Positions 1 through 64,000 of a DNA stretch of 64,000 nt are shown piece after piece. Each line of letters starts with the position of its first letter. Position 1 is the first letter of the stretch. A model generated the notes under the pieces. The model did not search any database. It was not told where the DNA came from and saw only the letters and a program-made list of their open reading frames with translations. The DNA is taken from positions 1 to 64,000 of the forward strand of contig JAJDDK010000004.1 in the NCBI GenBank assembly GCA_029260345.1. Direction: 5' to 3'. A program made the position numbers and the translations under genes. The DNA comes from Phycisphaerales bacterium (GTDB lineage: Bacteria > Planctomycetota > Phycisphaerae > Phycisphaerales > UBA1924).

Positions 1-2545
<2,545 letters not shown>

Positions 2546-2775
2546 GCACCAACCGGACGTCGCCGGCTGTTGAAATCACACGCGAACCTGACGCCGCCAG
2601 CTCCTGTGAGCCAGCGCCGCCAACGATTCATACTTAAACCTCAGGACATTCATTTCGCCTCGGTTTGCGTTGTCGCCATCCACCCGCCAATAGGACAAGA
2701 AGAGTGACCCGTGGTTTAGGGTACGTAGAGGGGGCGAGCGATCTTGCGACGAACGCGTCGATCAATCCATATCCG

Positions 2776-2789
2776 ATTGTCAAAGAGCC
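2776..2789 (-). promoter_or_regulatory. boxA-like antitermination site in the 23S leader
   Basis: On the minus strand this reads GGCTCTTTGACAAT, close to the boxA element of rRNA leaders (E. coli TGCTCTTTAACA), to which NusB and S10 bind. It lies between the proposed promoter and the 23S 5' end, about 230 nt ahead of the mature RNA, which is where a leader antiterminator would be expected. The match is by eye. Confidence 0.6.
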
Positions 2790-2885
2790 GGAAGCGACTT
2801 CTGAGCAGCCAACTTCCGCTGGAACCCGGTAGATTCACTGAATTGTTCCGAGCACCACCCCGTCCCGTTTCAGGACGGACCGGAG

Positions 2886-2913
2886 AGTCTACCGAGCGCG
2901 CAGGGCCTGTCAA
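2886..2913 (-). promoter_or_regulatory. Sigma-70-type promoter for the 23S gene
   Basis: The minus strand carries TTGACA (2913-2908), a 16-base spacer and TAGACT (2891-2886), a near-consensus housekeeping promoter. It sits just after the stop codon of the membrane-protein gene ending at 2954 and would give a leader of about 335 nt before the 23S RNA. The rest of 2546-2953 holds no gene, tRNA or 16S sequence. I see no terminator between the upstream operon and this promoter. Confidence 0.6.
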
Positions 2914-2953
2914 GCCGACCGCAAGACCGTGTGAAGAAAATCACAACAATCGT

Positions 2954-4660
2954 TCATTCCGCCCCGCCGCCAAGCCGACTCGGCACCTCGCGACGGCCGT
3001 CCGGTCGAGGCTGAGACGCCTCCGCCGGCGCCGCCTGGCCCGCCGGCGCCACCGCACGCGAACGCGCCTGCGGCGTCTCCACCACAGCGCCCGCCGCCAC
3101 ATTCGCTGACTTCTGCAATTGCGCTTTCAGCGCGCTTTGACTGTCTTCATCCGGACGGCGCACCGCAACGTCACCGGCAATCGTTCCAATGATCGCGGCG
3201 TTGCGCGTTTGCGTGCGCCCACCTGGGCCGGGTGGCGCCGGTGACGGCTCCACCACCACGTCAAGCAAATACGCGCCGGTGTCCGCAGGAATCGGTCCTG
3301 CCACTTCACCTTCACGCTGCGGCTGTTGCCCATCGACGGACCAGATCGGCAGCGCCATTGGAATCGCAATGTCAGACGCAATCATGTCGCCGGCGTGCAC
3401 GCGCATTTCGCCGCGACGCCAGTATCCGTAGTAAAAACGATACAACTCGACGATCGCGAACGGTCGCGACGGTCCAACAGCGCCCTGCTGCGGAATCGAA
3501 GCGCGCTGCACAAAGTTGTACGCAGGCCGCAACGTTTGCACGGTGTCTGACCACGGCGACGGCGCGCTCACAATGACGGGCGCCTCGGCCAAATGCCGCA
3601 GATCTTCGTCAATGCTTTTCTCGTATCCCTTGAGCGGATTGGGAAACACCAGACTCATGCGATACTGATACGAAGCGCCGGGTGTGGCGCTCACATCGTG
3701 CGCCCAGATCGAAACAACATCGACATCGCGCAGGCGCGCCGGCGGACTGGACCACGCCATGTCATCGGCGGCGCCATCACCTTGCAGCGGCGGCGACCAC
3801 GCTTCGCCGGAAATCATGCGATAGAAAAACGGCTGCCGTATCTGGCGCGCCTGCTCGGGCTGCTCCGCGAAGCGCACGAGCTTGTTGAGCTCGCCAACCG
3901 TCAGATCCATGCTCAACTGATTACGCATGCTTGCGAAGCCGGGAGGCGTCGCCAGCAGCACTTCATCGCCAGTCGTCCCATCAGGGAACACCTCGCGACG
4001 GAAGAGCTGCACGTCGAGCACCTCGACACGACCGATCCACCAGTTGCGCGGCAGCGCGGCCAGCGCGCCGGCCCCATCGGGGTCACTCTCAAGAATCCGC
4101 CGGTAGTCCGACGCATCGAATTCGCTCTCCACGCTGATGGCGAAGATGTCGTAGGGCTGCTGCTCGCCGCCATTGAGAAGAGACGAGGCAAGGCCAGGCG
4201 CCGCCTTGAGTTCGTAAGGATCAAGGGCGCCGCCGAAGGATTCCGCGACTGGGCGTGTCGGCGCCGGCGGTTTCGGGAGTGCGTATCTGCCCGATGGCGC
4301 CGGCGGACCATCGATGCCGCTGGCTCCCGGCAGCGGCTTGACTGCCACGATTGGTGGAATCTGCGAATCCGCAGTCGATGTGACCATGGCGACTTCCAAT
4401 TGCCCTGCGACATCCGGCGCGGTCGTCGGCGCCTCTTCAGCGACATCGTCTGACGTCATCGCGGCTTGTTTGCGCTGGGCCAACGTGATCACTTCCTGAT
4501 ACGCGCGATCAATGGGCACATTGTCTTGGGCGCCGATCTTGATCGCGGTGCCGCCCCCGACGAATTGCAACGCAACGACGGCGAGGAAGATGACGGCGAA
4601 AATCGCCAGGAAAATCTTGTCCGCGATCAATTCAATGAACTTGATGCCTTTGGGTCTCAT
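2954..4660 (-). CDS. Single-span inner-membrane protein of the pilM operon (PilP position)
   Basis: 568 residues. One membrane segment lies near the N-terminus (about residues 16-35, FLAIFAVIFLAVVALQFVGG) and the remainder should be periplasmic, rich in Pro and Ala, with a low-complexity Ala/Pro/Gln tail. It is the third gene of a minus-strand operon after the PilM-PilN fusion and another single-span protein, starting 24 bp after its neighbour's stop. By position and topology it could play the role of PilP or GspC in the inner-membrane alignment complex of a type IV pilus or type II secretion machine. I see no PilP signature, so this is inference from context. The family itself is unrecognised. 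Confidence 0.55.
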   Translation of the reverse strand: MRPKGIKFIELIADKIFLAIFAVIFLAVVALQFVGGGTAIKIGAQDNVPIDRAYQEVITLAQRKQAAMTSDDVAEEAPTTAPDVAGQLEVAMVTSTADSQIPPIVAVKPLPGASGIDGPPAPSGRYALPKPPAPTRPVAESFGGALDPYELKAAPGLASSLLNGGEQQPYDIFAISVESEFDASDYRRILESDPDGAGALAALPRNWWIGRVEVLDVQLFRREVFPDGTTGDEVLLATPPGFASMRNQLSMDLTVGELNKLVRFAEQPEQARQIRQPFFYRMISGEAWSPPLQGDGAADDMAWSSPPARLRDVDVVSIWAHDVSATPGASYQYRMSLVFPNPLKGYEKSIDEDLRHLAEAPVIVSAPSPWSDTVQTLRPAYNFVQRASIPQQGAVGPSRPFAIVELYRFYYGYWRRGEMRVHAGDMIASDIAIPMALPIWSVDGQQPQREGEVAGPIPADTGAYLLDVVVEPSPAPPGPGGRTQTRNAAIIGTIAGDVAVRRPDEDSQSALKAQLQKSANVAAGAVVETPQARSRAVAPAGQAAPAEASQPRPDGRREVPSRLGGGAE

Positions 4661-4684
4661 GGATCGTCCTTCTGAGTTGATCGC

Positions 4685-6022
4685 TTATTGCACGGCGGAC
4701 GGTGTGGAATCCGGCGATTCAGACGCCGCTGGCTCGGGCTTCGCCCAGTCGTTGGGGATGCCCATCATGGCGCGTATGGTGTCTGGAACCATGGGCGCCA
4801 TCCACTTGCGCATCCAGATCGTTTCAATACGCAAACGCATACGAACGAGCGGATCAGCGCTGTAGTAGTACCCCCTCGCCAGATCCGGACGCGGGTCGTA
4901 ATCCTCAATGAGCGGAAGATCGACGACGGTCAGCAGCCCGGTGCGCGGGAACGCTGCAAGGACGTGCGGGATGCGTGAGCTGTCCACAATGAGCGACAAA
5001 TCGACGTATCGAATGTCGTAGAGCTGGTTTTGCGTCGCCGCCGGCCATGCAGTGCGGCCGGAGACGGAAATCGCGTAATTCCGAGGGATTTCATTGGACG
5101 TATTCGCGGTGGCCGGTGGCTGCTGATTCGGCGGGCGCGACACGGTTTCGAAATCCCACTCCTGAATGCCGATCGATTCAATGCGCTTGATCGGCGCCAA
5201 GGGCACGGTCAATTCCTGACCGGCTTCATCGGTGTTCGCGTTGGCGAGCGCGCGCAGAGTGTTTTGCAGCGTCCAGTAGCGAAGCTGCCACTCCCAGCAC
5301 TGCTCAAGGCTCGGGGCGCCGCGCGTTTCTTCCCACGTGCCCACGTTCTCGATCACACTGGAATCACCGTAAAAGCGAAGCTCGTCGGCGTAGTTTTCGT
5401 AGATGCGGAGGCGCTCCGCACCGAGATCGGTGCGAATGCGTTCTTCGTCTTCTGGCTCCAGACTGGCGTCTTCAGCGGCTTCAACGCCGAGCAAACGCTG
5501 TCGTTCGACTTCGTATTGAGCGAGCAACTGATCAAAGACAACCGCAGGATCAGGCGGACCGGCGGCGCCAGCGTCGCGGAGCAGTCTTGCCATCGCGCCG
5601 GGCCAGACACGCGCCATTTCCTGGCGCTTGCTCGTGGATTCCGCCGCGGATGGCTGCGGGAACAGCCCTTCCACAAGCGGCTGCCGGCTGGGATTGTTCG
5701 CGTCCAGCGCCAGGACATTGATCTTTTCGATTTCGATTCGCAGGGAATCAAACCATGATTTGATCGCTTCCGTGGTCGCTTCATTCGGCACGCGGCTGAA
5801 CGAGGCCGAAGGCGTTGATGGATCGAGCGTCGGCGCTTCGTAATTCACGCTGATTTGATTCAGCTCACGAATGTTGCCGGAGACTTCCGTTTCCACTTGC
5901 TCCTGCAGGGACTTGTTCCATCCGCTGCTGAAGTAGAAGAGCACCGGAAACGCCGCGATGGCCACGATGATGGCAATCACGCTGACAAGATTGGCTTTGA
6001 TCCAGGCCAGGACGGGTTTCAC
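4685..6022 (-). CDS. Single-span inner-membrane protein of the pilM operon (PilO-like position)
   Basis: 445 residues. A short cytoplasmic N-terminus is followed by a membrane segment (about residues 12-31, LVSVIAIIVAIAAFPVLFYF) and a long periplasmic region that starts with a probable helical stretch (SLQEQVETEVSGNIRELNQ). That topology matches PilO and GspM proteins. The start codon overlaps the stop of the upstream PilM-type gene by 4 bp, so the two are translationally coupled. Sequence similarity to PilO is not evident by eye. The job assigned here, as part of the alignment complex coupled to a PilM-PilN fusion, is inferred from gene order. Confidence 0.55.
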   Translation of the reverse strand: MKPVLAWIKANLVSVIAIIVAIAAFPVLFYFSSGWNKSLQEQVETEVSGNIRELNQISVNYEAPTLDPSTPSASFSRVPNEATTEAIKSWFDSLRIEIEKINVLALDANNPSRQPLVEGLFPQPSAAESTSKRQEMARVWPGAMARLLRDAGAAGPPDPAVVFDQLLAQYEVERQRLLGVEAAEDASLEPEDEERIRTDLGAERLRIYENYADELRFYGDSSVIENVGTWEETRGAPSLEQCWEWQLRYWTLQNTLRALANANTDEAGQELTVPLAPIKRIESIGIQEWDFETVSRPPNQQPPATANTSNEIPRNYAISVSGRTAWPAATQNQLYDIRYVDLSLIVDSSRIPHVLAAFPRTGLLTVVDLPLIEDYDPRPDLARGYYYSADPLVRMRLRIETIWMRKWMAPMVPDTIRAMMGIPNDWAKPEPAASESPDSTPSAVQ

Positions 6023-8073
6023 TGCGTCACCTCCGTCGCGGCCGCCTGCCGCTCATCCGAATTCATGGCGAGATCAATTGGCTTCTCAGGCTGCTTGAGC
6101 GAAACCTGCCATGAGATGCTGTATCGATATTCCGTTGCATTGCTCTCGGGCGTTGCGGGGATCGGCAGCGGCGCGAGCGCTTCGAGCGTGGTTGGAGCGC
6201 CGGCGGCGCCTCCACCTCCCCCGCTGGTGGCGCGATCGCCGCGATTGCCTCGCATGCGATTTGTATCGTTGCTCCCCACTTCTTCAATACGAATGTCTTC
6301 GATTGAAGGAACCACAAAGGTGTACGGCGCGTCGGGGCGGTCAGCCATTTCGCGCAACTTTCGTAGGAGCGTTCGATCGACAAACGCGCTGAGGTCGGAA
6401 TGCGAGGACGTGACCGTCAGGTGAATCGTGAAGGCGCCGTACTGGCGATTGAATTGCTGCGTGCCTCGCGGACCATCGTTCGATCCGCCGCGCGCCGTGC
6501 CGGGGCGGCCCATGCTGGAGCCGCCGGGCGCCCCCCTTCCAGGAGCACCGGGCGCCGAGGCGCCGGGGCCCGATCTGGACTGGTTGGAAAGGCGTGAGCC
6601 CGTTCCAACATTGATCCACTCCGGCGCCCCGCCGGTCGGCGTTTCATAGTTCATGCGCACCGACTCGACGTTGTACCCGTCCCGCTGCGAGGGCGGCGCC
6701 GTCGCGATCAGTGTCGCAATGTCATTGACAAGACTGTTGTACACATCGCGGCGCTCAAAGAGCCGCAATACGTTTTCCGCAGCGAAACCGATCTTGGCGT
6801 TGGCGCTGATCTGTTGCCATTGATCGCGCAGGTTGCGTCCCTGCTGTTTGACCTGCTGCACACTGGAAAGACCGGGCAGATTCTGTGCCGCAGCGACCTC
6901 GCGCGAATCCAGGAATGGTCGAATGAAGCTGGCGCCGCCCGCGGCGATCGCCAGCACCGCCGCCGCCACGAACATCGGGGTCTTCTTTTTCCAGATGGAT
7001 TCCCGAATCACGTTGACCGGGATGAGATTCGCATCGATCGCGGCCATGCCAAGCCCTTGCAAGGCGAGGCCGTACGCCGTGGCCAAACCGAGCGTCGCGG
7101 ATTGGAAATCCGCCTCGGCCGGACCGTCCACTTGTATTTGCTTGAAGCGCTCGCAGCGGGTGACATCAATCTGAAGCTGCTGGCTCAGATATTTGCGCAG
7201 GCCAATCAAGCGGAACGTCTCGCCGAACCCGATGACGCGCTTGATCTCCGACTCCGGATGTAGCTGCTGGTAGAAGGACACTGAGCGCTGCACTTCCTGC
7301 GCGAGGTCGGTGAAGACCGGCCGCATCGCCTGGAAAATGTGCTTCTTGTGTTTGGACTGCTCGGCTTCGCGTTTGAGCTTTTCTGCCTTGGAATAGGGCA
7401 GTTTGAACGCGCCAACGATCGCTTCGGTGAAGTTGTGCCCGCCGATCGGGAACGTGCGAACCCACACGCGACCGGCGTCGGCGACGATGAGATCCGTCGC
7501 GACGGCGCCGATGTCAATGAGCACGGTGCCGGCGGTCTCATCAGTGATGGGCAGATCATGCGCCATCGCATTGAAGACGGAGATCGGCGACAGATTCAGA
7601 ACATCCGGACGGAGATTCGCATCATTACAGAGGTTGAGCCGCTGCATCACGCGCTCGCGCGTCATCGCAAAGATGCCGACCTCGACATCCGGCGAATCCT
7701 CCCGGGCGAACGTCTGGTAGTCCCATTCCACTTCTTCAAGCGGGAACGGGATCTGTTGAATTGCTTCGTATTTGACGATGCCGGCGACTTTCTTCGGCTC
7801 CACCGGCGGGAGCTTGGCAAACCGGGCGAACGCCGAATGCCCTGGGCTCGAAATGCAGATTGTCGCCTTGGAAAGGTCGTATTGACTGGTCAGGGCGCCC
7901 ACGGCGATCCGCATGGCTTCATCCTGATCAAGCTCCGGCGTCGAGAGCACTTTTTTGTGCGGCAAGATCACGAAATCCGCGACGCGAACGCCGTCGCCAT
8001 CGCGCACCAATTTAATTGCCTTGATGGACCCGGCGCCCAGTTCAATGCCCCAGCATGCGTTGGATGACGCCAT
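6019..8073 (-). CDS. pilM: PilM-PilN fusion, type IV pilus / type II secretion assembly protein
   Basis: 684 residues, about twice the length of a normal PilM. Residues 7-330 form an actin-like ATPase domain: N-terminal WGIELGAGSIKAIKLV, phosphate-2-type VLIDIGAVATDL (184-195), and the PilM-type run KYEAIQQIPFPLEEVEWDY (101-119). Residues about 350-360 (NLIPVNVIRES) resemble the PilN N-terminal motif that docks into PilM, followed by a membrane segment (366-384) and a periplasmic region with a Gly/Pro/Arg-rich low-complexity stretch. So one polypeptide appears to contain PilM and PilN. It heads a three-gene operon and overlaps the next gene by 4 bp. The pilin, motor and secretin genes are not in the window. 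Confidence 0.85.
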   Translation of the reverse strand: MASSNACWGIELGAGSIKAIKLVRDGDGVRVADFVILPHKKVLSTPELDQDEAMRIAVGALTSQYDLSKATICISSPGHSAFARFAKLPPVEPKKVAGIVKYEAIQQIPFPLEEVEWDYQTFAREDSPDVEVGIFAMTRERVMQRLNLCNDANLRPDVLNLSPISVFNAMAHDLPITDETAGTVLIDIGAVATDLIVADAGRVWVRTFPIGGHNFTEAIVGAFKLPYSKAEKLKREAEQSKHKKHIFQAMRPVFTDLAQEVQRSVSFYQQLHPESEIKRVIGFGETFRLIGLRKYLSQQLQIDVTRCERFKQIQVDGPAEADFQSATLGLATAYGLALQGLGMAAIDANLIPVNVIRESIWKKKTPMFVAAAVLAIAAGGASFIRPFLDSREVAAAQNLPGLSSVQQVKQQGRNLRDQWQQISANAKIGFAAENVLRLFERRDVYNSLVNDIATLIATAPPSQRDGYNVESVRMNYETPTGGAPEWINVGTGSRLSNQSRSGPGASAPGAPGRGAPGGSSMGRPGTARGGSNDGPRGTQQFNRQYGAFTIHLTVTSSHSDLSAFVDRTLLRKLREMADRPDAPYTFVVPSIEDIRIEEVGSNDTNRMRGNRGDRATSGGGGGAAGAPTTLEALAPLPIPATPESNATEYRYSISWQVSLKQPEKPIDLAMNSDERQAAATEVTQ

Positions 8074-8433
8074 AGCCGCTCCTTGATCGCGATTCGAACT
8101 TCAATCCAGACGGAATTCGACCGCCACCGGCGCGCACAGAACCGGCGCCCGCCGGATGACAATGAAAGGGTACGAAGCCAGCGACGGAATGGTTCCCACC
8201 CCCAGCACGGACGCGGGGCCCGCAGCCGCATTCCACCAGTGGGCCTGCGCGGTGTCAACATGAAGGCGGAATCACGATGTGCCGGAGTGGTCGGATTTGC
8301 CGACCCCCAGAATCACTCGCGTTTCGCCGTAGCGCGATAGACTGTCCGGTCTCGCGCTCGGCCGGCACGGGGACGTCCGGCCGCGCGTGCCGGTGGGCCC
8401 ATTCGTCCCGACTTTCGAACACCGTTCTCCGCT
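8074..8433. other. Divergent intergenic region between pilM operon and rpsA
   Basis: This 360-bp gap separates the minus-strand pilus operon from plus-strand rpsA and must hold promoters for both. I could not point to a convincing -10/-35 pair, RNA gene or repeat. Confidence 0.4.
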
Positions 8434-9804
8434 ATGAGCGAGCAAGAAAAAAACGAACAGGCGACCTCCAAGAGCGCCACGACCACGTCGCCCGATCCCA
8501 CGCAGGCCAGCGCGCCGGCGCAGAAACTCTCCGCCGAACTGGAGCGTGAGATCGACGAAGCGATGGAAGCCATGGAGAAGGAAGACTTGGCCGCGGCTCC
8601 GGCGGCGCCCTCTTCCAAGCCCGCCATCCGGGGACCGCGCGTGATCGAAGCCGGTCGCGAACGCCGCCATGGGCGCGTCGTGTCCGTCGGTCCGACTGAC
8701 ATCTTCATTGAGTTCGGTCCGAAGGAACTCGGCGTCGCGCCCCGCGCGCAATGGGGCGACGATGAACTGCCCGCCGTCGATAGCGATCTCGAAGTCATCG
8801 TCGATCGTTTCGATTCAAACGAGAGCCTGTACATCTGCTCCAAGCGCGGCGCCGTGCAAAAAGCAGAATGGGAATTGCTCGAACCAGGCCAGATCATCGA
8901 AGCCCGCGTCACCAGCACCAACAAGGGCGGCTTGCAACTCGAAATCGCGCAGCACGACGCCTTCATGCCCGCCAGCCTCGTGGACACGCATCACATCGAT
9001 GATCTGTCTGTGTTTGTCGGCGAAAAGGTGAAGTGCAAGGTCGAGCGCATTGATCGCTCCGGGCGCGGCCGCATTGTGCTGAACCGGCGCGCCGTGATCG
9101 CCGAGGAACGCAAAGAACTCAAGAGCGAACTCAAGAACAAGTTGCAAGTCGGCGCCACCGTCACCGGCACGGTCCGCAAGATCATGCCCTTCGGCGCGTT
9201 CGTCGACATCGGCGGCGTTGATGGCCTTCTGCACATTTCCGATCTCAGCCACGGCCGTGTGGAAAAGGTCGAAGACATCGTGAAGGAAGGCGAAGAGCTT
9301 TCCGTTCAGATTCTCAAGCTTGAGTGGGGCAAGAATCGAATCTCGCTCGGACTGAAACAGCTTCAACCGGACCCGTTCGAGACCGCGGCGGAGCAGTTCC
9401 CGCCCGAATCCGTCACCGACGGCAAAGTCACACGCACCGCGCAATTCGGCGCCTTTGTCGAACTGGCGCCCGGTGTTGAAGGTCTCGTTCACATTTCCGA
9501 ACTGGACTGGAAGCGCGTTCACAAAGTGGAAGACGTCCTGCGCGTTGGCCAGAAGGTCAATGTCAAAGTGCTGAGTTTTGATCCCGAGAAGCAGCGCATC
9601 AGCCTGAGTGTCAAGCAAACCATGAAGCCGCCCGCCGGCGCTCAGGGCGAAACGGCGCGCAGCGAAGAAGAAATCCGCAAAGAGACGCCCAAACAGCGCC
9701 GCATGCGAGAAGATTTCAAGCGCCGTCAGAAGGAAGAAGAAGAGCGCGGCCTCAAGGGCGGCGGATTCGGCGAAGGGCTGGGCCTCGGCGATCTCAAGTT
9801 CTGA
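8434..9804 (+). CDS. rpsA: 30S ribosomal protein S1, four-domain form
   Basis: 456 residues. An acidic, low-complexity N-terminal extension (1-65) is followed by four S1 OB-fold repeats at about 77-137, 150-219, 238-308 and 325-395, then a charged tail ([18 protein letters not shown]). The third and fourth repeats carry the classic signatures [28 protein letters not shown] and [25 protein letters not shown]1 brings mRNAs with weak Shine-Dalgarno sites onto the small subunit, which suits the many weak ribosome sites in this window. E. coli S1 has six repeats; four is common elsewhere. argS follows 57 bp downstream. A general S1-domain RNA-binding protein is the alternative. Confidence 0.87.
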
Positions 9805-9861
9805 ATCGCTCCATGTCCTCTGCGTCCGACCGAACGATCGCGCCGCTACACTGCCGTCCCG

Positions 9862-11763
9862 ATGTCATTGCGTGATCCAATTGAAATACTGGGCGAGCGA
9901 TTTATCGCTGCCATGCGCGCTGCCTTTGGCGAAACGCTGCCGCAGAACGCCGACCCGCTGATCGCCGCGTCACGCAATCCCGAGTTTGGTGATTTTCAAT
10001 CCAACGCCGCCATGCCGCTGGGTAAAGCGCTTGGCATGCCGCCGCGCGAAGTGGCGCAGCGCATCATCGAGCATCTCGATCTTTCAGGACTGGCCGAGCC
10101 GATCGATCCCAAGAGCGGCGTTGCAGGACCCGGCTTCATCAATGTGCGGCTTCAGGGCGACGCGCTCGCGCAACTGCTCGACGCAATGGATGAGCCGGAA
10201 CTTGGCGTGACGCCACCGGCGCCGGAGGATCGCCAAACCGTCGTCGTCGATCTGTGCGGCGTCAATCTCGCCAAACAAATGCATGTCGGGCACATCCGCG
10301 CCACCGTCATCGGCGATGCGCTCGCCCGGCTCTTCGAATGCCTCGGCCACCATGTAATTCGGCAAAACCACTTTGGTGACTGGGGCCTCCCTATCGCCAT
10401 GGTCACGGCTTTTGTACGACTGGAACACGAAGCAGACCGCATCGATCTGCAAACGATGACGCTCGACGACCTGGACGCGATCTACCGGCGCGCGCAAGCG
10501 GAAGCGACGCCCGACCAGCGTGGCCTCGACGCAGCTCGCAAATTCGATCTCGGCCCCAAAGCCATCGCCGAACTCGAAGAACAAGTCGCCGGCGCCGAAG
10601 AAGCTCGCCTTCGCGGCCGCAACACGCTCATTGCATTGCAATCCGGCGACGAAACCGTCGTTCGCATCTGGCAACGAATTGCCGACGTCACGCTCGCCGA
10701 ATGCATGCGCACGTGCGCTCAATTGCACGCCAACGTGACCGAGGAATTCACCGCCGGCGAGTCAACGTATCGCGGCGAACTCGCAGGCGTGGTCGAAGAC
10801 CTCTTAGCGCGCGGCGTCGCCGAAGAAAGTCGCGGCGCCGTGATCGTGCGCCTGGACGACGCGGGGATCGCCGAACCACTCCTCATCCGCAAATCTGATG
10901 GCGGCTTTCTGTACGCAACCACGGATCTGGCCGGCGTGCGCCGGCGCGTGCAGAAACTCGGTGGAGATCGGCTGGTGTACGCCGTCGATGCGCGCCAGTC
11001 ATTGCACTTCCGGCAAGTGTTCGCGGCGGCCACCAAAGCGGGTTACGCAACGAAAGCGGACGGGCGCATCGCGCGGCTCGAGCACGCCGCGTTCGGCACG
11101 ATCCTCGGTGAAGACGGGCGCCCATTCAAAACGCGCTCTGGCGAAAACATCAAACTTTCGAATCTGCTTGAGGAAGCCGTGGAGCGTGCTGAACGCGCCG
11201 TCGGCGAGAAAAATCCGGACCTCAGCGACGACGAGCGCCGGCGCGTCGCCGAAGCCGTCGGCATTGGCGCGATCAAATATGCGGATCTTTCGAATGACCG
11301 CGTCAAGGATTACGTCTTCAGCTTCGACCGATTGCTTGCATTCGAAGGCGACACCGGCCCCTACCTGCAATATGCGCTCGTGCGAGTAAAAAGCATTCTG
11401 CGGAATGCGCAGGAAAAATTTGGCATTGACCCGGCGACACTCGTGCGGCCGTCGGAGAGTCAACGCGGCGCCGATCGCCCGACGATCCGCATCGTTGAAC
11501 CTGCCGAAAAAACATTGGCTCTTGAACTGCTTCGTCACGCTTCGGCGATTGCCTCTGCGGCCGAGGCGCTTGAGCCGCACCGTTTGTGCAGCCACCTCTA
11601 TTCCTTGGCGACCGCATTCAGCGGTTTCTTCCAGACTTGCCCTGTCTTGCAAGCGCCCGACGAGACCACACGACATTCCCGACTGCGCCTGAGCGCGCTG
11701 ACAGGTCGCGCCATGGAATCCGGACTCGTCACGCTCGGAATTCAGCCGCTTGACCGCATGTGA
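9862..11763 (+). CDS. argS: Arginyl-tRNA synthetase
   Basis: 633 residues, slightly longer than the usual 550-600. This class I enzyme charges tRNA-Arg. The N-terminal Add1 domain (1-110) includes NPEFGDFQSNAAMPLGKALG; the HIGH motif is HVGH (141-144) within DLCGVNLAKQMHVGHIRATV. It is followed by RQNHFGDWGLPIAMV, and a C-terminal DALR-type anticodon-binding domain begins around residue 490 (GDTGPYLQYALVRVKSILR). No clear KMSKS is visible, as in many ArgRS proteins. It lies 57 bp after rpsA on the same strand and may be cotranscribed; a bidirectional terminator follows. Confidence 0.96.
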   Translation: MSLRDPIEILGERFIAAMRAAFGETLPQNADPLIAASRNPEFGDFQSNAAMPLGKALGMPPREVAQRIIEHLDLSGLAEPIDPKSGVAGPGFINVRLQGDALAQLLDAMDEPELGVTPPAPEDRQTVVVDLCGVNLAKQMHVGHIRATVIGDALARLFECLGHHVIRQNHFGDWGLPIAMVTAFVRLEHEADRIDLQTMTLDDLDAIYRRAQAEATPDQRGLDAARKFDLGPKAIAELEEQVAGAEEARLRGRNTLIALQSGDETVVRIWQRIADVTLAECMRTCAQLHANVTEEFTAGESTYRGELAGVVEDLLARGVAEESRGAVIVRLDDAGIAEPLLIRKSDGGFLYATTDLAGVRRRVQKLGGDRLVYAVDARQSLHFRQVFAAATKAGYATKADGRIARLEHAAFGTILGEDGRPFKTRSGENIKLSNLLEEAVERAERAVGEKNPDLSDDERRRVAEAVGIGAIKYADLSNDRVKDYVFSFDRLLAFEGDTGPYLQYALVRVKSILRNAQEKFGIDPATLVRPSESQRGADRPTIRIVEPAEKTLALELLRHASAIASAAEALEPHRLCSHLYSLATAFSGFFQTCPVLQAPDETTRHSRLRLSALTGRAMESGLVTLGIQPLDRM

Positions 11764-11812
11764 ACCGGCGCAGTTGGTGCGCGAACCATTCTCAAATCGC
11801 AAATCAAAAATG

Positions 11813-11850
11813 AAAAACGGCCCGAGCAGAGTGCCCGGGCCGTTTTCGTA
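11813..11850. terminator. Bidirectional terminator between argS and the FG-GAP gene
   Basis: AAAACGGCCCG and CGGGCCGTTTT form a stem around a short loop, with A and T runs on the two outer flanks. It can end transcription of argS (plus) and of the convergent FG-GAP gene (minus). Confidence 0.85.
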
Positions 11851-11873
11851 GTCAATCAAACCTGATCCGAAGA

Positions 11874-13337
11874 TCAGACCGTCCAGCTCGCCAGCAGTGC
11901 GGCAAGATCAGAACCGTCCGTCACGCCGTCATTGTTGAAGTCCGTCGCGCCCGGGTTGCCCCAGTTCGCGAGCAGCGCCGCAAGGTCGGTGCCGTTGACG
12001 ATGCCGTCGCCGTTGAGGTCCGTCACCGGGCCGCCAACGCCGCAATCTTCAGTGGTCTGCATGAAGACGCGCCAGCCCTGGCACAGGCCCTGGAAGATGT
12101 CGAGGCAACCGTCGTTGTTGATGTCGATGAAATCGAAATCGTGCGCCGGATTGTGGAAGCCCTGATCAACAGGGAACGCATCGGTCAGCGCGCCGTTGCC
12201 GGGGTTGTTCCAAAGCTGCCATTCTTCGCCCGGGTTGCAGTTGGCGATGTCCACGTCGATCGGAGCGACGCCGATGTCAAGGTCGCCATCGTTGTCGATG
12301 TCGCCCTGCTTGACGTTGCCGCCGAAGCCGCTGGTTCGATTATTGTTGGCCGAACTGCTGCTGTAGGACAACGCGGCGCCGTCGGCGCTGGTGCGGAAGT
12401 GAACGCGGTCGTTGCCGTCCTTCACGACGTATACGTCCATGTCGCCGTCGCCGTTGTAGTCGGCAATGCGGAACATGTACGGGTCGCCGCCTTCGAGATT
12501 CAGGCCATTCCAGCTGAAGTTGCCGGTGCCGTCGTTGATGAGCGGAACCAAGGCGATGCTGCCCCACGGCGAGGTGCCGTACAGCGTGGACGTTTTCATG
12601 ATGTCGAGGTCGCCGTCGTTGTCGAGGTCGGCCATTTCGACGTTGGTGCCGAAGGCGCTGTTGCGCAGGTTGCCCATGCGCTCATCCACTTCGTCAACGA
12701 AGAAACCGTTGCCGGTGTTCATGAACAGCATGTCTTTGACAGCAGAGCTGGGGCCGTAATTCGAGAAGTACAGATCCTTCCAGCCATCGCCATCGATATC
12801 GCCCGCCCAGCCCGCGCAGAACTGGAGCTGATTCACGTCGCCGGTCGTGACGGTCGGGAAGCGTGCGGCGGAGTCGTTCGCGAAACCGAGCCAGTTGCCG
12901 CCGCCGTCATTGCCGAGGTTCTGGTAATACTGCGGCTGCACGCCGAAAGTGCTGACGACGATAATGTCGAGCCAGCCGTCGTTGTCCATGTCCGCGACGA
13001 GCACGTCACGCGCGTCCGTCAGGATCGTGTTGAACTCCGGAGCGAACGTCGACGTGCGGTCAACGAGCGTGCCCATCTCATTCATGAGGAGCACGTCGGC
13101 TCGCGGGCCGGCCACTGAGAACGGACGCTTGCGAACCACAACGACGTCCATCCAGCCGTCCTGATTGAAGTCGCCGATGTTTGTGTCTTTCTCTTCCGCG
13201 TCGTTGATTCCAACGGCGCCGATCATGCTCAGACGGGTGTCCGTCTCGTTCGCAAATGTCATTTGCGCCGACGCCGATGTCACCATGGTCAACGCGCAGG
13301 CGCTGCCAGCGACAACAATTAGTGCTTTTCTCATCAT
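11874..13337 (-). CDS. Secreted FG-GAP/VCBS repeat protein with C-terminal dockerin
   Basis: 487 residues from the chosen start, which gives a signal peptide (MMRKALIVVAGSACALTMVT, cleavage after ASAQ) with AGGGA just upstream; a longer in-frame start at 13499 adds an unlikely leader. The body is made of beta-propeller-like FG-GAP repeats with calcium loops such as DFNQDGWMDVVVV, DMDNDGWLDIIVV, DIDGDGWKDLYF and DLDNDGDLDIM. The end is a two-repeat dockerin (DLNGDGIVNGTDLAALLANW and DFNNDGVTDGSDLAALLASW). It is probably exported and held in a surface or extracellular assembly; the ligand is unknown. Two relatives lie at 26948-30064. No cohesin is visible in the window. Confidence 0.85.
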   Translation of the reverse strand: MMRKALIVVAGSACALTMVTSASAQMTFANETDTRLSMIGAVGINDAEEKDTNIGDFNQDGWMDVVVVRKRPFSVAGPRADVLLMNEMGTLVDRTSTFAPEFNTILTDARDVLVADMDNDGWLDIIVVSTFGVQPQYYQNLGNDGGGNWLGFANDSAARFPTVTTGDVNQLQFCAGWAGDIDGDGWKDLYFSNYGPSSAVKDMLFMNTGNGFFVDEVDERMGNLRNSAFGTNVEMADLDNDGDLDIMKTSTLYGTSPWGSIALVPLINDGTGNFSWNGLNLEGGDPYMFRIADYNGDGDMDVYVVKDGNDRVHFRTSADGAALSYSSSSANNNRTSGFGGNVKQGDIDNDGDLDIGVAPIDVDIANCNPGEEWQLWNNPGNGALTDAFPVDQGFHNPAHDFDFIDINNDGCLDIFQGLCQGWRVFMQTTEDCGVGGPVTDLNGDGIVNGTDLAALLANWGNPGATDFNNDGVTDGSDLAALLASWTV

Positions 13338-13596
13338 TGGTCCCTTGTCTCCGCTCGAACTGGGTTCGGAACTGAGGATCGCTTTGCTCGGATGCCTACC
13401 GAAGCGACCGGCGCCATCAGCGCCGGAGGCATGCTCGCAACAGCCCCTCACGATTGACAGAACTACGTAGTTTGAGTCTAACCCGCACTCACAGACCATT
13501 CAATTGAAAAGATCCGAACAAAGCGACTTCCAACGAATTGATTGGCTATGGGACAATCATCCCAATCCGCCATCATCCCTTGGATATTGGCAATAA

Positions 13597-14247
13597 TTAT
13601 CGGCGGACCAAACGGGACAATTCCCCCGCGAACCACTGGCCCGGATCGCGACCATTGACTTGATCGCATTGAAACCGCGTGACTCGCCAGACGCCGTCGG
13701 CGTCCCGACGCCAGGACAACTCCCAACTACTAAATGTCGGGCCTCCCTCGCGGATGTTCACACGCACGACAACGCGCGAACGAGCCGCGTTCTGACTATC
13801 CACCGTCGCCGTCCGATCAAGAATCCCGAAATCACTGACACCCACTTCGCGGTCGAGCATCTCGATCGCGGCGAGCAACTCGTCCCTGGATAGGCTGAAC
13901 GCCCCCATTCCGGCGAGATGCAACTTGGCGTCCTCGGCCAGCAATTCGTCTGCTTCGGCCACCTGGCCCGAAGCCGCCGCTGCGATGATCTGTCCGGTCG
14001 AGCGGCGCACCGCTTCGTGATTGGTCTGCACCAACGTGGCCACCGTGAAAACCACGATCGCGGCGACCATCAAGAGCGAGCCAATCAAAAGGCCGCGTCG
14101 GAACTGCTCGCGCCGATTCAATACCACCACGGTCAAAATCGCTGCAATAACGAGCAAACCGGCCGCGGCGGCTGGTCGTTCCAGAAGCATCTGCTGCCAC
14201 ACCGGCGGCTGCGGAAGCGGTTCAATACTGGGGATGAATTGATTCAC
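13597..14247 (-). CDS. Membrane protein with NTF2/SnoaL-like domain
   Basis: 216 residues. Two membrane segments lie near the N-terminus (about 28-44 and 52-72), separated by a short basic loop (NRREQFRRG). The remaining 140 residues should be extracytoplasmic and read like a SnoaL/NTF2-type alpha+beta fold: a helix pair (IIAAAASGQVAEADELLAEDAKLHL), then strands ending in SWELSWRRDADGVWRVTRFQC. Such domains bind small ligands or serve as scaffolds; no catalytic set can be named. It diverges from the DUF115/neu operon across about 110 bp, with no evidence of a shared role. The fold assignment is by eye. Confidence 0.6.
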   Translation of the reverse strand: MNQFIPSIEPLPQPPVWQQMLLERPAAAAGLLVIAAILTVVVLNRREQFRRGLLIGSLLMVAAIVVFTVATLVQTNHEAVRRSTGQIIAAAASGQVAEADELLAEDAKLHLAGMGAFSLSRDELLAAIEMLDREVGVSDFGILDRTATVDSQNAARSRVVVRVNIREGGPTFSSWELSWRRDADGVWRVTRFQCDQVNGRDPGQWFAGELSRLVRR

Positions 14248-14356
14248 ATGCCTTTCCTGCAGGGCGCTTGCGCCGCCTCCCGATACATGAATGGAGCGTG
14301 CGCGTCCTCACACGAGATACGCCCCAGCGCCATTCCAGTTCCACCGAATACTGCCA

Positions 14357-17300
14357 ATGACCACCGTCGCGTCGCAACCCACCGCTGTTCCCGGAGCTCT
14401 CCAGCGCAATCTGCGCGCCGTGTCAATGCGATCGCCGCACGTTTCGCAAGCGATCACCGAAGCGCCAGAGCCGCTTGATCTCGAACTCTTCGAATCTGAT
14501 GAGCGCGGCGCCATCACGGGCAGTCTCGCCAATCGAGCCCTCGCCAGCCACCGGCGCCCCATCACCGAAGCAAAGCGCCTCGCAGAAACCATTGACCCCA
14601 AAGCCGCCGGCGCCGTCGTCATTCTCGGATTTGGCCTCGGCCACCATATCGAGGCGATCGCGAGCCGATGCGCCGGGGAATGCATTCTGGTGGTCTTTGA
14701 GCCGGATGTGTCGTTGCTGCGCGCCGTCCTCTCACGCATCGATCACAGTGACTGGCTCGGCCGGGGCAATGTGGTCATCGCCACCAACCCCGCTGACGCC
14801 GCCACATTGACGTCGTCCCTGCGTGAACAGCAGGGTTTGATGACCATGGGCGTGCGCATTGCCGAACACCTCCCCAGCCGTCAGCGTCTCGGCGACTCGG
14901 CGGCTCAGTTCTGCGAAACGTTTTCGCGCGTCCTCGCGGCGGCGCGCACGACGATCGTCACCACGCTGGTGCAATCCGAAACTACCGTGCGCAATTTCCT
15001 TGGTAACGCGCGCGCGTATGTTGAGCATCCCGGCGTCACCGATCTCGCCAAATGCGCCGCCGGCTTTCCAGCGATCACCGTCGCCGCCGGCCCGAGCCTC
15101 GCGCACAACATCGAACTTTTGAAAACGCCGGGCCTGCGCGAGCATTGCGTCATTATCGCCGCGCAAACGGTGCTCAAGCCCTTGCTCGCCAAAGGCATCA
15201 AGCCGCACTTCGTGACGTCGCTCGACTTTCACGAGATCAGTGCCCGTTTCTACGAAGGTCTCACGCCTGAACAAGTCGCCGACACCACACTGATTGTCGA
15301 ACCCAAGGCGAATCCCGCGATCATTCGCGCCTTCCCCGGACCGAAGCGTCTTCCCGCCGAACAAACACTCGATGTGTTGCTTGGCGAAGAACTGGCCGGC
15401 GATCATGGCGCTATTCGCGCCGGTTCAACGGTGGCGCATCTCTCGTACTTCGTCGCGCGGCTGCTGGGCTGCGATCCCGTCATCATGATCGGGCAGGATC
15501 TTGGATTCACTGATGGGTTGTATTACGCCAATGGCGCCGCGATCCATTCCGTGTGGTCCGGTGAACTCAACACGTTCCGCTCCCTTGAAATGATGGAATG
15601 GGAACGCATCGTGCGGCATCGACAACAATTGCGAAAAGTCACTTCCGTCGACGGCAACGAAATCTACACCGACGAACAAATGGCGACCTACCTCGCCGAA
15701 TTTGATCGCGTGATCCTCGAGGACTCCCGCACCGGACGCACTACGATCGACGCCACCGAGGGCGGCGCCGCCAAAGCAAACGCAGAGACGATGACGCTCG
15801 CGGACGCCATCGCGGCACACGTTTCCTTCGACAGCAAACCGCTCCCCAACTTCGCCGCGCCCACCGTCGCCGATTCAGACGCGGCCCAGCGATGGAACAA
15901 AGCATCACAGCGAATCGAATCAATTCGAAAGGACGTTGTTCGTCTGGCGAAACTCAGTCGAGATTCCGATCGGCTGCTTGAGCAAATGATCGACCATGTC
16001 GACGACCCCGCCGCAGTGAACCGCCTCATCCGCAAGACGCACAAGCTGCGCGATGAGGCGATGTCCATGACGACTGCGTTCGCGCTCGTGCAACGACTCA
16101 ACCAGATGGGCGCATTCAAACGTGTGCGCGCCGATCGCGAGATCACGCTCACGGACGATCTGTCGCCGCAGGAAACGCAGCGCCGGCGCATCGAACGCGA
16201 TCGCGTCAATGTGAAATGGATCGCGGAGTCATCTGATTCACTCGTGCGGCTGATCGACAGCGCCAGCGCCGATTCCGAGTCACCGAAAAAACATCTGCAC
16301 AAGCAGAATTCCAGCGTCACAGTCACAAAAGCAATATCGCCCCAGTCGGCGAAGAAGCTCGTCGGCGCTATCGTCGTGTTTGATCCTGAGCGCAGCGCCC
16401 TCGGCGTGCCGCGCGATGGCGCGCGCGATATCGCCGGTCGTCCAGCGCTCGCCTGGACGCTCGCACGCCTCGCGCAGTGCAAGCGATTGAATCGTGCCGT
16501 TATCGTCACGACCGATGAATCCGCGGCTCAGGCCATAATCGCGGCGCACCCGGTCGATCTGAATACAGACGTCGTGACCGTCGAGGAGCGCACGCTCCGT
16601 CGTCCGGGCATCGCCGCAGCAAGGCTCTTCTCCCGCACCACGTGGCGCGGCGGCATCGCCAACATCACCTGCCATGATGAAAACTTCCTCCCGGAAGCGA
16701 TTCACGAGGTGATGTGCGCTCGCGATTGGCGGGCCGCGCTGCTTGGTGGCGCAGATTGGTCGCTGGTTGATCCGCAACTGTGCGACGATGCGATCGACCG
16801 CTGGACCGAAGCAACCGGCAATCTGCTCGCGTTCTCGCAAGCGCCGCCGGGACTCTGCGGCTGCGTCATCGATCGCACACTGCTCGACCAGTGGCGCGGC
16901 TCGAAAAACCTCGGCGTGCTCGGCGCCATCGGCGGGATGCTGGGCTATCACCCGCGACGTCCCACGCCTGACCCGATCGCCCAGCGGGCCTGCGCTGCCA
17001 TCGATCCGCGCATTCGTGATGCGCACGCGCGATTCATCGTGGATGACCATCGTGCAGCGGCGTTGATTGAAGAGTTCAGCGAAGACGCGCTGACCTGGTC
17101 TGCATTGGAAGTGATCAATCGCGCCAATGCCGCCGCCCCCTGCTCGCCACACCACTATGTCATTGAATTGTGCGCCGGCCGTCCGAAACACGGTGTTGTC
17201 GCACCATGGGCGACGGGCGTGAGCGAAGATTGGAAAACCACGCCGCGGGAACGCATTGAATCCATCCTGCAAGCAATCGGCGCTGCGCGCAATGACGCGA

Positions 17301-17839
17301 TCGTCACATTCACCGGTGTCGGCGATCCACTCACGCATCCGGACATCATTGATCTGATCAGCTTCGCGAAACAATGCGGCGTTGCAGGCGCGCATGTTCG
17401 CACACCGCTGCATACAGATCGCACGATGCTCGATGCCCTGCTCAAATCGCCCCTCGATGTCTTGAGCGTTGATCTCTTCGCAAACACCGCCGCGACGTAT
17501 GAGAAACTCACCGGCGTTGAAGGTTTCCGCGCCGCGCTCGAGAACATTGACCGTCTCATTCAATCGCGAGCTGGAACACCGCCCGATGCGATGCCGTGGA
17601 TTGTGCCGCACATCACGCGCTGCGAATCAACAATTGATGAAATCGAAGGCTTTTACGACAAGTGGCTCATTGTCCTCGGCGCGGCGGTGATTGATCCGTT
17701 GCCGCAAGGGACGATCACGGGTCGCATTTCAGCATTGGACCTTCCAACCGGCGCAGCGCAATTGCGACAACGAACAACCATGGACGTCCCAATGGACGCC
17801 GACCTGAACGACATCGCTGCAAATGCGGGATGGTTATGA
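14357..17839 (+). CDS. DUF115 (Maf-like) protein fused to nucleotidyltransferase-like and degenerate radical-SAM-like domains
   Basis: 1160 residues. Residues about 80-400 are a DUF115/Maf-type domain, with PAITVAAGPSLAHNIELL (238-255) and VIMIGQDLGFTDGLYYANG (375-393). Maf proteins are linked to transfer of nonulosonic acids onto flagellin. A helical linker (about 505-640) leads to a domain at 665-880 resembling SpsF/CMP-sugar nucleotidyltransferases (GAIVVFDPERSALGVPRD, GRPALAWTLARLAQC, AVIVTTDESAAQA) but without a convincing catalytic set. Residues 930-1125 resemble a radical-SAM barrel (TFTGVGDPLTHPDIIDL) but lack the CxxxCxxC cluster motif. It overlaps neuA by 4 bp (ATGA). The upstream in-frame ATG at 14291 is less likely. 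It may be the glycosyl transferase or scaffold for the sugar made by neuABC. Confidence 0.75.
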   Translation: MTTVASQPTAVPGALQRNLRAVSMRSPHVSQAITEAPEPLDLELFESDERGAITGSLANRALASHRRPITEAKRLAETIDPKAAGAVVILGFGLGHHIEAIASRCAGECILVVFEPDVSLLRAVLSRIDHSDWLGRGNVVIATNPADAATLTSSLREQQGLMTMGVRIAEHLPSRQRLGDSAAQFCETFSRVLAAARTTIVTTLVQSETTVRNFLGNARAYVEHPGVTDLAKCAAGFPAITVAAGPSLAHNIELLKTPGLREHCVIIAAQTVLKPLLAKGIKPHFVTSLDFHEISARFYEGLTPEQVADTTLIVEPKANPAIIRAFPGPKRLPAEQTLDVLLGEELAGDHGAIRAGSTVAHLSYFVARLLGCDPVIMIGQDLGFTDGLYYANGAAIHSVWSGELNTFRSLEMMEWERIVRHRQQLRKVTSVDGNEIYTDEQMATYLAEFDRVILEDSRTGRTTIDATEGGAAKANAETMTLADAIAAHVSFDSKPLPNFAAPTVADSDAAQRWNKASQRIESIRKDVVRLAKLSRDSDRLLEQMIDHVDDPAAVNRLIRKTHKLRDEAMSMTTAFALVQRLNQMGAFKRVRADREITLTDDLSPQETQRRRIERDRVNVKWIAESSDSLVRLIDSASADSESPKKHLHKQNSSVTVTKAISPQSAKKLVGAIVVFDPERSALGVPRDGARDIAGRPALAWTLARLAQCKRLNRAVIVTTDESAAQAIIAAHPVDLNTDVVTVEERTLRRPGIAAARLFSRTTWRGGIANITCHDENFLPEAIHEVMCARDWRAALLGGADWSLVDPQLCDDAIDRWTEATGNLLAFSQAPPGLCGCVIDRTLLDQWRGSKNLGVLGAIGGMLGYHPRRPTPDPIAQRACAAIDPRIRDAHARFIVDDHRAAALIEEFSEDALTWSALEVINRANAAAPCSPHHYVIELCAGRPKHGVVAPWATGVSEDWKTTPRERIESILQAIGAARNDAIVTFTGVGDPLTHPDIIDLISFAKQCGVAGAHVRTPLHTDRTMLDALLKSPLDVLSVDLFANTAATYEKLTGVEGFRAALENIDRLIQSRAGTPPDAMPWIVPHITRCESTIDEIEGFYDKWLIVLGAAVIDPLPQGTITGRISALDLPTGAAQLRQRTTMDVPMDADLNDIAANAGWL

Positions 17840-18588
17840 AACCGCTCGGACTCATTCTGGCCCGCGCTGGCAGCAAAGGCGCTCCGGGCAAGAATCGCGC
17901 GCTGCTTGCGGATCGGCCGTGTGTGATGTGGACCATTGATGACGCCCGCGACGCAGCGCTCGCACGAATTGCCATCTCAACTGACGACGCCGAAATTCAG
18001 AATCTCGCGATGAACATGGGCGTCGACGTGATCGCCCGCCCCGCGGAACTCGCTACCGACGGCGCTCGTGTTGACGATGCAGCTCGTCACGCCATCGCCG
18101 CACTCGATGATGAAACGCTGGATCCAATCGTCATCCTGTACGCCAATGTGCCGATTCGTCCGAGCGGTCTGATTGATCGAGCATTGCAGCTTTACGAATC
18201 CAGCGGCGCCGACTCGGTGCAGAGTTATGCGCCGGTCGGAAAGCATCACCCGTGGTGGACGGCGCGCGTCGATGAATCCACCGGCGCGGTCACTCCATGG
18301 GAAGGCGATGTGATCAACCATGGTGTGTTCCGGCGTCAAAACCTTCCCCCGGCGCATATTCCGGATGGCGGCGTGCTCGTCGTGTCCCGCCGCGCACTGC
18401 TGCTGGAGATCCCGGAAGCAGGCGACGGCCCGCATGCGTTCTTCGGCATCAACCGTCGCGGCGTCCTCAACGACGAAGGCGCGGTCGTCGATATTGATTC
18501 ACCGATCGATCTCATAGTCGCCGATGCGATGCTGCGCCAGCGTGCCGCGGCGGCTGACCCATTGACCTCAACATCGAGCCGCACATGA
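17836..18588 (+). CDS. neuA: CMP-nonulosonic acid synthetase (acylneuraminate cytidylyltransferase)
   Basis: 250 residues. This enzyme activates a sialic-type acid with CTP to give the CMP-sugar donor. The N-terminal nucleotide loop GLILARAGSKGAPGKNRALL (residues 4-23) is the family signature, followed by IAISTDDAEIQNLAMNMGVDVIARP and VILYANVPIRPSGLIDRAL, and it ends with the usual INRRG...DIDSPIDLIVADA. The start at 17836 makes a 4-bp ATGA overlap with the DUF115 gene; an ATG two codons earlier is possible. Its own stop overlaps the neuB start in the same way. NeuA, PseF and LegF cannot be separated by eye. Confidence 0.9.
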   Translation: MKPLGLILARAGSKGAPGKNRALLADRPCVMWTIDDARDAALARIAISTDDAEIQNLAMNMGVDVIARPAELATDGARVDDAARHAIAALDDETLDPIVILYANVPIRPSGLIDRALQLYESSGADSVQSYAPVGKHHPWWTARVDESTGAVTPWEGDVINHGVFRRQNLPPAHIPDGGVLVVSRRALLLEIPEAGDGPHAFFGINRRGVLNDEGAVVDIDSPIDLIVADAMLRQRAAAADPLTSTSSRT

Positions 18589-19655
18589 CCGTTCCATGGC
18601 TGACGACAGCGCCGCCGTACATCATCGCCGAGATCGGCGTGAATCACGATGGCTCAGTGGAACGAGCGCTTGAACTTGTGGACGCCGCGGCGACCGCAGG
18701 GGCCAGCGCTGTCAAATTGCAACTCTTCAAGACTGACTTGCTCATGAGCCGCGCTTCGCGCCTTGCGGCGTACCAGAAATCCGCCGGCGAGCAAGACCCC
18801 TTCGCCATGCTGCGCCGACTCGAACTCACGGTTGATGAAATGGCGCCCATCGTCGATCGCGCCTCTTCGCACGGGCTGGACGCCATTGTCACCGTTTTCA
18901 GTGTCGAACTTGTGCGCGAGGCTGAGCGCCTGAACTGGAACGCCTACAAGAGCGCTTCCCCCGATGTCATCAACCGGCCACTTCTGGAAGCAATGGCGAA
19001 CACGGGTCGGCCGTTGATTGTCAGCGCGGGCGCCGCGACGCTCGAGGAAACGACGCGAGCCGCGCAGTGGCTTGATGGCGCGAGCGACCGCATCGCATTC
19101 CTGCAATGCGTCAGTTCGTACCCCACACCACCGCACGAAGCGGCACTGGGCGGGATGCTCGCGCTGCGCGAAGCGATCGAAGCGCCGGTCGGGTACAGCG
19201 ATCACACCGCCGAAACGGACACCGGCGCGCTGGCGACACAACTCGGTGCGTGCATCCTCGAGAAACATCTCACGTATGACCGCGCCGCGCGCGGCCCCGA
19301 TCATGCGGCGTCACTCGAGCCGGACATGTTCAAGGAATATGTGACACTCGCGCGCGAAGCTGCCGCGGTGCCTGCGGGACACGCAATCGATGGTGTTTCA
19401 CTCGACTCCGATCCGCGCATCGGCCCCATCGAAAAATGTGTCTCCAGCGCCGAGCGCGATGTGCGTCACGTGTCCCGGCAAAGCATTGTCGCGCGCCATG
19501 GCCTGGTCGCAGGCCAAACCATTACGCGCGCCGATCTCACCATCAAGAGGCCCGGAATCGGCATTGAACCGTGGCGGCTCAACGAAATCGTCGGTCAACA
19601 CGCCGCACGGGCGATCGAGTCCGACACGCCGCTGGTCGATGAAGACATTGCATGA
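18585..19655 (+). CDS. neuB: N-acetylneuraminate / nonulosonic acid synthase
   Basis: 356 residues. It condenses phosphoenolpyruvate with an N-acetyl-mannosamine-type sugar to form the nine-carbon acid. The TIM-barrel N-terminal signature IIAEIGVNHDGSVERALELV (9-28) and AVKLQLFKTDLLMSRAS are intact, as is GYSDHTAETDTGALATQLGA. The C-terminal SAF/antifreeze-like domain (about 295-356) reads SRQSIVARHGLVAGQTITRA and ends in KRPGIGIEPWRL. Start and stop both overlap neighbours by 4 bp. No bacillosamine- or pseudaminate-type genes (aminotransferase, dehydratase) are nearby, so Neu5Ac is the simplest product; a legionaminic-type product with other genes elsewhere is possible. Confidence 0.92.
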   Translation: MTVPWLTTAPPYIIAEIGVNHDGSVERALELVDAAATAGASAVKLQLFKTDLLMSRASRLAAYQKSAGEQDPFAMLRRLELTVDEMAPIVDRASSHGLDAIVTVFSVELVREAERLNWNAYKSASPDVINRPLLEAMANTGRPLIVSAGAATLEETTRAAQWLDGASDRIAFLQCVSSYPTPPHEAALGGMLALREAIEAPVGYSDHTAETDTGALATQLGACILEKHLTYDRAARGPDHAASLEPDMFKEYVTLAREAAAVPAGHAIDGVSLDSDPRIGPIEKCVSSAERDVRHVSRQSIVARHGLVAGQTITRADLTIKRPGIGIEPWRLNEIVGQHAARAIESDTPLVDEDIA

Positions 19656-20800
19656 GCGCTGCCCAGCCAACTCGTCGTGTCGCGGTCGTCACCGGCACGC
19701 GCGCTGAGTTTGGATTGCTGGAAACCGTCATGCGCGCCGTCGCCGCGCATCACGATCTTGAACTGCAGACCATTGTGACCGGCGCCCATCTGCTGAAGCC
19801 GTCCGAAACGTGGCGCGAGGTCGCGGAATCGTTCGACATCGCCGCGACCGTTCCGATGCAATCCACACAGGCGCCGACGCGCCTCGACGATGCGTCGGCG
19901 CTTGGCCGCGGCATTCAGGGGCTTGCTGCATCGTTTCAGGAACTTCGCCCGGATTGGGTCGTCGTTCTCGGTGATCGCATCGAAGCGTTCGCCGCAGGCG
20001 CCGCCGCGAGCATTGGGGGCATCGCCGTCGCGCACATTCACGGCGGCGATCGCGCCGAGGGCGTCGCCGATGAAGCGATGCGTCATGCCATCACCAAACT
20101 CGCGCATCTGCATTTACCCGCGACGGCGCAGTCCGCTGATCGCATTGAACGAATGGGTGAGGACGCGTCGCGCATTCACGTTGTTGGTTCACCTGCCATT
20201 GACGGACTCACCGGAACAGCGCCGCTGGACGACACCACATGGCGCGAACTCGGCCGCCCGGAGATTGTGATTCTGTTTCATCCCACCGGCCGTGCCGATG
20301 AAGACGAACACACCGATGCGCAAGCGATCCTCGATGCCTGCGCCGGTCGGCGCACGTTGGCGCTGCACCCCAACCATGACCCCGGTCGCGCCGGAGTTCT
20401 CCACGCGCTCGAAGCTCACGCCAAAGAAAGCGATGAGCTTCGCGTGATCTCGCATTTGCCGCGCCCGCAGTTTGTCGGGGCGCTCAAGCGCCTCAGCAAG
20501 AGTGGCGGCGTGGTCGTCGGCAACTCTTCAGCCGGTCTGATCGAGTGCGCCGCGTTGCGTGTCCCCGTGGTGGATATTGGACCTCGCCAGGGCGGACGCG
20601 AACGCGCCGGCAACGTCATTCATGTTGAGTCGCCGCACGTCGCCGACCTGCAAGCCGCGATCGATCAAGCGTGTTGCCTACATCTCACTGGCTTGGCTCA
20701 CCCCTATGGCGACGGCCACACCGGCGAACGCATCGCCGCTCTGCTCGCCGAGATCGACCCGTCCCAATCGGGTTATCTGCGCAAACGCAACGCGTACTAG
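19652..20800 (+). CDS. neuC: UDP-N-acetylglucosamine 2-epimerase, hydrolysing
   Basis: 382 residues. NeuC removes UDP while epimerising UDP-GlcNAc to ManNAc, the substrate for NeuB. The GT-B-fold N-terminus VAVVTGTRAEFGLLETVMRA (9-28) is the NeuC signature; DWVVVLGDRIEAFAAGAAAS and VAHIHGGDRAEGVADEAMRH match the active-site region, and VVVGNSSAGLIECAALRVPV matches the UDP-binding part. It is the last gene of the four-gene operon, with a 4-bp overlap to neuB. LegG-type enzymes acting on a diacetamido sugar look alike, so the exact substrate is open. Confidence 0.9.
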   Translation: MSAAQPTRRVAVVTGTRAEFGLLETVMRAVAAHHDLELQTIVTGAHLLKPSETWREVAESFDIAATVPMQSTQAPTRLDDASALGRGIQGLAASFQELRPDWVVVLGDRIEAFAAGAAASIGGIAVAHIHGGDRAEGVADEAMRHAITKLAHLHLPATAQSADRIERMGEDASRIHVVGSPAIDGLTGTAPLDDTTWRELGRPEIVILFHPTGRADEDEHTDAQAILDACAGRRTLALHPNHDPGRAGVLHALEAHAKESDELRVISHLPRPQFVGALKRLSKSGGVVVGNSSAGLIECAALRVPVVDIGPRQGGRERAGNVIHVESPHVADLQAAIDQACCLHLTGLAHPYGDGHTGERIAALLAEIDPSQSGYLRKRNAY

Positions 20801-20918
20801 CGCTGCGTGAGTGGTCGAAAAAAACCTCACCTTCAGGGTGATCCGCCGCAAAAGTCGCGCCCCGCTTGGGTCGATGTTCCACGAAGGCTTGCAACGCCCG
20901 AGAAGTGGAGACCCGATT

Positions 20919-21803
20919 ATGACCGTCAGCGCCGCGGACCGCCAAGCGATTGTCAATGAAGCGATTCAGGGCATCAGCCACATCGCGACCTTGCCCGAAA
21001 CGACGCTCAAGATCATTGAGCTCGTTGAAGATCCGCACTCGACGGCGCAGGACCTGCATCAGGTCGTGTCGTTCGACCCCGCGCTTTCGACGCGCATTCT
21101 CAAAGTCGTGAACTCCGCGTTCTACGGCCTGCCGGGACAGATCGGCTCGATCAATCGCGCCATCGTCTTGCTCGGCCTGAACGCCGTGAAGAACATCGCG
21201 ATCGCCGCGAGCCTCGCCAAGCTGTTCCGCGGCGGCGAACTCTGCCCGCAGTTCAATGCGAAAGATCTCTGGAAGCACTCCATCAGCACCGCCGTCGCGT
21301 CCAAGCTCGTCGCCGACAAGCTCAAGCTTGGGTTGCCCGACGAAGCGTTTCTCGCTGGTCTGCTGCATGACATCGGCGTCGTCGTCGAGATGCAGCACGA
21401 CCGCCAGAAGCTGATCGACGTGATCGCCGCGCTGGAAGTCGACAAAGATGGCGCCCCCAAGAACGACATGCTGACGCTCGAAGAAAAAATGTTCGGCGCC
21501 ACGCATCAGGACTTCGGTCAGGCGCTGTGCGAGAAATGGAAATTCCCCAAGGCGTTCTCCTTCGTCACCGGTCGTCACCACGATCCGCTGAGCCTCGCTG
21601 AAGAGAACCGCACACTGACGTCCGTCGTGTACATCGCCGATCACATCGCGGCGAGCCTGAACCTCGGATTCCGCCTTGATATCTCCGACCCCACCATCGA
21701 TCCCGCCGTGCTGCAGGACCTGGGCGTCACCGAAGCGCAGATCGCAGAAATCGTTCGAGAGCTGCCCTCGAAGATTGAAGAAGCGGAAGCACTGCTCGCC
21801 TAA
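20919..21803 (+). CDS. HDOD domain signalling protein
   Basis: 294 residues. One HDOD domain (an HD-GYP relative lacking the catalytic metal site) fills nearly the whole protein: ISHIATLPETTLKIIELVED, STRILKVVNSAFYGLPGQIG, SINRAIVLLGLNAVKNIAIA, then FLAGLLHDIGVVVEMQHDRQ. Such proteins act in bacterial signalling, often around motility or cyclic-di-GMP control. No receiver or other output domain is fused. The start at 20919 was chosen because GTGGAG lies just ahead and the domain begins at once; an upstream in-frame start at 20811 adds a poor leader. It follows neuC by about 120 bp and is closed by a strong terminator. Confidence 0.88.
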   Translation: MTVSAADRQAIVNEAIQGISHIATLPETTLKIIELVEDPHSTAQDLHQVVSFDPALSTRILKVVNSAFYGLPGQIGSINRAIVLLGLNAVKNIAIAASLAKLFRGGELCPQFNAKDLWKHSISTAVASKLVADKLKLGLPDEAFLAGLLHDIGVVVEMQHDRQKLIDVIAALEVDKDGAPKNDMLTLEEKMFGATHQDFGQALCEKWKFPKAFSFVTGRHHDPLSLAEENRTLTSVVYIADHIAASLNLGFRLDISDPTIDPAVLQDLGVTEAQIAEIVRELPSKIEEAEALLA

Positions 21804-21841
21804 ATCTGATCACGCAACACGACATTTGAACGAGATAGGCG

Positions 21842-21881
21842 CAGGCGACGTGAGGGAGGGTCACGTCGCCTGTTGCTTTTT
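21842..21881 (+). terminator. Intrinsic terminator after the HDOD gene
   Basis: CAGGCGACGTGA and TCACGTCGCCTG form a perfect 12-bp stem with a 7-base loop, followed by TTGCTTTTT. It ends plus-strand transcription and separates it from convergent surE. Confidence 0.92.
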
Positions 21882-22695
21882 ACGTAGACGACATGCGCTG
21901 GCGCCACGCATCCAGCGTCGCGTTGTTGGTCAAATCATGCCAGAGCGGCGTGACGGTGATGCATCGCTTCAGCAGCAGATCAACATCCGCATCAGGCTCG
22001 GAGTCGCGGAAGTCCAGACCGGTCGTCGCCGCCCAGTAATACACATCGCCCGCCGGGCTTTCGCGCCGTTCGAACGCATCCACATGCCCGTGCGTGTTCA
22101 TGGCGCACACGTGAATAGGCGGCATGGGGCCGTCTTCATGGCACAGGGGCAAGTTCACATTCAAGCACGTGTGCCCCGTGACGGCGCCGGTGGCGAGCAA
22201 GGCTTCGATGGCATGGCGCGCGTGCCGCGCCGCGACATTCCACAAAGGCGGCTTCTGCCCGAAATGCAGACTGACTGCAATCGATGGAACCCCGAGGAAT
22301 GACGCTTCCAGCGCCGCGGCCACCGTCCCTGAATAAATCACATTAATGCCGACATTCGCGCCGGCGTTCATGCCGCTGACGACCAGGTCCGGCCGCGCTC
22401 CTTCGCCGAAACGCTCCGGCCAGATCGACGAAATCGCCAGCTTCACGCAGTCCGCCGGGCGGCCATCGACCGCAACGCCATGCATGCGCTCGCTGACGTC
22501 AATATCACTCACCATCAGCGGCTGATGAAACGTCACGCCGTGACTCGTCGCGGATTGCACCGTCAGCGGTGCGCACGGAAACACGACTTCACCGAGCGGA
22601 GCGCCGAAATCACCGTGCGCATCAACAAGCGATTCGTACATCGCCTCGATGCCGGGCGCTCGCAGACCATCATCATTTGTCAGCAGAATTTTCAC
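21880..22695 (-). CDS. surE: 5'/3'-nucleotidase SurE
   Basis: 271 residues from a GTG start. SurE is a metal-dependent nucleoside-monophosphate phosphatase. The start gives the canonical N-terminus (M)KILLTNDDGLRAPGIEAM, with the metal-binding DD pair; the second family motif DLVVSGMNAGANVGINVIYSGTVAAALEA is intact. The longer in-frame ATG at 22782 would overlap the upstream glycosyltransferase gene and add 29 unrelated residues, so GTG at 22695 is preferred. It lies 20 bp after that gene on the same strand. Confidence 0.93.
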   Translation of the reverse strand: MKILLTNDDGLRAPGIEAMYESLVDAHGDFGAPLGEVVFPCAPLTVQSATSHGVTFHQPLMVSDIDVSERMHGVAVDGRPADCVKLAISSIWPERFGEGARPDLVVSGMNAGANVGINVIYSGTVAAALEASFLGVPSIAVSLHFGQKPPLWNVAARHARHAIEALLATGAVTGHTCLNVNLPLCHEDGPMPPIHVCAMNTHGHVDAFERRESPAGDVYYWAATTGLDFRDSEPDADVDLLLKRCITVTPLWHDLTNNATLDAWRQRMSST

Positions 22696-22715
22696 AGGAC
22701 GAGCAGCGTACCGAG

Positions 22716-23969
22716 TCAGGCGCGCGGCGCAGCGCCCGGGAGCGGCTGATCCATCAAATTCGTATACACGCGCCCGCCCCACGAGAGGCCGCGGTTCTCC
22801 TCCAGATCACGCGCGGCTTCCCAAAGCACCATCCCCAGAAGCCACGCGCCAATCGGCGACGCGAATGTCCACAACACCGAAGCGCCCTGCGATGCGTAAA
22901 TCGTCGCCGCCACCAAAAACCAGAGAATCAGGCCAGTGACGCCAATTCCGAGTGTCGCCCACACGACCGCGCTCGGCATGGTGAACACGCCGAGCAGCCC
23001 AGCGCCAACCGCCGCAAACGTCGCCAGCGGCATGACCACGTATTCCAACCCGATCTGCATTCCGAACGTGCGGAGCTTGCGAGGGCGGCGACGTGAGCTT
23101 TCGATGAAGATTCGTTTCCATCCCCGTCGAAAAGCGCCCCAGTCCCCGTACATGCGGCAGCGCAACATCTGACCCGCAATAAACACCCCCCACCGACCGC
23201 CATCTGCCTTCAGCGCGCGCGCAAAGGCAAGGTCTTCCAGCAGCGCTTCCTTGACGCGTTCATGCCCGCCAAGCGCTTCGTAACTGGCTCGCCGAAACAG
23301 CATGAACTGCCCGTTGGCGAAGCTCGCCGGCTTGTGCGTCCGGTTCACGCGATGCAGCGGATGCTGACGCATCAGTTCCAGAACAGCCACCGGCTGAACA
23401 ATTTTCTCGTACCACCGTTCGCGCGACAACGTGCTGAGCAGACTCACCAGATCAAGCTCGCGCTTCAGCATCAAGCCGACCGTCGCGCGAATGCAGTCCG
23501 GATGCAGATCCGTATCCGCATCGACAAACAAGAGCAGCTCACTCGCCGCCGCGCCGTCGGAGTCGCGCACGCCCACGCGCAGTGCATTGGTCTTGCCCGC
23601 CCAGTCCTCCGGGCACGCATCAATCTCGATGATCTCGATGCGGCTGTCCCCGCCGGACACCTCGCGAATAATCTCTTTCGTTCGATCCGTGCAACGATCC
23701 AGCGCGAAGACCGCCCGCCACTTCGGATAATTCTGGCGCAGGATCGACGACACCACGTGCTCGATCACGCGCTCCTCGTTGTGCGCCGGCACAATCACAC
23801 ACACGGACGGCGCCTCCTCATCGGGCGGCGCCCAGGCCACGCCCGCGCGAGCCGGCGGCACACTGCGCAGCGCCCGCCACACGCGCGTCACACCGACGCC
23901 GAAATACACGATCGTCGGGATCGCCAGGGCCGCCAGAACGGCCATCGCCATGTTGAAAGCCACATCCAT
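22716..23969 (-). CDS. Membrane-bound family 2 glycosyltransferase
   Basis: 417 residues. An N-terminal membrane segment is followed by a GT-A domain: VCVIVPAHNEERVIEHVVSS, DRCTDRTKEI, the DxD-type metal site FVDADTDLHPD, an acceptor-loop LLEDLAFARALK and a GWKR motif replacing QxxRW. At least three membrane spans close the C-terminus (VVMPLATFAAVGAGLLGVF, VVWATLGIGVTGLILWFLV, and one further). The layout resembles the HpnB and carotenoid (CrtQ-like) glycosyltransferases, suggesting a lipid or isoprenoid acceptor, but the substrate cannot be read. The start at 23969 avoids overlap with the upstream gene; an alternative is at 24026. surE follows 20 bp downstream. Confidence 0.82.
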   Translation of the reverse strand: MDVAFNMAMAVLAALAIPTIVYFGVGVTRVWRALRSVPPARAGVAWAPPDEEAPSVCVIVPAHNEERVIEHVVSSILRQNYPKWRAVFALDRCTDRTKEIIREVSGGDSRIEIIEIDACPEDWAGKTNALRVGVRDSDGAAASELLLFVDADTDLHPDCIRATVGLMLKRELDLVSLLSTLSRERWYEKIVQPVAVLELMRQHPLHRVNRTHKPASFANGQFMLFRRASYEALGGHERVKEALLEDLAFARALKADGGRWGVFIAGQMLRCRMYGDWGAFRRGWKRIFIESSRRRPRKLRTFGMQIGLEYVVMPLATFAAVGAGLLGVFTMPSAVVWATLGIGVTGLILWFLVAATIYASQGASVLWTFASPIGAWLLGMVLWEAARDLEENRGLSWGGRVYTNLMDQPLPGAAPRA

Positions 23970-24004
23970 CAAGCCCGGAGCATACGACGATGGCGCACAA
24001 ATGC

Positions 24005-25120
24005 TTACGGATGGTCCGCGTGCCACGAATCCAGCAGATCACGAGCCGCATCGCGATACACACTGCGAAGCAGTTCTTTCGGCACATTCATGCCTTGCAG
24101 TCGCGGCGCCGCCATGTCGTCAAATCGCTCTGGCGCCACCATGGCGAGGTCCGGATCCGCGATCGGCGATTCGCCGTCGTAGTTCGTCTCGTACATCGTG
24201 CGCAGCGCCCAGTAGCGGCTCGCGTACAACTCAAACGCTTCTTCGCGCCCTGACGCCTGACCCGCCTTCAACTTCGCCGGATCATCGTCTTCGATCAGAT
24301 GTTCATCCATCGTCACGATGTCCGAACCGAAGAGAATGCGCCCGGCCCATTTCGATAGGAACGAGATGAACTCATCTCGTGAATGTTTGCTCAACTCCCG
24401 CACCATCCACTTGGTCGCTGAGGTGTCGAGGTACAGATTGTCGTGGCGCGACAACAAGCCATCGAGGAACGCGAGATCCTCCGGCCAGCCGCCCATGTGC
24501 GCGGCGATCCACGGCGACGGGTGCGCCTCCAGCGCGCGCTCAAATGGTTCGTACTGCTGCGCTTTCGTTCCGTAGAATGACGCATCCGTGTATTTCGTTT
24601 GGAACCACGTATCCGGATCGGCGATATGCGCCATGAACATCATGCCGAGTGAGTCTGCAAGGTCCATCGCGCGCTGGCGCCATTCGTTGTCCAACGACAA
24701 CAGCAACGGATCCCCCGCTTCTTTGCCGTAGTCCCTTGAGCGCGGCGCCGTCCAGAATTTCACAATCCGCGAGCCGCGTCCATGGAACCCCTCGATCGAA
24801 TCAAGGAACCCTTGCGTGTGCGCATGCTTGCGATCTTCCGCCATGAACTCCGGCACGGCGATGAATCGCATCGAATCACCGAAAAGCTCTTGCAATGCAG
24901 GAACTTCACTCAGGCGTGACATCGAATACGTGCTGGAAACGCCGTACAAATCGCGCACTTCGCGGTAGACTTCCGCCGCGCGCAGACCGTGAATATGTGA
25001 ATGCACGTCAATGATCGGGCACGGCGGGGCGCCGAGACGTTTCGCCTCTTCGCGATAATTCAGACCAAGGCGATTCGCGCTCCATGGCGCGCGCGTTGAT
25101 GATTCGTGTGAGCGATTCAT
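24005..25120 (-). CDS. Amidohydrolase-2 family metal-dependent hydrolase
   Basis: 371 residues. The N-terminal HxH metal motif of the amidohydrolase superfamily is present in CPIIDVHSHIHGLRAAEV, followed by TIM-barrel elements: GSRIVKFWTAP, MFMAHIADPDTWF, WIAAHMGGWPEDLAFLDGLL, YLDTSATKWMV, ILFGSDIVTMDEHL. This resembles the amidohydrolase-2 (decarboxylase-like) group, whose members hydrolyse or decarboxylate ring compounds; no substrate can be assigned. It is upstream of the glycosyltransferase and surE on the same strand with a 35-bp gap, which may be a loose operon. Confidence 0.8.
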   Translation of the reverse strand: MNRSHESSTRAPWSANRLGLNYREEAKRLGAPPCPIIDVHSHIHGLRAAEVYREVRDLYGVSSTYSMSRLSEVPALQELFGDSMRFIAVPEFMAEDRKHAHTQGFLDSIEGFHGRGSRIVKFWTAPRSRDYGKEAGDPLLLSLDNEWRQRAMDLADSLGMMFMAHIADPDTWFQTKYTDASFYGTKAQQYEPFERALEAHPSPWIAAHMGGWPEDLAFLDGLLSRHDNLYLDTSATKWMVRELSKHSRDEFISFLSKWAGRILFGSDIVTMDEHLIEDDDPAKLKAGQASGREEAFELYASRYWALRTMYETNYDGESPIADPDLAMVAPERFDDMAAPRLQGMNVPKELLRSVYRDAARDLLDSWHADHP

Positions 25121-25202
25121 GGCGCCGGGATCATAGGCCCATGCGCCGCCGCGGGGTCGCGGATGAAACGCCGCTCATGATGCGCGTTCGCGCATCGCCG
25201 CT

Positions 25203-25691
25203 TTACTCGACCATGCCGCTGGCGATCACGCAGCTCGTCGGTTTCGCTTCATCGTCGTAGACCTTGCCGCCGACGATGAGGCCGATGTACAGCTCATGAT
25301 CGCCATCGAGATCAATGTGGCGCATCATCTCGCAATCGAGCACGGCCGTGGCGCGCGTGATGCACGGCGAACCCGTCGCCAGCGCTTCGCACCGGATCGG
25401 GTCCAGCACTTCGCGCGGGTCCGAGTCCTCGCGGCTCAGTGTGCGCAACAGAAACGCATCGTCGCGTCGGAACTGGCACAGCGCAAAGGAATGACTGTCG
25501 CGGATCAGCGGCGCAATCGGACGACCCTTGGGGGACGCCACCGCCACCATCGGCGGATCAAAACTGCACTGTTGCACCCACGACACAAGGACAGCCGACC
25601 TCTCGCCGTCAAAGGCGGAAGTCATCGCGTACAGGCCTGAAGGAACCAGACCGAGTGCGCGCGCCCACTCAGCAACGCCTCGCTGCACCAT
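25203..25691 (-). CDS. Flavin reductase-like, FMN-binding split-barrel protein
   Basis: 162 residues. The sequence SGLYAMTSAFDGERSAVLVSWVQQCSFDPPMVAVASPKGRPIAPL follows the flavin-reductase-like pattern (RuBisCO-type V-x-T, T-S-F-x-P-P, then the substrate-facing region). Such proteins bind FMN and reduce flavin or act as small oxidoreductases. The start at 25691 was chosen because the family normally begins shortly before the first strand; an in-frame ATG at 25760 adds a Gly-rich leader. No partner monooxygenase is nearby. Confidence 0.75.
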   Translation of the reverse strand: MVQRGVAEWARALGLVPSGLYAMTSAFDGERSAVLVSWVQQCSFDPPMVAVASPKGRPIAPLIRDSHSFALCQFRRDDAFLLRTLSREDSDPREVLDPIRCEALATGSPCITRATAVLDCEMMRHIDLDGDHELYIGLIVGGKVYDDEAKPTSCVIASGMVE

Positions 25692-25877
25692 GTTCTCTCC
25701 TCCACCGCCGCCAAGCCCAAAATGAACAAGGCGACAGATGTCTCTCTCTGGGTGCAACATACATCAATTGTGCCCGGTGTCTACGCCCTCCTCCCGAAAG
25801 TAGGAAATGGCCCTACGACGCGGAAACCGCGTTGAGGACCGAAAATCATCCCCAATGACCAGAAGATTGTTGCATGG

Positions 25878-25902
25878 TGGGGCGATGTCCCATATATTCC
25901 CG
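25878..25902. promoter_or_regulatory. Candidate MraZ operator ahead of mraZ
   Basis: Three TGGG-type boxes lie at exact 10-bp spacing 30-54 bp before mraZ: TGGGG on the plus strand (25878-25882), and TGGGA (25892-25888) and CGGGA (25902-25898) on the minus strand, each separated by 5 bases. MraZ of E. coli binds TGGG(A/G) repeats with 5-bp spacers ahead of its own gene. The mixed orientation is unlike the E. coli direct repeats, so this is tentative. Confidence 0.4.
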
Positions 25903-25931
25903 CGCAGCGACTGCGGACAGGGGCAACATGC

Positions 25932-26393
25932 GTGCTTTTCACCGGCCACTACGAACACTCGATCGACGCCAAGAATCGTCTCGCGATCCCCGCGGACATT
26001 CGAAGTCGTTGGTCAGCAACGGAGTGCGGCGGAGCGTGGTACGCGATTCCCTGGCCCACCGGCGCCCTGCGCCTCTACACCGAGGCGGGGTTCCAGAAGC
26101 GGGCCGAGGCGTATCAGAACTCACTGACGCCCAACCCCAGCCAGGCGGAGCTTCAGGCCACGCTGTTCGGCCTGTCCCGGCGACTGGAAATCGACAGTGC
26201 GGGGCGGGTTCGTCTGACGGACGACCTGCTCACCCTCACCGGCCTGCCGCGCGAAGTGGTGCTGGTCGGCGCAGGCGAATGGCTGGAAGTGCGCGACCGC
26301 GCGACGTGGCAAGCCACGATGAAGGAGCGGCTCGAGCAGCTTCCGTCGCTGATGGCGGGCTTGCAGCCGCCGACGAACAACGGCGCCGTTTGA
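25932..26393 (+). CDS. mraZ: Transcriptional regulator MraZ, orphan
   Basis: 153 residues from a GTG start with AGGGG ahead of it. MraZ is an AbrB-fold DNA-binding protein that controls the division and cell-wall cluster. Both SpoVT/AbrB repeats are recognisable: FTGHYEHSIDAKNRLAIPADIRSRW (3-27) and LFGLSRRLEIDSAGRVRLTDDLLTLTGL (about 77-104). In most bacteria mraW, ftsL and mur/fts genes follow; here none do. The next 550 bp contain no convincing gene, and the following genes are secreted FG-GAP proteins. This fits planctomycetes, which lack ftsZ and much of the cluster. Confidence 0.9.
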   Translation: MLFTGHYEHSIDAKNRLAIPADIRSRWSATECGGAWYAIPWPTGALRLYTEAGFQKRAEAYQNSLTPNPSQAELQATLFGLSRRLEIDSAGRVRLTDDLLTLTGLPREVVLVGAGEWLEVRDRATWQATMKERLEQLPSLMAGLQPPTNNGAV

Positions 26394-26822
26394 GGCGCTG
26401 ACGAAGAACGACGCGGCGTCGGAAACGGCGTCGGGACGAATCTCGAATCGGACACTTTCGCGGTGCGATTGTTCACGCCGCCCCAACAACGAAACGGACC
26501 CTGGACTCAAACGCGAATCACGCGGCGCGATCGGAGCGCGCCGCTCTCCTGGACACGGACTCGTCCCTTCTCCCTTGCCGCCGAACGCGACCGCCCTGAA
26601 CGGACGGACTCGTCAGCCCGAATCTCCGTCTCGACGACCGGTGACGCATGGAAGCGCCCCCATCTCGGGTCGAGACGAACCGCGCCGCTCGTTCTGAAGC
26701 GCACTGACCTGCGGGCCTCTCGCGAATCGGCACTCACGCTCGGCCGGACCCACCGCCGGCCGAGCGCTTCAAAAACCTGACCACCACCGAGTCGGTGTCG
26801 TCCCACCGCGACACTGACCTTG
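26394..26822 (+). other. Untranslated region between mraZ and a terminator, possible ncRNA or long 3' UTR
   Basis: About 430 bp have no believable gene: the reading frames present are low-complexity Arg/Ser/Thr/Pro peptides without family features or start signals. The stretch is rich in short GC-rich inverted segments (for example GCGGCGCG near 26522 and CGGACTCGTC repeated near 26566 and 26603) and ends in a strong terminator. It does not show the conserved cores of RNase P RNA or tmRNA that I could look for. It may be a long mraZ 3' UTR or a separate RNA. Confidence 0.35.
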
Positions 26823-26872
26823 CCGCCGCCCGCCGCCCACCACCACCTCGCGCCGGGCGGCGGTGTTTTTTT
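26823..26872 (+). terminator. Strong intrinsic terminator after the mraZ region
   Basis: CCGCCGCCCG (26823-26832) pairs with CGGGCGGCGG (26854-26863), followed by TG and seven T residues. The T run is only on the plus strand, so it ends a transcript coming from mraZ. Confidence 0.85.
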
Positions 26873-26947
26873 GGTTTTTTCATAGAAAAAGGAACCAAAA
26901 GTCTAATTTTGCAGTAGTTTAGTTTCAGAAACGCACCGGAGACCGTT

Positions 26948-28312
26948 ATGGGGCCACGCATTGCTCCACATACTCGATTAAGCAAGACGGTCTACCTAGC
27001 GTTTATTACAGTTTCTATTCCGCTAGGCGGCGATGCTATTGCAAGAGCGTCGGAGCAATCATCCCAAGAAAAGGCACTTTTTTCTGCACCAGTTATGTAC
27101 CCGGTCGGAAGACTTCCTCAAGGTGTCGCTGCAAGCGACCTGAATGGGGACGATTATCCAGATGTACTTGCCGTCAATGACTTAGACGGCGATGTGTCGA
27201 TCCTTCTCAATGCCGGGGACGGGACTTTTCTTCCAGAATCGCGCGTCTCTGTTGGACTTCGTCCTTCAAAAGCGGATATGGCGGACCTTGACGGCGACGG
27301 TGACATCGACGCGGCCGTTTTGAACAAGCTCGAAAGCACGATGTCAGTCCTGCTCAACGACGGGAATGGACTGCTGACCGAAGTTGCTCGCTACCCAACA
27401 GGAGCTCTGCCAACTGACATAGAACTTGTCGATGTCAACAGCGACAACGCGATTGACGCGATCATCGCCAATCTAGGAACTGGCGTTTCGCTACTTCTGA
27501 ATTCCGGCAATGGGGCGTTCCCCGAACTAACCATCCTGAACAGTGGCTCAATGACGACTTCGGTCTGCATTGAAGATATTGAAGGCGATGGCGATCTCGA
27601 CATCCTCGCGTCGAGCGCCGGACTCATCGCGCTGTCTCTCTTTATCGGCGATGGAGCAGGAAATTTCGACGAGCCAATATTTCTTCCTTCAATCAACACC
27701 GCAAGCGTTTCAATAATGACCGACCTCAATGGCGACGGCCTTGCTGAAATCGTTTCAAATGGTGGTGATGTCAGCAATCAAGGCAACAGCATTGCTGTAT
27801 GGACACAATTTTCATCGCTTCAATTTACATCTCCGCGCAGCTTCGCAGTTGGCGGAATAAGCGAAATGACTGCGGCTGACTTCGATCTCGACGGGGTAAT
27901 GGATCTCGTGGGCGAAGGCGAATTGAACTCGATTGTTGTGGTATGGGGTGATCCGCATGGTACGTATAGCGGCTGGCAAAATCTAATTCCGGATGGGCCA
28001 GGTGGCGCAGGACGGGCAACGATCAATGGCTTTGATCTTTCTGAACTCTTGCTGCAATGGGACACTTCAAACGCCAGTGCGGATCTCTTACCTGATAACT
28101 TGGTCAATGGGAGAGACCTCGCGACACTATTGGCACACTGGGGACCAATAGAAGAATACCGACCTCCAGCTACGCTGCCGCTCAACGTGCCGTCAGCTCA
28201 ACACTGTGTAATTGACGTTGATCTTGACGGCGACCTTGACATTGTGCGAGCAGGCGGGAATTCTGAATCCGGTTTTCTAGTGGTTATTCAGAGCCTAGCT
28301 AACAGACGCTAG
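26948..28312 (+). CDS. Secreted FG-GAP/VCBS repeat protein with degenerate dockerin
   Basis: 454 residues. An N-terminal signal-like segment (VYLAFITVSIPLGGDAIARA) is followed by FG-GAP repeats with calcium loops DLNGDDYPDVLAV, DLDGDGDIDAAVL, DIEGDGDLDILAS and DLNGDGLAEIVSN. Near residues 355-400 is a dockerin-like pair, INGFDLSELLLQWD and VNGRDLATLLAHWG, whose aspartates before the NG are mostly missing, and one further loop (DVDLDGDLDIVRAGG) follows it. GGAG lies 8 bp before the start. Base composition is visibly more AT-rich than in the flanking genes. It probably acts outside the cell; its role is unknown. A related broken gene starts 46 bp downstream. Confidence 0.8.
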   Translation: MGPRIAPHTRLSKTVYLAFITVSIPLGGDAIARASEQSSQEKALFSAPVMYPVGRLPQGVAASDLNGDDYPDVLAVNDLDGDVSILLNAGDGTFLPESRVSVGLRPSKADMADLDGDGDIDAAVLNKLESTMSVLLNDGNGLLTEVARYPTGALPTDIELVDVNSDNAIDAIIANLGTGVSLLLNSGNGAFPELTILNSGSMTTSVCIEDIEGDGDLDILASSAGLIALSLFIGDGAGNFDEPIFLPSINTASVSIMTDLNGDGLAEIVSNGGDVSNQGNSIAVWTQFSSLQFTSPRSFAVGGISEMTAADFDLDGVMDLVGEGELNSIVVVWGDPHGTYSGWQNLIPDGPGGAGRATINGFDLSELLLQWDTSNASADLLPDNLVNGRDLATLLAHWGPIEEYRPPATLPLNVPSAQHCVIDVDLDGDLDIVRAGGNSESGFLVVIQSLANRR

Positions 28313-28357
28313 ATCAGAACCTCCAATCCCACATTCTCAGATAAAAGGAACGGCAAC

Positions 28358-28759
28358 ATGTCAAAGCGCACAGATACCGTCACCAAATTTGGTGTGATGG
28401 CCCTACTCCTTACAGTCACTTCGATTCCCGGAGCATTCGGCCAATTTATGGGGTTTGCGCAACCATTGACAATCAATGTTCCCACGAGCAATCAGTCAAA
28501 GCTTGTAGATTTAGCTGTAGGATTTTTTCAAGAGGGTCTAGTATTTGATCCTCACCTTGATTTGGCAATACTTGACAGAGACACCCAAGGTGTATATGTA
28601 CTGTTTGGAAATGGCACATTGTCACTTGACACTTCATCCGGGCAGTTCTACTCGCTCGGTGCGAATACAAATTTAATTAGTATTGACGCAGGTAAAGTCC
28701 AAGATGTTGCATGGCCGCCACCAATTTTTGCTGAGGGCCTGATGTTGACATCGTTATAG
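28358..28759 (+). pseudogene. 5' part of a frameshifted secreted FG-GAP protein
   Basis: 133 codons before a TAG. The beginning is sound: AAGGAAC precedes the ATG, and a signal peptide ends near SIPGAFGQ. The last residues (PPPIFAEGLMLTSL) lose the family pattern, but from 28741 the adjacent frame reads DVDIVIANNAPQFG, an ideal FG-GAP calcium-loop ending, until 28779. The original frame then resumes in the next piece. One missing base near 28739 and one extra base near 28780 would explain this. The intact gene would run 28358-30064, about 568 residues. Either the gene is broken or the sequence has two small errors. Confidence 0.65.
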
Positions 28760-28777
28760 CAAACAACGCACCTCAAT

Positions 28778-30064
28778 TTGGGAAACCCCGGCACAATTAT
28801 TATGGAGAACATTAATCCGCCTGTTTCGTCGTCAAACCCAACTGGCTCATTTTCACCAATTACACCTGGCGGATTCTATCCTGTGTACGACTCTCCACAA
28901 GTAACAAGAGCGATACTCTTGGATGTGCTGCCTAGTCCATTCAGCGATGTATCCGAACTTATAACAACAAGTACAATCAACAATGAAGTCAGAGTAATCT
29001 TCGCCCCGCAAGTCATAATGAATTCATCCGGAGTATCCCAGAGCTTTTCACCCTTCTCCACAACTGTAATTTCCTTCGGAACCGCAAGCCCTCGCGATGT
29101 TGCCGCCGGAGACGTCAACGCTGACATGAAAATAGACCTCTTGACCATTAACTCAAATGGTACACTTGCGATAATACAGAATATTGACGACATCGGAAAT
29201 TTTGGCTCTCCCAGCTACATTCAAGGCGTCACCGGAATGTCGCTTGAAACTGCCGATTTGAATGGAGACACGAATATTGACATTGTCACAGATGATGGCT
29301 ACGTCCTAATTGGTGATGGCGCAGGAAATTTTTCATTTGGAACCTCGTTTCCTGTCGGAGCTGGCTCATTTGAGATTCGAACTGGCGACTTGGACTTAGA
29401 CGGCGATATTGACATTGTCGTGTCAAATTCAAACGACGACACTCTATCAGTGCTCCTCAACAATGGATCTGCCGTCTTCTCTTCATTTGCAATACTCGAA
29501 ACAAGCAATGAACCGATGGGGATTCGACTGGCAGACCTGGATGCCGATGGCGATCTTGACATCTTGGTTGCAAATGAATTTGGCGTTGGCAGCAATGGCA
29601 ACATTAATATTTTCGAGAATTTAGGAAATACTCCTCCATTGGGCGATCTAAATGGAGATGGGTGCGTTGATGGTTCGGATCTTGCTTTTCTATTGTCCAC
29701 TTGGGGTGAGTGTCCACGTCCGCCGGCAACTTGCCTCGCAGATATTGATGGCAATGGCATTGTTAATGGTGCAGATTTGGCGACACTGCTATCGACGTGG
29801 ACTCCTGATTGTGCAGGTGGGCCAGCTCCGAATCCAGGAGAATTCGCATCGGCACCAACATTGACGGAGAACGGCGGCACCAACTCATCGCTGGAAGTTG
29901 AGGAAGAAATAACACAATCCTCAAACGCCTATCAAGTTCCATGGATGCTGACTTACTTTGGGTTCACAAGCGTACAGTCCTATGTAGATTGGGTCTGTGG
30001 CCAGTCTGATGAAGAACTGATAAGTCATATCCAAGAGATGATTCAGCTAATATTGGGCGAATGA
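28778..30064 (+). CDS. 3' part of the frameshifted FG-GAP/dockerin protein
   Basis: 428 codons from a TTG; the first ATG is at 28802. It lacks a signal peptide of its own and continues the gene starting at 28358. FG-GAP loops include DLNGDTNIDIVTD, DLDLDGDIDIVVSNSNDD and DLDADGDLDILVANE. A full two-repeat dockerin follows (DLNGDGCVDGSDLAFLLSTW and DIDGNGIVNGADLATLLSTW). The last 80 residues are a short acidic tail, SYVDWVCGQSDEELISHIQE, unlike the dockerin-terminal paralogue at 11874. Composition is AT-rich like its neighbour. If the split is real, this piece would stay in the cytoplasm and probably be useless. Confidence 0.65.
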   Translation: MGNPGTIIMENINPPVSSSNPTGSFSPITPGGFYPVYDSPQVTRAILLDVLPSPFSDVSELITTSTINNEVRVIFAPQVIMNSSGVSQSFSPFSTTVISFGTASPRDVAAGDVNADMKIDLLTINSNGTLAIIQNIDDIGNFGSPSYIQGVTGMSLETADLNGDTNIDIVTDDGYVLIGDGAGNFSFGTSFPVGAGSFEIRTGDLDLDGDIDIVVSNSNDDTLSVLLNNGSAVFSSFAILETSNEPMGIRLADLDADGDLDILVANEFGVGSNGNINIFENLGNTPPLGDLNGDGCVDGSDLAFLLSTWGECPRPPATCLADIDGNGIVNGADLATLLSTWTPDCAGGPAPNPGEFASAPTLTENGGTNSSLEVEEEITQSSNAYQVPWMLTYFGFTSVQSYVDWVCGQSDEELISHIQEMIQLILGE

Positions 30065-30100
30065 TAGCAAAGTCGATTCATCTTCAGATCTTGAAGAAGA

Positions 30101-30132
30101 GAAAAACAGGCCGGGGATCGCTCCCCGGCCTG
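30101..30132 (-). terminator. Intrinsic terminator after the coiled-coil lipoprotein gene
   Basis: CAGGCCGGGGA and TCCCCGGCCTG form a perfect 11-bp stem with a 4-base loop. On the minus strand it is followed by TTTTTC, so it ends transcription of the lipoprotein gene; it also insulates the convergent FG-GAP gene. Confidence 0.9.
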
Positions 30133-30197
30133 CGTGGTTTCCGCGTGTGTGTCGCAATCTGTGACTGAGTCTCCCTCAGTCACCTTTCATCACCGAA

Positions 30198-33044
30198 TCA
30201 GTTCTGGAAATCGAAATCCTCGGTGACGTTCACGAACGCCGGGGGCGTGAAGGGCTGGCCTTCGCCCGGCATGTTGAAGTCCGGGTCCAGCGTGGGCCAT
30301 TCCAGCTCAACGCTGCCCGCCGGCATCGCCAGGCGCGCGTCCCAGTTCTGCTTGGCGGCGTTCTCGAACGCGAACTTCTTCTCGTTCAGCAAAGCCACCG
30401 CCGCGACGCTCATGTCGCGGTACGCGGCCGCCGCGGCCTGAGCCTTGGCCAGACGCGCCTGCTGCTGCGTATCAGACAGATACTTCTGGGCGAACGCGCG
30501 ATCGCGATCCGCCTGCACCGACGCGATGCGTGACTCGAAGATCGAGCGCACGTTCTCGTCCTTGGCGTCCGCCGCAGCGAGCTTCGCGTTGACGAATGCA
30601 TCGGAGATCTGCGACTGGGCATAGATGCCGGCGCGCTTCGCGATGTCGCCACTCTCGGCGAACTCACGATCAGCCGCGGCGTGCGCGACGAGGCGCTCGA
30701 CCTCAGCACGACCCGCCAGCTCCTGAGCATTCACGAGGTTTCGCAGGTGATCAACACCGACCTGCGCGATCTGACGATCGACATCGTTCTCGATCTGGAT
30801 CTTGTTCGACGCGATGCGCGTCTTCTCGGCGAACGTGTCGGAAACCGTCACGGCTTCCTGATACGTCGCTTCGGCGATCTGCATGAAGCTCTCAGCGGTC
30901 TGGTCCAAACGGGCCAGTTCAGCCTTGAGGATGTGCTGCGCTGAGTTGATCTCCTGACGCATCTGGGCGACGAGCGCCTTCTGCGTGGAGCCAATCGAGT
31001 TCGCGTCTGCGACGAGGGTGCGCACCTGCGCTTCGCCGCGACGACGCACGGCGTCACGCTGCGCTTCCAGAGCGCGGATCTCGGCGGCGCCGCCGTTGTC
31101 CAAAGCTTCGGCCTGCGCGAGGAGTCGCGTGGCTTCAGCCTTGTTCTGCTCGAACACCTTCTGGCCCTGAGCGCGCAGGTTGGTGATCTGAGCAAAAGTC
31201 TCCTTGCGGAACGCATCCGCTTCGGCGAACTCGCGCTTCATTTCAGCCTGAGCCAAACGCAGTGACTTCTCCGCCTTGGAGCGAATCGCGTCGGCCTTGG
31301 CGATGGCCTGCTGACCGAAGCCGCTGGCCTCGGCGATCATGCCGGAATACTTGGCCTGCTGCTGCTGCCACCACGCGTCGAGCTTCTGCGTACGCTCCTG
31401 GAACGTCGCGAGAATCGCGCGCTCGTGGGCGTCCGCCTGCACGCGCACCTTGGTCACCTGAGCGAGGGCGCTCTTGAACTTGGCGACATGCTCGGGCTCC
31501 ATGACGGCCGGCTTCACCGGAACGTCAGGCTTGGCGGGAACGGCGTCGTTCGCGGTCACGACGGTCGTGCCGGTCTGATTGCCGCCCGTGGTCTTCTTGT
31601 TGGTGGTCGTGCCGGTCGTGCCGTCGGTCTTGCCGGGCAGTTCGGTCGAACCCTTCTGAATCTGCTGCGCGAGCGTCGCGATCATCTCCGCGCGAATGCG
31701 GGCGGCGTCCGCCTCGGCCTGCGACTTGATCTGCTCGAACTGCTTCTCAGCGAGCTCATTGAGGTGCGCGGCTTCTTCACGAGCCGCCGTCGCCAGCGCT
31801 TCCGCCTGCGACTTCACGAACTCGGCGCGAGCTTCACGCTCGATGCGCTCCGCCTGGGCACGCTGCACGAACACGTCCGCAAGGCCATGCTCGCGGAAAC
31901 GCTCCGTCGCGGCCTTCTGCTGGTGCAGATCAGCCTCGGAAATCAACATGAATTCTTCCGCTGCGGCGCGCAAGCGCTCAATCGCGGCTTCCGCTTCCGT
32001 GACGGTGGCGTCCGCCTGCTGCATCCACTCGTGATGCTGCGACTGGGCCTTCTCAAACTTCAGCTCGGCGCCAGTCTGCTTCAGGCCGAACTCCTGATCG
32101 AGGTCGCGCTCTTCGAGCGACTGCGCCTTGACCAGCAATTCGTGCGACGTCGCCTTGCCCTCTTCCTCCAGCGAGGCGGCCTTCTCACGCAGCGCGGAGC
32201 TCTCGGCCCCGATCTGCTCCGCGAGTGACTTGATCTGCTGATTCAGACCCGACACCTTGGCCTTGGTCTGCTTCGAGAACGCGTCAGCTTCCGAACGCAG
32301 CGCCTGCACCTTGCTGGCGGCGCGGGATTCGGTCATGTCCGCGATCTTCACCATCTGAGCAATCTCGACGAGACCGTTCTGCTCAACGGCGGCGCGCTGA
32401 CCCAGCATGCGCTGGTGCTGCGCTTCAGCCTGACCGAATTCCTTCACGGCCTGCGACCGCATGGATTCGAACTCGGCCTGACGCTCCTTGATCATGGACT
32501 CGAGCAGCGCATCGTTCAGGCGCGCCTTGCTTTCGAAGGCGGACTCCTGCGACGTCACCTGCATCGTGAGCTCGGTCACCTTGGCGTCGTACGCGTTCTG
32601 CGTGCCGTCCGCTTCGGCGATCGCGATCTGCTCATTGCTCATCGCGGCGCGAAGCTCAGCTTCGGCCTGCGCGAGGGCGGCATTCTCTTTCGCCTGCGTG
32701 GCGATGCGGGTCGAGATCGCCTCGGCGCGAATCGACTGCACATCAGCCGTGGACTGGACGGCCTCGCCCAGCCAAAGCGGCGGAAGCTCAACCTGGCCGG
32801 CACGATCGACGTACCACTGCGGCTCATAGCGCCCGACTTTCGCACTCGGATCGACCTTTGCGGTCGACCGGTTGGCGAGTTGATTCGTGTACGTCGAGCC
32901 GGTGTAGCCCGTGGTGCGGCTCGTGGACTGGTTCGAGCAGCCGACGACCGCGGCGGCCAAACCGGCCACGCACGCCGTCAGAAACACCGGTCGCCGCGTC
33001 AACTCCATACGATCCGTCTTAACTGTCCTGGTTTTTGCGCTCAT
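30198..33044 (-). CDS. Very long coiled-coil lipoprotein
   Basis: 948 residues. A signal peptide with lipobox (AAVVGC, Cys36) predicts a lipid-anchored envelope protein. Nearly all the rest is Ala/Glu/Gln/Lys/Arg-rich and should be one long alpha-helical coiled coil (runs such as EAEAAIERLRAAAEEF and QAEADAARIRAEMIATLAQQ). It is broken near residues 470-520 by a flexible Thr/Gly/Pro/Lys segment (DGTTGTTTNKK...VPAKPDVPVKPAV), so it may form two rods joined by a hinge. The C-terminus is aromatic and Pro-rich. CAGGAG ahead of 33044 supports that start over Met13. A structural role, such as spacing outer and inner membrane, is inference; I recognise no named family. Confidence 0.75.
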   Translation of the reverse strand: MSAKTRTVKTDRMELTRRPVFLTACVAGLAAAVVGCSNQSTSRTTGYTGSTYTNQLANRSTAKVDPSAKVGRYEPQWYVDRAGQVELPPLWLGEAVQSTADVQSIRAEAISTRIATQAKENAALAQAEAELRAAMSNEQIAIAEADGTQNAYDAKVTELTMQVTSQESAFESKARLNDALLESMIKERQAEFESMRSQAVKEFGQAEAQHQRMLGQRAAVEQNGLVEIAQMVKIADMTESRAASKVQALRSEADAFSKQTKAKVSGLNQQIKSLAEQIGAESSALREKAASLEEEGKATSHELLVKAQSLEERDLDQEFGLKQTGAELKFEKAQSQHHEWMQQADATVTEAEAAIERLRAAAEEFMLISEADLHQQKAATERFREHGLADVFVQRAQAERIEREARAEFVKSQAEALATAAREEAAHLNELAEKQFEQIKSQAEADAARIRAEMIATLAQQIQKGSTELPGKTDGTTGTTTNKKTTGGNQTGTTVVTANDAVPAKPDVPVKPAVMEPEHVAKFKSALAQVTKVRVQADAHERAILATFQERTQKLDAWWQQQQAKYSGMIAEASGFGQQAIAKADAIRSKAEKSLRLAQAEMKREFAEADAFRKETFAQITNLRAQGQKVFEQNKAEATRLLAQAEALDNGGAAEIRALEAQRDAVRRRGEAQVRTLVADANSIGSTQKALVAQMRQEINSAQHILKAELARLDQTAESFMQIAEATYQEAVTVSDTFAEKTRIASNKIQIENDVDRQIAQVGVDHLRNLVNAQELAGRAEVERLVAHAAADREFAESGDIAKRAGIYAQSQISDAFVNAKLAAADAKDENVRSIFESRIASVQADRDRAFAQKYLSDTQQQARLAKAQAAAAAYRDMSVAAVALLNEKKFAFENAAKQNWDARLAMPAGSVELEWPTLDPDFNMPGEGQPFTPPAFVNVTEDFDFQN

Positions 33045-33402
33045 CCTTACGCTCCTGAAGATCGCTCACACGCTGCGGAATTAGGTTCCCCGGGAAGCCG
33101 CAAACGGGCGGTCCTCCCCCCTCACACGCGGCCGGCGCAAAGCCGACCGGCCGGTCTCATCGACTGGGCTCATGCAGCGCTGAAGGTCTTGCGCCTCGTC
33201 TATGGAGCGATCAGGGAAGTCCTAAAGGTCCCGCAGCGGCGCAGCCGTCCCAGCCCGCACAACCGGGCGTCGGGCGGCGATCGCGGGGCTGGGTCCGTGC
33301 CTCTATACTGCCCCGTTCCCCCTGAACCGGCGGCCATCCCTTCGGACGCGGTTTTCCGCGATCCCGGGCTTCCACAGCCGGTCCATCACAAGGCAGCGTT
33401 TC
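33045..33402. other. Divergent intergenic region, lipoprotein gene / tpiA
   Basis: A 358-bp gap between divergent genes. It should contain two promoters, but I see no clear RNA gene, repeat or strong box. Confidence 0.4.
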
Positions 33403-34200
33403 ATGGCGTCGCGACGGCCCTACGTGGGCGGCAACTGGAAAATGAATCTCGACCGCAACGGTGCGGTCGCGCTGTGCCGTGATCTCGCGCAGGAAACGCT
33501 CACGCTCGACGCCATTCAAATCGCCATCTTCCCGGCATTCGTGCATCTCGATGCAGCGCACGCCACGCTCGCACTGGCCAAGTCCAACGTGATGCTCGGT
33601 GCGCAGGACGTGTATCCGGAGCCGGACGGCGCATTCACCGGTGAAATCTCCATCGCGATGGTGCAGGACTTTGGCGCGAACCATGTGCTGGTCGGTCACT
33701 CCGAGCGGCGGCACGTGATTGGTGAGCCGGAGCCGCTAATTCGCCAGAAGACGCGCGCGTTGATTGAAGCGGGCATGACCTGCGTGCTGTGCATCGGCGA
33801 AACGCTCGACCAGCGCGAATCAGGCGATACGAACGCCATCAACGAATCACAACTTCGCTCCGCGCTGCGCAATCTCACCATTGATGATCCGCAGCGCCTC
33901 GTGATCGCGTACGAACCGGTCTGGGCGATCGGCACCGGTCGCACCGCCACGCCGGACGATGCGCAGGATGCGCACAAGCACATTCGCGCCGTCCTCGCGG
34001 ACCTCTTTGATGAAAACACGGCAAACGCGATCCGCATCATTTACGGCGGATCCGTGAAGCCGGACAACGCGGCGGAGCTTTTCAGCCAACCCGACATCGA
34101 TGGCGGGCTGATTGGCGGCGCTTCGCTGAAGCCAAACGATTTTCTCTCGATTTGCACCGCCGCTCAGGAAACGAGCCGCGCGGAAGGAGTTTCGACGTGA
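33403..34200 (+). CDS. tpiA: Triosephosphate isomerase
   Basis: 265 residues. It interconverts dihydroxyacetone phosphate and glyceraldehyde-3-phosphate in glycolysis. All catalytic residues are present: Lys13 in GGNWKMN, His99 in VLVGHSERR and Glu171 in AYEPVWAIGTG; the phosphate loop IIYGGSVKPDNAAEL and the closing GLIGGASLKPNDF are intact. The stop codon overlaps the secG start (GTGA), so the two are coupled. The tpiA-secG pairing is common in many bacteria, which supports both calls. Confidence 0.98.
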   Translation: MASRRPYVGGNWKMNLDRNGAVALCRDLAQETLTLDAIQIAIFPAFVHLDAAHATLALAKSNVMLGAQDVYPEPDGAFTGEISIAMVQDFGANHVLVGHSERRHVIGEPEPLIRQKTRALIEAGMTCVLCIGETLDQRESGDTNAINESQLRSALRNLTIDDPQRLVIAYEPVWAIGTGRTATPDDAQDAHKHIRAVLADLFDENTANAIRIIYGGSVKPDNAAELFSQPDIDGGLIGGASLKPNDFLSICTAAQETSRAEGVST

Positions 34201-34709
34201 GCCTATTGACCCTTGCGGCGTTTGCGCCGTGGATGACCGCGACCGGCATCGTGGTGTTCCTCGCGATCTGCGTGACGCTGATTCTGATTGTTCTGATTCA
34301 GCGTCCATCCGGCGGCGGTCTCGGCGGCGCGTTCGGCGGCGGCGCGGCGGGCAGCGGGCAAACCGCGTTCGGCGCCCGCACCGGCGATGTGCTGACGTGG
34401 GCGACGATCACCATCTTTGTGATCTTCCTGACCCTCGGCGCCCTGCTGAACTTTGTCGTGCTTCCGCCGCAGGCGCCGACCGAAACGCAATTGGTTGCTC
34501 CAGCGGGCCAGACTGATGACAGCGCGGCTCCTTCAACGACGCCGCAATCAACACCGCCCGCAGCGCAAACGCCACCGCCCACTGAAACAGAAACGACAAC
34601 TGGCGAAGAAGCTCCGGCCACCACGCCGGAAACAACACCGGAAGAATCCCCGGTCGAACCGCCCGCCAACTCCGAAGAAACGCCCGGCGAGTCCGGAGGC
34701 AGCCTGTGA
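34197..34709 (+). CDS. secG: Preprotein translocase subunit SecG
   Basis: 170 residues from a GTG overlapping the tpiA stop. SecG is the small accessory subunit of SecYEG. Two membrane segments are visible (about 11-33, ATGIVVFLAICVTLILIVLI, and about 67-87, ITIFVIFLTLGALLNFVVL), with the diagnostic cytoplasmic loop between them, QRPSGGGLGGAFGGGAAG. The C-terminal 80 residues are a Thr/Pro/Glu/Ala-rich tail, making it much longer than E. coli SecG (110 residues); such tails are common in this protein and probably disordered. The yicC-like gene begins 31 bp later. Confidence 0.92.
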   Translation: MSLLTLAAFAPWMTATGIVVFLAICVTLILIVLIQRPSGGGLGGAFGGGAAGSGQTAFGARTGDVLTWATITIFVIFLTLGALLNFVVLPPQAPTETQLVAPAGQTDDSAAPSTTPQSTPPAAQTPPPTETETTTGEEAPATTPETTPEESPVEPPANSEETPGESGGSL

Positions 34710-34740
34710 TCGTCCGCCGCACGCCGCGGAGATCGTTCCC

Positions 34741-35631
34741 GTGATCCGCAGCATGACCGGATTCGGTGAAGCGACCGTCGAAATGGACGGGGTGCATTTC
34801 TACCTCGAAGTGCGCAGCCTGAACGCCAAGTACTTCAAGGCGACGGTCCGGTTGCCGGACGATTTGCAGGGACTCGAAGCGGAGCTTGAACCGGAACTGC
34901 GCCGGCGCCTGCATCGCGGCTCCATCATGGTGTCGTGCAAATGCACCGACGTTTCCGCCGAAGCCGCCTTTGAGATCAATCATCAGGCGCTTGAGCGCTA
35001 CATCGCGCAGATCAAGTCAGCGCCGTCGATTTCCGGCGCGGATGTGCGCATTGACGCCGGCGCGCTGCTGAATCTTCCCGGCGTGCTCCAGCAGCCGCCG
35101 GATGAAGAGGATCGCCTTGCCCGCGCCAGCACCGCATTTGCGCAGCTTCTTGAGCGCGCCTGCGAGCAGGTGAACGAACGCCGCGAGCGTGAAGGTGAAC
35201 TCCTTCAGGCAGATCTCGAATCACTGCGCCAGGTCATCGTCGAACGTCTTACAGTGATCGAAAAGCGGGCGCCCCTCGTGGTGGACGACTACCAGCAGCG
35301 CCTCCGCACGCGGATCGACCAGTTGCTCAAGGAATCCGCCATCAAGGTGGACCAGACCGACCTCATCCGCGAAATCGCCGTCTACGCCGAAAAGACCGAT
35401 ATCGCGGAGGAAATCTCCCGCCTGCGAGGCCACCTCGAACAGTTCGAAGAGATGATTTCGCCGTCGCAAGAGGCCTCCATCGGGCGCACGCTCGATTTTC
35501 TCGCCCAGGAGATGCTCCGCGAGGCCAACACCATGGCCAGCAAGTCCAACGACGTCGAGATTTCCCGCGCCGTCGTTGAGATCAAGGGCGCCATCGATCG
35601 CATCAAGGAACAGGTCCAGAACGTCGAATAG
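34741..35631 (+). CDS. yicC: YicC family endoribonuclease-like protein
   Basis: 296 residues from GTG. The family N-terminus is IRSMTGFGEATVEMDG followed by EVRSLNAKYFKATVRLPDDL, and the C-terminal DUF1732 half holds EIAVYAEKTDIAEEISRLRG and the ending IGRTLDFLAQEMLREANTMA. YicC proteins take part in RNA turnover; the E. coli member has been described as an endoribonuclease. Reading the frame further upstream would run into secG, so the start at 34741 is well fixed. In many genomes gmk and rpoZ follow; here a PDZ protein does. Confidence 0.93.
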   Translation: MIRSMTGFGEATVEMDGVHFYLEVRSLNAKYFKATVRLPDDLQGLEAELEPELRRRLHRGSIMVSCKCTDVSAEAAFEINHQALERYIAQIKSAPSISGADVRIDAGALLNLPGVLQQPPDEEDRLARASTAFAQLLERACEQVNERREREGELLQADLESLRQVIVERLTVIEKRAPLVVDDYQQRLRTRIDQLLKESAIKVDQTDLIREIAVYAEKTDIAEEISRLRGHLEQFEEMISPSQEASIGRTLDFLAQEMLREANTMASKSNDVEISRAVVEIKGAIDRIKEQVQNVE

Positions 35632-35703
35632 GGCTTTTCCGCGGCTTTGGCCGTGAGCGCCGGTACAATTCCGCAACGAGCGACCCTTTTCTGGAGGCTC
35701 TGC

Positions 35704-36795
35704 ATGCGGCACGCGTTGTTCATTCAATCCCGTTATCTCATCATCTCCGCCGGCGCCGCGATGCTGTGCCTCTCCAGTGCACACGCACAGAACGCACCGT
35801 CCATCAAGACGCTCATCGATCTGCTTGGCGCCCCCACGCTCGAAGTGCGCGAAGACGCGACGGAAACATTGACGAAGCAAGACATCTCGCTCGAGTCACT
35901 GCAATCGCTGCAAGTGAATTTCGCATCGCTCTCGGCGGAGCAGCGCTCGCGCCTCGACCATGTGCTCCTTGAGCGCTTCAAGCAGGCGCCGCGCGCCGGA
36001 CTCGGCGTGCAGTACGACCCGCAATACCGACAAGGTGTGCGGCTTGCATCTGTGGTTGAGAACTTTCCTGCTGCCGGTGTCCTGCAAGCCGAAGACATCG
36101 TGGTGAAAGCCGGTAATGTCGATCTCAACACATTCATGTCGCAAGATGCGTGGCAGGCGCTGCGCCATCAGATTCTTTCGTTCCAGCCCGGCGAAACGAT
36201 GGACGTCGTCGTGCTCCGCCGCGGACAAACATTGCGCTTGCGCGTGCCTCTCGGCAGCTACACCGATCTCGTCAATGCGCAGCCGCTGACGGATCAGGAC
36301 CAAGCCGCGGCGTGGGCGGTGCGCCGTCAGCGCCACGGCGTCGAATTGCGCAACTCCAATCGAGTCGCGGCGCCGGTCGTGGCAGGCGCCTGGTCGCCGA
36401 TGACGCCGCTGGATCGCAGCCGCTATCAGCCCAACGTCGGCGTGATCGCCGGTGGTTCTCCGGGCGCGCGTCCAACCGTCACGCTTGAAGAAATGGCCCA
36501 GGCCGTGCGCCGGCAGGCCACCGCGGTGCGCATTGGTGTGGCAGGTGACAACGGCCGCATCCGTCCCGTTCCGCCCAATGCGCAGGGCAACGTGCAAACC
36601 AACGCGGAAGCCATGCGCATTCAACTGCTGCGTCAGGTTGAGCAGATTGAGCAAAGCCGCAACCGTGCCAAGCAACTCGCGGCGGATCCAACGCTCCCGG
36701 CGCCACAACGATCGTTCTGGGCGGAGCAGTTGCAGGCCGCAGAATTGCAGCTAGCGGCGCTGGCTGAAGCCCTGCGCCAGCTTGAAGAACGCTAA
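35704..36795 (+). CDS. Secreted PDZ domain protein
   Basis: 363 residues. GGAGG lies ahead of the ATG, and a signal peptide ends near SSAHAQ. Residues about 30-95 are helical and may form a HEAT-like pair (IKTLIDLLGAPTLEVREDAT). A PDZ domain follows at about 98-185 (GVRLASVVENFPAAGVLQAEDIVVKAG, then GETMDVVVLRRGQTLRLRVPLG). The C-terminal third is Gln/Arg/Ala-rich and ends in a helix (QLQAAELQLAALAEALRQLE). No protease domain is attached, so it is likely a periplasmic adaptor that holds C-terminal peptides. The longer in-frame start at 35647 would remove the signal peptide from the N-terminus. Confidence 0.75.
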   Translation: MRHALFIQSRYLIISAGAAMLCLSSAHAQNAPSIKTLIDLLGAPTLEVREDATETLTKQDISLESLQSLQVNFASLSAEQRSRLDHVLLERFKQAPRAGLGVQYDPQYRQGVRLASVVENFPAAGVLQAEDIVVKAGNVDLNTFMSQDAWQALRHQILSFQPGETMDVVVLRRGQTLRLRVPLGSYTDLVNAQPLTDQDQAAAWAVRRQRHGVELRNSNRVAAPVVAGAWSPMTPLDRSRYQPNVGVIAGGSPGARPTVTLEEMAQAVRRQATAVRIGVAGDNGRIRPVPPNAQGNVQTNAEAMRIQLLRQVEQIEQSRNRAKQLAADPTLPAPQRSFWAEQLQAAELQLAALAEALRQLEER

Positions 36796-36816
36796 ATCCC
36801 AACGTGTGCGGATCGT

Positions 36817-39800
36817 CTAGTTCGCGACGATGTTCACAAGCCGCCCAGGCACGACGATCACTTTGCGCACGGTTTTACCTTCAAGAAACTTGACCACTTG
36901 CGGGTCGGCCAGCGCCAACGCTTCGATAGATTTCTGATCCGCGTCCGCCGGGACGGTGATGCGCCCGCGCACTTTGCCCGTCACCTGCACCGCGATCTCA
37001 ACTTCGTCATCGACGAGCATCGCTTCATCTGCGACCGGGAATGACTCGAACATGATCGTCGGCGTGTCATGACCCAAACGGCGCCATAGCTCCTCCGCGA
37101 AGTGCGGCGTGAACGGCGCCAGCATGAGCGTCAGCGCTTCCGCCACTTCACGCGAACAGCCATGTTCATTCACGATCGACGTGAGGTGATTGTTGAATTC
37201 GTTGAGCTTGGCGATCGCCGTATTGAATTGCAGCGCTTCGCCATCAGCACGAACACCGGCGATGGTCTTGTGCAGCGCACGACGCGTTTCATCCGGCGTC
37301 GGCGCCTCATTGACGCGCAAGCCGCCCGACTCTTCGTCAATCAGATTGCGCCACACTTTTTGCAGAAACCGATGCATGCCGACAATGTCGCGCGGGTTCC
37401 ACGGCTTGGACTGCTCCAGCGGGCCCATGTACATCTCGTACAGGCGCAGTGTGTCAGCGCCGTAGTCTTCGCAGATTTCATCGGGCGTGATGGAGTTTTT
37501 CAGGCTCTTCCCCATCTTGCCGAACTCGCGCGTGACTTTTTCGCCTTCGTAGTAGAACGCGCCGTCTCGCTCTTCCACGTCCAACATCTCGACGTAGAAG
37601 CCGCGCTCATCGGTAAAAGCCGGCGCCTGGATATATCCCTGATTGAAGAGCTTGTTGAACGGCTCCACTGTGGAAACGCGGCCGAGATCAAACAGCACCT
37701 TGTGCCAGAATCGCGCATACAGGAGATGCAGCACGGCATGTTCCACGCCGCCGACATACAGATCAACGCCGCCCTTCTTCGCGCCGGACTCCTTGCCCGC
37801 GGCGCCCTCCATCCAGTATCGCTCAACCGCCGAATCGCAGAACTGCGCTTCGTTCGTCGGATCAAGATAGCGCAGGTAATACCAGCACGAACCGGCCCAC
37901 TGGGGCATCGTGTTGGTCTCGCGCCGGTACGACTTCGGACCATCGCCCAGATCGAGCGTGACCTGCGTCCACTCCGTCGCGCGACCCAGCGGCGGTCGCG
38001 GCGGTGCATCGGGGTCATCCGTCGCCTGCGGCGCGAAGTCCTCGAGATCCGGCAGTTCAACCGGCAGCATGGATTCCGGCGCCGCGATCGGCAGATCGTT
38101 CTCATCAAAGAAAATCGGGAACGGCTCACCCCAGTAGCGCTGGCGGCTGAACAACCAGTCGCGCAGTTTGTAGGTGACGGCAATTTCGCCGACGCCGCGC
38201 TCCGAGAGCCACGCACCGATGGCAGGTTTGGCTTCCGTCGTGCGCATCCCATCGATCGGCGGCGAATTCACCGCGACGCCGGGATCGGCGTTCGCCATGC
38301 CGCGCATCGCGTTCAATCCGCCCTCAGCGAACAACTGCTTCGCGCCCTTTAGTCCTAATGCAATGATGTCGCTGAGCGTTTCAATCCAGACCGCTTGCAC
38401 GGCGCCGCGACGATCCTCTTCTGCGCGCTCAATGGCGTTCGAGACATCTTTCAGCGCATCTTCAACGCGCCGGTCGCTTGGGCCGCGCTGGTCGAGCACG
38501 TCTTGGAAATGGGCTTCATAGTGATCGGCGTTGTATCCATCGCTCGTCGCCAGCGCGACAAAATCCGCCAGCGCTAACTCCCAGCCGTTCTGCCATGATT
38601 CATTGCCGCTGGCGCGCGAAAGGAACCACGCGACGGCGGCGATCGGCGCGACATACACCACATCGAGAATCGGCAGTTCGAACGCTTTGGCAAAATCAAA
38701 GTCGCGCTCGTCGTGCGCCGGCACTGCCATGATGGCGCCGGTGCCGTATCCCATCAGCACGTAATCCGCGATGAAGATCGGAATGCGCTCTCCTGAAGCG
38801 GGATTGATGGCGAAGGCGCCGGTGAACACGCCCGTCTTTTCTTTCGCGTCCGCTTGGCGCTGCACATCCGTCTTCGCGGCTGCCATCGCCCGGTAGGCGC
38901 GCACCGCATCAGCCGGCGAAGACGCTGCATGACCGCCGGCCCACGCATCATGTGTTCCCGCGGGCCACGCATCGGGAACGATCTGGTCCACGAGCGGATG
39001 CTCCGGCGCCAGCACCATGTACGTCGCGCCGAAGACCGTGTCCGGGCGCGTCGTGAACACACGAATCGGCGCCAGCGCATGATCAGCGATCGCGAAATCA
39101 ACATGCGCGCCTTCACTGCGCCCGATCCAGTTGCGCTGCATGAGCTTGACCGGCTCGGGCCAGTCCACCAGATCAAGATCATTCAGCAGCCGGTCGGCGT
39201 ATGCCGTGATGCGCAAGACCCACTGTTTCAGCGGGCGCCGGTACACCGGGAAGTTGCCGCGCTCACTGCGCCCATCAGCCGTGACTTCTTCATTGGCCAG
39301 CACCGTGCCCAGCGCCGGGCACCAGTTCACCGGCTGTTCGTTCTGATACGCCAGCCGATACGAGTCGACCACGCGACGGCGCGTCACCTCATCAAGGGTT
39401 GACCACGGCGCATTCTCCGGATTCGCATGGCTCGTTGGCGTGCGCTCGCCGGATTCAAACGCCTTGATCAACTCCTCGATCGGTCGTGCGCTCTGCCGCT
39501 CTTCGTCGTACCACGAATTGAAAATCTGCAGGAAGATCCACTGCGTCCAGCGGTAGAACGACACATCCGTTGTCGCCACGCTGCGCCGATCATCATGCGC
39601 CAGCCCCAGCCGCCGCAATTGACCGCGCATGGATGCGATGTTGTTTTCTGTTGTGATGCGCGGATGGGTGCCGGTTTGCACGGCGTATTGCTCAGCCGGG
39701 AGACCGAAGGCGTCGTAGCCCATCGCGTGCAACACGTTGTGCCCGGTCATGCGCTTGAACCGCGCGAAGATGTCCGTCGCGATGTATCCCAGCGGGTGGC

Positions 39801-40047
39801 CGACGTGCAGACCGGCGCCGCTCGGGTACGGGAACATGTCCAGCACGTACAGCTTGGGCATCCCTTTGACGCGTTCAAAGCCTTCGGCCAGCGGGCCTGA
39901 TGGGTTCGGTGTGCGGAATACGCCGCGCTGGGCCCAGCGCTCCTGCCACGCGGCTTCAATCTCATTGGCGAGGCGCGCGGTGTATCGGTGCGGCGGGGCG
40001 CCCGGCCCTTCCGGCGCTGCCGAAGTCGTTTCAAGGTGCTGCGTCAT
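36817..40047 (-). CDS. leuS: Leucyl-tRNA synthetase with enlarged editing-domain insertion
   Basis: 1076 residues against about 860 in E. coli. The catalytic core is intact: [20 protein letters not shown] (HIGH at 81-84), [16 protein letters not shown], and the KMSKS loop as KMGKS (844-848). The CP1 editing domain includes [20 protein letters not shown] and [17 protein letters not shown]. Between residues about 464 and 595, before RLRDW-type [20 protein letters not shown], it carries about 110 more residues than E. coli, partly helical ([20 protein letters not shown]). The C-terminal anticodon domain and the closing beta-hairpin region ([19 protein letters not shown]) are present. It should be functional. 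Confidence 0.96.
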
Positions 40048-40063
40048 CTGACCCAGAGTGTAG

Positions 40064-40098
40064 CGAACGCCCGCGGCTCACTGAGCCACGGGCGTTCG
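40064..40098. terminator. Long hairpin between the DUF2959-type gene and leuS
   Basis: CGAACGCCCG, one mismatch, then GGCTCA pair with TGAGCC, one mismatch, CGGGCGTTCG. It lies between two minus-strand genes, where a terminator for the upstream lipoprotein is expected, but there is no T run on the minus strand, so it may work as an RNA-stability hairpin instead. Confidence 0.55.
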
Positions 40099-40165
40099 TC
40101 AATACATCGTCGAAATGTCACCAAACGCGAGCGGCGAATCAAAATCCGCAACCGCATTTCGGGTG

Positions 40166-40828
40166 TCAGTTGCCGGTCGGCGAAACGCGATCAGAAACCG
40201 TGCGAATTTCACGCGTCGCCACGCTGATGCGGTCGAGCAGCAGATTCGCATCCTCGGTCGCCTGCTCCACGAGCGGACGGGCCGCCTGCACCGCGCCACG
40301 ATTCAAATCAACGCTGAGCAGGTCTCGAATATCCGCGAGCATGGACTTCAGCGGATCGTACGACTCCTTGACGGAGTTGAACGTCGAGTCGAGCTTCTCG
40401 AACTGATCCTGAGCGCTGTCTCGACGCTGAGCACCGACGTTTCGAACGTTCTCGTCCGAAATCTTGTCCAGACGATCTTCCCACGCCTTCATGAACGCCT
40501 TGCGACGCGATTCGAAATCCTTACGGGCGTTCGCCGAGCGATCCGCGGCACGATCGAGCTTTTTGATCTCTTCAACAAAGCGGTTGTACGGAGGACGCAG
40601 ATCGCCCGCCGTGGTCGCCATCAACTGATTGAGCGACGCCATCGTCGCCTTCACCTGGTTGGCGCCGGCGTCAAGCTCGTTGGCCAGCGACTGAAGTGAG
40701 CTCGACGCATTCGTCGTTTTGTCATAACCCTTGTTGCCTTTGCAGCCCGTCGATCCGACCAGCGCTCCAAACGCCAAAACCGTCATCAGCGCGCACGCGC
40801 CAAGATTCATCATTCGATTGCGTTGCAT
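40166..40828 (-). CDS. DUF2959-like coiled-coil lipoprotein
   Basis: 220 residues. A signal peptide with lipobox-like GSTGC predicts lipid anchoring. The mature part is helical and follows the DUF2959 pattern: VKATMASLNQLMATTAGDLR, then PYNRFVEEIKKLDRAADRSANARKDFESRRKAF, then the segment NVRNVGAQRRDSAQDQFEKL, and last DPLKSMLADIRDLLSVDLN. AGGGGAT precedes the start. Function is unknown; proteins of this type may be envelope-associated. The match to DUF2959 is from memory of the family pattern. Confidence 0.7.
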   Translation of the reverse strand: MQRNRMMNLGACALMTVLAFGALVGSTGCKGNKGYDKTTNASSSLQSLANELDAGANQVKATMASLNQLMATTAGDLRPPYNRFVEEIKKLDRAADRSANARKDFESRRKAFMKAWEDRLDKISDENVRNVGAQRRDSAQDQFEKLDSTFNSVKESYDPLKSMLADIRDLLSVDLNRGAVQAARPLVEQATEDANLLLDRISVATREIRTVSDRVSPTGN

Positions 40829-40914
40829 TCTTGATCCCCTAGAGTTGGCGGGGCGCCCACACGTGGCCCCAAAACACCATATTCCGACAATGGATTCATC
40901 GCGTCAAGCGCGAA

Positions 40915-42381
40915 TTATCGGGCGACCGGCTGCTGCTGAAGCTGCGTCAGGTGTTTCTTCGCCTCACCGACGAGATAGAACGAGCCGGTCACACAAATCA
41001 AATCTTCACGCCCGACCGCTTGTGCCGCGGTGGTCAGCGCCTCCGGGAGCGTTTCCTCAATCTGCGACATTTTTCCGCTGATTTCGGCGAAGCGGCGCTG
41101 CAAATCATGAGGATCAATCGCGCGAGGATTGCCGCGAGCCTTCGTGAAGATGATCTTGTCGGCGCCCAGCGCGATGTGCTGCAACATGCCGTCGACGTCC
41201 TTGTCCTCGCTGCATCCAAAGATGAGGACCATGGAGTCATACGGGACGTGCGCGCCGATCGAGCGCATGAGCGCCTTGATGCTCGCCGCATTGTGCGCGC
41301 CATCCAGCAGCACGCGCGGGCTGTGGAATGCAACCTCCATGCGCCCGGGAACGGAAAGCCCTTCCAGGCCCTGGATGACTTTCGTCTCCGGCGTCTCAAA
41401 CCCAAGCCCGCGCAATCGATCAAGCACGGCGAGCGCAAGGCCGCAATTCAGCGCCTGATGCTCACCCGGCAGCGGCACCACCAGATGCTCGAACGCGCTG
41501 CGATCCGTGTTCAAACACACGCACGTGTGCGGCCCGTACTTCGGCGTCGCTTCAAATCGATAACTGAAGTCAATCTCTTTGCCGACGGTTTCAATCGTTG
41601 CGTCAATGGTCTCCGCCACTTCGCGCATCGACTCAAGGACGCCGGGCTCCTGCTCAATCGTGATCGCCGGCACACCCTTCTTCAGAATGCCGGCCTTCTC
41701 CTTCGCGATATGAGCCAACGTGGGGCCGAGCACATCGGTATGGTCCAGACTGATCTGCGTAATCGCGCAGACCGCCGGATGCACGATATTCGTTGCGTCC
41801 AGCCGCCCGCCGAGGCCGCACTCGATCACCGCGATGTCCACGGCCTGATCCGCGAAGTGCCTCAACGCCAGCGCCGTCAACAATTCGAAATACGTCGGTT
41901 GACCGTGGCGCTTCTCAATCTTGGACGCGGCTTCCGCCGTCGCCTGCATCGCCTTGGCGAATGCGGGATACGTGATCAATTCGCCGCCCACACGGATGCG
42001 CTCGCGCACGTCCATCAGATGCGGGCTGGTGTAAAGGCCGACCGTGTAGCCGCAGGCGCCAAGCGCAGCCGAGACCATCTCGCAGACGGAGCCCTTCCCC
42101 TTCGTCCCCGCGACGTGAACGATGCGAAGATCGTTCTGCGGGTCGCCAAGGGCCTTGGCGAGGGCGTGCATGCGATCCAGCTTGAATTCCGTCTTCCGGA
42201 GCCGCGAAACGCGCGTGCGCTCCAGATCCAGGCGGCCCTCAACCAGATATTTGATCGCAGCGGTGTAATTTGGGATATCCGGGACCGCCGAAGCGGGCTT
42301 GGACGCCCCTGCAGCGGCAGCAGCCCGCTTTTTTGTTGATTTCTTGCGGGTCTTGGTCGGGTTGGAAGCTGTTTTGCTCAT
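40915..42381 (-). CDS. folC: Bifunctional folylpolyglutamate synthase / dihydrofolate synthase
   Basis: 488 residues. The Mur-ligase-fold enzyme adds glutamate to folates. The ATP loop AGTKGKGSVCEM (91-102), the YTSPHLMDVRERIRVGG loop, IAVIECGLGGRLDATNIV and ITQISLDHTDVLGPTLAHIAKEKAGI are all intact, as is the C-terminal LLDGAHNAASIKALM. The first 35 residues are a Lys/Ala-rich extension (TRKKSTKKRAAAAAGASK) not seen in standard FolC. The start at 42381 was preferred over 42420 because the extra 13 residues look like read-in. Confidence 0.95.
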   Translation of the reverse strand: MSKTASNPTKTRKKSTKKRAAAAAGASKPASAVPDIPNYTAAIKYLVEGRLDLERTRVSRLRKTEFKLDRMHALAKALGDPQNDLRIVHVAGTKGKGSVCEMVSAALGACGYTVGLYTSPHLMDVRERIRVGGELITYPAFAKAMQATAEAASKIEKRHGQPTYFELLTALALRHFADQAVDIAVIECGLGGRLDATNIVHPAVCAITQISLDHTDVLGPTLAHIAKEKAGILKKGVPAITIEQEPGVLESMREVAETIDATIETVGKEIDFSYRFEATPKYGPHTCVCLNTDRSAFEHLVVPLPGEHQALNCGLALAVLDRLRGLGFETPETKVIQGLEGLSVPGRMEVAFHSPRVLLDGAHNAASIKALMRSIGAHVPYDSMVLIFGCSEDKDVDGMLQHIALGADKIIFTKARGNPRAIDPHDLQRRFAEISGKMSQIEETLPEALTTAAQAVGREDLICVTGSFYLVGEAKKHLTQLQQQPVAR

Positions 42382-42517
42382 GTGCGTCAAGAGGATATCA
42401 GTTTCCCGTGAAGAAACCAAAAGACCATCCGCACTTCGCGCGCAAAGCTTTTATTGGCAACAACTTACGAAATTAGTGCCAACTTACTTGATTGCCGGAT
42501 TCTTGCTCACGCCTTTT

Positions 42518-43438
42518 TCAGGCGGTCGCGGCGGTCGCACGAAGGCCCGCGCGATCAACCAGAGCCTCGATCGCCCGGATCGAAGCATCAGACGCCGGCG
42601 CCAGCGGCAGGCGCAACGAACCCCCGTCGCGGCCAAGCATCCGCATCGCCGTCTTGACGCCCACCGGGTTCGGCTCCAGCGATAGCAGACTCTTCGCAAG
42701 GCTGTACAGCGCATCGTGCTCGACGCGGGCCGCGGCGAAGTCGCCCGCCAACGCCAGATCAACCATCTTGCGCACGCGATCCGGCGCGAGGTTCGAAATC
42801 ACCGACACCACACCCACGCCGCCAACACTGATGATCGGGAGCGTCAGCGGATCATCACCGGAGAGCACCGCGACATCCGGGCACGCCTGGATCGTCTCGC
42901 TTGCCGACGCCACCGAGCCGGTCGCTTCCTTCACCGCGACGATGTTGGGATGGGCCGCGAGCCGCGCGATGGTTTCGACCGTCAACCCCGCCGCCGATCG
43001 CCCGGGGATGTTGTAGACCATCACCCCAATGTCCGCGGCGTCCGCCACCGTCATGAAGTGGCGATACATCCCCTCCTGGTTCGGCTTGTTGTAGTACGGC
43101 GTGACCGACAACGTGTAATCCGCGCCGGCCTGCTTGGCGAACTTCTGCATCTCGATCGCGTGCGCCGTGTTGTTGCTCCCCGCGCCGGCGATGACCGTCA
43201 GCCCGAGCCGCTGGCCGTGCTCGATGCCCAGCTCAATCACGCGCTTCTGCTCGCTGCCCGAAAGCGTCGGCGACTCACCCGTCGTGCCGACCGGAACGAT
43301 GCCATTGACGCCCTTCTCACCCGAAGGAGGGTTCGCCTGAAACTCGATCTGCTCGATCAGGCAAGCCTCATCGACGCGGGTTCCGTTGGAGTTGAAGGGT
43401 GTGACGATGGCGGTGAAAACGCCGTGGAGGTTGGACAT
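42518..43438 (-). CDS. dapA: 4-hydroxy-tetrahydrodipicolinate synthase
   Basis: 306 residues. It condenses pyruvate with aspartate semialdehyde, the first step of the lysine/diaminopimelate branch. The Schiff-base lysine is Lys170 (NIVAVKEATGSV), the tyrosine is in MVYNIPGRSAAG, and GIVPVGTTGESPTLSGSEQK is the substrate loop. Residues 35-44 (QANPPSGEKGVNG) form a longer first loop than in E. coli. It lies 136 bp upstream of folC on the same strand. Confidence 0.97.
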   Translation of the reverse strand: MSNLHGVFTAIVTPFNSNGTRVDEACLIEQIEFQANPPSGEKGVNGIVPVGTTGESPTLSGSEQKRVIELGIEHGQRLGLTVIAGAGSNNTAHAIEMQKFAKQAGADYTLSVTPYYNKPNQEGMYRHFMTVADAADIGVMVYNIPGRSAAGLTVETIARLAAHPNIVAVKEATGSVASASETIQACPDVAVLSGDDPLTLPIISVGGVGVVSVISNLAPDRVRKMVDLALAGDFAAARVEHDALYSLAKSLLSLEPNPVGVKTAMRMLGRDGGSLRLPLAPASDASIRAIEALVDRAGLRATAATA

Positions 43439-43513
43439 GGTTTAGGCCTGCGAGCGTGGCGAGAGTTTCGTGAGCGACGGGTCGATCAGCATTGTATGCG
43501 GGTGGGAGGGAGG

Positions 43514-43593
43514 CATCGAGGGATCAAGGCATCGAGGGATCAAGGGATCAAGGGATCAAGGGATCAAGGGATCAAGGGATCAAGGGATCAAGG
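43514..43593. repeat. Tandem 8-bp repeat, ten units
   Basis: Two CATCGAGG and eight GATCAAGG units are arranged head to tail without interruption: C-G-C-G, then seven more G (C = CATCGAGG, G = GATCAAGG). The array sits between dapA and the membrane-protein gene. In frame it would read SRDQGIKG-type peptides, but no start or signal suggests translation. An 8-bp unit shifts frame when copy number changes, so it is a slippage-prone site. Confidence 0.95.
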
Positions 43594-43684
43594 GATTTTG
43601 GAGACTCAAATCATTGGGGCCCCACACTTCATTATCGTCCTCGCCGAATGTGCGAAACGCCCGCCCCCATTGCAACGAGCGCTC

Positions 43685-43780
43685 GCCCCGAAGGGGCAAC
43701 CGGATTGTTGCCACGGGTGAAGCGCAGCGCAACCCGTGGAAAACGCACATCAAGCCCCATGCAACCCCAACGGGGCGACT
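43685..43780. repeat. Cluster of short palindromic intergenic repeats
   Basis: Three hairpins occur within about 95 bp: GCCCCGAAGGGGC (43685-43697), CCACGGGT...ACCCGTGG around a 13-base loop (43711-43739), and CCCCAACGGGG (43765-43775). The spacing and GC content resemble dispersed REP-like elements that I associate with planctomycete intergenic DNA. No gene is supported between 43439 and 43859. Confidence 0.55.
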
Positions 43781-43859
43781 GGACTGAATGCCTTTTGTCA
43801 TTCCGATTCCGGCGCCCTTTCAGATCGCTCGCACATTTCAACCCCTACCCCCAGACGAC

Positions 43860-44351
43860 TTACGGATTCCCGGAAGCAATCCAATGCCAGATCGCTCCAA
43901 TTCCTACGACCCATGGAACCAACGTGACCATGATGACAGCCGCGACTATGAGGTATGTCCTAAGGCTCGTTGGTTTGTCAACTTGCTGCGCCTGCTCCAG
44001 TACATCAAGTCTTTCGTTTATTCCCCATCGAAGCACTCGGAATCGATCCTCAAACGGCGCGACCAACTCAACGTAGTTTCGACTCCAACAGACTTCCGCA
44101 TGCTCGCTTTGATCATCGTGACTAGCAACTCTTGGAGCGAAAACGAGCGCATGATTCAGCAAACTCACACCCAGAAGTGAGAGGCCTGCGGCGCTTCCAA
44201 CGATCGCGACGCCTTCTTCTCCACGGGATTCCATCGCGAAATGTGATTTGTGTGACTTGAAGTCCACCTCGTGATATACCGCTTCTTGGAGCGCTGTTAA
44301 TCGCTCCTGTAAGTCTTTCGAAATCGAAGGGACGCTCTCCGATTCTCTCAT
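43860..44351 (-). CDS. Small two-span membrane protein, unknown
   Basis: 163 residues. A predicted helical N-terminus (SKDLQERLTALQEAVYHEV) is followed by a hydrophobic stretch at about 48-70 (VAIVGSAAGLSLLGVSLLNHAL) and a strong membrane segment at about 133-155 (LIVAAVIMVTLVPWVVGIGAIWHW). The loop between holds a charged region with ERFRVLRWGINERLDVLEQ. I recognise no family. Codon use is slightly less GC-rich than in neighbours, and the surrounding DNA is full of repeats, so the gene may be a recent or poorly conserved one. Confidence 0.5.
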   Translation of the reverse strand: MRESESVPSISKDLQERLTALQEAVYHEVDFKSHKSHFAMESRGEEGVAIVGSAAGLSLLGVSLLNHALVFAPRVASHDDQSEHAEVCWSRNYVELVAPFEDRFRVLRWGINERLDVLEQAQQVDKPTSLRTYLIVAAVIMVTLVPWVVGIGAIWHWIASGNP

Positions 44352-44402
44352 TTTCGATTCCTCGGTTTCAGAATGAACATCTCGTAGAGTCCGCGCTAAG
44401 GT

Positions 44403-45161
44403 CTAGGAGGCGCGACCAGCCGGCGCGAGTTCAATCAACCGCTTCATCTCCCGAACCGCCTCCCGCAGCCCCGTATACACCGCGCGGCTCACAATGGAAT
44501 GTCCGATGTGCAATTCCGCGATGCCTGTCATGCACGCAATCGGCTGCACGTTGTGGTAATTCAGCCCGTGCCCGGCGTTGAAGCGCATGCCGCGCTCGAT
44601 GATGCGGAAGCCCGCATCCGCAATCGCATCGCGCTCGCGCTTCAATCCTTCATGCAGAAAATCACCACCGTTGTGGGCAAAGATGTGCGCATACGGCCCG
44701 GTGTGGATTTCACACGCGTTGAAGCCGCACTCCGCCGCGGCGTCGATCTGCTTGGGATCATGCTCAATAAACGCGCTCGTCACCATGCCGACGTCTTCCA
44801 GCGCCGTCACCACATCTTTCATGCGCGACAGTTGCTTGACGATGTTCAAGCCGCCTTCGGTCGTGATCTCCGCCCGGCCCTCGGGCACCAGCGTCACCAT
44901 GTGCGGCTGCACGTCGCGCGCGATCCGCACCATCTCATCCGTTGCGGCCATCTCAAGATTCAGTTTCACCGATACGAACGGGCGCAGGCGCAAGACGTCT
45001 TCGTCCACGACGTGCCGCCGGTCTTCGCGCAGGTGCACCGTGATGCAGTCCGCCCCGCCGAGTTCGGCCTCGTGAGCCGCGCGAACGACGTCCGGCTCCG
45101 CCCCCCGCCGGGCCTGGCGTAGCGTCGCGACATGATCGATGTTCACCCCTAAGTGCGGCAT
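44403..45161 (-). CDS. pdxJ: Pyridoxine 5'-phosphate synthase
   Basis: 252 residues. PdxJ condenses 1-deoxyxylulose-5-phosphate with 3-amino-2-oxopropyl phosphate in the DXP-dependent vitamin B6 route. The start LGVNIDHVATLRQARRGAEP and the segment ADCITVHLREDRRHVVDEDV are family hallmarks. The glutamate-containing TLVPEGRAEITTEGGLN and the closing GHGLNYHNVQPIACMTGIAELHIGHSIVSRAV are intact. It diverges from the DUF2089-type regulator gene across a 95-bp AT-rich gap. pdxA is not in the window. Confidence 0.97.
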   Translation of the reverse strand: MPHLGVNIDHVATLRQARRGAEPDVVRAAHEAELGGADCITVHLREDRRHVVDEDVLRLRPFVSVKLNLEMAATDEMVRIARDVQPHMVTLVPEGRAEITTEGGLNIVKQLSRMKDVVTALEDVGMVTSAFIEHDPKQIDAAAECGFNACEIHTGPYAHIFAHNGGDFLHEGLKRERDAIADAGFRIIERGMRFNAGHGLNYHNVQPIACMTGIAELHIGHSIVSRAVYTGLREAVREMKRLIELAPAGRAS

Positions 45162-45210
45162 GCCGGGATTGTACGGCCGATTCCAGCCAAACCACTGCCT
45201 TTCATTTTTC

Positions 45211-45230
45211 TAAAATTAAGCTTGATTTTA
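45211..45230. promoter_or_regulatory. Palindromic operator candidate upstream of the DUF2089-type gene
   Basis: TAAAATTAAG followed by CTTGATTTTA is a 20-bp inverted repeat with nine of ten base pairs matching, centred on AAGCTT. It lies 27 bp before the regulator start and 50 bp from divergent pdxJ, in an AT-rich pocket of otherwise GC-rich DNA. It could be an autoregulatory site; no binding is known. Confidence 0.45.
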
Positions 45231-45256
45231 TTCAAATTCGCTGAACAATATGAAAA

Positions 45257-45607
45257 ATGACTTCAACATCCCTTAAATCGTGGGCAGCCGAGGCCAGTCG
45301 AAGCGATGAAAAGCACCCGCTTTGCTCCCTGCTGCGCGAGGATCTCGACCTCATCGCGTCATTGGTGCTCCAGTCCGGATCGCTCAAGGGCCTCGCCGAG
45401 ATCTACCGCGTGAGCTACCCGACGATTCGAGCGCGGCTCGATCGCACCATTTCTCGCGTGAAACTCGCCATGGAAGGCGTCGAACCCGATGCATTCACAA
45501 ACACGCTCGCGGACCTTGTTCAATCGGGTGAACTCAGTGTGTCAGGCGCACGGCGATTGCGTGACATTGCGCGACAAATGAAACCTGAACCAACGAATGA
45601 AATTTGA
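45257..45607 (+). CDS. DUF2089-type helix-turn-helix regulator
   Basis: 116 residues. The sequence LREDLDLIASLVLQSGSLKGLAEIYRVSYPTIRARLDRTI reads as a helix-turn-helix of the DUF2089 type (GSLKEVAKxxGVSYPTVRxRLD). It ends in a second helical part (LADLVQSGELSVSGARRLRDI). These small proteins often act as regulators next to membrane-protein genes, as here: the next ATG is 12 bp beyond its stop. A palindrome stands just upstream, consistent with autoregulation. The metal-binding N-terminal part found in many DUF2089 proteins is absent. Confidence 0.75.
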   Translation: MTSTSLKSWAAEASRSDEKHPLCSLLREDLDLIASLVLQSGSLKGLAEIYRVSYPTIRARLDRTISRVKLAMEGVEPDAFTNTLADLVQSGELSVSGARRLRDIARQMKPEPTNEI

Positions 45608-45618
45608 GGGGCTCATTG

Positions 45619-45975
45619 ATGGATCCTTGGTGGACGGAACAACAAGCGGGATTGATTGGCGGACTCCTCGGCGCTGGCATCGGCATTGTCTTTGGAGGTA
45701 TCGGCGGGGGTGTAGGCGGACCGCTCGCCGCGAAAGGGCGCGCGAAGACCTTTGTCCTGGGAATGATTGCTGCCGGTGCTGCGACGGGCGTCTTTCTCGC
45801 GATCGCAGGTCTCTTGGCGCTTGCGATGAGTCAGCCGTGGCACGTGTGGTATTCACTGCTCATGCCGGGTGTGATCAGCGCGGCGGTGTGCGGCTCACTC
45901 TTTCCTGTTTTCCGCAAGATCTATCGCCAACACGAAGAGCGCGTCCTTGCAGCGGAAGAATTCCGAAGAGGCTAG
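45619..45975 (+). CDS. Small membrane protein, partner of the DUF2089-type regulator
   Basis: 118 residues. Three hydrophobic segments are visible: a Gly-rich one (GLIGGLLGAGIGIVFGGIGG), one at about 48-68 (FVLGMIAAGAATGVFLAIAGLLAL) and one at about 77-97 (VWYSLLMPGVISAAVCGSLF), then a charged C-terminus. The Gly-rich first segment recalls glycine-zipper membrane proteins. It probably shares an operon with the regulator (12-bp gap). No named family was recognised. TTG codons a little upstream are possible starts. Confidence 0.65.
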   Translation: MDPWWTEQQAGLIGGLLGAGIGIVFGGIGGGVGGPLAAKGRAKTFVLGMIAAGAATGVFLAIAGLLALAMSQPWHVWYSLLMPGVISAAVCGSLFPVFRKIYRQHEERVLAAEEFRRG

Positions 45976-45982
45976 GTCCGCA

Positions 45983-46001
45983 CCTCTCCCGTCGGGAGAG
46001 G
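45983..46001. repeat. Hairpin repeat after the small membrane-protein gene
   Basis: CCTCTCCC GTC GGGAGAGG is a perfect 8-bp stem with a 3-base loop, 7 bp after the stop at 45975. It resembles a repeat I associate with planctomycete intergenic DNA and may stop transcription or stabilise the mRNA 3' end; no T run follows. Confidence 0.5.
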
Positions 46002-46137
46002 TCGGCGTCGCACAACGACGACGGGTGAGGGGCTACTGCCTTCTCCAAGCCTCGTACCAAATAGAAGCGTTCGTCCTTTCGGTGCGCTTCAAACAACGCC
46101 TTTCCGCCGAATGCAAAAATGCAAAGTGTGCTATGGC

Positions 46138-46164
46138 GACCCATCGCTTGCGCTCAGGGCTCTG
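46138..46164. repeat. Inverted-repeat end, copy 1 (overlaps dehydrogenase 3' end)
   Basis: A 27-bp segment starts GACCCATCGCTTGCGCTC and ends GGGCTCTG. It differs by only about three bases from the complement of the copy at 47084-47110 and is about equally close to 47227-47253. It overlaps the last codons and the stop of the dehydrogenase gene; Ser-Glu-Pro-stop is encoded within the repeat. No matching inverted partner is visible to its left. Confidence 0.8.
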
Positions 46165-47083
46165 AGCCTTCCAGCGCCGCCCAAACGTCCTTCACCACCC
46201 AGCTCATGTTCGCCTTCGCCCGCGCCGTCGCCGCGCCGATATGCGGAAATAGCTTCGCGTTCGGCAATCCGAGCAGCGGATAGTCCGCGCGGATCGGCTC
46301 CGGCTCGTGCACGTCGAGCATGGCGGTCGCTTTCGGGTTCGCCTTCAGGAACAACGCCAGCGTCGCCGCATCCACCACAAAGCCGCGGCTCGCGTTGATA
46401 AAGATCACATCCGGCCTCAGCAAGGCACACACGGTCGAATCAATCAAATTGCGATTTGAAGCCCGCCCGTCCACGTGAATCGTCAGCACGTCAGACTCGC
46501 GCAACAGTTCTTCACGGCTCACCGGCGCGGCGCCTAGGCGCTCCCTCTCCGGAATCTCGACGAGGTCGTGATAAATCACGCGCCCAAACAGCGTCTCGCC
46601 CACGCGCGCCACCGCCTTGCCAATGCGCCCCAACCCCAGAATCCCCAACGTCATCTCCGACAACTCGCGCGGCGTGATCGACGAATCCCGCAAAGCTCGC
46701 CATTGGCTCGCCGGCAAAGCGCCGGTTAGCGGCGTCAAAGGGCGCACGACAGCAAACACCTGCGCAAAGACATATTCAACAACCGCCGTTGTGTTCGCTT
46801 CCGGCGTGCTCACCACCTGCACACCCCGCCCGCGGCACGCCTCCACATCCACATTGTCCAGCCCAACACCTGCTCTCCCGACCACCTTCAGCCGCGGCGC
46901 CTGGGTCACTAGTTCCTCATTCACCTGCGTGTACGTCCGCACGACCAACCCGTCGGCTGTCTGAAGCGCTTCGGCCAGCGCCGCCGCGTCTTCAAACTTC
47001 ACTTCAACCACCTCGCACCGCTCGCGCAACCATGCAAGAGCATCCGGGTGAAGCGGTTCAGTAATGACAATGCGATGACGCAT
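46154..47083 (-). CDS. D-2-hydroxyacid dehydrogenase (phosphoglycerate dehydrogenase-like)
   Basis: 309 residues. The NAD-binding motif is GILGLGRIGKAV (147-158). The catalytic triad of the family is present: Arg233 in INASRG, Glu260 in DVHEPEP and His281 in PHIGAAT. KVVGRAGVGLDNVDVEACRG and VEYVFAQVFAV match the SerA-type substrate and cofactor region. The C-terminal regulatory ACT domain of long SerA is absent. The likely reaction is oxidation of 3-phosphoglycerate or another D-2-hydroxyacid; SerA cannot be asserted. Both gene ends touch 27-bp inverted-repeat copies, and the terminal residues come from one of them. Confidence 0.85.
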   Translation of the reverse strand: MRHRIVITEPLHPDALAWLRERCEVVEVKFEDAAALAEALQTADGLVVRTYTQVNEELVTQAPRLKVVGRAGVGLDNVDVEACRGRGVQVVSTPEANTTAVVEYVFAQVFAVVRPLTPLTGALPASQWRALRDSSITPRELSEMTLGILGLGRIGKAVARVGETLFGRVIYHDLVEIPERERLGAAPVSREELLRESDVLTIHVDGRASNRNLIDSTVCALLRPDVIFINASRGFVVDAATLALFLKANPKATAMLDVHEPEPIRADYPLLGLPNAKLFPHIGAATARAKANMSWVVKDVWAALEGSEP

Positions 47084-47253
47084 CAGAGCCCCGAGCGCCA
47101 GCGAGGGGTCGCGGCGACGCTGCTTTCACAACACGTGAACATCTGAAAGTGTGCGACCTCAAACGCGATTCCGATTCGGTCAACCGATTCTAGTTTGAAA
47201 ATCGCAACGGCGACTGGCGACTCCGAGACCCCGCGCTGGCGCTTGGGGCTCTG
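47084..47253. mobile_element. MITE-like element with 27-bp terminal inverted repeats
   Basis: The ends are 47084-47110 (CAGAGCCCCGAGCGCCAGCG, then AGGGGTC) and 47227-47253, which is its complement with about two mismatches. The interior, about 116 bp, carries no gene. On the complement the ends read QSPKRQRGV, a peptide seen in small over-called frames of planctomycete genomes. No transposase, and no clear target-site duplication, is visible. It sits between clpS (stop at 47261) and the dehydrogenase start, directly adjacent to that ATG. Confidence 0.75.
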
Positions 47254-47260
47254 AAAAAGC

Positions 47261-47626
47261 TCAATCGTCGTCATCGTCGGCGTCGCACTCGGCCGGCTCA
47301 AGCACCGCCGACATGGACCCAGCGCAGGACGAGATCAGCACATCGCGCCCGAACCCATGCACCTGATCACGCTTGAGCTCCGCGTGCTCTTTGTGCGTGG
47401 TCAGCAAAACGGCGCGGCCGTCCGCGTCCACGGTCTCCGCCGCCTTGAATGCCTTCTCAATCGGCATCGCGAACACGGAGTGCAGCATCCGGATCACGTA
47501 CTCGTACGTGTGATCGTCATCATCAAGCAACACGACATTCCACAGCCACGGCTGTTTGGTCTCGGTTTGCTCGTCCTGGCGCACGTCGGTTTGTGTCAGT
47601 GTTTCAGTCATGGTTGATGAGTTCAA
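47261..47626 (-). CDS. clpS: ATP-dependent Clp protease adaptor ClpS
   Basis: 121 residues. ClpS delivers N-degron substrates to ClpAP. The core WNVVLLDDDDHTYEYVIRMLHSVFAMPIEKAFKAAETVDADGRA carries the family pattern, with the hydrophobic N-degron pocket region VVLLDDDDHTYEYVI and a later THKEHAELKRDQVHGFGRD. The C-terminus is a run of Asp residues (ECDADDDDD), an unusual acidic tail. trpE ends 2 bp upstream, so the two are probably cotranscribed. The start could also be Met6. Confidence 0.9.
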   Translation of the reverse strand: MNSSTMTETLTQTDVRQDEQTETKQPWLWNVVLLDDDDHTYEYVIRMLHSVFAMPIEKAFKAAETVDADGRAVLLTTHKEHAELKRDQVHGFGRDVLISSCAGSMSAVLEPAECDADDDDD

Positions 47627-47628
47627 TG

Positions 47629-49251
47629 TTACGCGCCCGATGGGGTCGATGGAACCCCTCCCTCGGACAAGAACGCTGATTCGGCCAAATCAATCGCTCT
47701 CGCCAGCGCTGCGGCCTTATTCACCGTCTCCTGGTATTCCGCCGCGGGCTGTGAATCCGCGACGATCCCCCCCGCAGCCTGAATGTGGTACGTCCACGAA
47801 TGCCCGTCAAACAGCGCCGTTGGCACGACAATCGTGCGCAGCGCCAGCGCAATGTCCATTTCCCCAGCGACGCTGGCGAATCCCATGCCGCCGCCGTACG
47901 GCCCTCGCCGCACCGGTTCGAGTTCATCAATGATTTGCATGGCGCGAATCTTTGGCGCACCGGAAATCGTGCCCACCGGCAACGTTGCGCGCAACGCATC
48001 CCAGCAGTCCTGCCCGTCGCGCAGCACACCCGTCACCGTTGAACTGATGTGCATCACGTGGCTGTAGCGCTCGATCTCCATGATCGAATCCAGCTTCACC
48101 GTCGCCGGGGCCGCCACACGCCCGACATCGTTGCGGCCCAGATCAACCAGCATGATGTGCTCGGCGCGTTCTTTTTCATCAGCCAGCAGCTCCGCCTCAA
48201 GGGCGGCGTCCTCTTCGGGCGTGCCTCCCCGCTTTCGCGTGCCCGCCAGCGGACGATTGGTGATCTTGAGCTGCTCCGTCGCCGGATCACGACGCACGCG
48301 GCACAGAATCTCCGGACTCGACGCCACCAGAATGCACCCTTCGCCCTGCATGTACACCATGTACGGACTCGGATTCACCGCCCGCAGGGCGCGGTACACA
48401 TCGAATGGATCAATGGAGCTTTTCTTTTCAAATCGCTGCCCAAGCACCACCTGAAAGATGTCGCCCGCGCGGATGTATTCCTTCGCCGACTCCACCATCG
48501 CGGCGTGCTGCTCGCGCGTCAGATTCGACGGCATGGGCTGAGGAGCGCCGCTGTCCGTGACGTATCCGCTGGCGAGCGGCTTGGCGCGCATCTGCAATTC
48601 ATCGACAAACGCGCATAGCGCCTCGGCGCCCGCGTCGTACGCCGCGCCGAAGTCATCGCCGGGCTTTACTTCAATCAACCGAATCGCGTAGACCACTTTC
48701 TCCGCATGATCGAAGACGGCAAGCTGGTCGTAAAACCCGAAGTGCAAATCGGGGAGACTTCGATCATCCGGCGGCGCACTCTCAAGATTGAGTTTCTCAG
48801 GCTCGGCGTAGCGCACTGTGTCGTACGACGCGAAGCCGGCCCAGCCCCCCATCATCGCGCCGGGCATGACGACGCCGGGCGGCCGAAGAAAGACCAAGTC
48901 TGCCGTTTCGCGGCGCAATTCATCCAGCGGATCCTCCGCCTGAAACGCGCGATCGTTGCCAGTCCGGTGGTTCTGGATATGCACGGCATTGCCGCGCGCA
49001 ACGAACTCAATCGCCGGCTGCGCGCCCAGAATTGAATGCCGACCTTGGCGCTCACCACCCTCGACGGACTCCAGCAGGAACGACGTCGCCGTGCGTTCAT
49101 CCGGCGCCACCAGCCGCCGATACGCCAGCACCGGCGTGAGCTGATCGCTCAGCAAGCGCACCATCAGCGGCGCCACGGCGCGCTTCGCCCCATTCGACGA
49201 AAGCTCGCTCTTCACAAACTGAACAAAGTCATCTCGCGTCAGTGAGTACAT
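47629..49251 (-). CDS. trpE: Anthranilate synthase component I
   Basis: 540 residues. With its TrpG partner it makes anthranilate from chorismate. The chorismate-binding domain is intact: FQVVLGQRFEKKSSIDPFDVYRALR, then PSPYMVYMQGEGCILVASSPEI, the motif RPLAGTRKRGGTPEEDAALE, and LGRNDVGRVAAPATVKLDSI. The Pro-Ser-Pro-Tyr-Met sequence and the N-terminal region (LRLLSDQLTPVLAYRRLVAPDE) suit TrpE over PabB. clpS lies 2 bp downstream. trpG, trpD and the rest are not in the window. Aminodeoxychorismate synthase (PabB) is a less likely reading. Confidence 0.93.
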   Translation of the reverse strand: MYSLTRDDFVQFVKSELSSNGAKRAVAPLMVRLLSDQLTPVLAYRRLVAPDERTATSFLLESVEGGERQGRHSILGAQPAIEFVARGNAVHIQNHRTGNDRAFQAEDPLDELRRETADLVFLRPPGVVMPGAMMGGWAGFASYDTVRYAEPEKLNLESAPPDDRSLPDLHFGFYDQLAVFDHAEKVVYAIRLIEVKPGDDFGAAYDAGAEALCAFVDELQMRAKPLASGYVTDSGAPQPMPSNLTREQHAAMVESAKEYIRAGDIFQVVLGQRFEKKSSIDPFDVYRALRAVNPSPYMVYMQGEGCILVASSPEILCRVRRDPATEQLKITNRPLAGTRKRGGTPEEDAALEAELLADEKERAEHIMLVDLGRNDVGRVAAPATVKLDSIMEIERYSHVMHISSTVTGVLRDGQDCWDALRATLPVGTISGAPKIRAMQIIDELEPVRRGPYGGGMGFASVAGEMDIALALRTIVVPTALFDGHSWTYHIQAAGGIVADSQPAAEYQETVNKAAALARAIDLAESAFLSEGGVPSTPSGA

Positions 49252-49331
49252 CCGCGCGCCAGTCTATCGTCCTTCGACCGCGAATCGTTCGGACGGCGAA
49301 GGCACCTTCTCGCCCGTATCCTTGCACGCTG

Positions 49332-49781
49332 ATGCGCCGCGTCCGATCCAATTTCGATGAGCCACGCCTGGAGGTCATGCCGCTGGTCGATGTGATCTTT
49401 GTGCTGCTCACCTTTTTCGTCTTCGCCATGGTTCTGATGGTGCGCGCCGATGTGCTGGACGTTGCCCTGCCCCGCATCGGCGCCGGCCAGCCGGTTGAGC
49501 AAGGTGAACTCATCACAATCGCGATTCGCGCCGACGGCTCCGTCTATATCAATGGCGACGAAATCGCCGTGGACGCCATCGGCGACGAGACCGCACAGCG
49601 CATCGCCGAGCAGTCCACCGAAGGCGCCCCCGTGCGCGTCGTCATTGCCCCCGATGAACGTGCCGCGACGCGCGAGTTGCTCCTCGTGCTCGATGCGCTG
49701 GCCGGGTCGGGCGTCACGGACGTCTCCATCATGGGCCGACCATCCGACGAAGCCGCCGCAGCGCCACCATCGCAGAATTAA
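49332..49781 (+). CDS. exbD: ExbD/TolR-type biopolymer transport protein
   Basis: 149 residues from ATG at 49332. The proton-channel membrane segment LEVMPLVDVIFVLLTFFVFAMVLM (about 14-37) carries the essential Asp (PLVDVIF), the hallmark of ExbD/TolR. The periplasmic domain then reads DGSVYINGDEIAVDAIGDET and VRVVIAPDERAATRELLLVL. It energises TonB- or Tol-type envelope transport along with ExbB. ExbB is absent, but a TonB-like gene lies 1.3 kb downstream on the same strand. It diverges from trpE. The upstream in-frame start at 49242 was rejected because it would overlap the trpE start. Confidence 0.9.
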   Translation: MRRVRSNFDEPRLEVMPLVDVIFVLLTFFVFAMVLMVRADVLDVALPRIGAGQPVEQGELITIAIRADGSVYINGDEIAVDAIGDETAQRIAEQSTEGAPVRVVIAPDERAATRELLLVLDALAGSGVTDVSIMGRPSDEAAAAPPSQN

Positions 49782-49787
49782 GCGCAC

Positions 49788-49822
49788 AAAAAAGCCCGGA
49801 CGTTTTCAATGCGCCCGGGCTT
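49788..49822. terminator. Bidirectional terminator between exbD and the TlpA-like gene
   Basis: AAGCCCGG and CCGGGCTT form a stem around a roughly 15-base loop, with A residues at one flank and T residues at the other. It ends exbD (plus) and the TlpA-like gene (minus). Confidence 0.8.
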
Positions 49823-49851
49823 CGTATTTAAATTCAAAGGTCGCTGAGAAA

Positions 49852-50907
49852 TCAGCTCGCCGACTTGCTCGCTGCTTCCGCGTACTTCGTCCGTCGCTCC
49901 TGCATATCCGTCTTCACGCGCGAATCTTCGACCAGCGCAATCGCTTTGTCGATCGACTCAATCGCCAATTGCGGCTCGCCCATCGCAAACTGCACACGCG
50001 CCAGCGTGTCCAGCACCGCCGGCTCTTCGCCGTTGGTGATCTCGACCGCCCGATTGACCGCTTTCATCGCTAGTTCATAATCGCGCGGCTCAAACCCCGG
50101 GCCTTCCACAATGAACTTCGCCACGTTCTCCAGCAGCACCGGATTGTCATTGATCACTGTGTCGACGATCGTGCGCCCGTAGGCGTAGCCCTCATCAACA
50201 CGCTGAAAGCGACCGAGCAGATACTGAAACTTGATGACCGCAAGCTGCCCGAATTCGTTTTTGTCAATCGCAATGACCTCATCGATCAGCGCAAAGCTCG
50301 CATCCCAATCGCCATCTTTGGCAAGCTGCTCAGCCTGCGACATGAGTTCACGACCGCGATCGAGCTCTTCTTGCTTGGCGACGAGAACGGACAGGTCGTA
50401 GTCCGGCGAAAGCACAGTCGCGAGCGCTTCATCCATGCCGAAGAGCGGATGACCGATCCACGCGAGCTTGCCGTTGCGATCGATGACCATCGTCGTCGGA
50501 ATGCCGCGCTGCTGCGACGCTTCCATGTACGCCTCGGCAAGGCGACCGTCGATGTCCTCAGCGACGACGTAATTCATCTCATCGCCGCGCGCCGCGACGA
50601 ATTCATCCGTCGGCTCCATGTTGTCGCGGGGCCAGATCGCGGCGCCGATCACCGTCACGCCTTTGTCGCGATTCTCATTCGCAAGGTCATTCAGATGCGG
50701 CATCGCCGCGATGCACGGGCCGCACCACGTCGCCCAGAAATCGATGACGTACACCTGCCCCTTCTTGAACTCGTTGACCGGCTCGCCCTTCAGCCACGTC
50801 GCCTTGCCGGCGAACTTCGGCGCGTCATCGCCAACGCCGAGCGTCTGTCCGAATGCGGTCGTCGTCAGCGCCGCCAACGTGGCGATCGCAAAAATCTTCC
50901 TGAACAT
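49852..50907 (-). CDS. Secreted TlpA-like thioredoxin with helical repeat tail
   Basis: 351 residues from ATG at 50907, with AGGA ahead and a signal peptide ending near TTAFGQ. A thioredoxin-fold domain (about 28-165) has the redox-active WCGPC at 61-65 in VIDFWATWCGPCIAAMPHLN, and the cis-proline loop GIPTTMVIDRNGKLAWIG. The second half (about 180-340) is all-helical and contains tetratricopeptide-like repeats: ELAMKAVNRAVEITNGEEPA and ALARVQFAMGEPQLAIESID-type segments. It probably acts in periplasmic thiol chemistry, with the repeats holding a partner. Similar proteins are common in planctomycetes. A longer start at 50946 is unlikely. Confidence 0.85.
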   Translation of the reverse strand: MFRKIFAIATLAALTTTAFGQTLGVGDDAPKFAGKATWLKGEPVNEFKKGQVYVIDFWATWCGPCIAAMPHLNDLANENRDKGVTVIGAAIWPRDNMEPTDEFVAARGDEMNYVVAEDIDGRLAEAYMEASQQRGIPTTMVIDRNGKLAWIGHPLFGMDEALATVLSPDYDLSVLVAKQEELDRGRELMSQAEQLAKDGDWDASFALIDEVIAIDKNEFGQLAVIKFQYLLGRFQRVDEGYAYGRTIVDTVINDNPVLLENVAKFIVEGPGFEPRDYELAMKAVNRAVEITNGEEPAVLDTLARVQFAMGEPQLAIESIDKAIALVEDSRVKTDMQERRTKYAEAASKSAS

Positions 50908-51088
50908 GAACGAAAATCCTTTCGCGCGGCTCTCGCGCCCATGCAATGCAAATGGTTCCTGCTACAGAGGTAAACCGATGAAACCCGCGGCGTATTCGCC
51001 CATTTCTAGGGGCGAGGCTGACTTTATCCCCCCGGCGCGGAATAATCGCACGACCCACACAGGTTGAATTCACCAGAATTGGCGCGGC

Positions 51089-51988
51089 ATGAACGAACGG
51101 CAGATGATTGATTGGCGATTGGTGACAGGATTGGCCGCGAGCCTGATCCTTCATGTCGCTGCCGCGGCGTATATCGGAATGGACGGTTTTTCCCGTTCCT
51201 CAGGCGATGCGGCCCTTATGCCGCCGCCAGAACCGGACATGCCGGAGATTCGCCCCGGCATCGATAATTCCCGCGCCGTCACCATCAGTTGGATCGGGTA
51301 CGAAGATCCGACGCCGCATGAAGCGAAGCTCTCCTCTGTCGATCAGCCGGCCCTGATGCGCGGCCCCGCTCCCGAGGCCTCGATGGAGCAAACCGCCTCG
51401 GCCCCGCCCACGCAGCAATCGATCACCCCCAAACCGCTCGCCGAGACTGCTGAAGCCCAGCCCCTCCCGGCCATTCCACTGCCGAGCCGCTCGCTGGACG
51501 AGCTTCTCGCGAGCCTCGAAGAAGCCAAGCCCGAGGCAAAACCGACCCCGGAGCAGCCTCCCAAACCAAGCGAAGCCGCGGAGACCGCTCAGACTGAGCA
51601 GGTCGAAGACGACGCCCCACAGCCGGCCTCCACCGCCGGCGGCGGACCTCGCGAGGCCACACCCACGAGCCGCACCAAACCCGTCGAAATTCGCCCCGGT
51701 GATCCCGCCGCGATGGAAGGCATCGAGTTCGACACCGTCGGCCCGAAATTCACCACGATCACCCGCCTGACCGCGGCGCCGGGCAACCCTGTCGCCCGCA
51801 TCACGTTCAATACGGCAGGCAAAGTGACGTACGCCGAAATCATCCAGACCAGCGGATACCAGAACGTGGATCGCCCGGTCCTCGATGCCTTGTATGTCTG
51901 GCGAGCCAAAGGCAAGAAACTCGAAGAACTCCGCGCCAGCGATCCGGATCAGAAAATCACCTTCGATTTCCGCATCTTGCTCCGCTGA
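51089..51988 (+). CDS. tonB: TonB-like energy transducer
   Basis: 299 residues. One N-terminal membrane segment (LVTGLAASLILHVAAAAYIG, with the conserved-type His) anchors the protein. A Pro/Ala/Glu/Lys-rich linker (about residues 90-195; KPEAKPTPEQPPKPSEAA) spans the periplasm, and a C-terminal TonB-type domain closes it (PVARITFNTAGKVTYAEIIQTSGYQNVDRPVLDALYVWRAKGKK). TonB couples the inner-membrane proton motive force to outer-membrane receptors. ExbD is at 49332; ExbB and the receptors lie outside. The presence of TonB supports an outer-membrane-bearing cell. Confidence 0.87.
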   Translation: MNERQMIDWRLVTGLAASLILHVAAAAYIGMDGFSRSSGDAALMPPPEPDMPEIRPGIDNSRAVTISWIGYEDPTPHEAKLSSVDQPALMRGPAPEASMEQTASAPPTQQSITPKPLAETAEAQPLPAIPLPSRSLDELLASLEEAKPEAKPTPEQPPKPSEAAETAQTEQVEDDAPQPASTAGGGPREATPTSRTKPVEIRPGDPAAMEGIEFDTVGPKFTTITRLTAAPGNPVARITFNTAGKVTYAEIIQTSGYQNVDRPVLDALYVWRAKGKKLEELRASDPDQKITFDFRILLR

Positions 51989-52048
51989 TGTCCCTTGGAG
52001 CCATGCAGCCGCCTTGCCCGCTGGCCGATAGAGTGAGCAGGATCCGCC

Positions 52049-52648
52049 ATGACGTTTTCGAATTTCAAATTCGCGTCGAGCAAGCCCCTCATCTGCGGGC
52101 TCCTTGCATTTGCAGCGGTTGTTCACACTACTGAAGACGCCGCCCTCGCGCAAACACCGGAACAGTTCACCGTGGTCGATCAGACCGTGGCGGATCTGTC
52201 TCCCCTGTCCACGAGCCTGCAATCACTGCGGCCGGATTTCGGCCCGCCGCAGGGATTCAGCCGCGTGTACACCAGTCCGGATTATCCCAACAGCTTTCTG
52301 CGCATTGATGGCGCCATTGTCGTTGAGTTCCCGCACTCCGAGTACATCGAGACTGAAGACGGACTCTTCGCGGAGTTGCCGGAAGGCGCGATCTTCTGGA
52401 TCGGCGGCAAGCCGGATTTTCTGAAGCCGCACCGCCCGCCCGCTCCAGAAGCGCCGCCCAGCCCATATTTTGTGAACACGCACGTCAACGCCCGCGCCGT
52501 TTCGCTCTCAGAACAGGCGGCGCGTGAACGTCTTGCGCGGCAACCACTTCCCGAACCGACGCGACCGACCGTCTGGTCCGATGAGCAGTACCGCCAGAAC
52601 AGTCTTGCACGCTGGCTCAGCGTCGCCGCTCAATCGGACAACCTCTAA
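52049..52648 (+). CDS. Secreted protein, unknown
   Basis: 199 residues. A signal peptide (PLICGLLAFAAVVHTTEDAA, cleavage near ALAQ) is followed by a region rich in Pro, Ser and aromatic residues, for example PPQGFSRVYTSPDYPNSFLRIDGAIVVEFPHSEYIETEDG and AIFWIGGKPDF. The C-terminus is helical and charged (SEQAARERLARQPLPEP). I recognise no family. It sits between tonB and the tandem BamE-like lipoproteins on the same strand and could be part of a linked envelope cluster. Confidence 0.6.
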   Translation: MTFSNFKFASSKPLICGLLAFAAVVHTTEDAALAQTPEQFTVVDQTVADLSPLSTSLQSLRPDFGPPQGFSRVYTSPDYPNSFLRIDGAIVVEFPHSEYIETEDGLFAELPEGAIFWIGGKPDFLKPHRPPAPEAPPSPYFVNTHVNARAVSLSEQAARERLARQPLPEPTRPTVWSDEQYRQNSLARWLSVAAQSDNL

Positions 52649-52785
52649 ATTTCCAGCGTTTCTTTTGCGCAAATAGGAGCGCCGCTGAAACGCGAGCGAC
52701 CCAAATCGCATAAACCTTCATCGGGGCGTCCGCGGCGTCATTGCGCCAGCGCTTCGGCAGAAGATTTCTTGCGGAGATAACTGAC

Positions 52786-53160
52786 ATGTCTCGAACTCGA
52801 ATCGTCCTGCTCGCCGGCGCGGCCGTCACACTGCTCAACCTCTCAGGCTGCATCGTTAGTGGCTCACGCCATGTCAAGACCGAAGGGCGATACATCGGCG
52901 ACCAGACGCTCTCGATGATCGAGCCCGGCCGCACTGAAATGAGCTGGATCCTCGCGGTGATGGGCGAGCCAACCCGCAAAACAGTGCTCCCAGACTCACT
53001 CACCGAGGTTTGGGTGTGGGATTATCACCGCGTCAGAAAAGCGAACACTGAAGTTTTCCTCGTGTTTGACGGCAATAAGCGGACCGAAACGTCCCAGAGC
53101 GTCTACGTCGAATTCGAAGGCGATGTCGTGCAACGCGCCTGGAGTGATCGCGCCCGGTAG
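52786..53160 (+). CDS. BamE/SmpA-like lipoprotein, copy 1
   Basis: 124 residues. A signal peptide with lipobox LNLSGC and a GGAG site 12 bp upstream fix the start at 52786. The mature part shows the SmpA/BamE-type pattern: YIGDQTLSMIEPGRTEMSWILAVMGEP, then two strands (TEVWVWDYHRV, TEVFLVFDGNK) and VYVEFEGDVVQRAW. BamE-type proteins belong to the outer-membrane beta-barrel assembly complex, but here the third Cys-anchored family copies suggest a related paralogue group. It is the first of three tandem copies. Confidence 0.75.
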   Translation: MSRTRIVLLAGAAVTLLNLSGCIVSGSRHVKTEGRYIGDQTLSMIEPGRTEMSWILAVMGEPTRKTVLPDSLTEVWVWDYHRVRKANTEVFLVFDGNKRTETSQSVYVEFEGDVVQRAWSDRAR

Positions 53161-53216
53161 AATGCCTGGAACGCCGCGAAATCCGCGGCGAATGTGTTTC
53201 GATCAGGAGGCGTCCC

Positions 53217-53582
53217 ATGCTTCGACGCGCCATTTCACTTGTCGCCGCCCTTGCCATTTTTTCCGCGTTCCTGACCGGCTGTATTTCCAGCGGCTCCGTC
53301 AGTGAATTCGAAGGCCCGAGCATCGGCGATCGCACGCTCAGCCAGATCGAACCCGGCGAAACCACGCAAACCTGGGTGCTCGCGGTGCTGGGTGAACCAA
53401 CCGAACGAGCCACGATCGATGATCCCGAGGGGACCGTTAAGGTTTGGAAATGGGTCCGCCGCAAGATCGTCACCACCAAGGGCTCCGCGTTTGTGGTCTC
53501 CAGCCGCAGCAAGAGCGAAGAAGTCCGAACGGTGTACGTCGAATTCAAAGACGGCGTCGTAACTCGCGCGTGGCGCGACTAA
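53217..53582 (+). CDS. BamE/SmpA-like lipoprotein, copy 2
   Basis: 121 residues. A signal peptide with lipobox LTGC (SAFLTGC) and AGGAGG ahead of the ATG are visible. SIGDRTLSQIEPGETTQTWVLAVLGEP and VRTVYVEFKDGVVTRAW align closely with copies 1 and 3. Charge and sequence differ in the middle (DPEGTVKVWKWVRRKI), and the conserved Trp-Lys pair matches the SmpA/BamE fold. It starts 56 bp after copy 1, so all three are likely one transcript. Divergence suggests separate roles rather than very recent duplication. Confidence 0.77.
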   Translation: MLRRAISLVAALAIFSAFLTGCISSGSVSEFEGPSIGDRTLSQIEPGETTQTWVLAVLGEPTERATIDDPEGTVKVWKWVRRKIVTTKGSAFVVSSRSKSEEVRTVYVEFKDGVVTRAWRD

Positions 53583-53697
53583 GCCGAATCGAACGCGTCA
53601 CCGCCACTTTCAAGCCAAACCCGCACCGTCGTCCGACATAGTGAATAGGTCGGCGCTGATTCCGCGCGCCGACGCCCGAATGCAAGGACGACTGCCC

Positions 53698-54081
53698 ATG
53701 CGCCTCCGATTCCGACATCTCGCCTTCACCGCCACCGCCTTCGCGCTTACGGCGCTTCCGCTTGCGGGTTGCTCCAACGACGGCGCCTTTACGTTCAGCG
53801 GCAGCAAAGGCAATTACATCGGTGAAGAAACCCTCAGCCGCATTCGACCCGGCGAAACTGACATTGAATGGGTGGTCGCCGTGCTGGGCCGCCCTCAGGA
53901 CCGCGAATCGCTTTCCGGTGGGGCCGAAGAGATCTGGAAGTATCAGTACCAATTGGTCTCCGCCTCAGGCGGCAGCAAGCGTGCGTATCTCATCAACAGC
54001 CGCCCCGAAAAGGGCCAAAACGCTCGCTACATCTACATCCAGCTCGCCGGCGGCATCGTCTCCGACTGGTGGCGCGACTGA
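53698..54081 (+). CDS. BamE/SmpA-like lipoprotein, copy 3
   Basis: 127 residues from ATG at 53698. A signal peptide with lipobox LAGC is followed by YIGEETLSRIRPGETDIEWVVAVLGRP, EEIWKYQYQLVSASGGSKR and YIYIQLAGGIVSDWWRD, which align with copies 1 and 2. An in-frame Met at 53641 would add an Arg-rich leader ahead of the signal peptide and is disfavoured. A dispersed hairpin repeat follows and then ruvB. Confidence 0.75.
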   Translation: MRLRFRHLAFTATAFALTALPLAGCSNDGAFTFSGSKGNYIGEETLSRIRPGETDIEWVVAVLGRPQDRESLSGGAEEIWKYQYQLVSASGGSKRAYLINSRPEKGQNARYIYIQLAGGIVSDWWRD

Positions 54082-54100
54082 TGAATCTGAAAACGCTTTA

Positions 54101-54127
54101 GTCGGTGGGACGGGCGTCCCGCCCGTC
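54101..54127. repeat. REP-like hairpin before ruvB
   Basis: GACGGGC GTCCC GCCCGTC is a 7-bp perfect stem with a 5-base loop inside the longer segment GTCGGTGGGACGGGCG. In translation the neighbourhood reads GGTGVPPVE, a peptide that recurs in planctomycete intergenic repeats. It ends about 60 bp before the ruvB start and may be mobile or an RNA-processing site. Confidence 0.6.
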
Positions 54128-54185
54128 GAATGGAATGAGTGCGCCAAAGGCATTGTGCGCTCCAACTGAGGTACACTCCTCCCCA

Positions 54186-55220
54186 ATGACGACGGAGCGT
54201 CTGATCTCGCCAACCAGTCGCGGCCCAGAAGAAGAGCAAATCAGCTTTTCTCTCCGCCCGCGCTCTCTTGACGAATTCGTCGGACAGGCCGACCTTCTCA
54301 CCCGCATCAGCATCGCTGTGCGAGCCGCACGCCAGCGCTCCGAATCCATGGAGCATGTCTTGCTGCACGGGCCTCCGGGGCTCGGCAAGACGACACTCGC
54401 ACACGTCATCGCTTCCGAAATGGGCGCGCGCGTCCACGTCACTTCGGGCCCAGCCCTCACGCGCGGCTCAGACCTCGTCGGCGCGCTCACGCGCCTCGAA
54501 CCCAACGACGTCCTCTTCATTGACGAAATCCACCGCCTTCCCGCCGCCGTTGAAGAGTTCATCTATCCGGCGATGGAAGACTGCCGCATCGACGTCGCGG
54601 TCGATTCCGGCATGCACGCGCGCACAGTGTCGATCACACTCAAACCGTTCACGCTCATCGGCGCGACCACCCGCGCCGGCATGCTCACCGCGCCGCTGCG
54701 CAGCCGTTTCGGCATCGCACACCACCTGAAGCACTACGACTCCGAAGACTTGCTCACCATCCTGCGCCGCAGCGCATCACTCCTCGAAATCGAATTTGAA
54801 CTCGATGCCCTGCGCACCATTTCACGCCGAAGTCGCGGCACGCCCCGCATCGCCAATCGATTGCTCCGCCGCGTGCGCGATTACGCGCAGGTCAAAGGCT
54901 CAGGCCGCATCGAAGCGCGCATCGTGGATGAAGCCCTCGCTCTTGAAGGCGTCGATCACATGGGTCTCGACGAACTGGACCGCGCGTACCTGCGCGTCAT
55001 CGGCACCACCTATCGCGGCGGGCCCGTCGGGCTCGAAGCCGTCGCCGCCAGCATGGGCGAAGACTCCGGCGCGCTCGAAGGCGTTGTCGAGCCGTACCTC
55101 CTGCAAATTGGACACCTCGCGCGCACGCGCCGAGGCCGGCAGCTCACCCACGACGGCGCCAATCACGTCGGTCTCGAACTGCAAACGCCGACGGCGACTG
55201 ACGATTCCCTATTTGAATAA
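54186..55220 (+). CDS. ruvB: Holliday junction branch migration helicase RuvB
   Basis: 344 residues from ATG at 54186. RuvB is the AAA+ motor that moves Holliday junctions with RuvA. Walker A is GPPGLGKTT (62-70), Walker B is DVLFIDEIHRL, and the sensor/arginine-finger region includes ATTRAGMLTAPLRSRFGI. The C-terminal winged helix begins about residue 255 (LDELDRAYLRVIGTTYRGGPVGLEAVAASMGED). An in-frame Met at 54105 lies in the upstream REP repeat and was rejected. ruvA and ruvC are not in the window. Confidence 0.97.
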   Translation: MTTERLISPTSRGPEEEQISFSLRPRSLDEFVGQADLLTRISIAVRAARQRSESMEHVLLHGPPGLGKTTLAHVIASEMGARVHVTSGPALTRGSDLVGALTRLEPNDVLFIDEIHRLPAAVEEFIYPAMEDCRIDVAVDSGMHARTVSITLKPFTLIGATTRAGMLTAPLRSRFGIAHHLKHYDSEDLLTILRRSASLLEIEFELDALRTISRRSRGTPRIANRLLRRVRDYAQVKGSGRIEARIVDEALALEGVDHMGLDELDRAYLRVIGTTYRGGPVGLEAVAASMGEDSGALEGVVEPYLLQIGHLARTRRGRQLTHDGANHVGLELQTPTATDDSLFE

Positions 55221-55222
55221 AC

Positions 55223-55255
55223 AAAAAAAGGCCCGAGGAATACATCCTCAGGCCC
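55223..55255 (-). terminator. Intrinsic terminator for greA
   Basis: GGCCCGAGGA and TCCTCAGGCC form an imperfect stem with a short loop. On the minus strand it is followed by seven T residues, so it ends greA; the plus strand ruvB converges here. Confidence 0.85.
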
Positions 55256-55281
55256 AGTGTGGTCTCTCAATTTGAATTGAT

Positions 55282-55746
55282 TCAGAGAATCTCGGTGATC
55301 TCAAACCGCTTCACGCCGCGCGGCGTGTTCACGCGAATCACCTCGCCCACGCGCGACTTCATCATCGCCTCGCCCATCGGGCTGGACGCCGTCACCTCGA
55401 AGACCTCATCGTCTCCGCCGCCGGTGGGCTCGCCGACCAGTCGATACACATCCTCATCGTCCGTATCGACTTCCTTCATCTTGACCGTGGCGCCGACAAA
55501 CACGATGTCATCAGGACGATTCTCGCCATCCACCACACCGGCAGTCGCGATGCGCTCTTCGAGGCGTCGAATCTCCGCTTCGTTGAGGCCCTGATCTTCA
55601 CGGGCGGCGTGATACTCAGCGTTCTCCTTGAGATCGCCCAGCGCCCGCGCTTCCGCGATGCGGGCCGAAATTTCCAGACGCTTTCCTTTGAGTTCGTGCA
55701 GCTTCTTCTCGAGAGTGGCCTTCTCTTCCGACGTGATGATTTCCAT
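55282..55746 (-). CDS. greA: Transcription elongation factor GreA
   Basis: 154 residues from ATG at 55746, with AAAGGAGAG upstream. GreA rescues backtracked RNA polymerase. The coiled-coil N-terminus ([44 protein letters not shown]) has the acidic tip (GDLKENAEY) that enters the secondary channel. The C-terminal globular domain shows [30 protein letters not shown] and [19 protein letters not shown]. An in-frame Met at 55788 was rejected because the ribosome site favours 55746. Confidence 0.96.
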
Positions 55747-55806
55747 AAGCCGGCCTCTCCTTTCATCGATCAACAGGGCGGCGTCCAACGTGCAACGCGT
55801 GAATGA

Positions 55807-55837
55807 AAGCCCGCGACGCTAGGCACGCCGCGGGCTT
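55807..55837 (-). terminator. Hairpin after the S9 peptidase gene
   Basis: AAGCCCGCG and CGCGGGCTT form a 9-bp stem around a 13-base loop, just after the stop of the minus-strand S9 peptidase. Few T residues follow, so termination strength is unclear. Confidence 0.55.
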
Positions 55838-55880
55838 CTCAAATGGTAGTGAAAGATGACCGCAATTCCAGAGCGGGCAA

Positions 55881-57917
55881 TTACTGACCGCCGAGAGCGC
55901 CTGACACACCCGGAATCTCATCCGCCCCCACCGGCACGGTGATCGACGAACCCTCAAAATCATCCCCGATCGGCTCGTACCGGCCGCCCAGATGCTCGGC
56001 AAGGAACGTCTCCGTCACCGCGAAGAACGACTGGTTGTTTTCCGGCCGCGCAAATCCGTGTCCCTCATCCGGGAACAGGACATACGTCACCGGAATGTTC
56101 TTCTGCTGCATCGCTTCCACAATCTGGTCAGACTCCGCCTGCTTCACACGCGGGTCGTTCGCGCCCTGCCCGATCAGCAGCGGCTTCGTGATCGCATCCA
56201 CGTGCGTGATGGGCGAACGCTCCACCAGGAATGCGCGTCCGTCCTCCGTCGAAAGATCGCCGACGCGATTGCGGAACATCTCAGCGACGGCCGCCCAATA
56301 CGGCGGGATGGTCTCAAGCAGTGTGACGAGATTCGAAGGGCCAACGATGTCCACGCCGCACGCGAAAAACTCCGGCGTGAACGTCAATCCGACCAGCGTC
56401 GCATAGCCACCATACGAACCGCCCATGATGGCGACGCGCGATTCATCCGCAATCCCTTGATCAACCGCCCACATCACCGAGTCAATCAAATCGTCATGCA
56501 TCGCGCCGGCCCATTCACCATCAGCCGCGTTGACGAACTCTTTGCCGAATCCCGTTGAGCCACGGAAGTTCACGCTCATCACCGCGTAGCCGCGATTCGA
56601 AAGCCACTGGTGCAGACCGTTGTATCCCCAGCTGTCGCGACCCCACGGGCCGCCATGCACCAGCAGCACCATCGGCAGTGGCTGTTCCGGCGTTCCGTCA
56701 CCGTTCGTATCCGAACCGACTGGAAGCGTGTAGTAATTCACCAGCTTCAGTCCGTCGCGCGCCTCGATCACCACCGGCTTCATCTCCGCCAGTGGCAATC
56801 CCTCAAGCGCCGATCGATTCGTAAACAGGAACGTCGCCTTCTGCGCATCGCGGTCGTACAAGTAGTACCGCACCGGTCCGGTGTCCATCGTGTATGCGAT
56901 GATCCAGTTCGAATCATCCAGTGAGCGGCTCGTCACGTTGATGTCGCCGTCCGCCACCGTGCGCAGATAGCGCAAGTCACGCTCGATGGATCGATCCAGA
57001 ATGCGCCAGTTCACACGTTCGTAGTTGAATGACACCGCCTGCACCGTCTGACGCGTCGGGTGAATCATCACCCCGCCCGCGTCCGCCAGTGGGTGATCCG
57101 CAATCAGCGCTTTCTCGCCCGTTTCAAGATCAATTGTGATGAGCGCCGCCGTGTCTCGATCAAGGCTGTCGAACATGTACGCATGCCGCCCGCTCAGATC
57201 GATGCCCAGCGCCGCCGTCGTCAGCGAATCCTCCGGACCCGCTTTCACCAGCGAAGCCCATTCCCCATCGCGCATCGTCAGCACCTCGGTGCCGCCGTCT
57301 TGCGTAAACGTCTGCGCCAAACGCACCGCGTAGTCGTCATCCGACACGAATCCCGCAACGAATCCGCCATTGATCATGCCGGGATTCTCTTGCGCCATCG
57401 TCATCTCGCCGGTGCGCAGATTCACGCGATACAAATCGTGAAACTGCGGATTGCGATTGTTCAATCCGACGAGGATTTCGCCCGGATGCTTGCGGCTCAC
57501 GTTGTTGATCTGCGCCTGCACACCATCAAACGGAGTCAAATCCTTCGTTTCACCGGTCTTGATGTCCGTCGCGTACACGCGCCAGTTTTCATCACCGCCG
57601 GTGTCCTGGAGATACACAATCTGATCGTTCGTGTACGCCCAGAAATAGTTGCGCACGCCGCGCGATGTATCGCTCGTCACTGCCTTCGCCGCATCCAGAT
57701 TGTCAACCGGCGCCACCCAGACATTCAAGACGCCATTGACCGGCGCCAGCCACGACAACATTGATCCGTCGTGCGAAATCTGAACGCTCGCGCGCTCTGG
57801 ATTGCCAAACAGCACATCACGCCCGATGAGCTGCGTCTCAGTCTGCGCCGTCGCGGTCCCAATGCTTGCAACACTCACCAGCGCAGCGCCCACCATTGCT
57901 TTGAAGTTCATTCGCAT
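55881..57917 (-). CDS. S9 family prolyl oligopeptidase-like peptidase, secreted
   Basis: 678 residues from ATG at 57917; GAGGTGA lies upstream and a signal peptide ends near GTATAQ. A beta-propeller-like N-terminal two-thirds (LIGRDVLFGNPERASVQISH, then YFWAYTNDQIVYLQDTGGDE) is followed by an alpha/beta-hydrolase domain. The Ser nucleophile is in MGGSYGGYATLVGL (GxSxG), the Asp in LLIGQGANDPRVKQAE and the His in LFPDEGHGFARPEN, completing the catalytic triad. Such peptidases release short peptides or acyl-amino acids. It lies about 75 bp downstream of ribBA on the same strand. A longer in-frame start at 58016 would overlap ribBA. Confidence 0.9.
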   Translation of the reverse strand: MRMNFKAMVGAALVSVASIGTATAQTETQLIGRDVLFGNPERASVQISHDGSMLSWLAPVNGVLNVWVAPVDNLDAAKAVTSDTSRGVRNYFWAYTNDQIVYLQDTGGDENWRVYATDIKTGETKDLTPFDGVQAQINNVSRKHPGEILVGLNNRNPQFHDLYRVNLRTGEMTMAQENPGMINGGFVAGFVSDDDYAVRLAQTFTQDGGTEVLTMRDGEWASLVKAGPEDSLTTAALGIDLSGRHAYMFDSLDRDTAALITIDLETGEKALIADHPLADAGGVMIHPTRQTVQAVSFNYERVNWRILDRSIERDLRYLRTVADGDINVTSRSLDDSNWIIAYTMDTGPVRYYLYDRDAQKATFLFTNRSALEGLPLAEMKPVVIEARDGLKLVNYYTLPVGSDTNGDGTPEQPLPMVLLVHGGPWGRDSWGYNGLHQWLSNRGYAVMSVNFRGSTGFGKEFVNAADGEWAGAMHDDLIDSVMWAVDQGIADESRVAIMGGSYGGYATLVGLTFTPEFFACGVDIVGPSNLVTLLETIPPYWAAVAEMFRNRVGDLSTEDGRAFLVERSPITHVDAITKPLLIGQGANDPRVKQAESDQIVEAMQQKNIPVTYVLFPDEGHGFARPENNQSFFAVTETFLAEHLGGRYEPIGDDFEGSSITVPVGADEIPGVSGALGGQ

Positions 57918-57990
57918 GAAAGTCACCTCGAATATGAAAAGCGCACGACGGCGCCAACCATGAAGGGAAAGAATTCTGTGAAACCGATCA

Positions 57991-59190
57991 TCATCGCTGA
58001 ACGATCGGCGAATCAATGCTCACGTGCTCAACCACCTCAAGCCCGAACGCCTCGAGCCCTGGGCGTGCCTTGGGATGATTCGTCAGCAGCCGCAACCGAT
58101 GCAGCCCCAGCTCCCGCAGTATTTGACCGCCAACCCCGTACTCGCGGTGCGGCATCGTCGCAGTTTGTGCCGTCAAATCCGGCCGATCCCCCTTGACGCC
58201 ATGCGGGCGGCGTATCCGCAGCAGCCGCTCATGCAGTTCATCCCCCACACCCTCAGTGCGGAGATACACAATCGCCCCGCGACCCGCGTCCTGAATTTGC
58301 CGCATCGCCGCCAGAAGCGTGTCCCGCGTCGACCCTTCCTCATCCGGCAGCGGCGTGCCGAAGACATCACCCAAGAGGCCGCGCCGATGCATTCGAACCA
58401 AGGTCGGCTCCGTTGATTCGATCACATTCCCCGCGCCATCCAGCGCGCCCACGCCGCCCACCGTCAGCGCCAAGTGCGGCAAGGGATCCACCACACTCTC
58501 AAACGCAATCAAATTGAACTCGCCCGCTTCCGTCTCAATTGGCGTGCCTTCAATCGGCGTCTGCCGCGCCACCAGCGTCTCGCGCGCCAGGCGATACGCA
58601 ATGATGTCCGCGACGGACGCCATTTTCAGCCCGTGCTGCGCGCACAACTTCTCAAGATCCGGCCGGCGCGCCATCTCACCGTCTTCGCGCATGATTTCGA
58701 TGATCACCGCCGCCGGCTGCAATCCGGCAAGACGACACAGATCAACACTGCCTTCAGTCTGCCCAATTCGCACAAGCACGCCGCCATCGCGCGAGCGCAG
58801 CGGATTGATATGCCCCGGGCGCACAAAATCATCCGGCCCTGAACGCGGATCAATCGCCAATTTGATCGACTTCGCCCGCTCCGCCGCCGACACGCCCGTC
58901 GTAATCCCATGGCGCGGCGCCGCATCGATCGACACCGTAAACGGCGTCGTCCGGAAGCTCGTGTTCACCGCCGCCTGAGGGTGCAGATCGAGCCGATCGC
59001 AATCGGTCTCCGTCAGACTCAGACACATGTACCCGCGCGCCACGGCGAGCATGAAGTTAATCGCCTCAGGCGTCACCTTCTCCGCCGCGAGCACGAGATC
59101 CCCCTCGTTCTCCCGGTCCTCGTCATCCACGAGAACCACCATCCGCCCGGCGCGCAACTCATCCAAAATCTCAGGAATCGGACTCAGCAT
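57991..59190 (-). CDS. ribB: RibBA-type riboflavin protein with degenerate cyclohydrolase II half (RibBX-like)
   Basis: 399 residues from ATG at 59190. The N-terminal dihydroxybutanone-phosphate synthase half has [20 protein letters not shown] (Glu and Asp cluster) and [17 protein letters not shown], but the usual metal-binding His is Gln143 in [11 protein letters not shown]. The C-terminal half (210-399) aligns with GTP cyclohydrolase II yet has lost the zinc cysteines: the HSECLTGD...RCDCG region reads [20 protein letters not shown], and RQEGRGIGL reads RTEGVGDEL. The first half may be active; the second half likely is not. RibBX hybrids with a dead second half are known elsewhere. A separate RibA would then be needed. 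Confidence 0.85.
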
Positions 59191-59213
59191 GGGGGCATGG
59201 TACGCTGCCAACC

Positions 59214-61058
59214 ATGATCACGATTCGCCAATTTATTCCGGGGTTTGCCTTGTTCCTGACCATCATCGCAGGCTCTGGCTGCGCGAATTCAGGACCATCT
59301 CCAACGAACACGGCCGGCCCAACCACCAGCGCCGATCGCGCCGTCATCGCGCTGCTCAACGAAGACCTCAATGCCCAGGCCGAAGCCGACCCCATCAGCG
59401 CCTCCATGCGCGGCGATCACCGCTACGACAGCAAACTCCCCGATGTCTCACCAAAAGCCATCGACGCTCGTCTCAAAATGACGCGAGACCGCCTGAACCG
59501 CCTGATGAGCATCGATCGAGAAATGCTCACCGGAGAAAATCGCCTCAACGCCGAACTCCTCGAGTGGGAATTGCGCGACACGCTCGCCGCGGGGGAATTC
59601 AAACCGTGGCAGATGCCCATCTCGCAGCAGAACGGTCCGCAGATCGCGGCGCCGCAGTGGCCGGATTCACTCTCCTTCGCGCAGCGCCAGCAATACGAAG
59701 ACTACCTCACGCGCTTGCGCACATTCCCGATCTACATCGATCAAACCATCGCCAACATGCGCGCCGGTCTCGCGGCAGGGCGCACCCCGCCGCAACTCGT
59801 GCTGCGCGCCGTCCCCGATCAGGCGGCGGCGCAAGCAACCTTCGCGCAGCGCACGGACCCGACCTCGCACCCGATGTATGCGCCCTTCCTCGACCTCGAC
59901 CCCAATGATCCGCTCGCCGAAAGCGCCCGCTTTGCGATGATCGAAGACGTCATCCCTGCATTCGAACGCCTCACCGAGTTCTTGCGCGATGAGTATGTGC
60001 CGCAGGCCCGCGAAACCATCGCAGCCATCGACCTCCCGGACGGCGAGGCCTTTTATGCCAACCGCCTCCACCACTTCACCACAACCAAACTCACCGCACA
60101 CGAAATTCACGAAATCGGACTCCGCGAAGTCGCGCGCATCCGGCGCGAGATGCTGAAGACCATCGCCCGCTCCGACTTCCCGATGAAAGATTCATTCGAC
60201 GACAATGAGGAACTTTTTCGCGCCTTCACCGAATACCTGCGCACCGACAAACGCTTCTATTACGACGACCCGCAGGAACTGCTGGCCGGCTACCGTGACA
60301 TCTGCAAACGCATGGATGCCGAAATGCCCGTGCTCTTCGGCAAACTGCCGCGCCTCTCCTACGGCGTGCGCGAGATGCCCGCCTTCATCGCCGCCAGCGC
60401 CCCGACGGCGTACTACTACCCCGGCTCACTGGCGCTGGGCGTCGCCGGCAACTTCGTCGCCAACACCACCAGCCTGAACCAACGACCCAAGTACGAAATG
60501 GTCGCGCTCACGCTGCACGAAGCCGTTCCCGGTCATCACCACCAGATTGCACTTTCACAAGAGCTCAAAGCCGACGGCCTGCACGAATGGCGCACCACGC
60601 TCGGCTACACCGTCTTCGTCGAAGGCTGGGCGTTGTACGCCGAACGCCTCGGCCTCGAAGTCGGCGGTGATCCGGATTCGCGCGGCTTCTACGAGGACCC
60701 CTACGACGACTTCGGACGCCTTTCCTACGAAATGTGGCGCGCCCTGCGGCTTGTCGTCGATCCCGGCATGCACGCCATGGGCTGGAGCCGCGATCAGGCC
60801 ATCGACTTCATGCTCGCCAACTCCGCGCTCTCGCGCGCCAACGTCGTCAGCGAAGTGGACCGCTACATCGCCTGGCCCGGACAGGCGACCGGGTACAAAA
60901 TTGGTGAACTCAAAGTGCGCGAGTTGCGAACACGATCCGAACTCATGCTCGCTGAAGAGTTCGACCTCCGAGCATTCCACGACGCCGTCCTGGGCGCCGG
61001 CGCCGTGCCGCTGACAGTCCTCGATCGCCGCATTGATGCGTGGATCGAATCGCAATAA
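59214..61058 (+). CDS. DUF885 lipoprotein, putative metalloprotease
   Basis: 614 residues. The signal peptide ends in a lipobox (IIAGSGC), placing it on the envelope. The zinc-type motif [13 protein letters not shown] (HExxxGH) and [14 protein letters not shown] are the DUF885 hallmarks, and the tail follows the family pattern ([19 protein letters not shown] and [15 protein letters not shown]). Proteins of this type are putative peptidases that may remove residues from peptides. It diverges from ribBA with only 23 bp between the starts. A second peptidase cluster starts at 61914. Confidence 0.85.
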
Positions 61059-61217
61059 TGCCCCAAGAACAGTCCTTCATGTGAAGATTCCGTTGTGTTG
61101 TTCTTGCAGGGGTTGAATCGCGCCAAATCCGTGCAAGGATGTCGTTGTCACTCGGACCCGCGGCGGAACAGCACATTTCGCGGCGGCATTGAAACACAGC
61201 GCACAGGAGTCATGACC

Positions 61218-61457
61218 ATGAAGCGCACTCTGAACACCGCCGCCGCTCTCCTCACGTTGATGCTCGTGACGAGCGCCATCGCAGCAAGCCCCTCGAATGC
61301 AGGCGATGCGGCTCGCACCTCACCATCGATGCAAACCGCCTCCTTCGGCGCCGGCGCCTCGCCCACTTCCATCGCGCTGACGGTCTGTTTGGTGATCACT
61401 GGCGCTGCGGTCGTCGCATTGGGCGCTTGGTCAGGCGATTCCGCCGAAACTCCGTAA
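61218..61457 (+). CDS. Small secreted or membrane protein
   Basis: 79 residues. AGGAG lies 8 bp before this ATG; an ATG at 61212 is also in frame but too close to the site. A signal peptide (LLTLMLVTSAIAASPSNA) is followed by a short Ser/Ala linker and a C-terminal hydrophobic segment (SIALTVCLVITGAAVVALGA), then a few acidic residues. This is the layout of a small anchored peptide. No family was recognised. A similarly built protein follows at 61674. Confidence 0.6.
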   Translation: MKRTLNTAAALLTLMLVTSAIAASPSNAGDAARTSPSMQTASFGAGASPTSIALTVCLVITGAAVVALGAWSGDSAETP

Positions 61458-61673
61458 CTGACCCGCTCATTATCGGAAACTCTTGCAGGTTCGCGGTTTA
61501 CGTATTGCACGCCGAATCCGATGCAGCGTGCATGGCCACGGACACTGCATTTCAATCTTCAGATTGCGCAAAAAAGCCTTGATCGAGGCTCTTCATTTCG
61601 TTCCAATGGGACACGCACCGGAGAAGGCCACTTAGCCACAGGGGGCTTCGGAGCGACACGGAGGAGCAGAGTC

Positions 61674-61910
61674 ATGCGAGGGGCTTTTGTTTGTATCGTC
61701 GCATTGTCGGCGGTTGTGTTTGCACCGTCGGCCCGCGCAGAATCGAACCCATTTGAATCCGGTGCGACCACCATGGCCGCCACCAGCGATCGTGTGCAAT
61801 ACGGATCAATCGGCGAAGCCGCATTCACACCCGGCGCCGCAGTATTGGCGGCGACAGCCGGTGTTTTCGCGCTGGTCGGACGACGTCGCTCTGACGAAGA
61901 AGCGAACTAA
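61674..61910 (+). CDS. Small secreted protein with C-terminal anchor-like tail
   Basis: 78 residues. GGAGGAG lies upstream. After a signal peptide (ending near SARAES), the C-terminus is a hydrophobic segment followed by an Arg cluster, FTPGAAVLAATAGVFALVGRRRS. That layout (short hydrophobic span, then Arg-rich end) resembles PEP-CTERM-type and related sorting signals, though the Pro-Glu-Pro motif is absent. It ends 3 bp before the M14 peptidase stop on the other strand. Confidence 0.6.
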   Translation: MRGAFVCIVALSAVVFAPSARAESNPFESGATTMAATSDRVQYGSIGEAAFTPGAAVLAATAGVFALVGRRRSDEEAN

Positions 61911-61913
61911 GAC

Positions 61914-63644
61914 TTAGTCCTCGAGGCGCACCACCGTCTCAATGTCGCGCGCCTTTTCCGCGAGATACCGCAACGTCACGTCATCACCCGCATTGCCGGC
62001 GATGATGAATCGGCAGATCACCGATCCCCGGCTCGGGACGCCACTCTCAACCTGCACTCGATGCGGCTCGTGACGCACCTCATCCATCGACGTGTCGCGC
62101 CATGACTCCAGCATGCCCGCCGCGACGACGTCGCCTCGCCCCGGCTCACACAAGAACAAGTCATTGCGCCCGATGCCCTTGCGTGCGGCCAAACCACTGC
62201 GTGTCGGGATGATGCGATCGTTGCGCACTTCCGCCGTGACGCTCCAGACGCCGTCGCCCAGTTGCTTCACATCCACCTCACCAAACCGGATCTGCGGCAT
62301 CTGGTCCGCATGGAACATTGAAAAACCGAAGTTCCGGTGACTGTCCTCTTCAAGCATGAACGTCGGCGTGTTGCGGCTGCCCCACTTATTCACGCCCCCC
62401 ACCAGCACGGTCCCGTATTCGGGATGCTCCACTTCGGTGTACGGCGTGAAGTCCTTCCCGAACTGAAGCAGATCGCGGAATCGCATCATCTGCTCGCTGT
62501 TCGGACGGTTTTCATCCTCTTGAAAATACTTGCCTGATGTCCACAGTTCATTTGTGAAACTGAAAATGCCAAGACCCTCGGCCGTCCAGTTCACGAATCC
62601 ACCGTGCACGGTGTACAGATCTTTCCAGATGATCCAGTAGTTGTAATACGGCAGCAGGTCTTCGCCGACGCGCCCGAGCTCGTCGTACACGCGGTTGTCC
62701 TCCGGTGGATACTCCGAGCCGCGATAGTCAGCGCCTGGGCCGCGCAGGATCATGCCGCCAGTGTTGTGATAGCTCTGCGCCGCCGCGATATTCGGGTGAT
62801 CGAGAATGAACATGCCGATCGCACGCGGCTCCGGATTGCTGAACGGATATTCACCGGCGCCAAACTGCACATGATTCGGTTGCCAGTCGCTCGGCCAGTT
62901 GCGGTTCATGTCGTCGCTGCCGATGCCGTCTTCATTGATGCGCCCATCGCCGTCGTTGTCGATGCCTTCCCAGCCGAGATTCGTCCACTCGCCCTTCTTG
63001 TCCGCCGGAACGCGCTCGAAGATGCGCGGATCATCAATGTTGCGCCGCCAGCGCCCGTCCGGATCGCGCACCCACATCTGCGTGATCATGCCGTCGCCGT
63101 CGAGATCGTCGTACCCGTCTTCGTCGAAGAGGCCATCGCCATCGTTGTCCACCGGGCGCTGCCCCGCTCGCGATGAGTGCGGCGTGTTCGGATGCTCAAA
63201 CCAGTAATCGCGCCCGTCCGGATTCTGACTCGGCAACAAATACAGCGCCGTGTTGTCCAGGAGCGACGTCAGCATCTCGTTGTTGCCGAATTCCTTCGTC
63301 GCGTACCACAACGTGTACAGCACGGCTTCCGCCGCCTGAATCTCGTTGCCGTGCACGTTGCCGTCCATCCACATAGCGGGCTTGTCGCGATCCGAACCCG
63401 TTTCCGAGTTCGTGACAATCGCCACGAGCATGTCGCGCCCGTTGCGGCTTTCGCCGATCTTCTCAATCTTTACAAGCTTCGGATACGCACGAGCAATCTC
63501 GCGCATGATCGCGTTGATCTCCCCGTGCGTGTAGTAGCGGTTGAACGCCACATCGACTTTGCTCGGCACAAACTGCTGCGCCGGCGCGGGCGCGGCGATG
63601 AGCAAGCCGCATACGACCGTCGCGATCAGTGTCTTCGTGTTCAT
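61914..63644 (-). CDS. Secreted M14 zinc carboxypeptidase with calcium-loop insertion
   Basis: 576 residues from ATG at 63644, with a signal peptide ending near APAQQ. The zinc site is His98/Glu101 in GNVHGNEI and His293 in QSYHNTGG; the catalytic Glu is near 366 in FSFTNELW, and PSQNPDGRDYWF is the usual Asn-Pro-Asp-Gly. Residues 165-240 insert two EF-hand-like Asp-rich loops (DNDGDGLFDEDGYDDLDGDG and DNDGDGRINEDG). A C-terminal beta domain starts near 455 (IRFGEVDVKQLGDGVWSV). M14 enzymes release C-terminal amino acids. The gene lies 23 bp after a partial homologue, so the two are tandem duplicates. Confidence 0.9.
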   Translation of the reverse strand: MNTKTLIATVVCGLLIAAPAPAQQFVPSKVDVAFNRYYTHGEINAIMREIARAYPKLVKIEKIGESRNGRDMLVAIVTNSETGSDRDKPAMWMDGNVHGNEIQAAEAVLYTLWYATKEFGNNEMLTSLLDNTALYLLPSQNPDGRDYWFEHPNTPHSSRAGQRPVDNDGDGLFDEDGYDDLDGDGMITQMWVRDPDGRWRRNIDDPRIFERVPADKKGEWTNLGWEGIDNDGDGRINEDGIGSDDMNRNWPSDWQPNHVQFGAGEYPFSNPEPRAIGMFILDHPNIAAAQSYHNTGGMILRGPGADYRGSEYPPEDNRVYDELGRVGEDLLPYYNYWIIWKDLYTVHGGFVNWTAEGLGIFSFTNELWTSGKYFQEDENRPNSEQMMRFRDLLQFGKDFTPYTEVEHPEYGTVLVGGVNKWGSRNTPTFMLEEDSHRNFGFSMFHADQMPQIRFGEVDVKQLGDGVWSVTAEVRNDRIIPTRSGLAARKGIGRNDLFLCEPGRGDVVAAGMLESWRDTSMDEVRHEPHRVQVESGVPSRGSVICRFIIAGNAGDDVTLRYLAEKARDIETVVRLED

Positions 63645-63667
63645 GGTGCGTTTCTCCGATCGCGAGT

Positions 63668-64000
63668 TCAGTTGTTGAGAGTGACGGACACGCGCTCTTC
63701 GCCGATGGTCGGGGAGCGCACCACGATTTCGAATGTTTCGTTGTCGCCGCCGGTGACTAGCCATTCAGCGCGAGCGACGCCGCCGGAGCCGGCGAGGTTG
63801 CGCTGCTGCTGCATCTTGTCGCCCGCAAGAATGCGGTTCTCATCAAGTTCGGCAATCATCGTGACACCGGGCACGCGGCGCACCTTTTCGGCGATTGCGA
63901 GCATCGTCGGGAAGTAGCCGGCGTTGGTCGCTTCGAGCGAGACGCGCCACACGCCGCGACCGACACGCTCGACGGCGACCTCGCCAATCTCCACGTGCGG
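63668..64000 (-). CDS. C-terminal end of a second M14-type carboxypeptidase (partial)
   Basis: The frame runs to the window edge, so the N-terminus and active site are not seen. The 110 residues that are visible (EIGEVAVERVGRGVWRVSLEATNAGYFPTML, then FEIVVRSPTIGEERVSVTLN) match the C-terminal beta domain of the complete M14 gene at 61914 in order and spacing. It is 23 bp upstream of that gene on the same strand and probably part of one operon. Confidence 0.8.
   Translation of the reverse strand, partial: PHVEIGEVAVERVGRGVWRVSLEATNAGYFPTMLAIAEKVRRVPGVTMIAELDENRILAGDKMQQQRNLAGSGGVARAEWLVTGGDNETFEIVVRSPTIGEERVSVTLNN

Follow-up and report, generated by a model that had tools for sequence, protein, structure and literature searches.

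A Maf-type glycosyltransferase fused to a spiro-SPASM-like partner at the head of a nonulosonic acid cassette in Phycisphaerales

Background

What might a protein do that joins a Maf-type (DUF115) glycosyltransferase to two further domains with the folds of catalytic enzymes but without their catalytic residues, and is such a protein real? The question is raised by a gene in the 64,000-nucleotide stretch of Phycisphaerales DNA analysed here (hereafter the window), which stands directly in front of genes for nonulosonic acid synthesis. We consider it probable (roughly 0.7) that the product is a Maf-type flagellin O-glycosyltransferase acting with nonulosonate, covalently joined to an accessory pseudoenzyme partner.

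The fused gene and its cassette

The cassette comprises five genes on the forward strand:

14357..17839, + strand: fused gene for Maf glycosyltransferase, nucleotidyltransferase-like and radical-SAM-like domains (intact open frame, 1,160 aa)
17836..18588, + strand: neuA, CMP-nonulosonate synthetase with intact P-loop (ARAGSKG; PF02348, E 8e-17; alternative start 17830)
18585..19655, + strand: neuB, nonulosonic acid synthase (PF03102, E 2e-64, with SAF domain; TIGR03569 at 286 bits, below cut-off)
19652..20800, + strand: neuC, UDP-sugar 2-epimerase of the hydrolysing type (TIGR03568 at 310 bits, above cut-off)
20811..21803, + strand: HDOD-domain gene closing the cassette (PF08668, E 7e-55; 10 bp after neuC)

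An in-frame ATG at 14291 offers an alternative start for the fused gene, adding 22 aa to give 1,182 codons. An earlier note, made from the sequence alone, had described the fused gene as coupled to neuABC through 4-bp overlaps throughout. The coupling holds, in that neuA, neuB and neuC follow directly and their order is conserved across homologous loci; as to the overlaps, neuB and neuC each overlap the upstream gene by 4 bp, while neuA does so only from the ATG at 17836 (ATGA), the overlap being 10 bp from the start at 17830. The HDOD gene (20811-21803), which the earlier note left out, occupies the same place in many loci, where it is the last gene of the cassette and possibly a motility or signalling regulator.

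Among the NCBIfam models that bear on sugar identity, that for NeuC passes its cut-off and those for NeuB and NeuA fall below theirs. The genome's two large DegT aminotransferases (L192:1465-2631 and L193:1474-2661) score best against PseC, below cut-off, and are unlinked to the cassette; such PseC/LegC-like enzymes might supply a precursor of legionaminic type. In family f2, neuA and neuB are themselves fused (L046:10209-11957, L064:9119-11557, L188:6407-8179), a second independent fusion within the cassette.

The N-terminal half is of Maf type

The N-terminal half comprises three domains, followed by a linker:

14384..14956, + strand: Maf N-terminal Rossmann-like domain (residues about 10-200; PF20157 above cut-off at 32-134)
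14993..15514, + strand: DUF115/MptE-like catalytic core (residues 213-386; PF01973, E 2.8e-35)
15872..16279, + strand: C-terminal helical bundle of Maf (residues about 506-641, modelled as long helices)
16292..16351, + strand: flexible linker where the two halves are fused (residues 646-665; pLDDT <50 in the full-length model)

Assignment of this half to the Maf family, as proposed from the sequence, is borne out by Pfam matches above their cut-offs (PF01973 at 122 bits against 34.6, PF20157 at 28.3 bits against 23.5) and by structure. The full-length AlphaFold model (pLDDT 89.2, pTM 0.86) matches Maf of Magnetospirillum magneticum (PDB 5MU5) with Z 23.4 over 531 of 632 residues (rmsd 7.1, model residues 10-651), a match that spans all three Maf domains, and a sequence profile of the Maf half reaches the same entry at E 2e-13. 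The motifs AGPSL, VAH and GQD of the DUF115 core, together with D290, are invariant columns in the alignment, and NCBIfam adds a weak similarity to PseD. Like known Maf flagellin glycosyltransferases, the protein has a conserved AGPSL/GQD core, is encoded beside nonulosonate genes and co-occurs with flagellin; unlike 5MU5, to which it is 15-17% identical, it carries an extra C-terminal half of 500 aa. The high pTM of the full-length model suggests that the two halves may adopt a preferred arrangement.

A C-terminal half built from two degenerate catalytic folds

Two domains make up the C-terminal half:

16355..17122, + strand: cytidylyltransferase-fold domain whose P-loop is degenerate (approximately residues 667-922; fold match, catalytic Arg/Ser/Lys lost)
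17132..17836, + strand: radical-SAM-fold domain lacking both CxxxCxxC and the SPASM tail (approximately residues 926-1160; GxGDPL motif, 987-992)

The earlier note had read these as resembling a CMP-sugar nucleotidyltransferase without a clear catalytic set and a radical-SAM-like domain without a cluster motif. An AlphaFold model of residues 661-1160, built with 54 sequences (pLDDT 92.6, pTM 0.92), returned exactly these two folds on fold search and no unrelated ones.

In the PDB search, the first 260 residues match CMP-sugar and related cytidylyltransferases (among them 6OEW, 4XWI, 9FTC and 9T4Z) at Z 14-20, with 6OEW at Z 20.2 over 223 aligned residues (rmsd 3.3) and entries of KdsB, NeuA and PseF type at Z 14-16. 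We considered whether 6OEW might come from a spirochaete spiro-SPASM protein, as its N-terminal domain, and dropped the idea because the intact P-loop of 6OEW points to an ordinary cytidylyltransferase. In sequence, the domain is also distantly similar to the NeuA encoded in the operon (profile comparison over 54 columns, E 3.6e-5, probability 71%), with nothing comparable against the NeuB, NeuC or HDOD profiles. Unlike CMP-sugar synthetases, it lacks the catalytic Arg, Ser and Lys of the P-loop, the three positions being mostly E/D (KdsB Arg10), G/A and D/R (KdsB Lys19) in the alignment; the operon neuA keeps all three residues in at least 54 of 56 homologues. The domain has instead a conserved set of its own, which also includes G765 and P831: across the C-terminal half, R756, R764 and G832 are invariant in every alignment row, and W763, D774, E775, D805, D872, R892 and D896 are nearly so, most of these residues being common to split forms from other classes.

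The remainder of the C-terminal half matches radical-SAM barrels at Z 14-18 (GDGT-MAS, SuiB and BlsE at 17-18, with viperin, MoaA and others in the wider range), and Pfam Radical_SAM is found at residues 961-1069, slightly under its cut-off. As in radical SAM/SPASM enzymes such as BtrN, SuiB, BlsE and MoaA, a GxGDP motif is present, within TFTGVGDPLTHPD at residues 985-997, and the GxG[DE]P type is kept in most alignment rows. Unlike those enzymes, the family lacks CxxxCxxC at the cluster loop in every row aligned, whether among the 66 fused or the about 27 genuinely split forms (33 rows were first scored as split, of which six are fused or split copies ended by contig edges). One CxxxCxxC, in L151, was discounted as a cluster motif, as it sits just before the GxGDP strand and away from the cluster loop.

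Judged by sequence, the two domains are one recognisable unit, below-cut-off relatives of the uncharacterised spiro-SPASM family TIGR04321, whose name we did not find in a full-text literature search. This model is the best full-length NCBIfam match of the C-terminal half and of all ten split relatives scanned. In the window protein it matches residues 892-1103 (E 6.8e-13, 48 bits against a cut-off of 250), and in the ten split relatives it scores 93-159 bits, again below cut-off in every case, with most of the model covered, including its SPASM end. Pfam also recognises SPASM and radical-SAM domains in the split forms, most of the ten passing the PF13186 cut-off. A profile of the split forms can be aligned to BtrN at its SPASM/twitch end (E 4e-11), the radical-SAM cysteines falling opposite non-cysteine residues. 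The C-terminal CxxC of the SPASM domain is present in 25 of the about 27 genuinely split forms as against none of the 66 fused forms, so that the window protein, besides being fused to Maf, departs from TIGR04321 in having lost its SPASM tail and cysteines. Since these cysteines are absent from all fused forms, the pattern suggests a role of the iron-sulphur tail in the free-standing protein, perhaps in pairing, with the qualification that there was one fusion event and that two split forms have lost the cysteines too.

Origin and distribution of the fusion

The fused gene is kept as one frame in all 66 distinct homologues examined. Fusions of 1,150-1,470 aa, 38-53% identical, come from dozens of independent genomes or assemblies, and the fused state is the rule in four Phycisphaerales families. 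The remaining two families (f2 and f3) have the halves as separate genes, as do other planctomycete classes; the two are usually neighbours, Maf preceding the spiro-SPASM-like gene and neuA coming third, and most such loci also have neuB and/or neuC. When the Maf halves are placed in a tree, all fused forms fall in one clade, with a single change (SH-aLRT 99). A scan of the collection yielded 63 loci, nearly all labelled Planctomycetota/Phycisphaerales; nearly all that can be judged by length are fused, and neuA lies next to the fused gene in all but a few, the exceptions being mostly incomplete loci.

That the open frame is a sequencing or assembly error joining two genes, which the earlier note had named as a possible refutation, would fit the separate state of the halves in families f2 and f3, and in L177 only a single in-frame stop codon parts the Maf and spiro-SPASM-like frames. 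Against this, the same fusion recurs in dozens of independent assemblies, so that neither chance nor a sequencing join accounts for it, and the fused forms compose one supported clade; we therefore rejected an artefact, whose probability we regard as close to nil. Moreover, as the halves are separate neighbours in more distant relatives, the fusion is genuine, and it directs attention to a partner of flagellin glycosylation that has gone unstudied. The earlier remark that no protein of this architecture had been described was overstated, given that the fusion is common in four Phycisphaerales families and its C-terminal half is related to TIGR04321.

Two further observations concern distribution. 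Metagenome-assembled genomes labelled Cyanobacteria and Verrucomicrobiia (L125, L170) contain a cassette of Phycisphaerales type that falls inside that clade, and are probably mislabelled or mixed bins. In L052:11315-16361 (genome G028), two different Maf genes flank a spiro-SPASM-like gene, which suggests one partner for two transferases.

Co-occurrence with flagellin, and trimmed versions

Among 201 genomes of the order Phycisphaerales, 151 have a strong match to the fused protein and all 151 encode flagellin, 150 of them also having NeuB. Of the 50 genomes without a strong match, 12 have flagellin and 38 have neither; no strong match was found in any of the 38 genomes lacking flagellin. Outside the window's family, the 83 genomes with a strong match likewise all have flagellin (Fisher p about 1e-30 for the whole order and about 1e-23 outside the window's family, both uncorrected for shared ancestry, which the co-occurrence partly reflects). 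The genome of the window encodes four PF00669 proteins on the same contig, about 340 kb away, three of them flagellin-sized and one FlgL, the largest, which adjoins FlgK and lies near FlgI. The proposal to inspect the neighbours of homologues for neu genes and flagellin thus found neu genes adjoining in most loci and flagellin in every strong-match genome, and transfer to flagellin, as we infer it, draws support from this co-occurrence.

A shorter version of the protein occurs in seven genomes of genera g147 and g186, which have no flagellin, and in genome G256, which has flagellin and no NeuB. It keeps the DUF115 core and the whole C-terminal half, lacks the Maf N-terminal domain and helical bundle, and is about 830-1,070 aa long where the frame is complete. 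Examples, mostly from planctomycetes without flagellin or neu genes, are as follows:

L210:7277-9805, trimmed protein
L211:8038-10533, trimmed protein
L212:8441-11113, trimmed protein
L213:7586-10450, trimmed protein
L214:8622-11270, trimmed protein
L074:7407-10298, trimmed protein

These forms nest within the fused clade beside a full-length member of family f77 (SH-aLRT 99), and are derived from the full fusion. In the two trimmed loci scanned no neu neighbours were found, and a gene for a LON-substrate-binding-domain protein adjoins. Retention of the trimmed version in genera without flagellin shows that the DUF115 core and C-terminal half can serve without it, and consequently that the C-terminal half is not tied only to flagellin. 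The helical bundle of Maf has been likened to flagellin chaperones (PMC11339370), and loss of the N-terminal domain and bundle in the trimmed forms fits an acceptor-binding role of the parts lost.

Proposed function and alternatives

Under the reading that we prefer, NeuC would make a sugar of ManNAc type, which NeuB would condense with phosphoenolpyruvate to a nonulosonic acid, putatively sialic- or legionaminic-acid-like, and NeuA, with its intact P-loop, would activate this acid with CTP. The Maf half would then use this CMP-sugar to glycosylate flagellin on Ser/Thr while the flagellin is still in the cytoplasm and not yet exported. Most likely the C-terminal half, probably descended from a separate spiro-SPASM-like protein, performs neither CMP transfer nor radical chemistry; it may instead assist the Maf half as a module for docking or for handling the donor, or hold the complex together.

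Alternatively, the C-terminal half could be an active enzyme of changed chemistry, for example a modifier of nonulosonic acid or a nucleotidyltransferase with a rebuilt site, that finishes the donor before Maf uses it. The invariant R756, R764 and G832, which on alignment evidence could mark such a site, speak for this, as do the near-invariant residues, most of them common to split forms of other classes, and the GxG[DE]P motif kept in most members; yet both the P-loop set of Arg, Ser and Lys and the radical-SAM cysteines have been lost across the family, and a separate, intact neuA usually adjoins, so that we regard an active C-terminal half as unlikely. An acceptor other than flagellin, whether a surface protein or a polysaccharide, seems to us less probable still. 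It would make the link to flagellin a correlation of lineage, and is favoured by the trimmed versions of g147 and g186, which lack flagellin and, in the loci scanned, neu neighbours; however, flagellin is present in all 151 genomes with strong full-length matches, 83 of them outside the window's family, compared with 12 of the 50 others, and what the trimmed versions have lost is precisely the Maf N-terminal domain and the chaperone-like bundle (PMC11339370).

A broader and more speculative idea, which we hold tentatively and think rather improbable, is that the DUF115 core and C-terminal half are a self-standing glycosyltransferase machine, whose two C-terminal domains would form a new functional site. 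Most lineages would have turned this machine to use on flagellin, and it would have taken on another target where flagella were lost.

Significance

Each of the folds is already known, and the C-terminal half resembles a named family; in the literature searched we found no description of the pairing of Maf with a double pseudoenzyme, of its fusion, or of its redeployment. Spiro-SPASM-like proteins have been named and left unstudied; the link to flagellin glycosylation that emerges from gene order, from the fusion and from co-occurrence makes their role testable. The pairing of Maf with a probable pseudoenzyme shows clearly how two catalytic folds can become a companion to a third enzyme, and the intermediate stages can still be seen: split forms with SPASM cysteines, fused forms without them, and forms trimmed after the loss of flagellin. 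If the companion sets the choice of donor or acceptor, it would help to explain how Maf enzymes find their sugar and their flagellin, which is poorly understood.

Follow-up and report, generated by a model that had tools for sequence, protein, structure and literature searches.

Three short repeats of 27 bp lie around a dehydrogenase gene in a 64,000-nucleotide stretch of a Phycisphaerales genome (contig JAJDDK010000004.1; this whole stretch is referred to here as the window). The arrangement raises the question of whether the gene was carried between the ends of a mobile element, as an original prediction made from the letters alone had proposed, or whether the repeats entered an ordinary host locus. 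The features concerned are as follows.

46138..46165, minus strand: REP copy 1, with a T variant in the stem; overlaps the last codons and the stop codon of the dehydrogenase gene
46154..47083, minus strand: gene of the D-2-hydroxyacid dehydrogenase family (PF02826, PF00389)
47083..47110, plus strand: REP copy 2 (GA/GA form), which is the left arm of the doublet and abuts the dehydrogenase start codon
47083..47254, no strand: REPIN-like REP doublet of about 170 bp that occupies the clpS-dehydrogenase spacer
47083..47301, minus strand: probable ghost ORF of 72 amino acids containing QSPKRQRGV, i.e., REP copy 3 in translation
47227..47254, minus strand: REP copy 3 (AA/GC form), which is the right arm of the doublet
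47261..47626, minus strand: clpS, upstream neighbour of the dehydrogenase gene on the same strand

A 25-base core was located at 46139 to 46163 (minus strand), 47085 to 47109 (plus strand), and 47228 to 47252 (minus strand); at up to three mismatches, it gave three matches in the window versus none in 100 dinucleotide shuffles. Copies 1 and 3 are 82% identical, copy 1 is 90% complementary to copy 2, and copies 2 and 3 agree at 87% over 38 nt in inverted orientation. The positions proposed for three near-identical 27-bp ends were correct, but "near-identical" was slightly too strong a term for these values. Copies 2 and 3 do form the predicted inverted-repeat unit of about 170 bp (47083 to 47254). 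The gene lies between copies 1 and 2, which are inverted, as had been stated, but their sense is opposite to that of the doublet: the CAGA feet of copies 1 and 2 point inward, to the gene, while those of copies 2 and 3 point outward.

We searched the genome from which the window was taken (G000; 3,402,878 bases in 8 contigs) for further copies. At up to three mismatches, AGCCCCRAGCGCNAGCGNNGGG had 53 matches versus 9 for a reversed control, and 38 of its matches were exact (27) or differed at a single position (11). A pattern with NGGGG had 36 matches at up to one mismatch versus none for the reversed pattern. In total, 45 copies (≤5 mismatches in 26 positions) were accepted in 41 loci, a count that is not exhaustive for degenerate copies and from which one weak match was dropped as noise. 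The genomic search that had been proposed for the 27-mer thus finds about 45 family members in 3.4 Mb. The conserved unit spans approximately positions −2 to +36 (AYCAGAGCCCCRAGCGCNAGCGNGGGGTCGCGGTTGCGC). According to gene calls from a home-made codon-usage heuristic, 36 of the 45 copies are extragenic (i.e., no more than half of the copy is inside called genes) though the loci are 76% coding, and the other 9 are inside called genes. As short imperfect palindromes that are present in many copies and mainly extragenic, the three 27-mers are copies of dispersed hairpin-forming REP sequences.

A different dispersed repeat is located at 45981 to 46055 (CACCTCTCCC-GGGAGAGGTCGGCG...GGGTGAGGGGC). It has some 20 BLAST matches in the genome (roughly 75 to 87% identity), several of which are near REP copies.

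Each REP consists of a foot (CAGA), a stem (CCCC/GGGG), a 2 × 2 mismatch platform (RA versus GN), two further pairs, and a GCNA loop. In 26-mer numbering, the paired positions are C6-C9 with G22-G25 and G12-C13 with G18-C19, and G-C-N-A remains as the loop. Among the 23 distinct copies of the genome, standard pairs occupied 97.5% of the pair cells, compared with at most 59.1% for slid structures. The covariation score was 0.171 versus 0.072 in shuffles, and none of 500 shuffles reached the observed value. Pair 8/23 was seen as C-G, G-C, G-T, and A-T, indicating compensatory changes in the stem. At the platform, 16 of the 23 forms had G-A at 10/21 and 4 had A-C, and 21 had A-G at 11/20. Single copies with their flanks gave weak or competing structures in standard DNA folding (z, −1.0 to −2.1), and bare 28-mers do show the hairpin when folded. 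Given these weak single-copy folds, the case for the hairpin rests more on covariation than on energy.

The foot is C(A/C/G)GA in all 45 copies, and it corresponds to the CnGA 5′ foot of class 3 TnpA_Y1 REP systems. For this reason, we did not file the family in the GTAG or CGTC REP super-families, whose tags were found in none of the 45 copies. CNGA is constant in this genome, but many relatives have other feet (e.g., ACGA).

The pairing pattern also bears on the peptide QSPKRQRGV, which the ends had been said to encode and which is indeed contained in the ORF at 47083 to 47301 (minus strand). Could the string belong to real proteins? The 72-amino-acid reading frame is in its favor, but the copies are found on either strand, most of them outside called genes, and their variation follows the pairing of the hairpin, so that the probability of a true protein motif appears close to negligible. 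Because the 22-mer recurs mostly outside called genes, we do not think that this ORF is a protein gene; QSPKRQRGV is the repeat read in a protein frame. A text search of the literature collection used here for SPKRQRGV and PKRQRG found no paper with either peptide. The QSPKRQRGV peptide of planctomycete ORFs is thereby explained as a repeat artefact.

The original prediction had named a mobilising transposase as something to look for. The genome contains three Y1 transposase genes (PF01797). One of these (contig C2, 282022 to 282513, corresponding to L032:1411-1902, minus strand; 163 amino acids) is located between inverted REPs at C2:281921 (plus strand) and C2:282571 (minus strand). The candidate sought is therefore present as an HUH/Y1 gene flanked by REP copies in the same genome. 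The prediction was also right in taking the 27-mers for the ends of a small nonautonomous, MITE-like repeat. The passages on class 3 TnpA_Y1 in Quentin et al. 2018 (PMC6006769) give its motifs as NHVH, W[TA], and YV[VI][AENY]EQ with a Y----Q signature, name Planctomycetes, Acidobacteria, and Proteobacteria as the principal hosts, describe genes flanked by atypical structures with a CnGA foot, and regard the class as perhaps standing between classes 1 and 2. The C2 protein carries SNHVHVVV (NHVH), WT, and YVRDAQ (Y----Q), the last of which agrees only in part with YV[VI][AENY]EQ, and its gene is flanked by REPs. By motif match, it would fit class 3. Against the NCBIfam models for IS200 and for REP transposases, it reaches 34.9 and 29.5 bits, respectively, in each case below the cut-off, and a PDB sequence search with the protein returned nothing meaningful.

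The other two Y1 genes have repeats of their own. The second (contig C6, near 148454-149104) scores over the cut-off of REP_Tyr_transpos (NF047646) and is flanked by perfect 26-bp inverted repeats (L033:1178-1203 and 1813-1838) with the palindrome CCACTGCTCTTGAGCAGTGG. At up to one mismatch, this palindrome is present at 38 sites in the genome and at none in nine other planctomycete genomes; it is a second, independent transposase-repeat pair. The third (contig C5) scores over the cut-off of the IS200/IS605 model and lies between 57-nt inverted repeats that are 91% complementary (L031:1283-1339 and 1923-1979), and may be an IS200-like element.

We surveyed 392 planctomycete genomes for the REP motif (≤1 mismatch) and for matches to the C2 protein. 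The motif was detected in 21 genomes and the protein in 64 (both, 15; motif only, 6; protein only, 49; neither, 322). The protein was matched in 15 of the 21 motif genomes and in 49 of the 371 motif-free genomes, a co-occurrence with a Fisher P value of 8.6e−9 that is to be read with the caveat that the genomes are not phylogenetically independent. The six motif genomes with no transposase match are G023, G127, G172, G191, G267, and G373, with G127 and G172 having two or three motif copies. The 49 genomes with the protein and no motif would be expected if REP variants are private. Exact motifs in named genomes came from 22 stretches, all labelled Planctomycetota, Phycisphaerales, Phycisphaerae, or "bacterium" (Gpa_12). 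No transposase match was found in any of these stretches, which says little given that they are 8 kb or less.

REP-like hairpins (≤7 mismatches in 26 positions) were detected in 24 of 30 transposase loci, with 74 hits versus 5 in mononucleotide-shuffled sequence; loci L050, L054-L057, and L060 had none at this threshold. Column counts for these hairpins lean to the consensus because hits were picked by similarity. With this selection in mind, the tip pair C13-G18 was invariant in the 56 distinct hits from relatives, pair 12/19 occurred as G-C, C-G, and A-T, and the loop was GYNA across most relatives. We then took three variants found beside the transposases of genomes G242, G321, and G095 and counted them in the same 10 genomes. 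They had 76, 25, and 35 copies at home, respectively, and none in the nine others in each case. The core of our genome (≤1 mismatch) was less private, as among the other nine genomes it also occurred in G095, G068, G047, G361, and G064, mostly in one-mismatch forms.

Are the REPs deployed as paired ends? Eight neighbors within 250 bp were found among the 45 copies versus 0.18 expected for random places. Seven are convergent (CAGA feet outward) and one is divergent. The seven convergent doublets are paired ends of the kind that had been predicted, and they have the two inverted REPs of a REPIN. The REPs flanking the transposase gene are convergent as well, and copies 1 and 2 around the dehydrogenase gene are divergent. 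All close doublets counted by eye in G095 (10) and G321 (6) were convergent. G242 has close doublets in both senses (within 100 bp, a count by eye gave about 15 with feet inward and 10 with feet outward), so the feet-out rule is true of our genome and not general. The close doublets of G242 are spaced about 45 bp apart, unlike those of G000, G095, and G321. A further arrangement was seen in the Phycisphaerales MAG SJ456 (L131:6737-7211), where six REP doublets are in tandem, each made up of an exact copy and then a degenerate one in inverted orientation.

The doublet of the window could be an ordinary MITE, i.e., a unit of 170 bp that stems from a DDE insertion sequence and is copied whole, and its complementary 38-nt inverted ends around a 96-nt core have that appearance. 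However, in a BLAST of positions 45900 to 48300 against the whole genome, the REP ends recurred and the core was unique. The cores of the seven doublets are unrelated by eye, with only the ends in common, most REP copies are single, and the transposase linked to the REPs belongs to the HUH/Y1 type. We consider an ordinary MITE highly unlikely, and the fixed 170-bp unit of the original prediction is not upheld. Since the cores are unlike, it may not be the doublet that moves. Single REPs could be the mobile form, with a preference for pairing, or the doublets could be ancient, with cores that have since become different.

The history of the dehydrogenase gene was traced through its relatives. 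A match to the protein was found in 61 of 61 family genomes (the best outside its own genome being 64% identical), and we compared 30 dehydrogenase loci with flanks, 29 of them from relatives. No REP was detected near the gene in the 29 related loci, the nearest matches being no closer than 5 mismatches in 22. The gene clpS is directly upstream on the same strand in 19 of the 29, and the other 10 are without clpS upstream in the stretch. Here, the gene upstream of clpS resembles that of anthranilate synthase component I. From the clpS stop codon to the start of the dehydrogenase alignment, the 19 relatives have 10 to 150 bp versus 177 bp here, about 170 bp of which is the REP doublet. At the other end, the last codons (TCA GAG CCC TGA) are REP copy 1, so that the repeat supplies the stop codon. 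The C termini are 4 to 12 residues longer in 25 of the 29 relatives, often with PEFPA (by eye), which places copy 1 inside the ancestral gene end.

These data decide against a composite element in which the dehydrogenase gene was cargo moved between copies 1 and 2. The inverted orientation of copies 1 and 2 and their exact fit to the gene borders would suit such an element, but their feet point inward, opposite to both the doublet and the transposase pair, the gene is matched throughout the family, the related loci have no REP and, in many of them, clpS is the immediate upstream neighbor across a shorter spacer, and the repeat overlaps the 3′ end of a gene whose relatives continue beyond it. 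Gene and ends were not found to move together as in a composite transposon. We regard cargo transport as extremely unlikely and conclude, in place of the carriage first suggested, that the dehydrogenase gene is a much older host gene and the site of REP insertions. In the simplest history compatible with the compared sequences, a REP at the 3′ end would have slightly shortened the protein, and a doublet would have entered the clpS spacer. On this reading, the locus shows REPs trimming and separating ordinary genes.

The same spacer invites a different explanation, namely that the repeats are regulatory RNA or DNA hairpins kept in place (as terminator, mRNA stabiliser, or translation control of the dehydrogenase) and not mobile. 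Folded as RNA together with its borders, the doublet reaches −93 kcal/mol (mean of shuffles, −64.95; z, −5.96); it is located between genes of the same orientation that are near each other in 19 of the 29 relatives, and such roles are hypothesised for REPs in PMC3733652. Against this, Rfam gave no match at E values up to 1, the absence of REPs near the gene in the 29 relatives argues that this is no conserved regulatory site, and private variants track the transposase-bearing genome. Fixed regulatory hairpins are therefore improbable, and co-option of REP hairpins for regulation after insertion is possible. The GGGG of a REP is shortly before the dehydrogenase ATG, and a clpS-dehydrogenase transcript would gain a strong hairpin that may change expression.

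Taken together, we consider it very likely that the 27-mers are REPs of a class 3 TnpA_Y1 (RAYT-like) system, with the C2 protein as the likely mobiliser and the dehydrogenase locus as host. The computed basis is the repeat family, the covariation of its hairpin, the linkage between transposase and REPs, and the private matching variants; for mobilisation by the linked C2 transposase, the basis is association. In the mechanism that we propose, the C2 Y1 protein would bind the REP hairpin in single-stranded DNA, cut beside the CNGA foot, and bring REPs, singly or as doublets, to new sites that are mostly intergenic. Within the window, a doublet would have settled in the clpS-dehydrogenase spacer and a single REP at the 3′ end of the dehydrogenase gene. 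Cleavage and movement of REPs, like any effect on expression, are presumed from these patterns.

More tentatively, class 3 Y1 transposases might recognize a shared handle (the almost invariant C(GYNA)G tip and the GA-type platform), with the covarying stem and the foot giving specificity, lineage-wise co-evolution of the two partners, and some doublets, including that of the clpS-dehydrogenase spacer, co-opted as operon-internal control hairpins. We hold this wider reading to be possible and rather doubtful. If true, every class 3 Y1 transposase of planctomycetes would have a hairpin code of its own. The class 3 REPs now have a consensus that can be used, and the natural pairs of a transposase and a private hairpin in our genome, G095, G242, and G321 suit the study of hairpin choice by Y1 enzymes.

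REPs and REPINs are already known, and class 3 transposases with CnGA-footed structures have been known since 2018 (passages of PMC6006769); the only studies of planctomycete REPs that our literature search returned were PMC3733652 and PMC6006769. Like the REP/BIME and TnpA_REP system of Escherichia coli, as described in PMC8266576, the present family has a foot tetranucleotide, a hairpin with a mismatch bulge, and inverted pairs. The conserved E. coli bulge is AA-GC in that account, and the AA/GC mismatch of copy 3 has the same letters. Unlike the E. coli REP, whose foot is given there as GTAG, the foot here is CAGA and the transposase is of another class. The REPINs of Pseudomonas fluorescens SBW25, in the parts of Bertels and Rainey 2011 (PMC3116915) that describe them, similarly have two inverted REPs around a short core, are extragenic, and occur beside a RAYT gene. 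The doublet is argued there to be the moving unit in Pseudomonas, whereas here most copies are single and the doublet cores are unrelated. A third related system is class 3 TnpA_Y1 as characterized in the class 3 passages of PMC6006769, with which ours shares NHVH, Y----Q, a planctomycete host, and a gene flanked by atypical CnGA-footed hairpins with many genome copies. The hairpins in those passages were found by manual inspection, while we add a consensus with a GCNA loop and covariation, a test of private variants across genomes, and the clpS-dehydrogenase site. Class 3 REP systems are sparsely described, and the present family is a further member.
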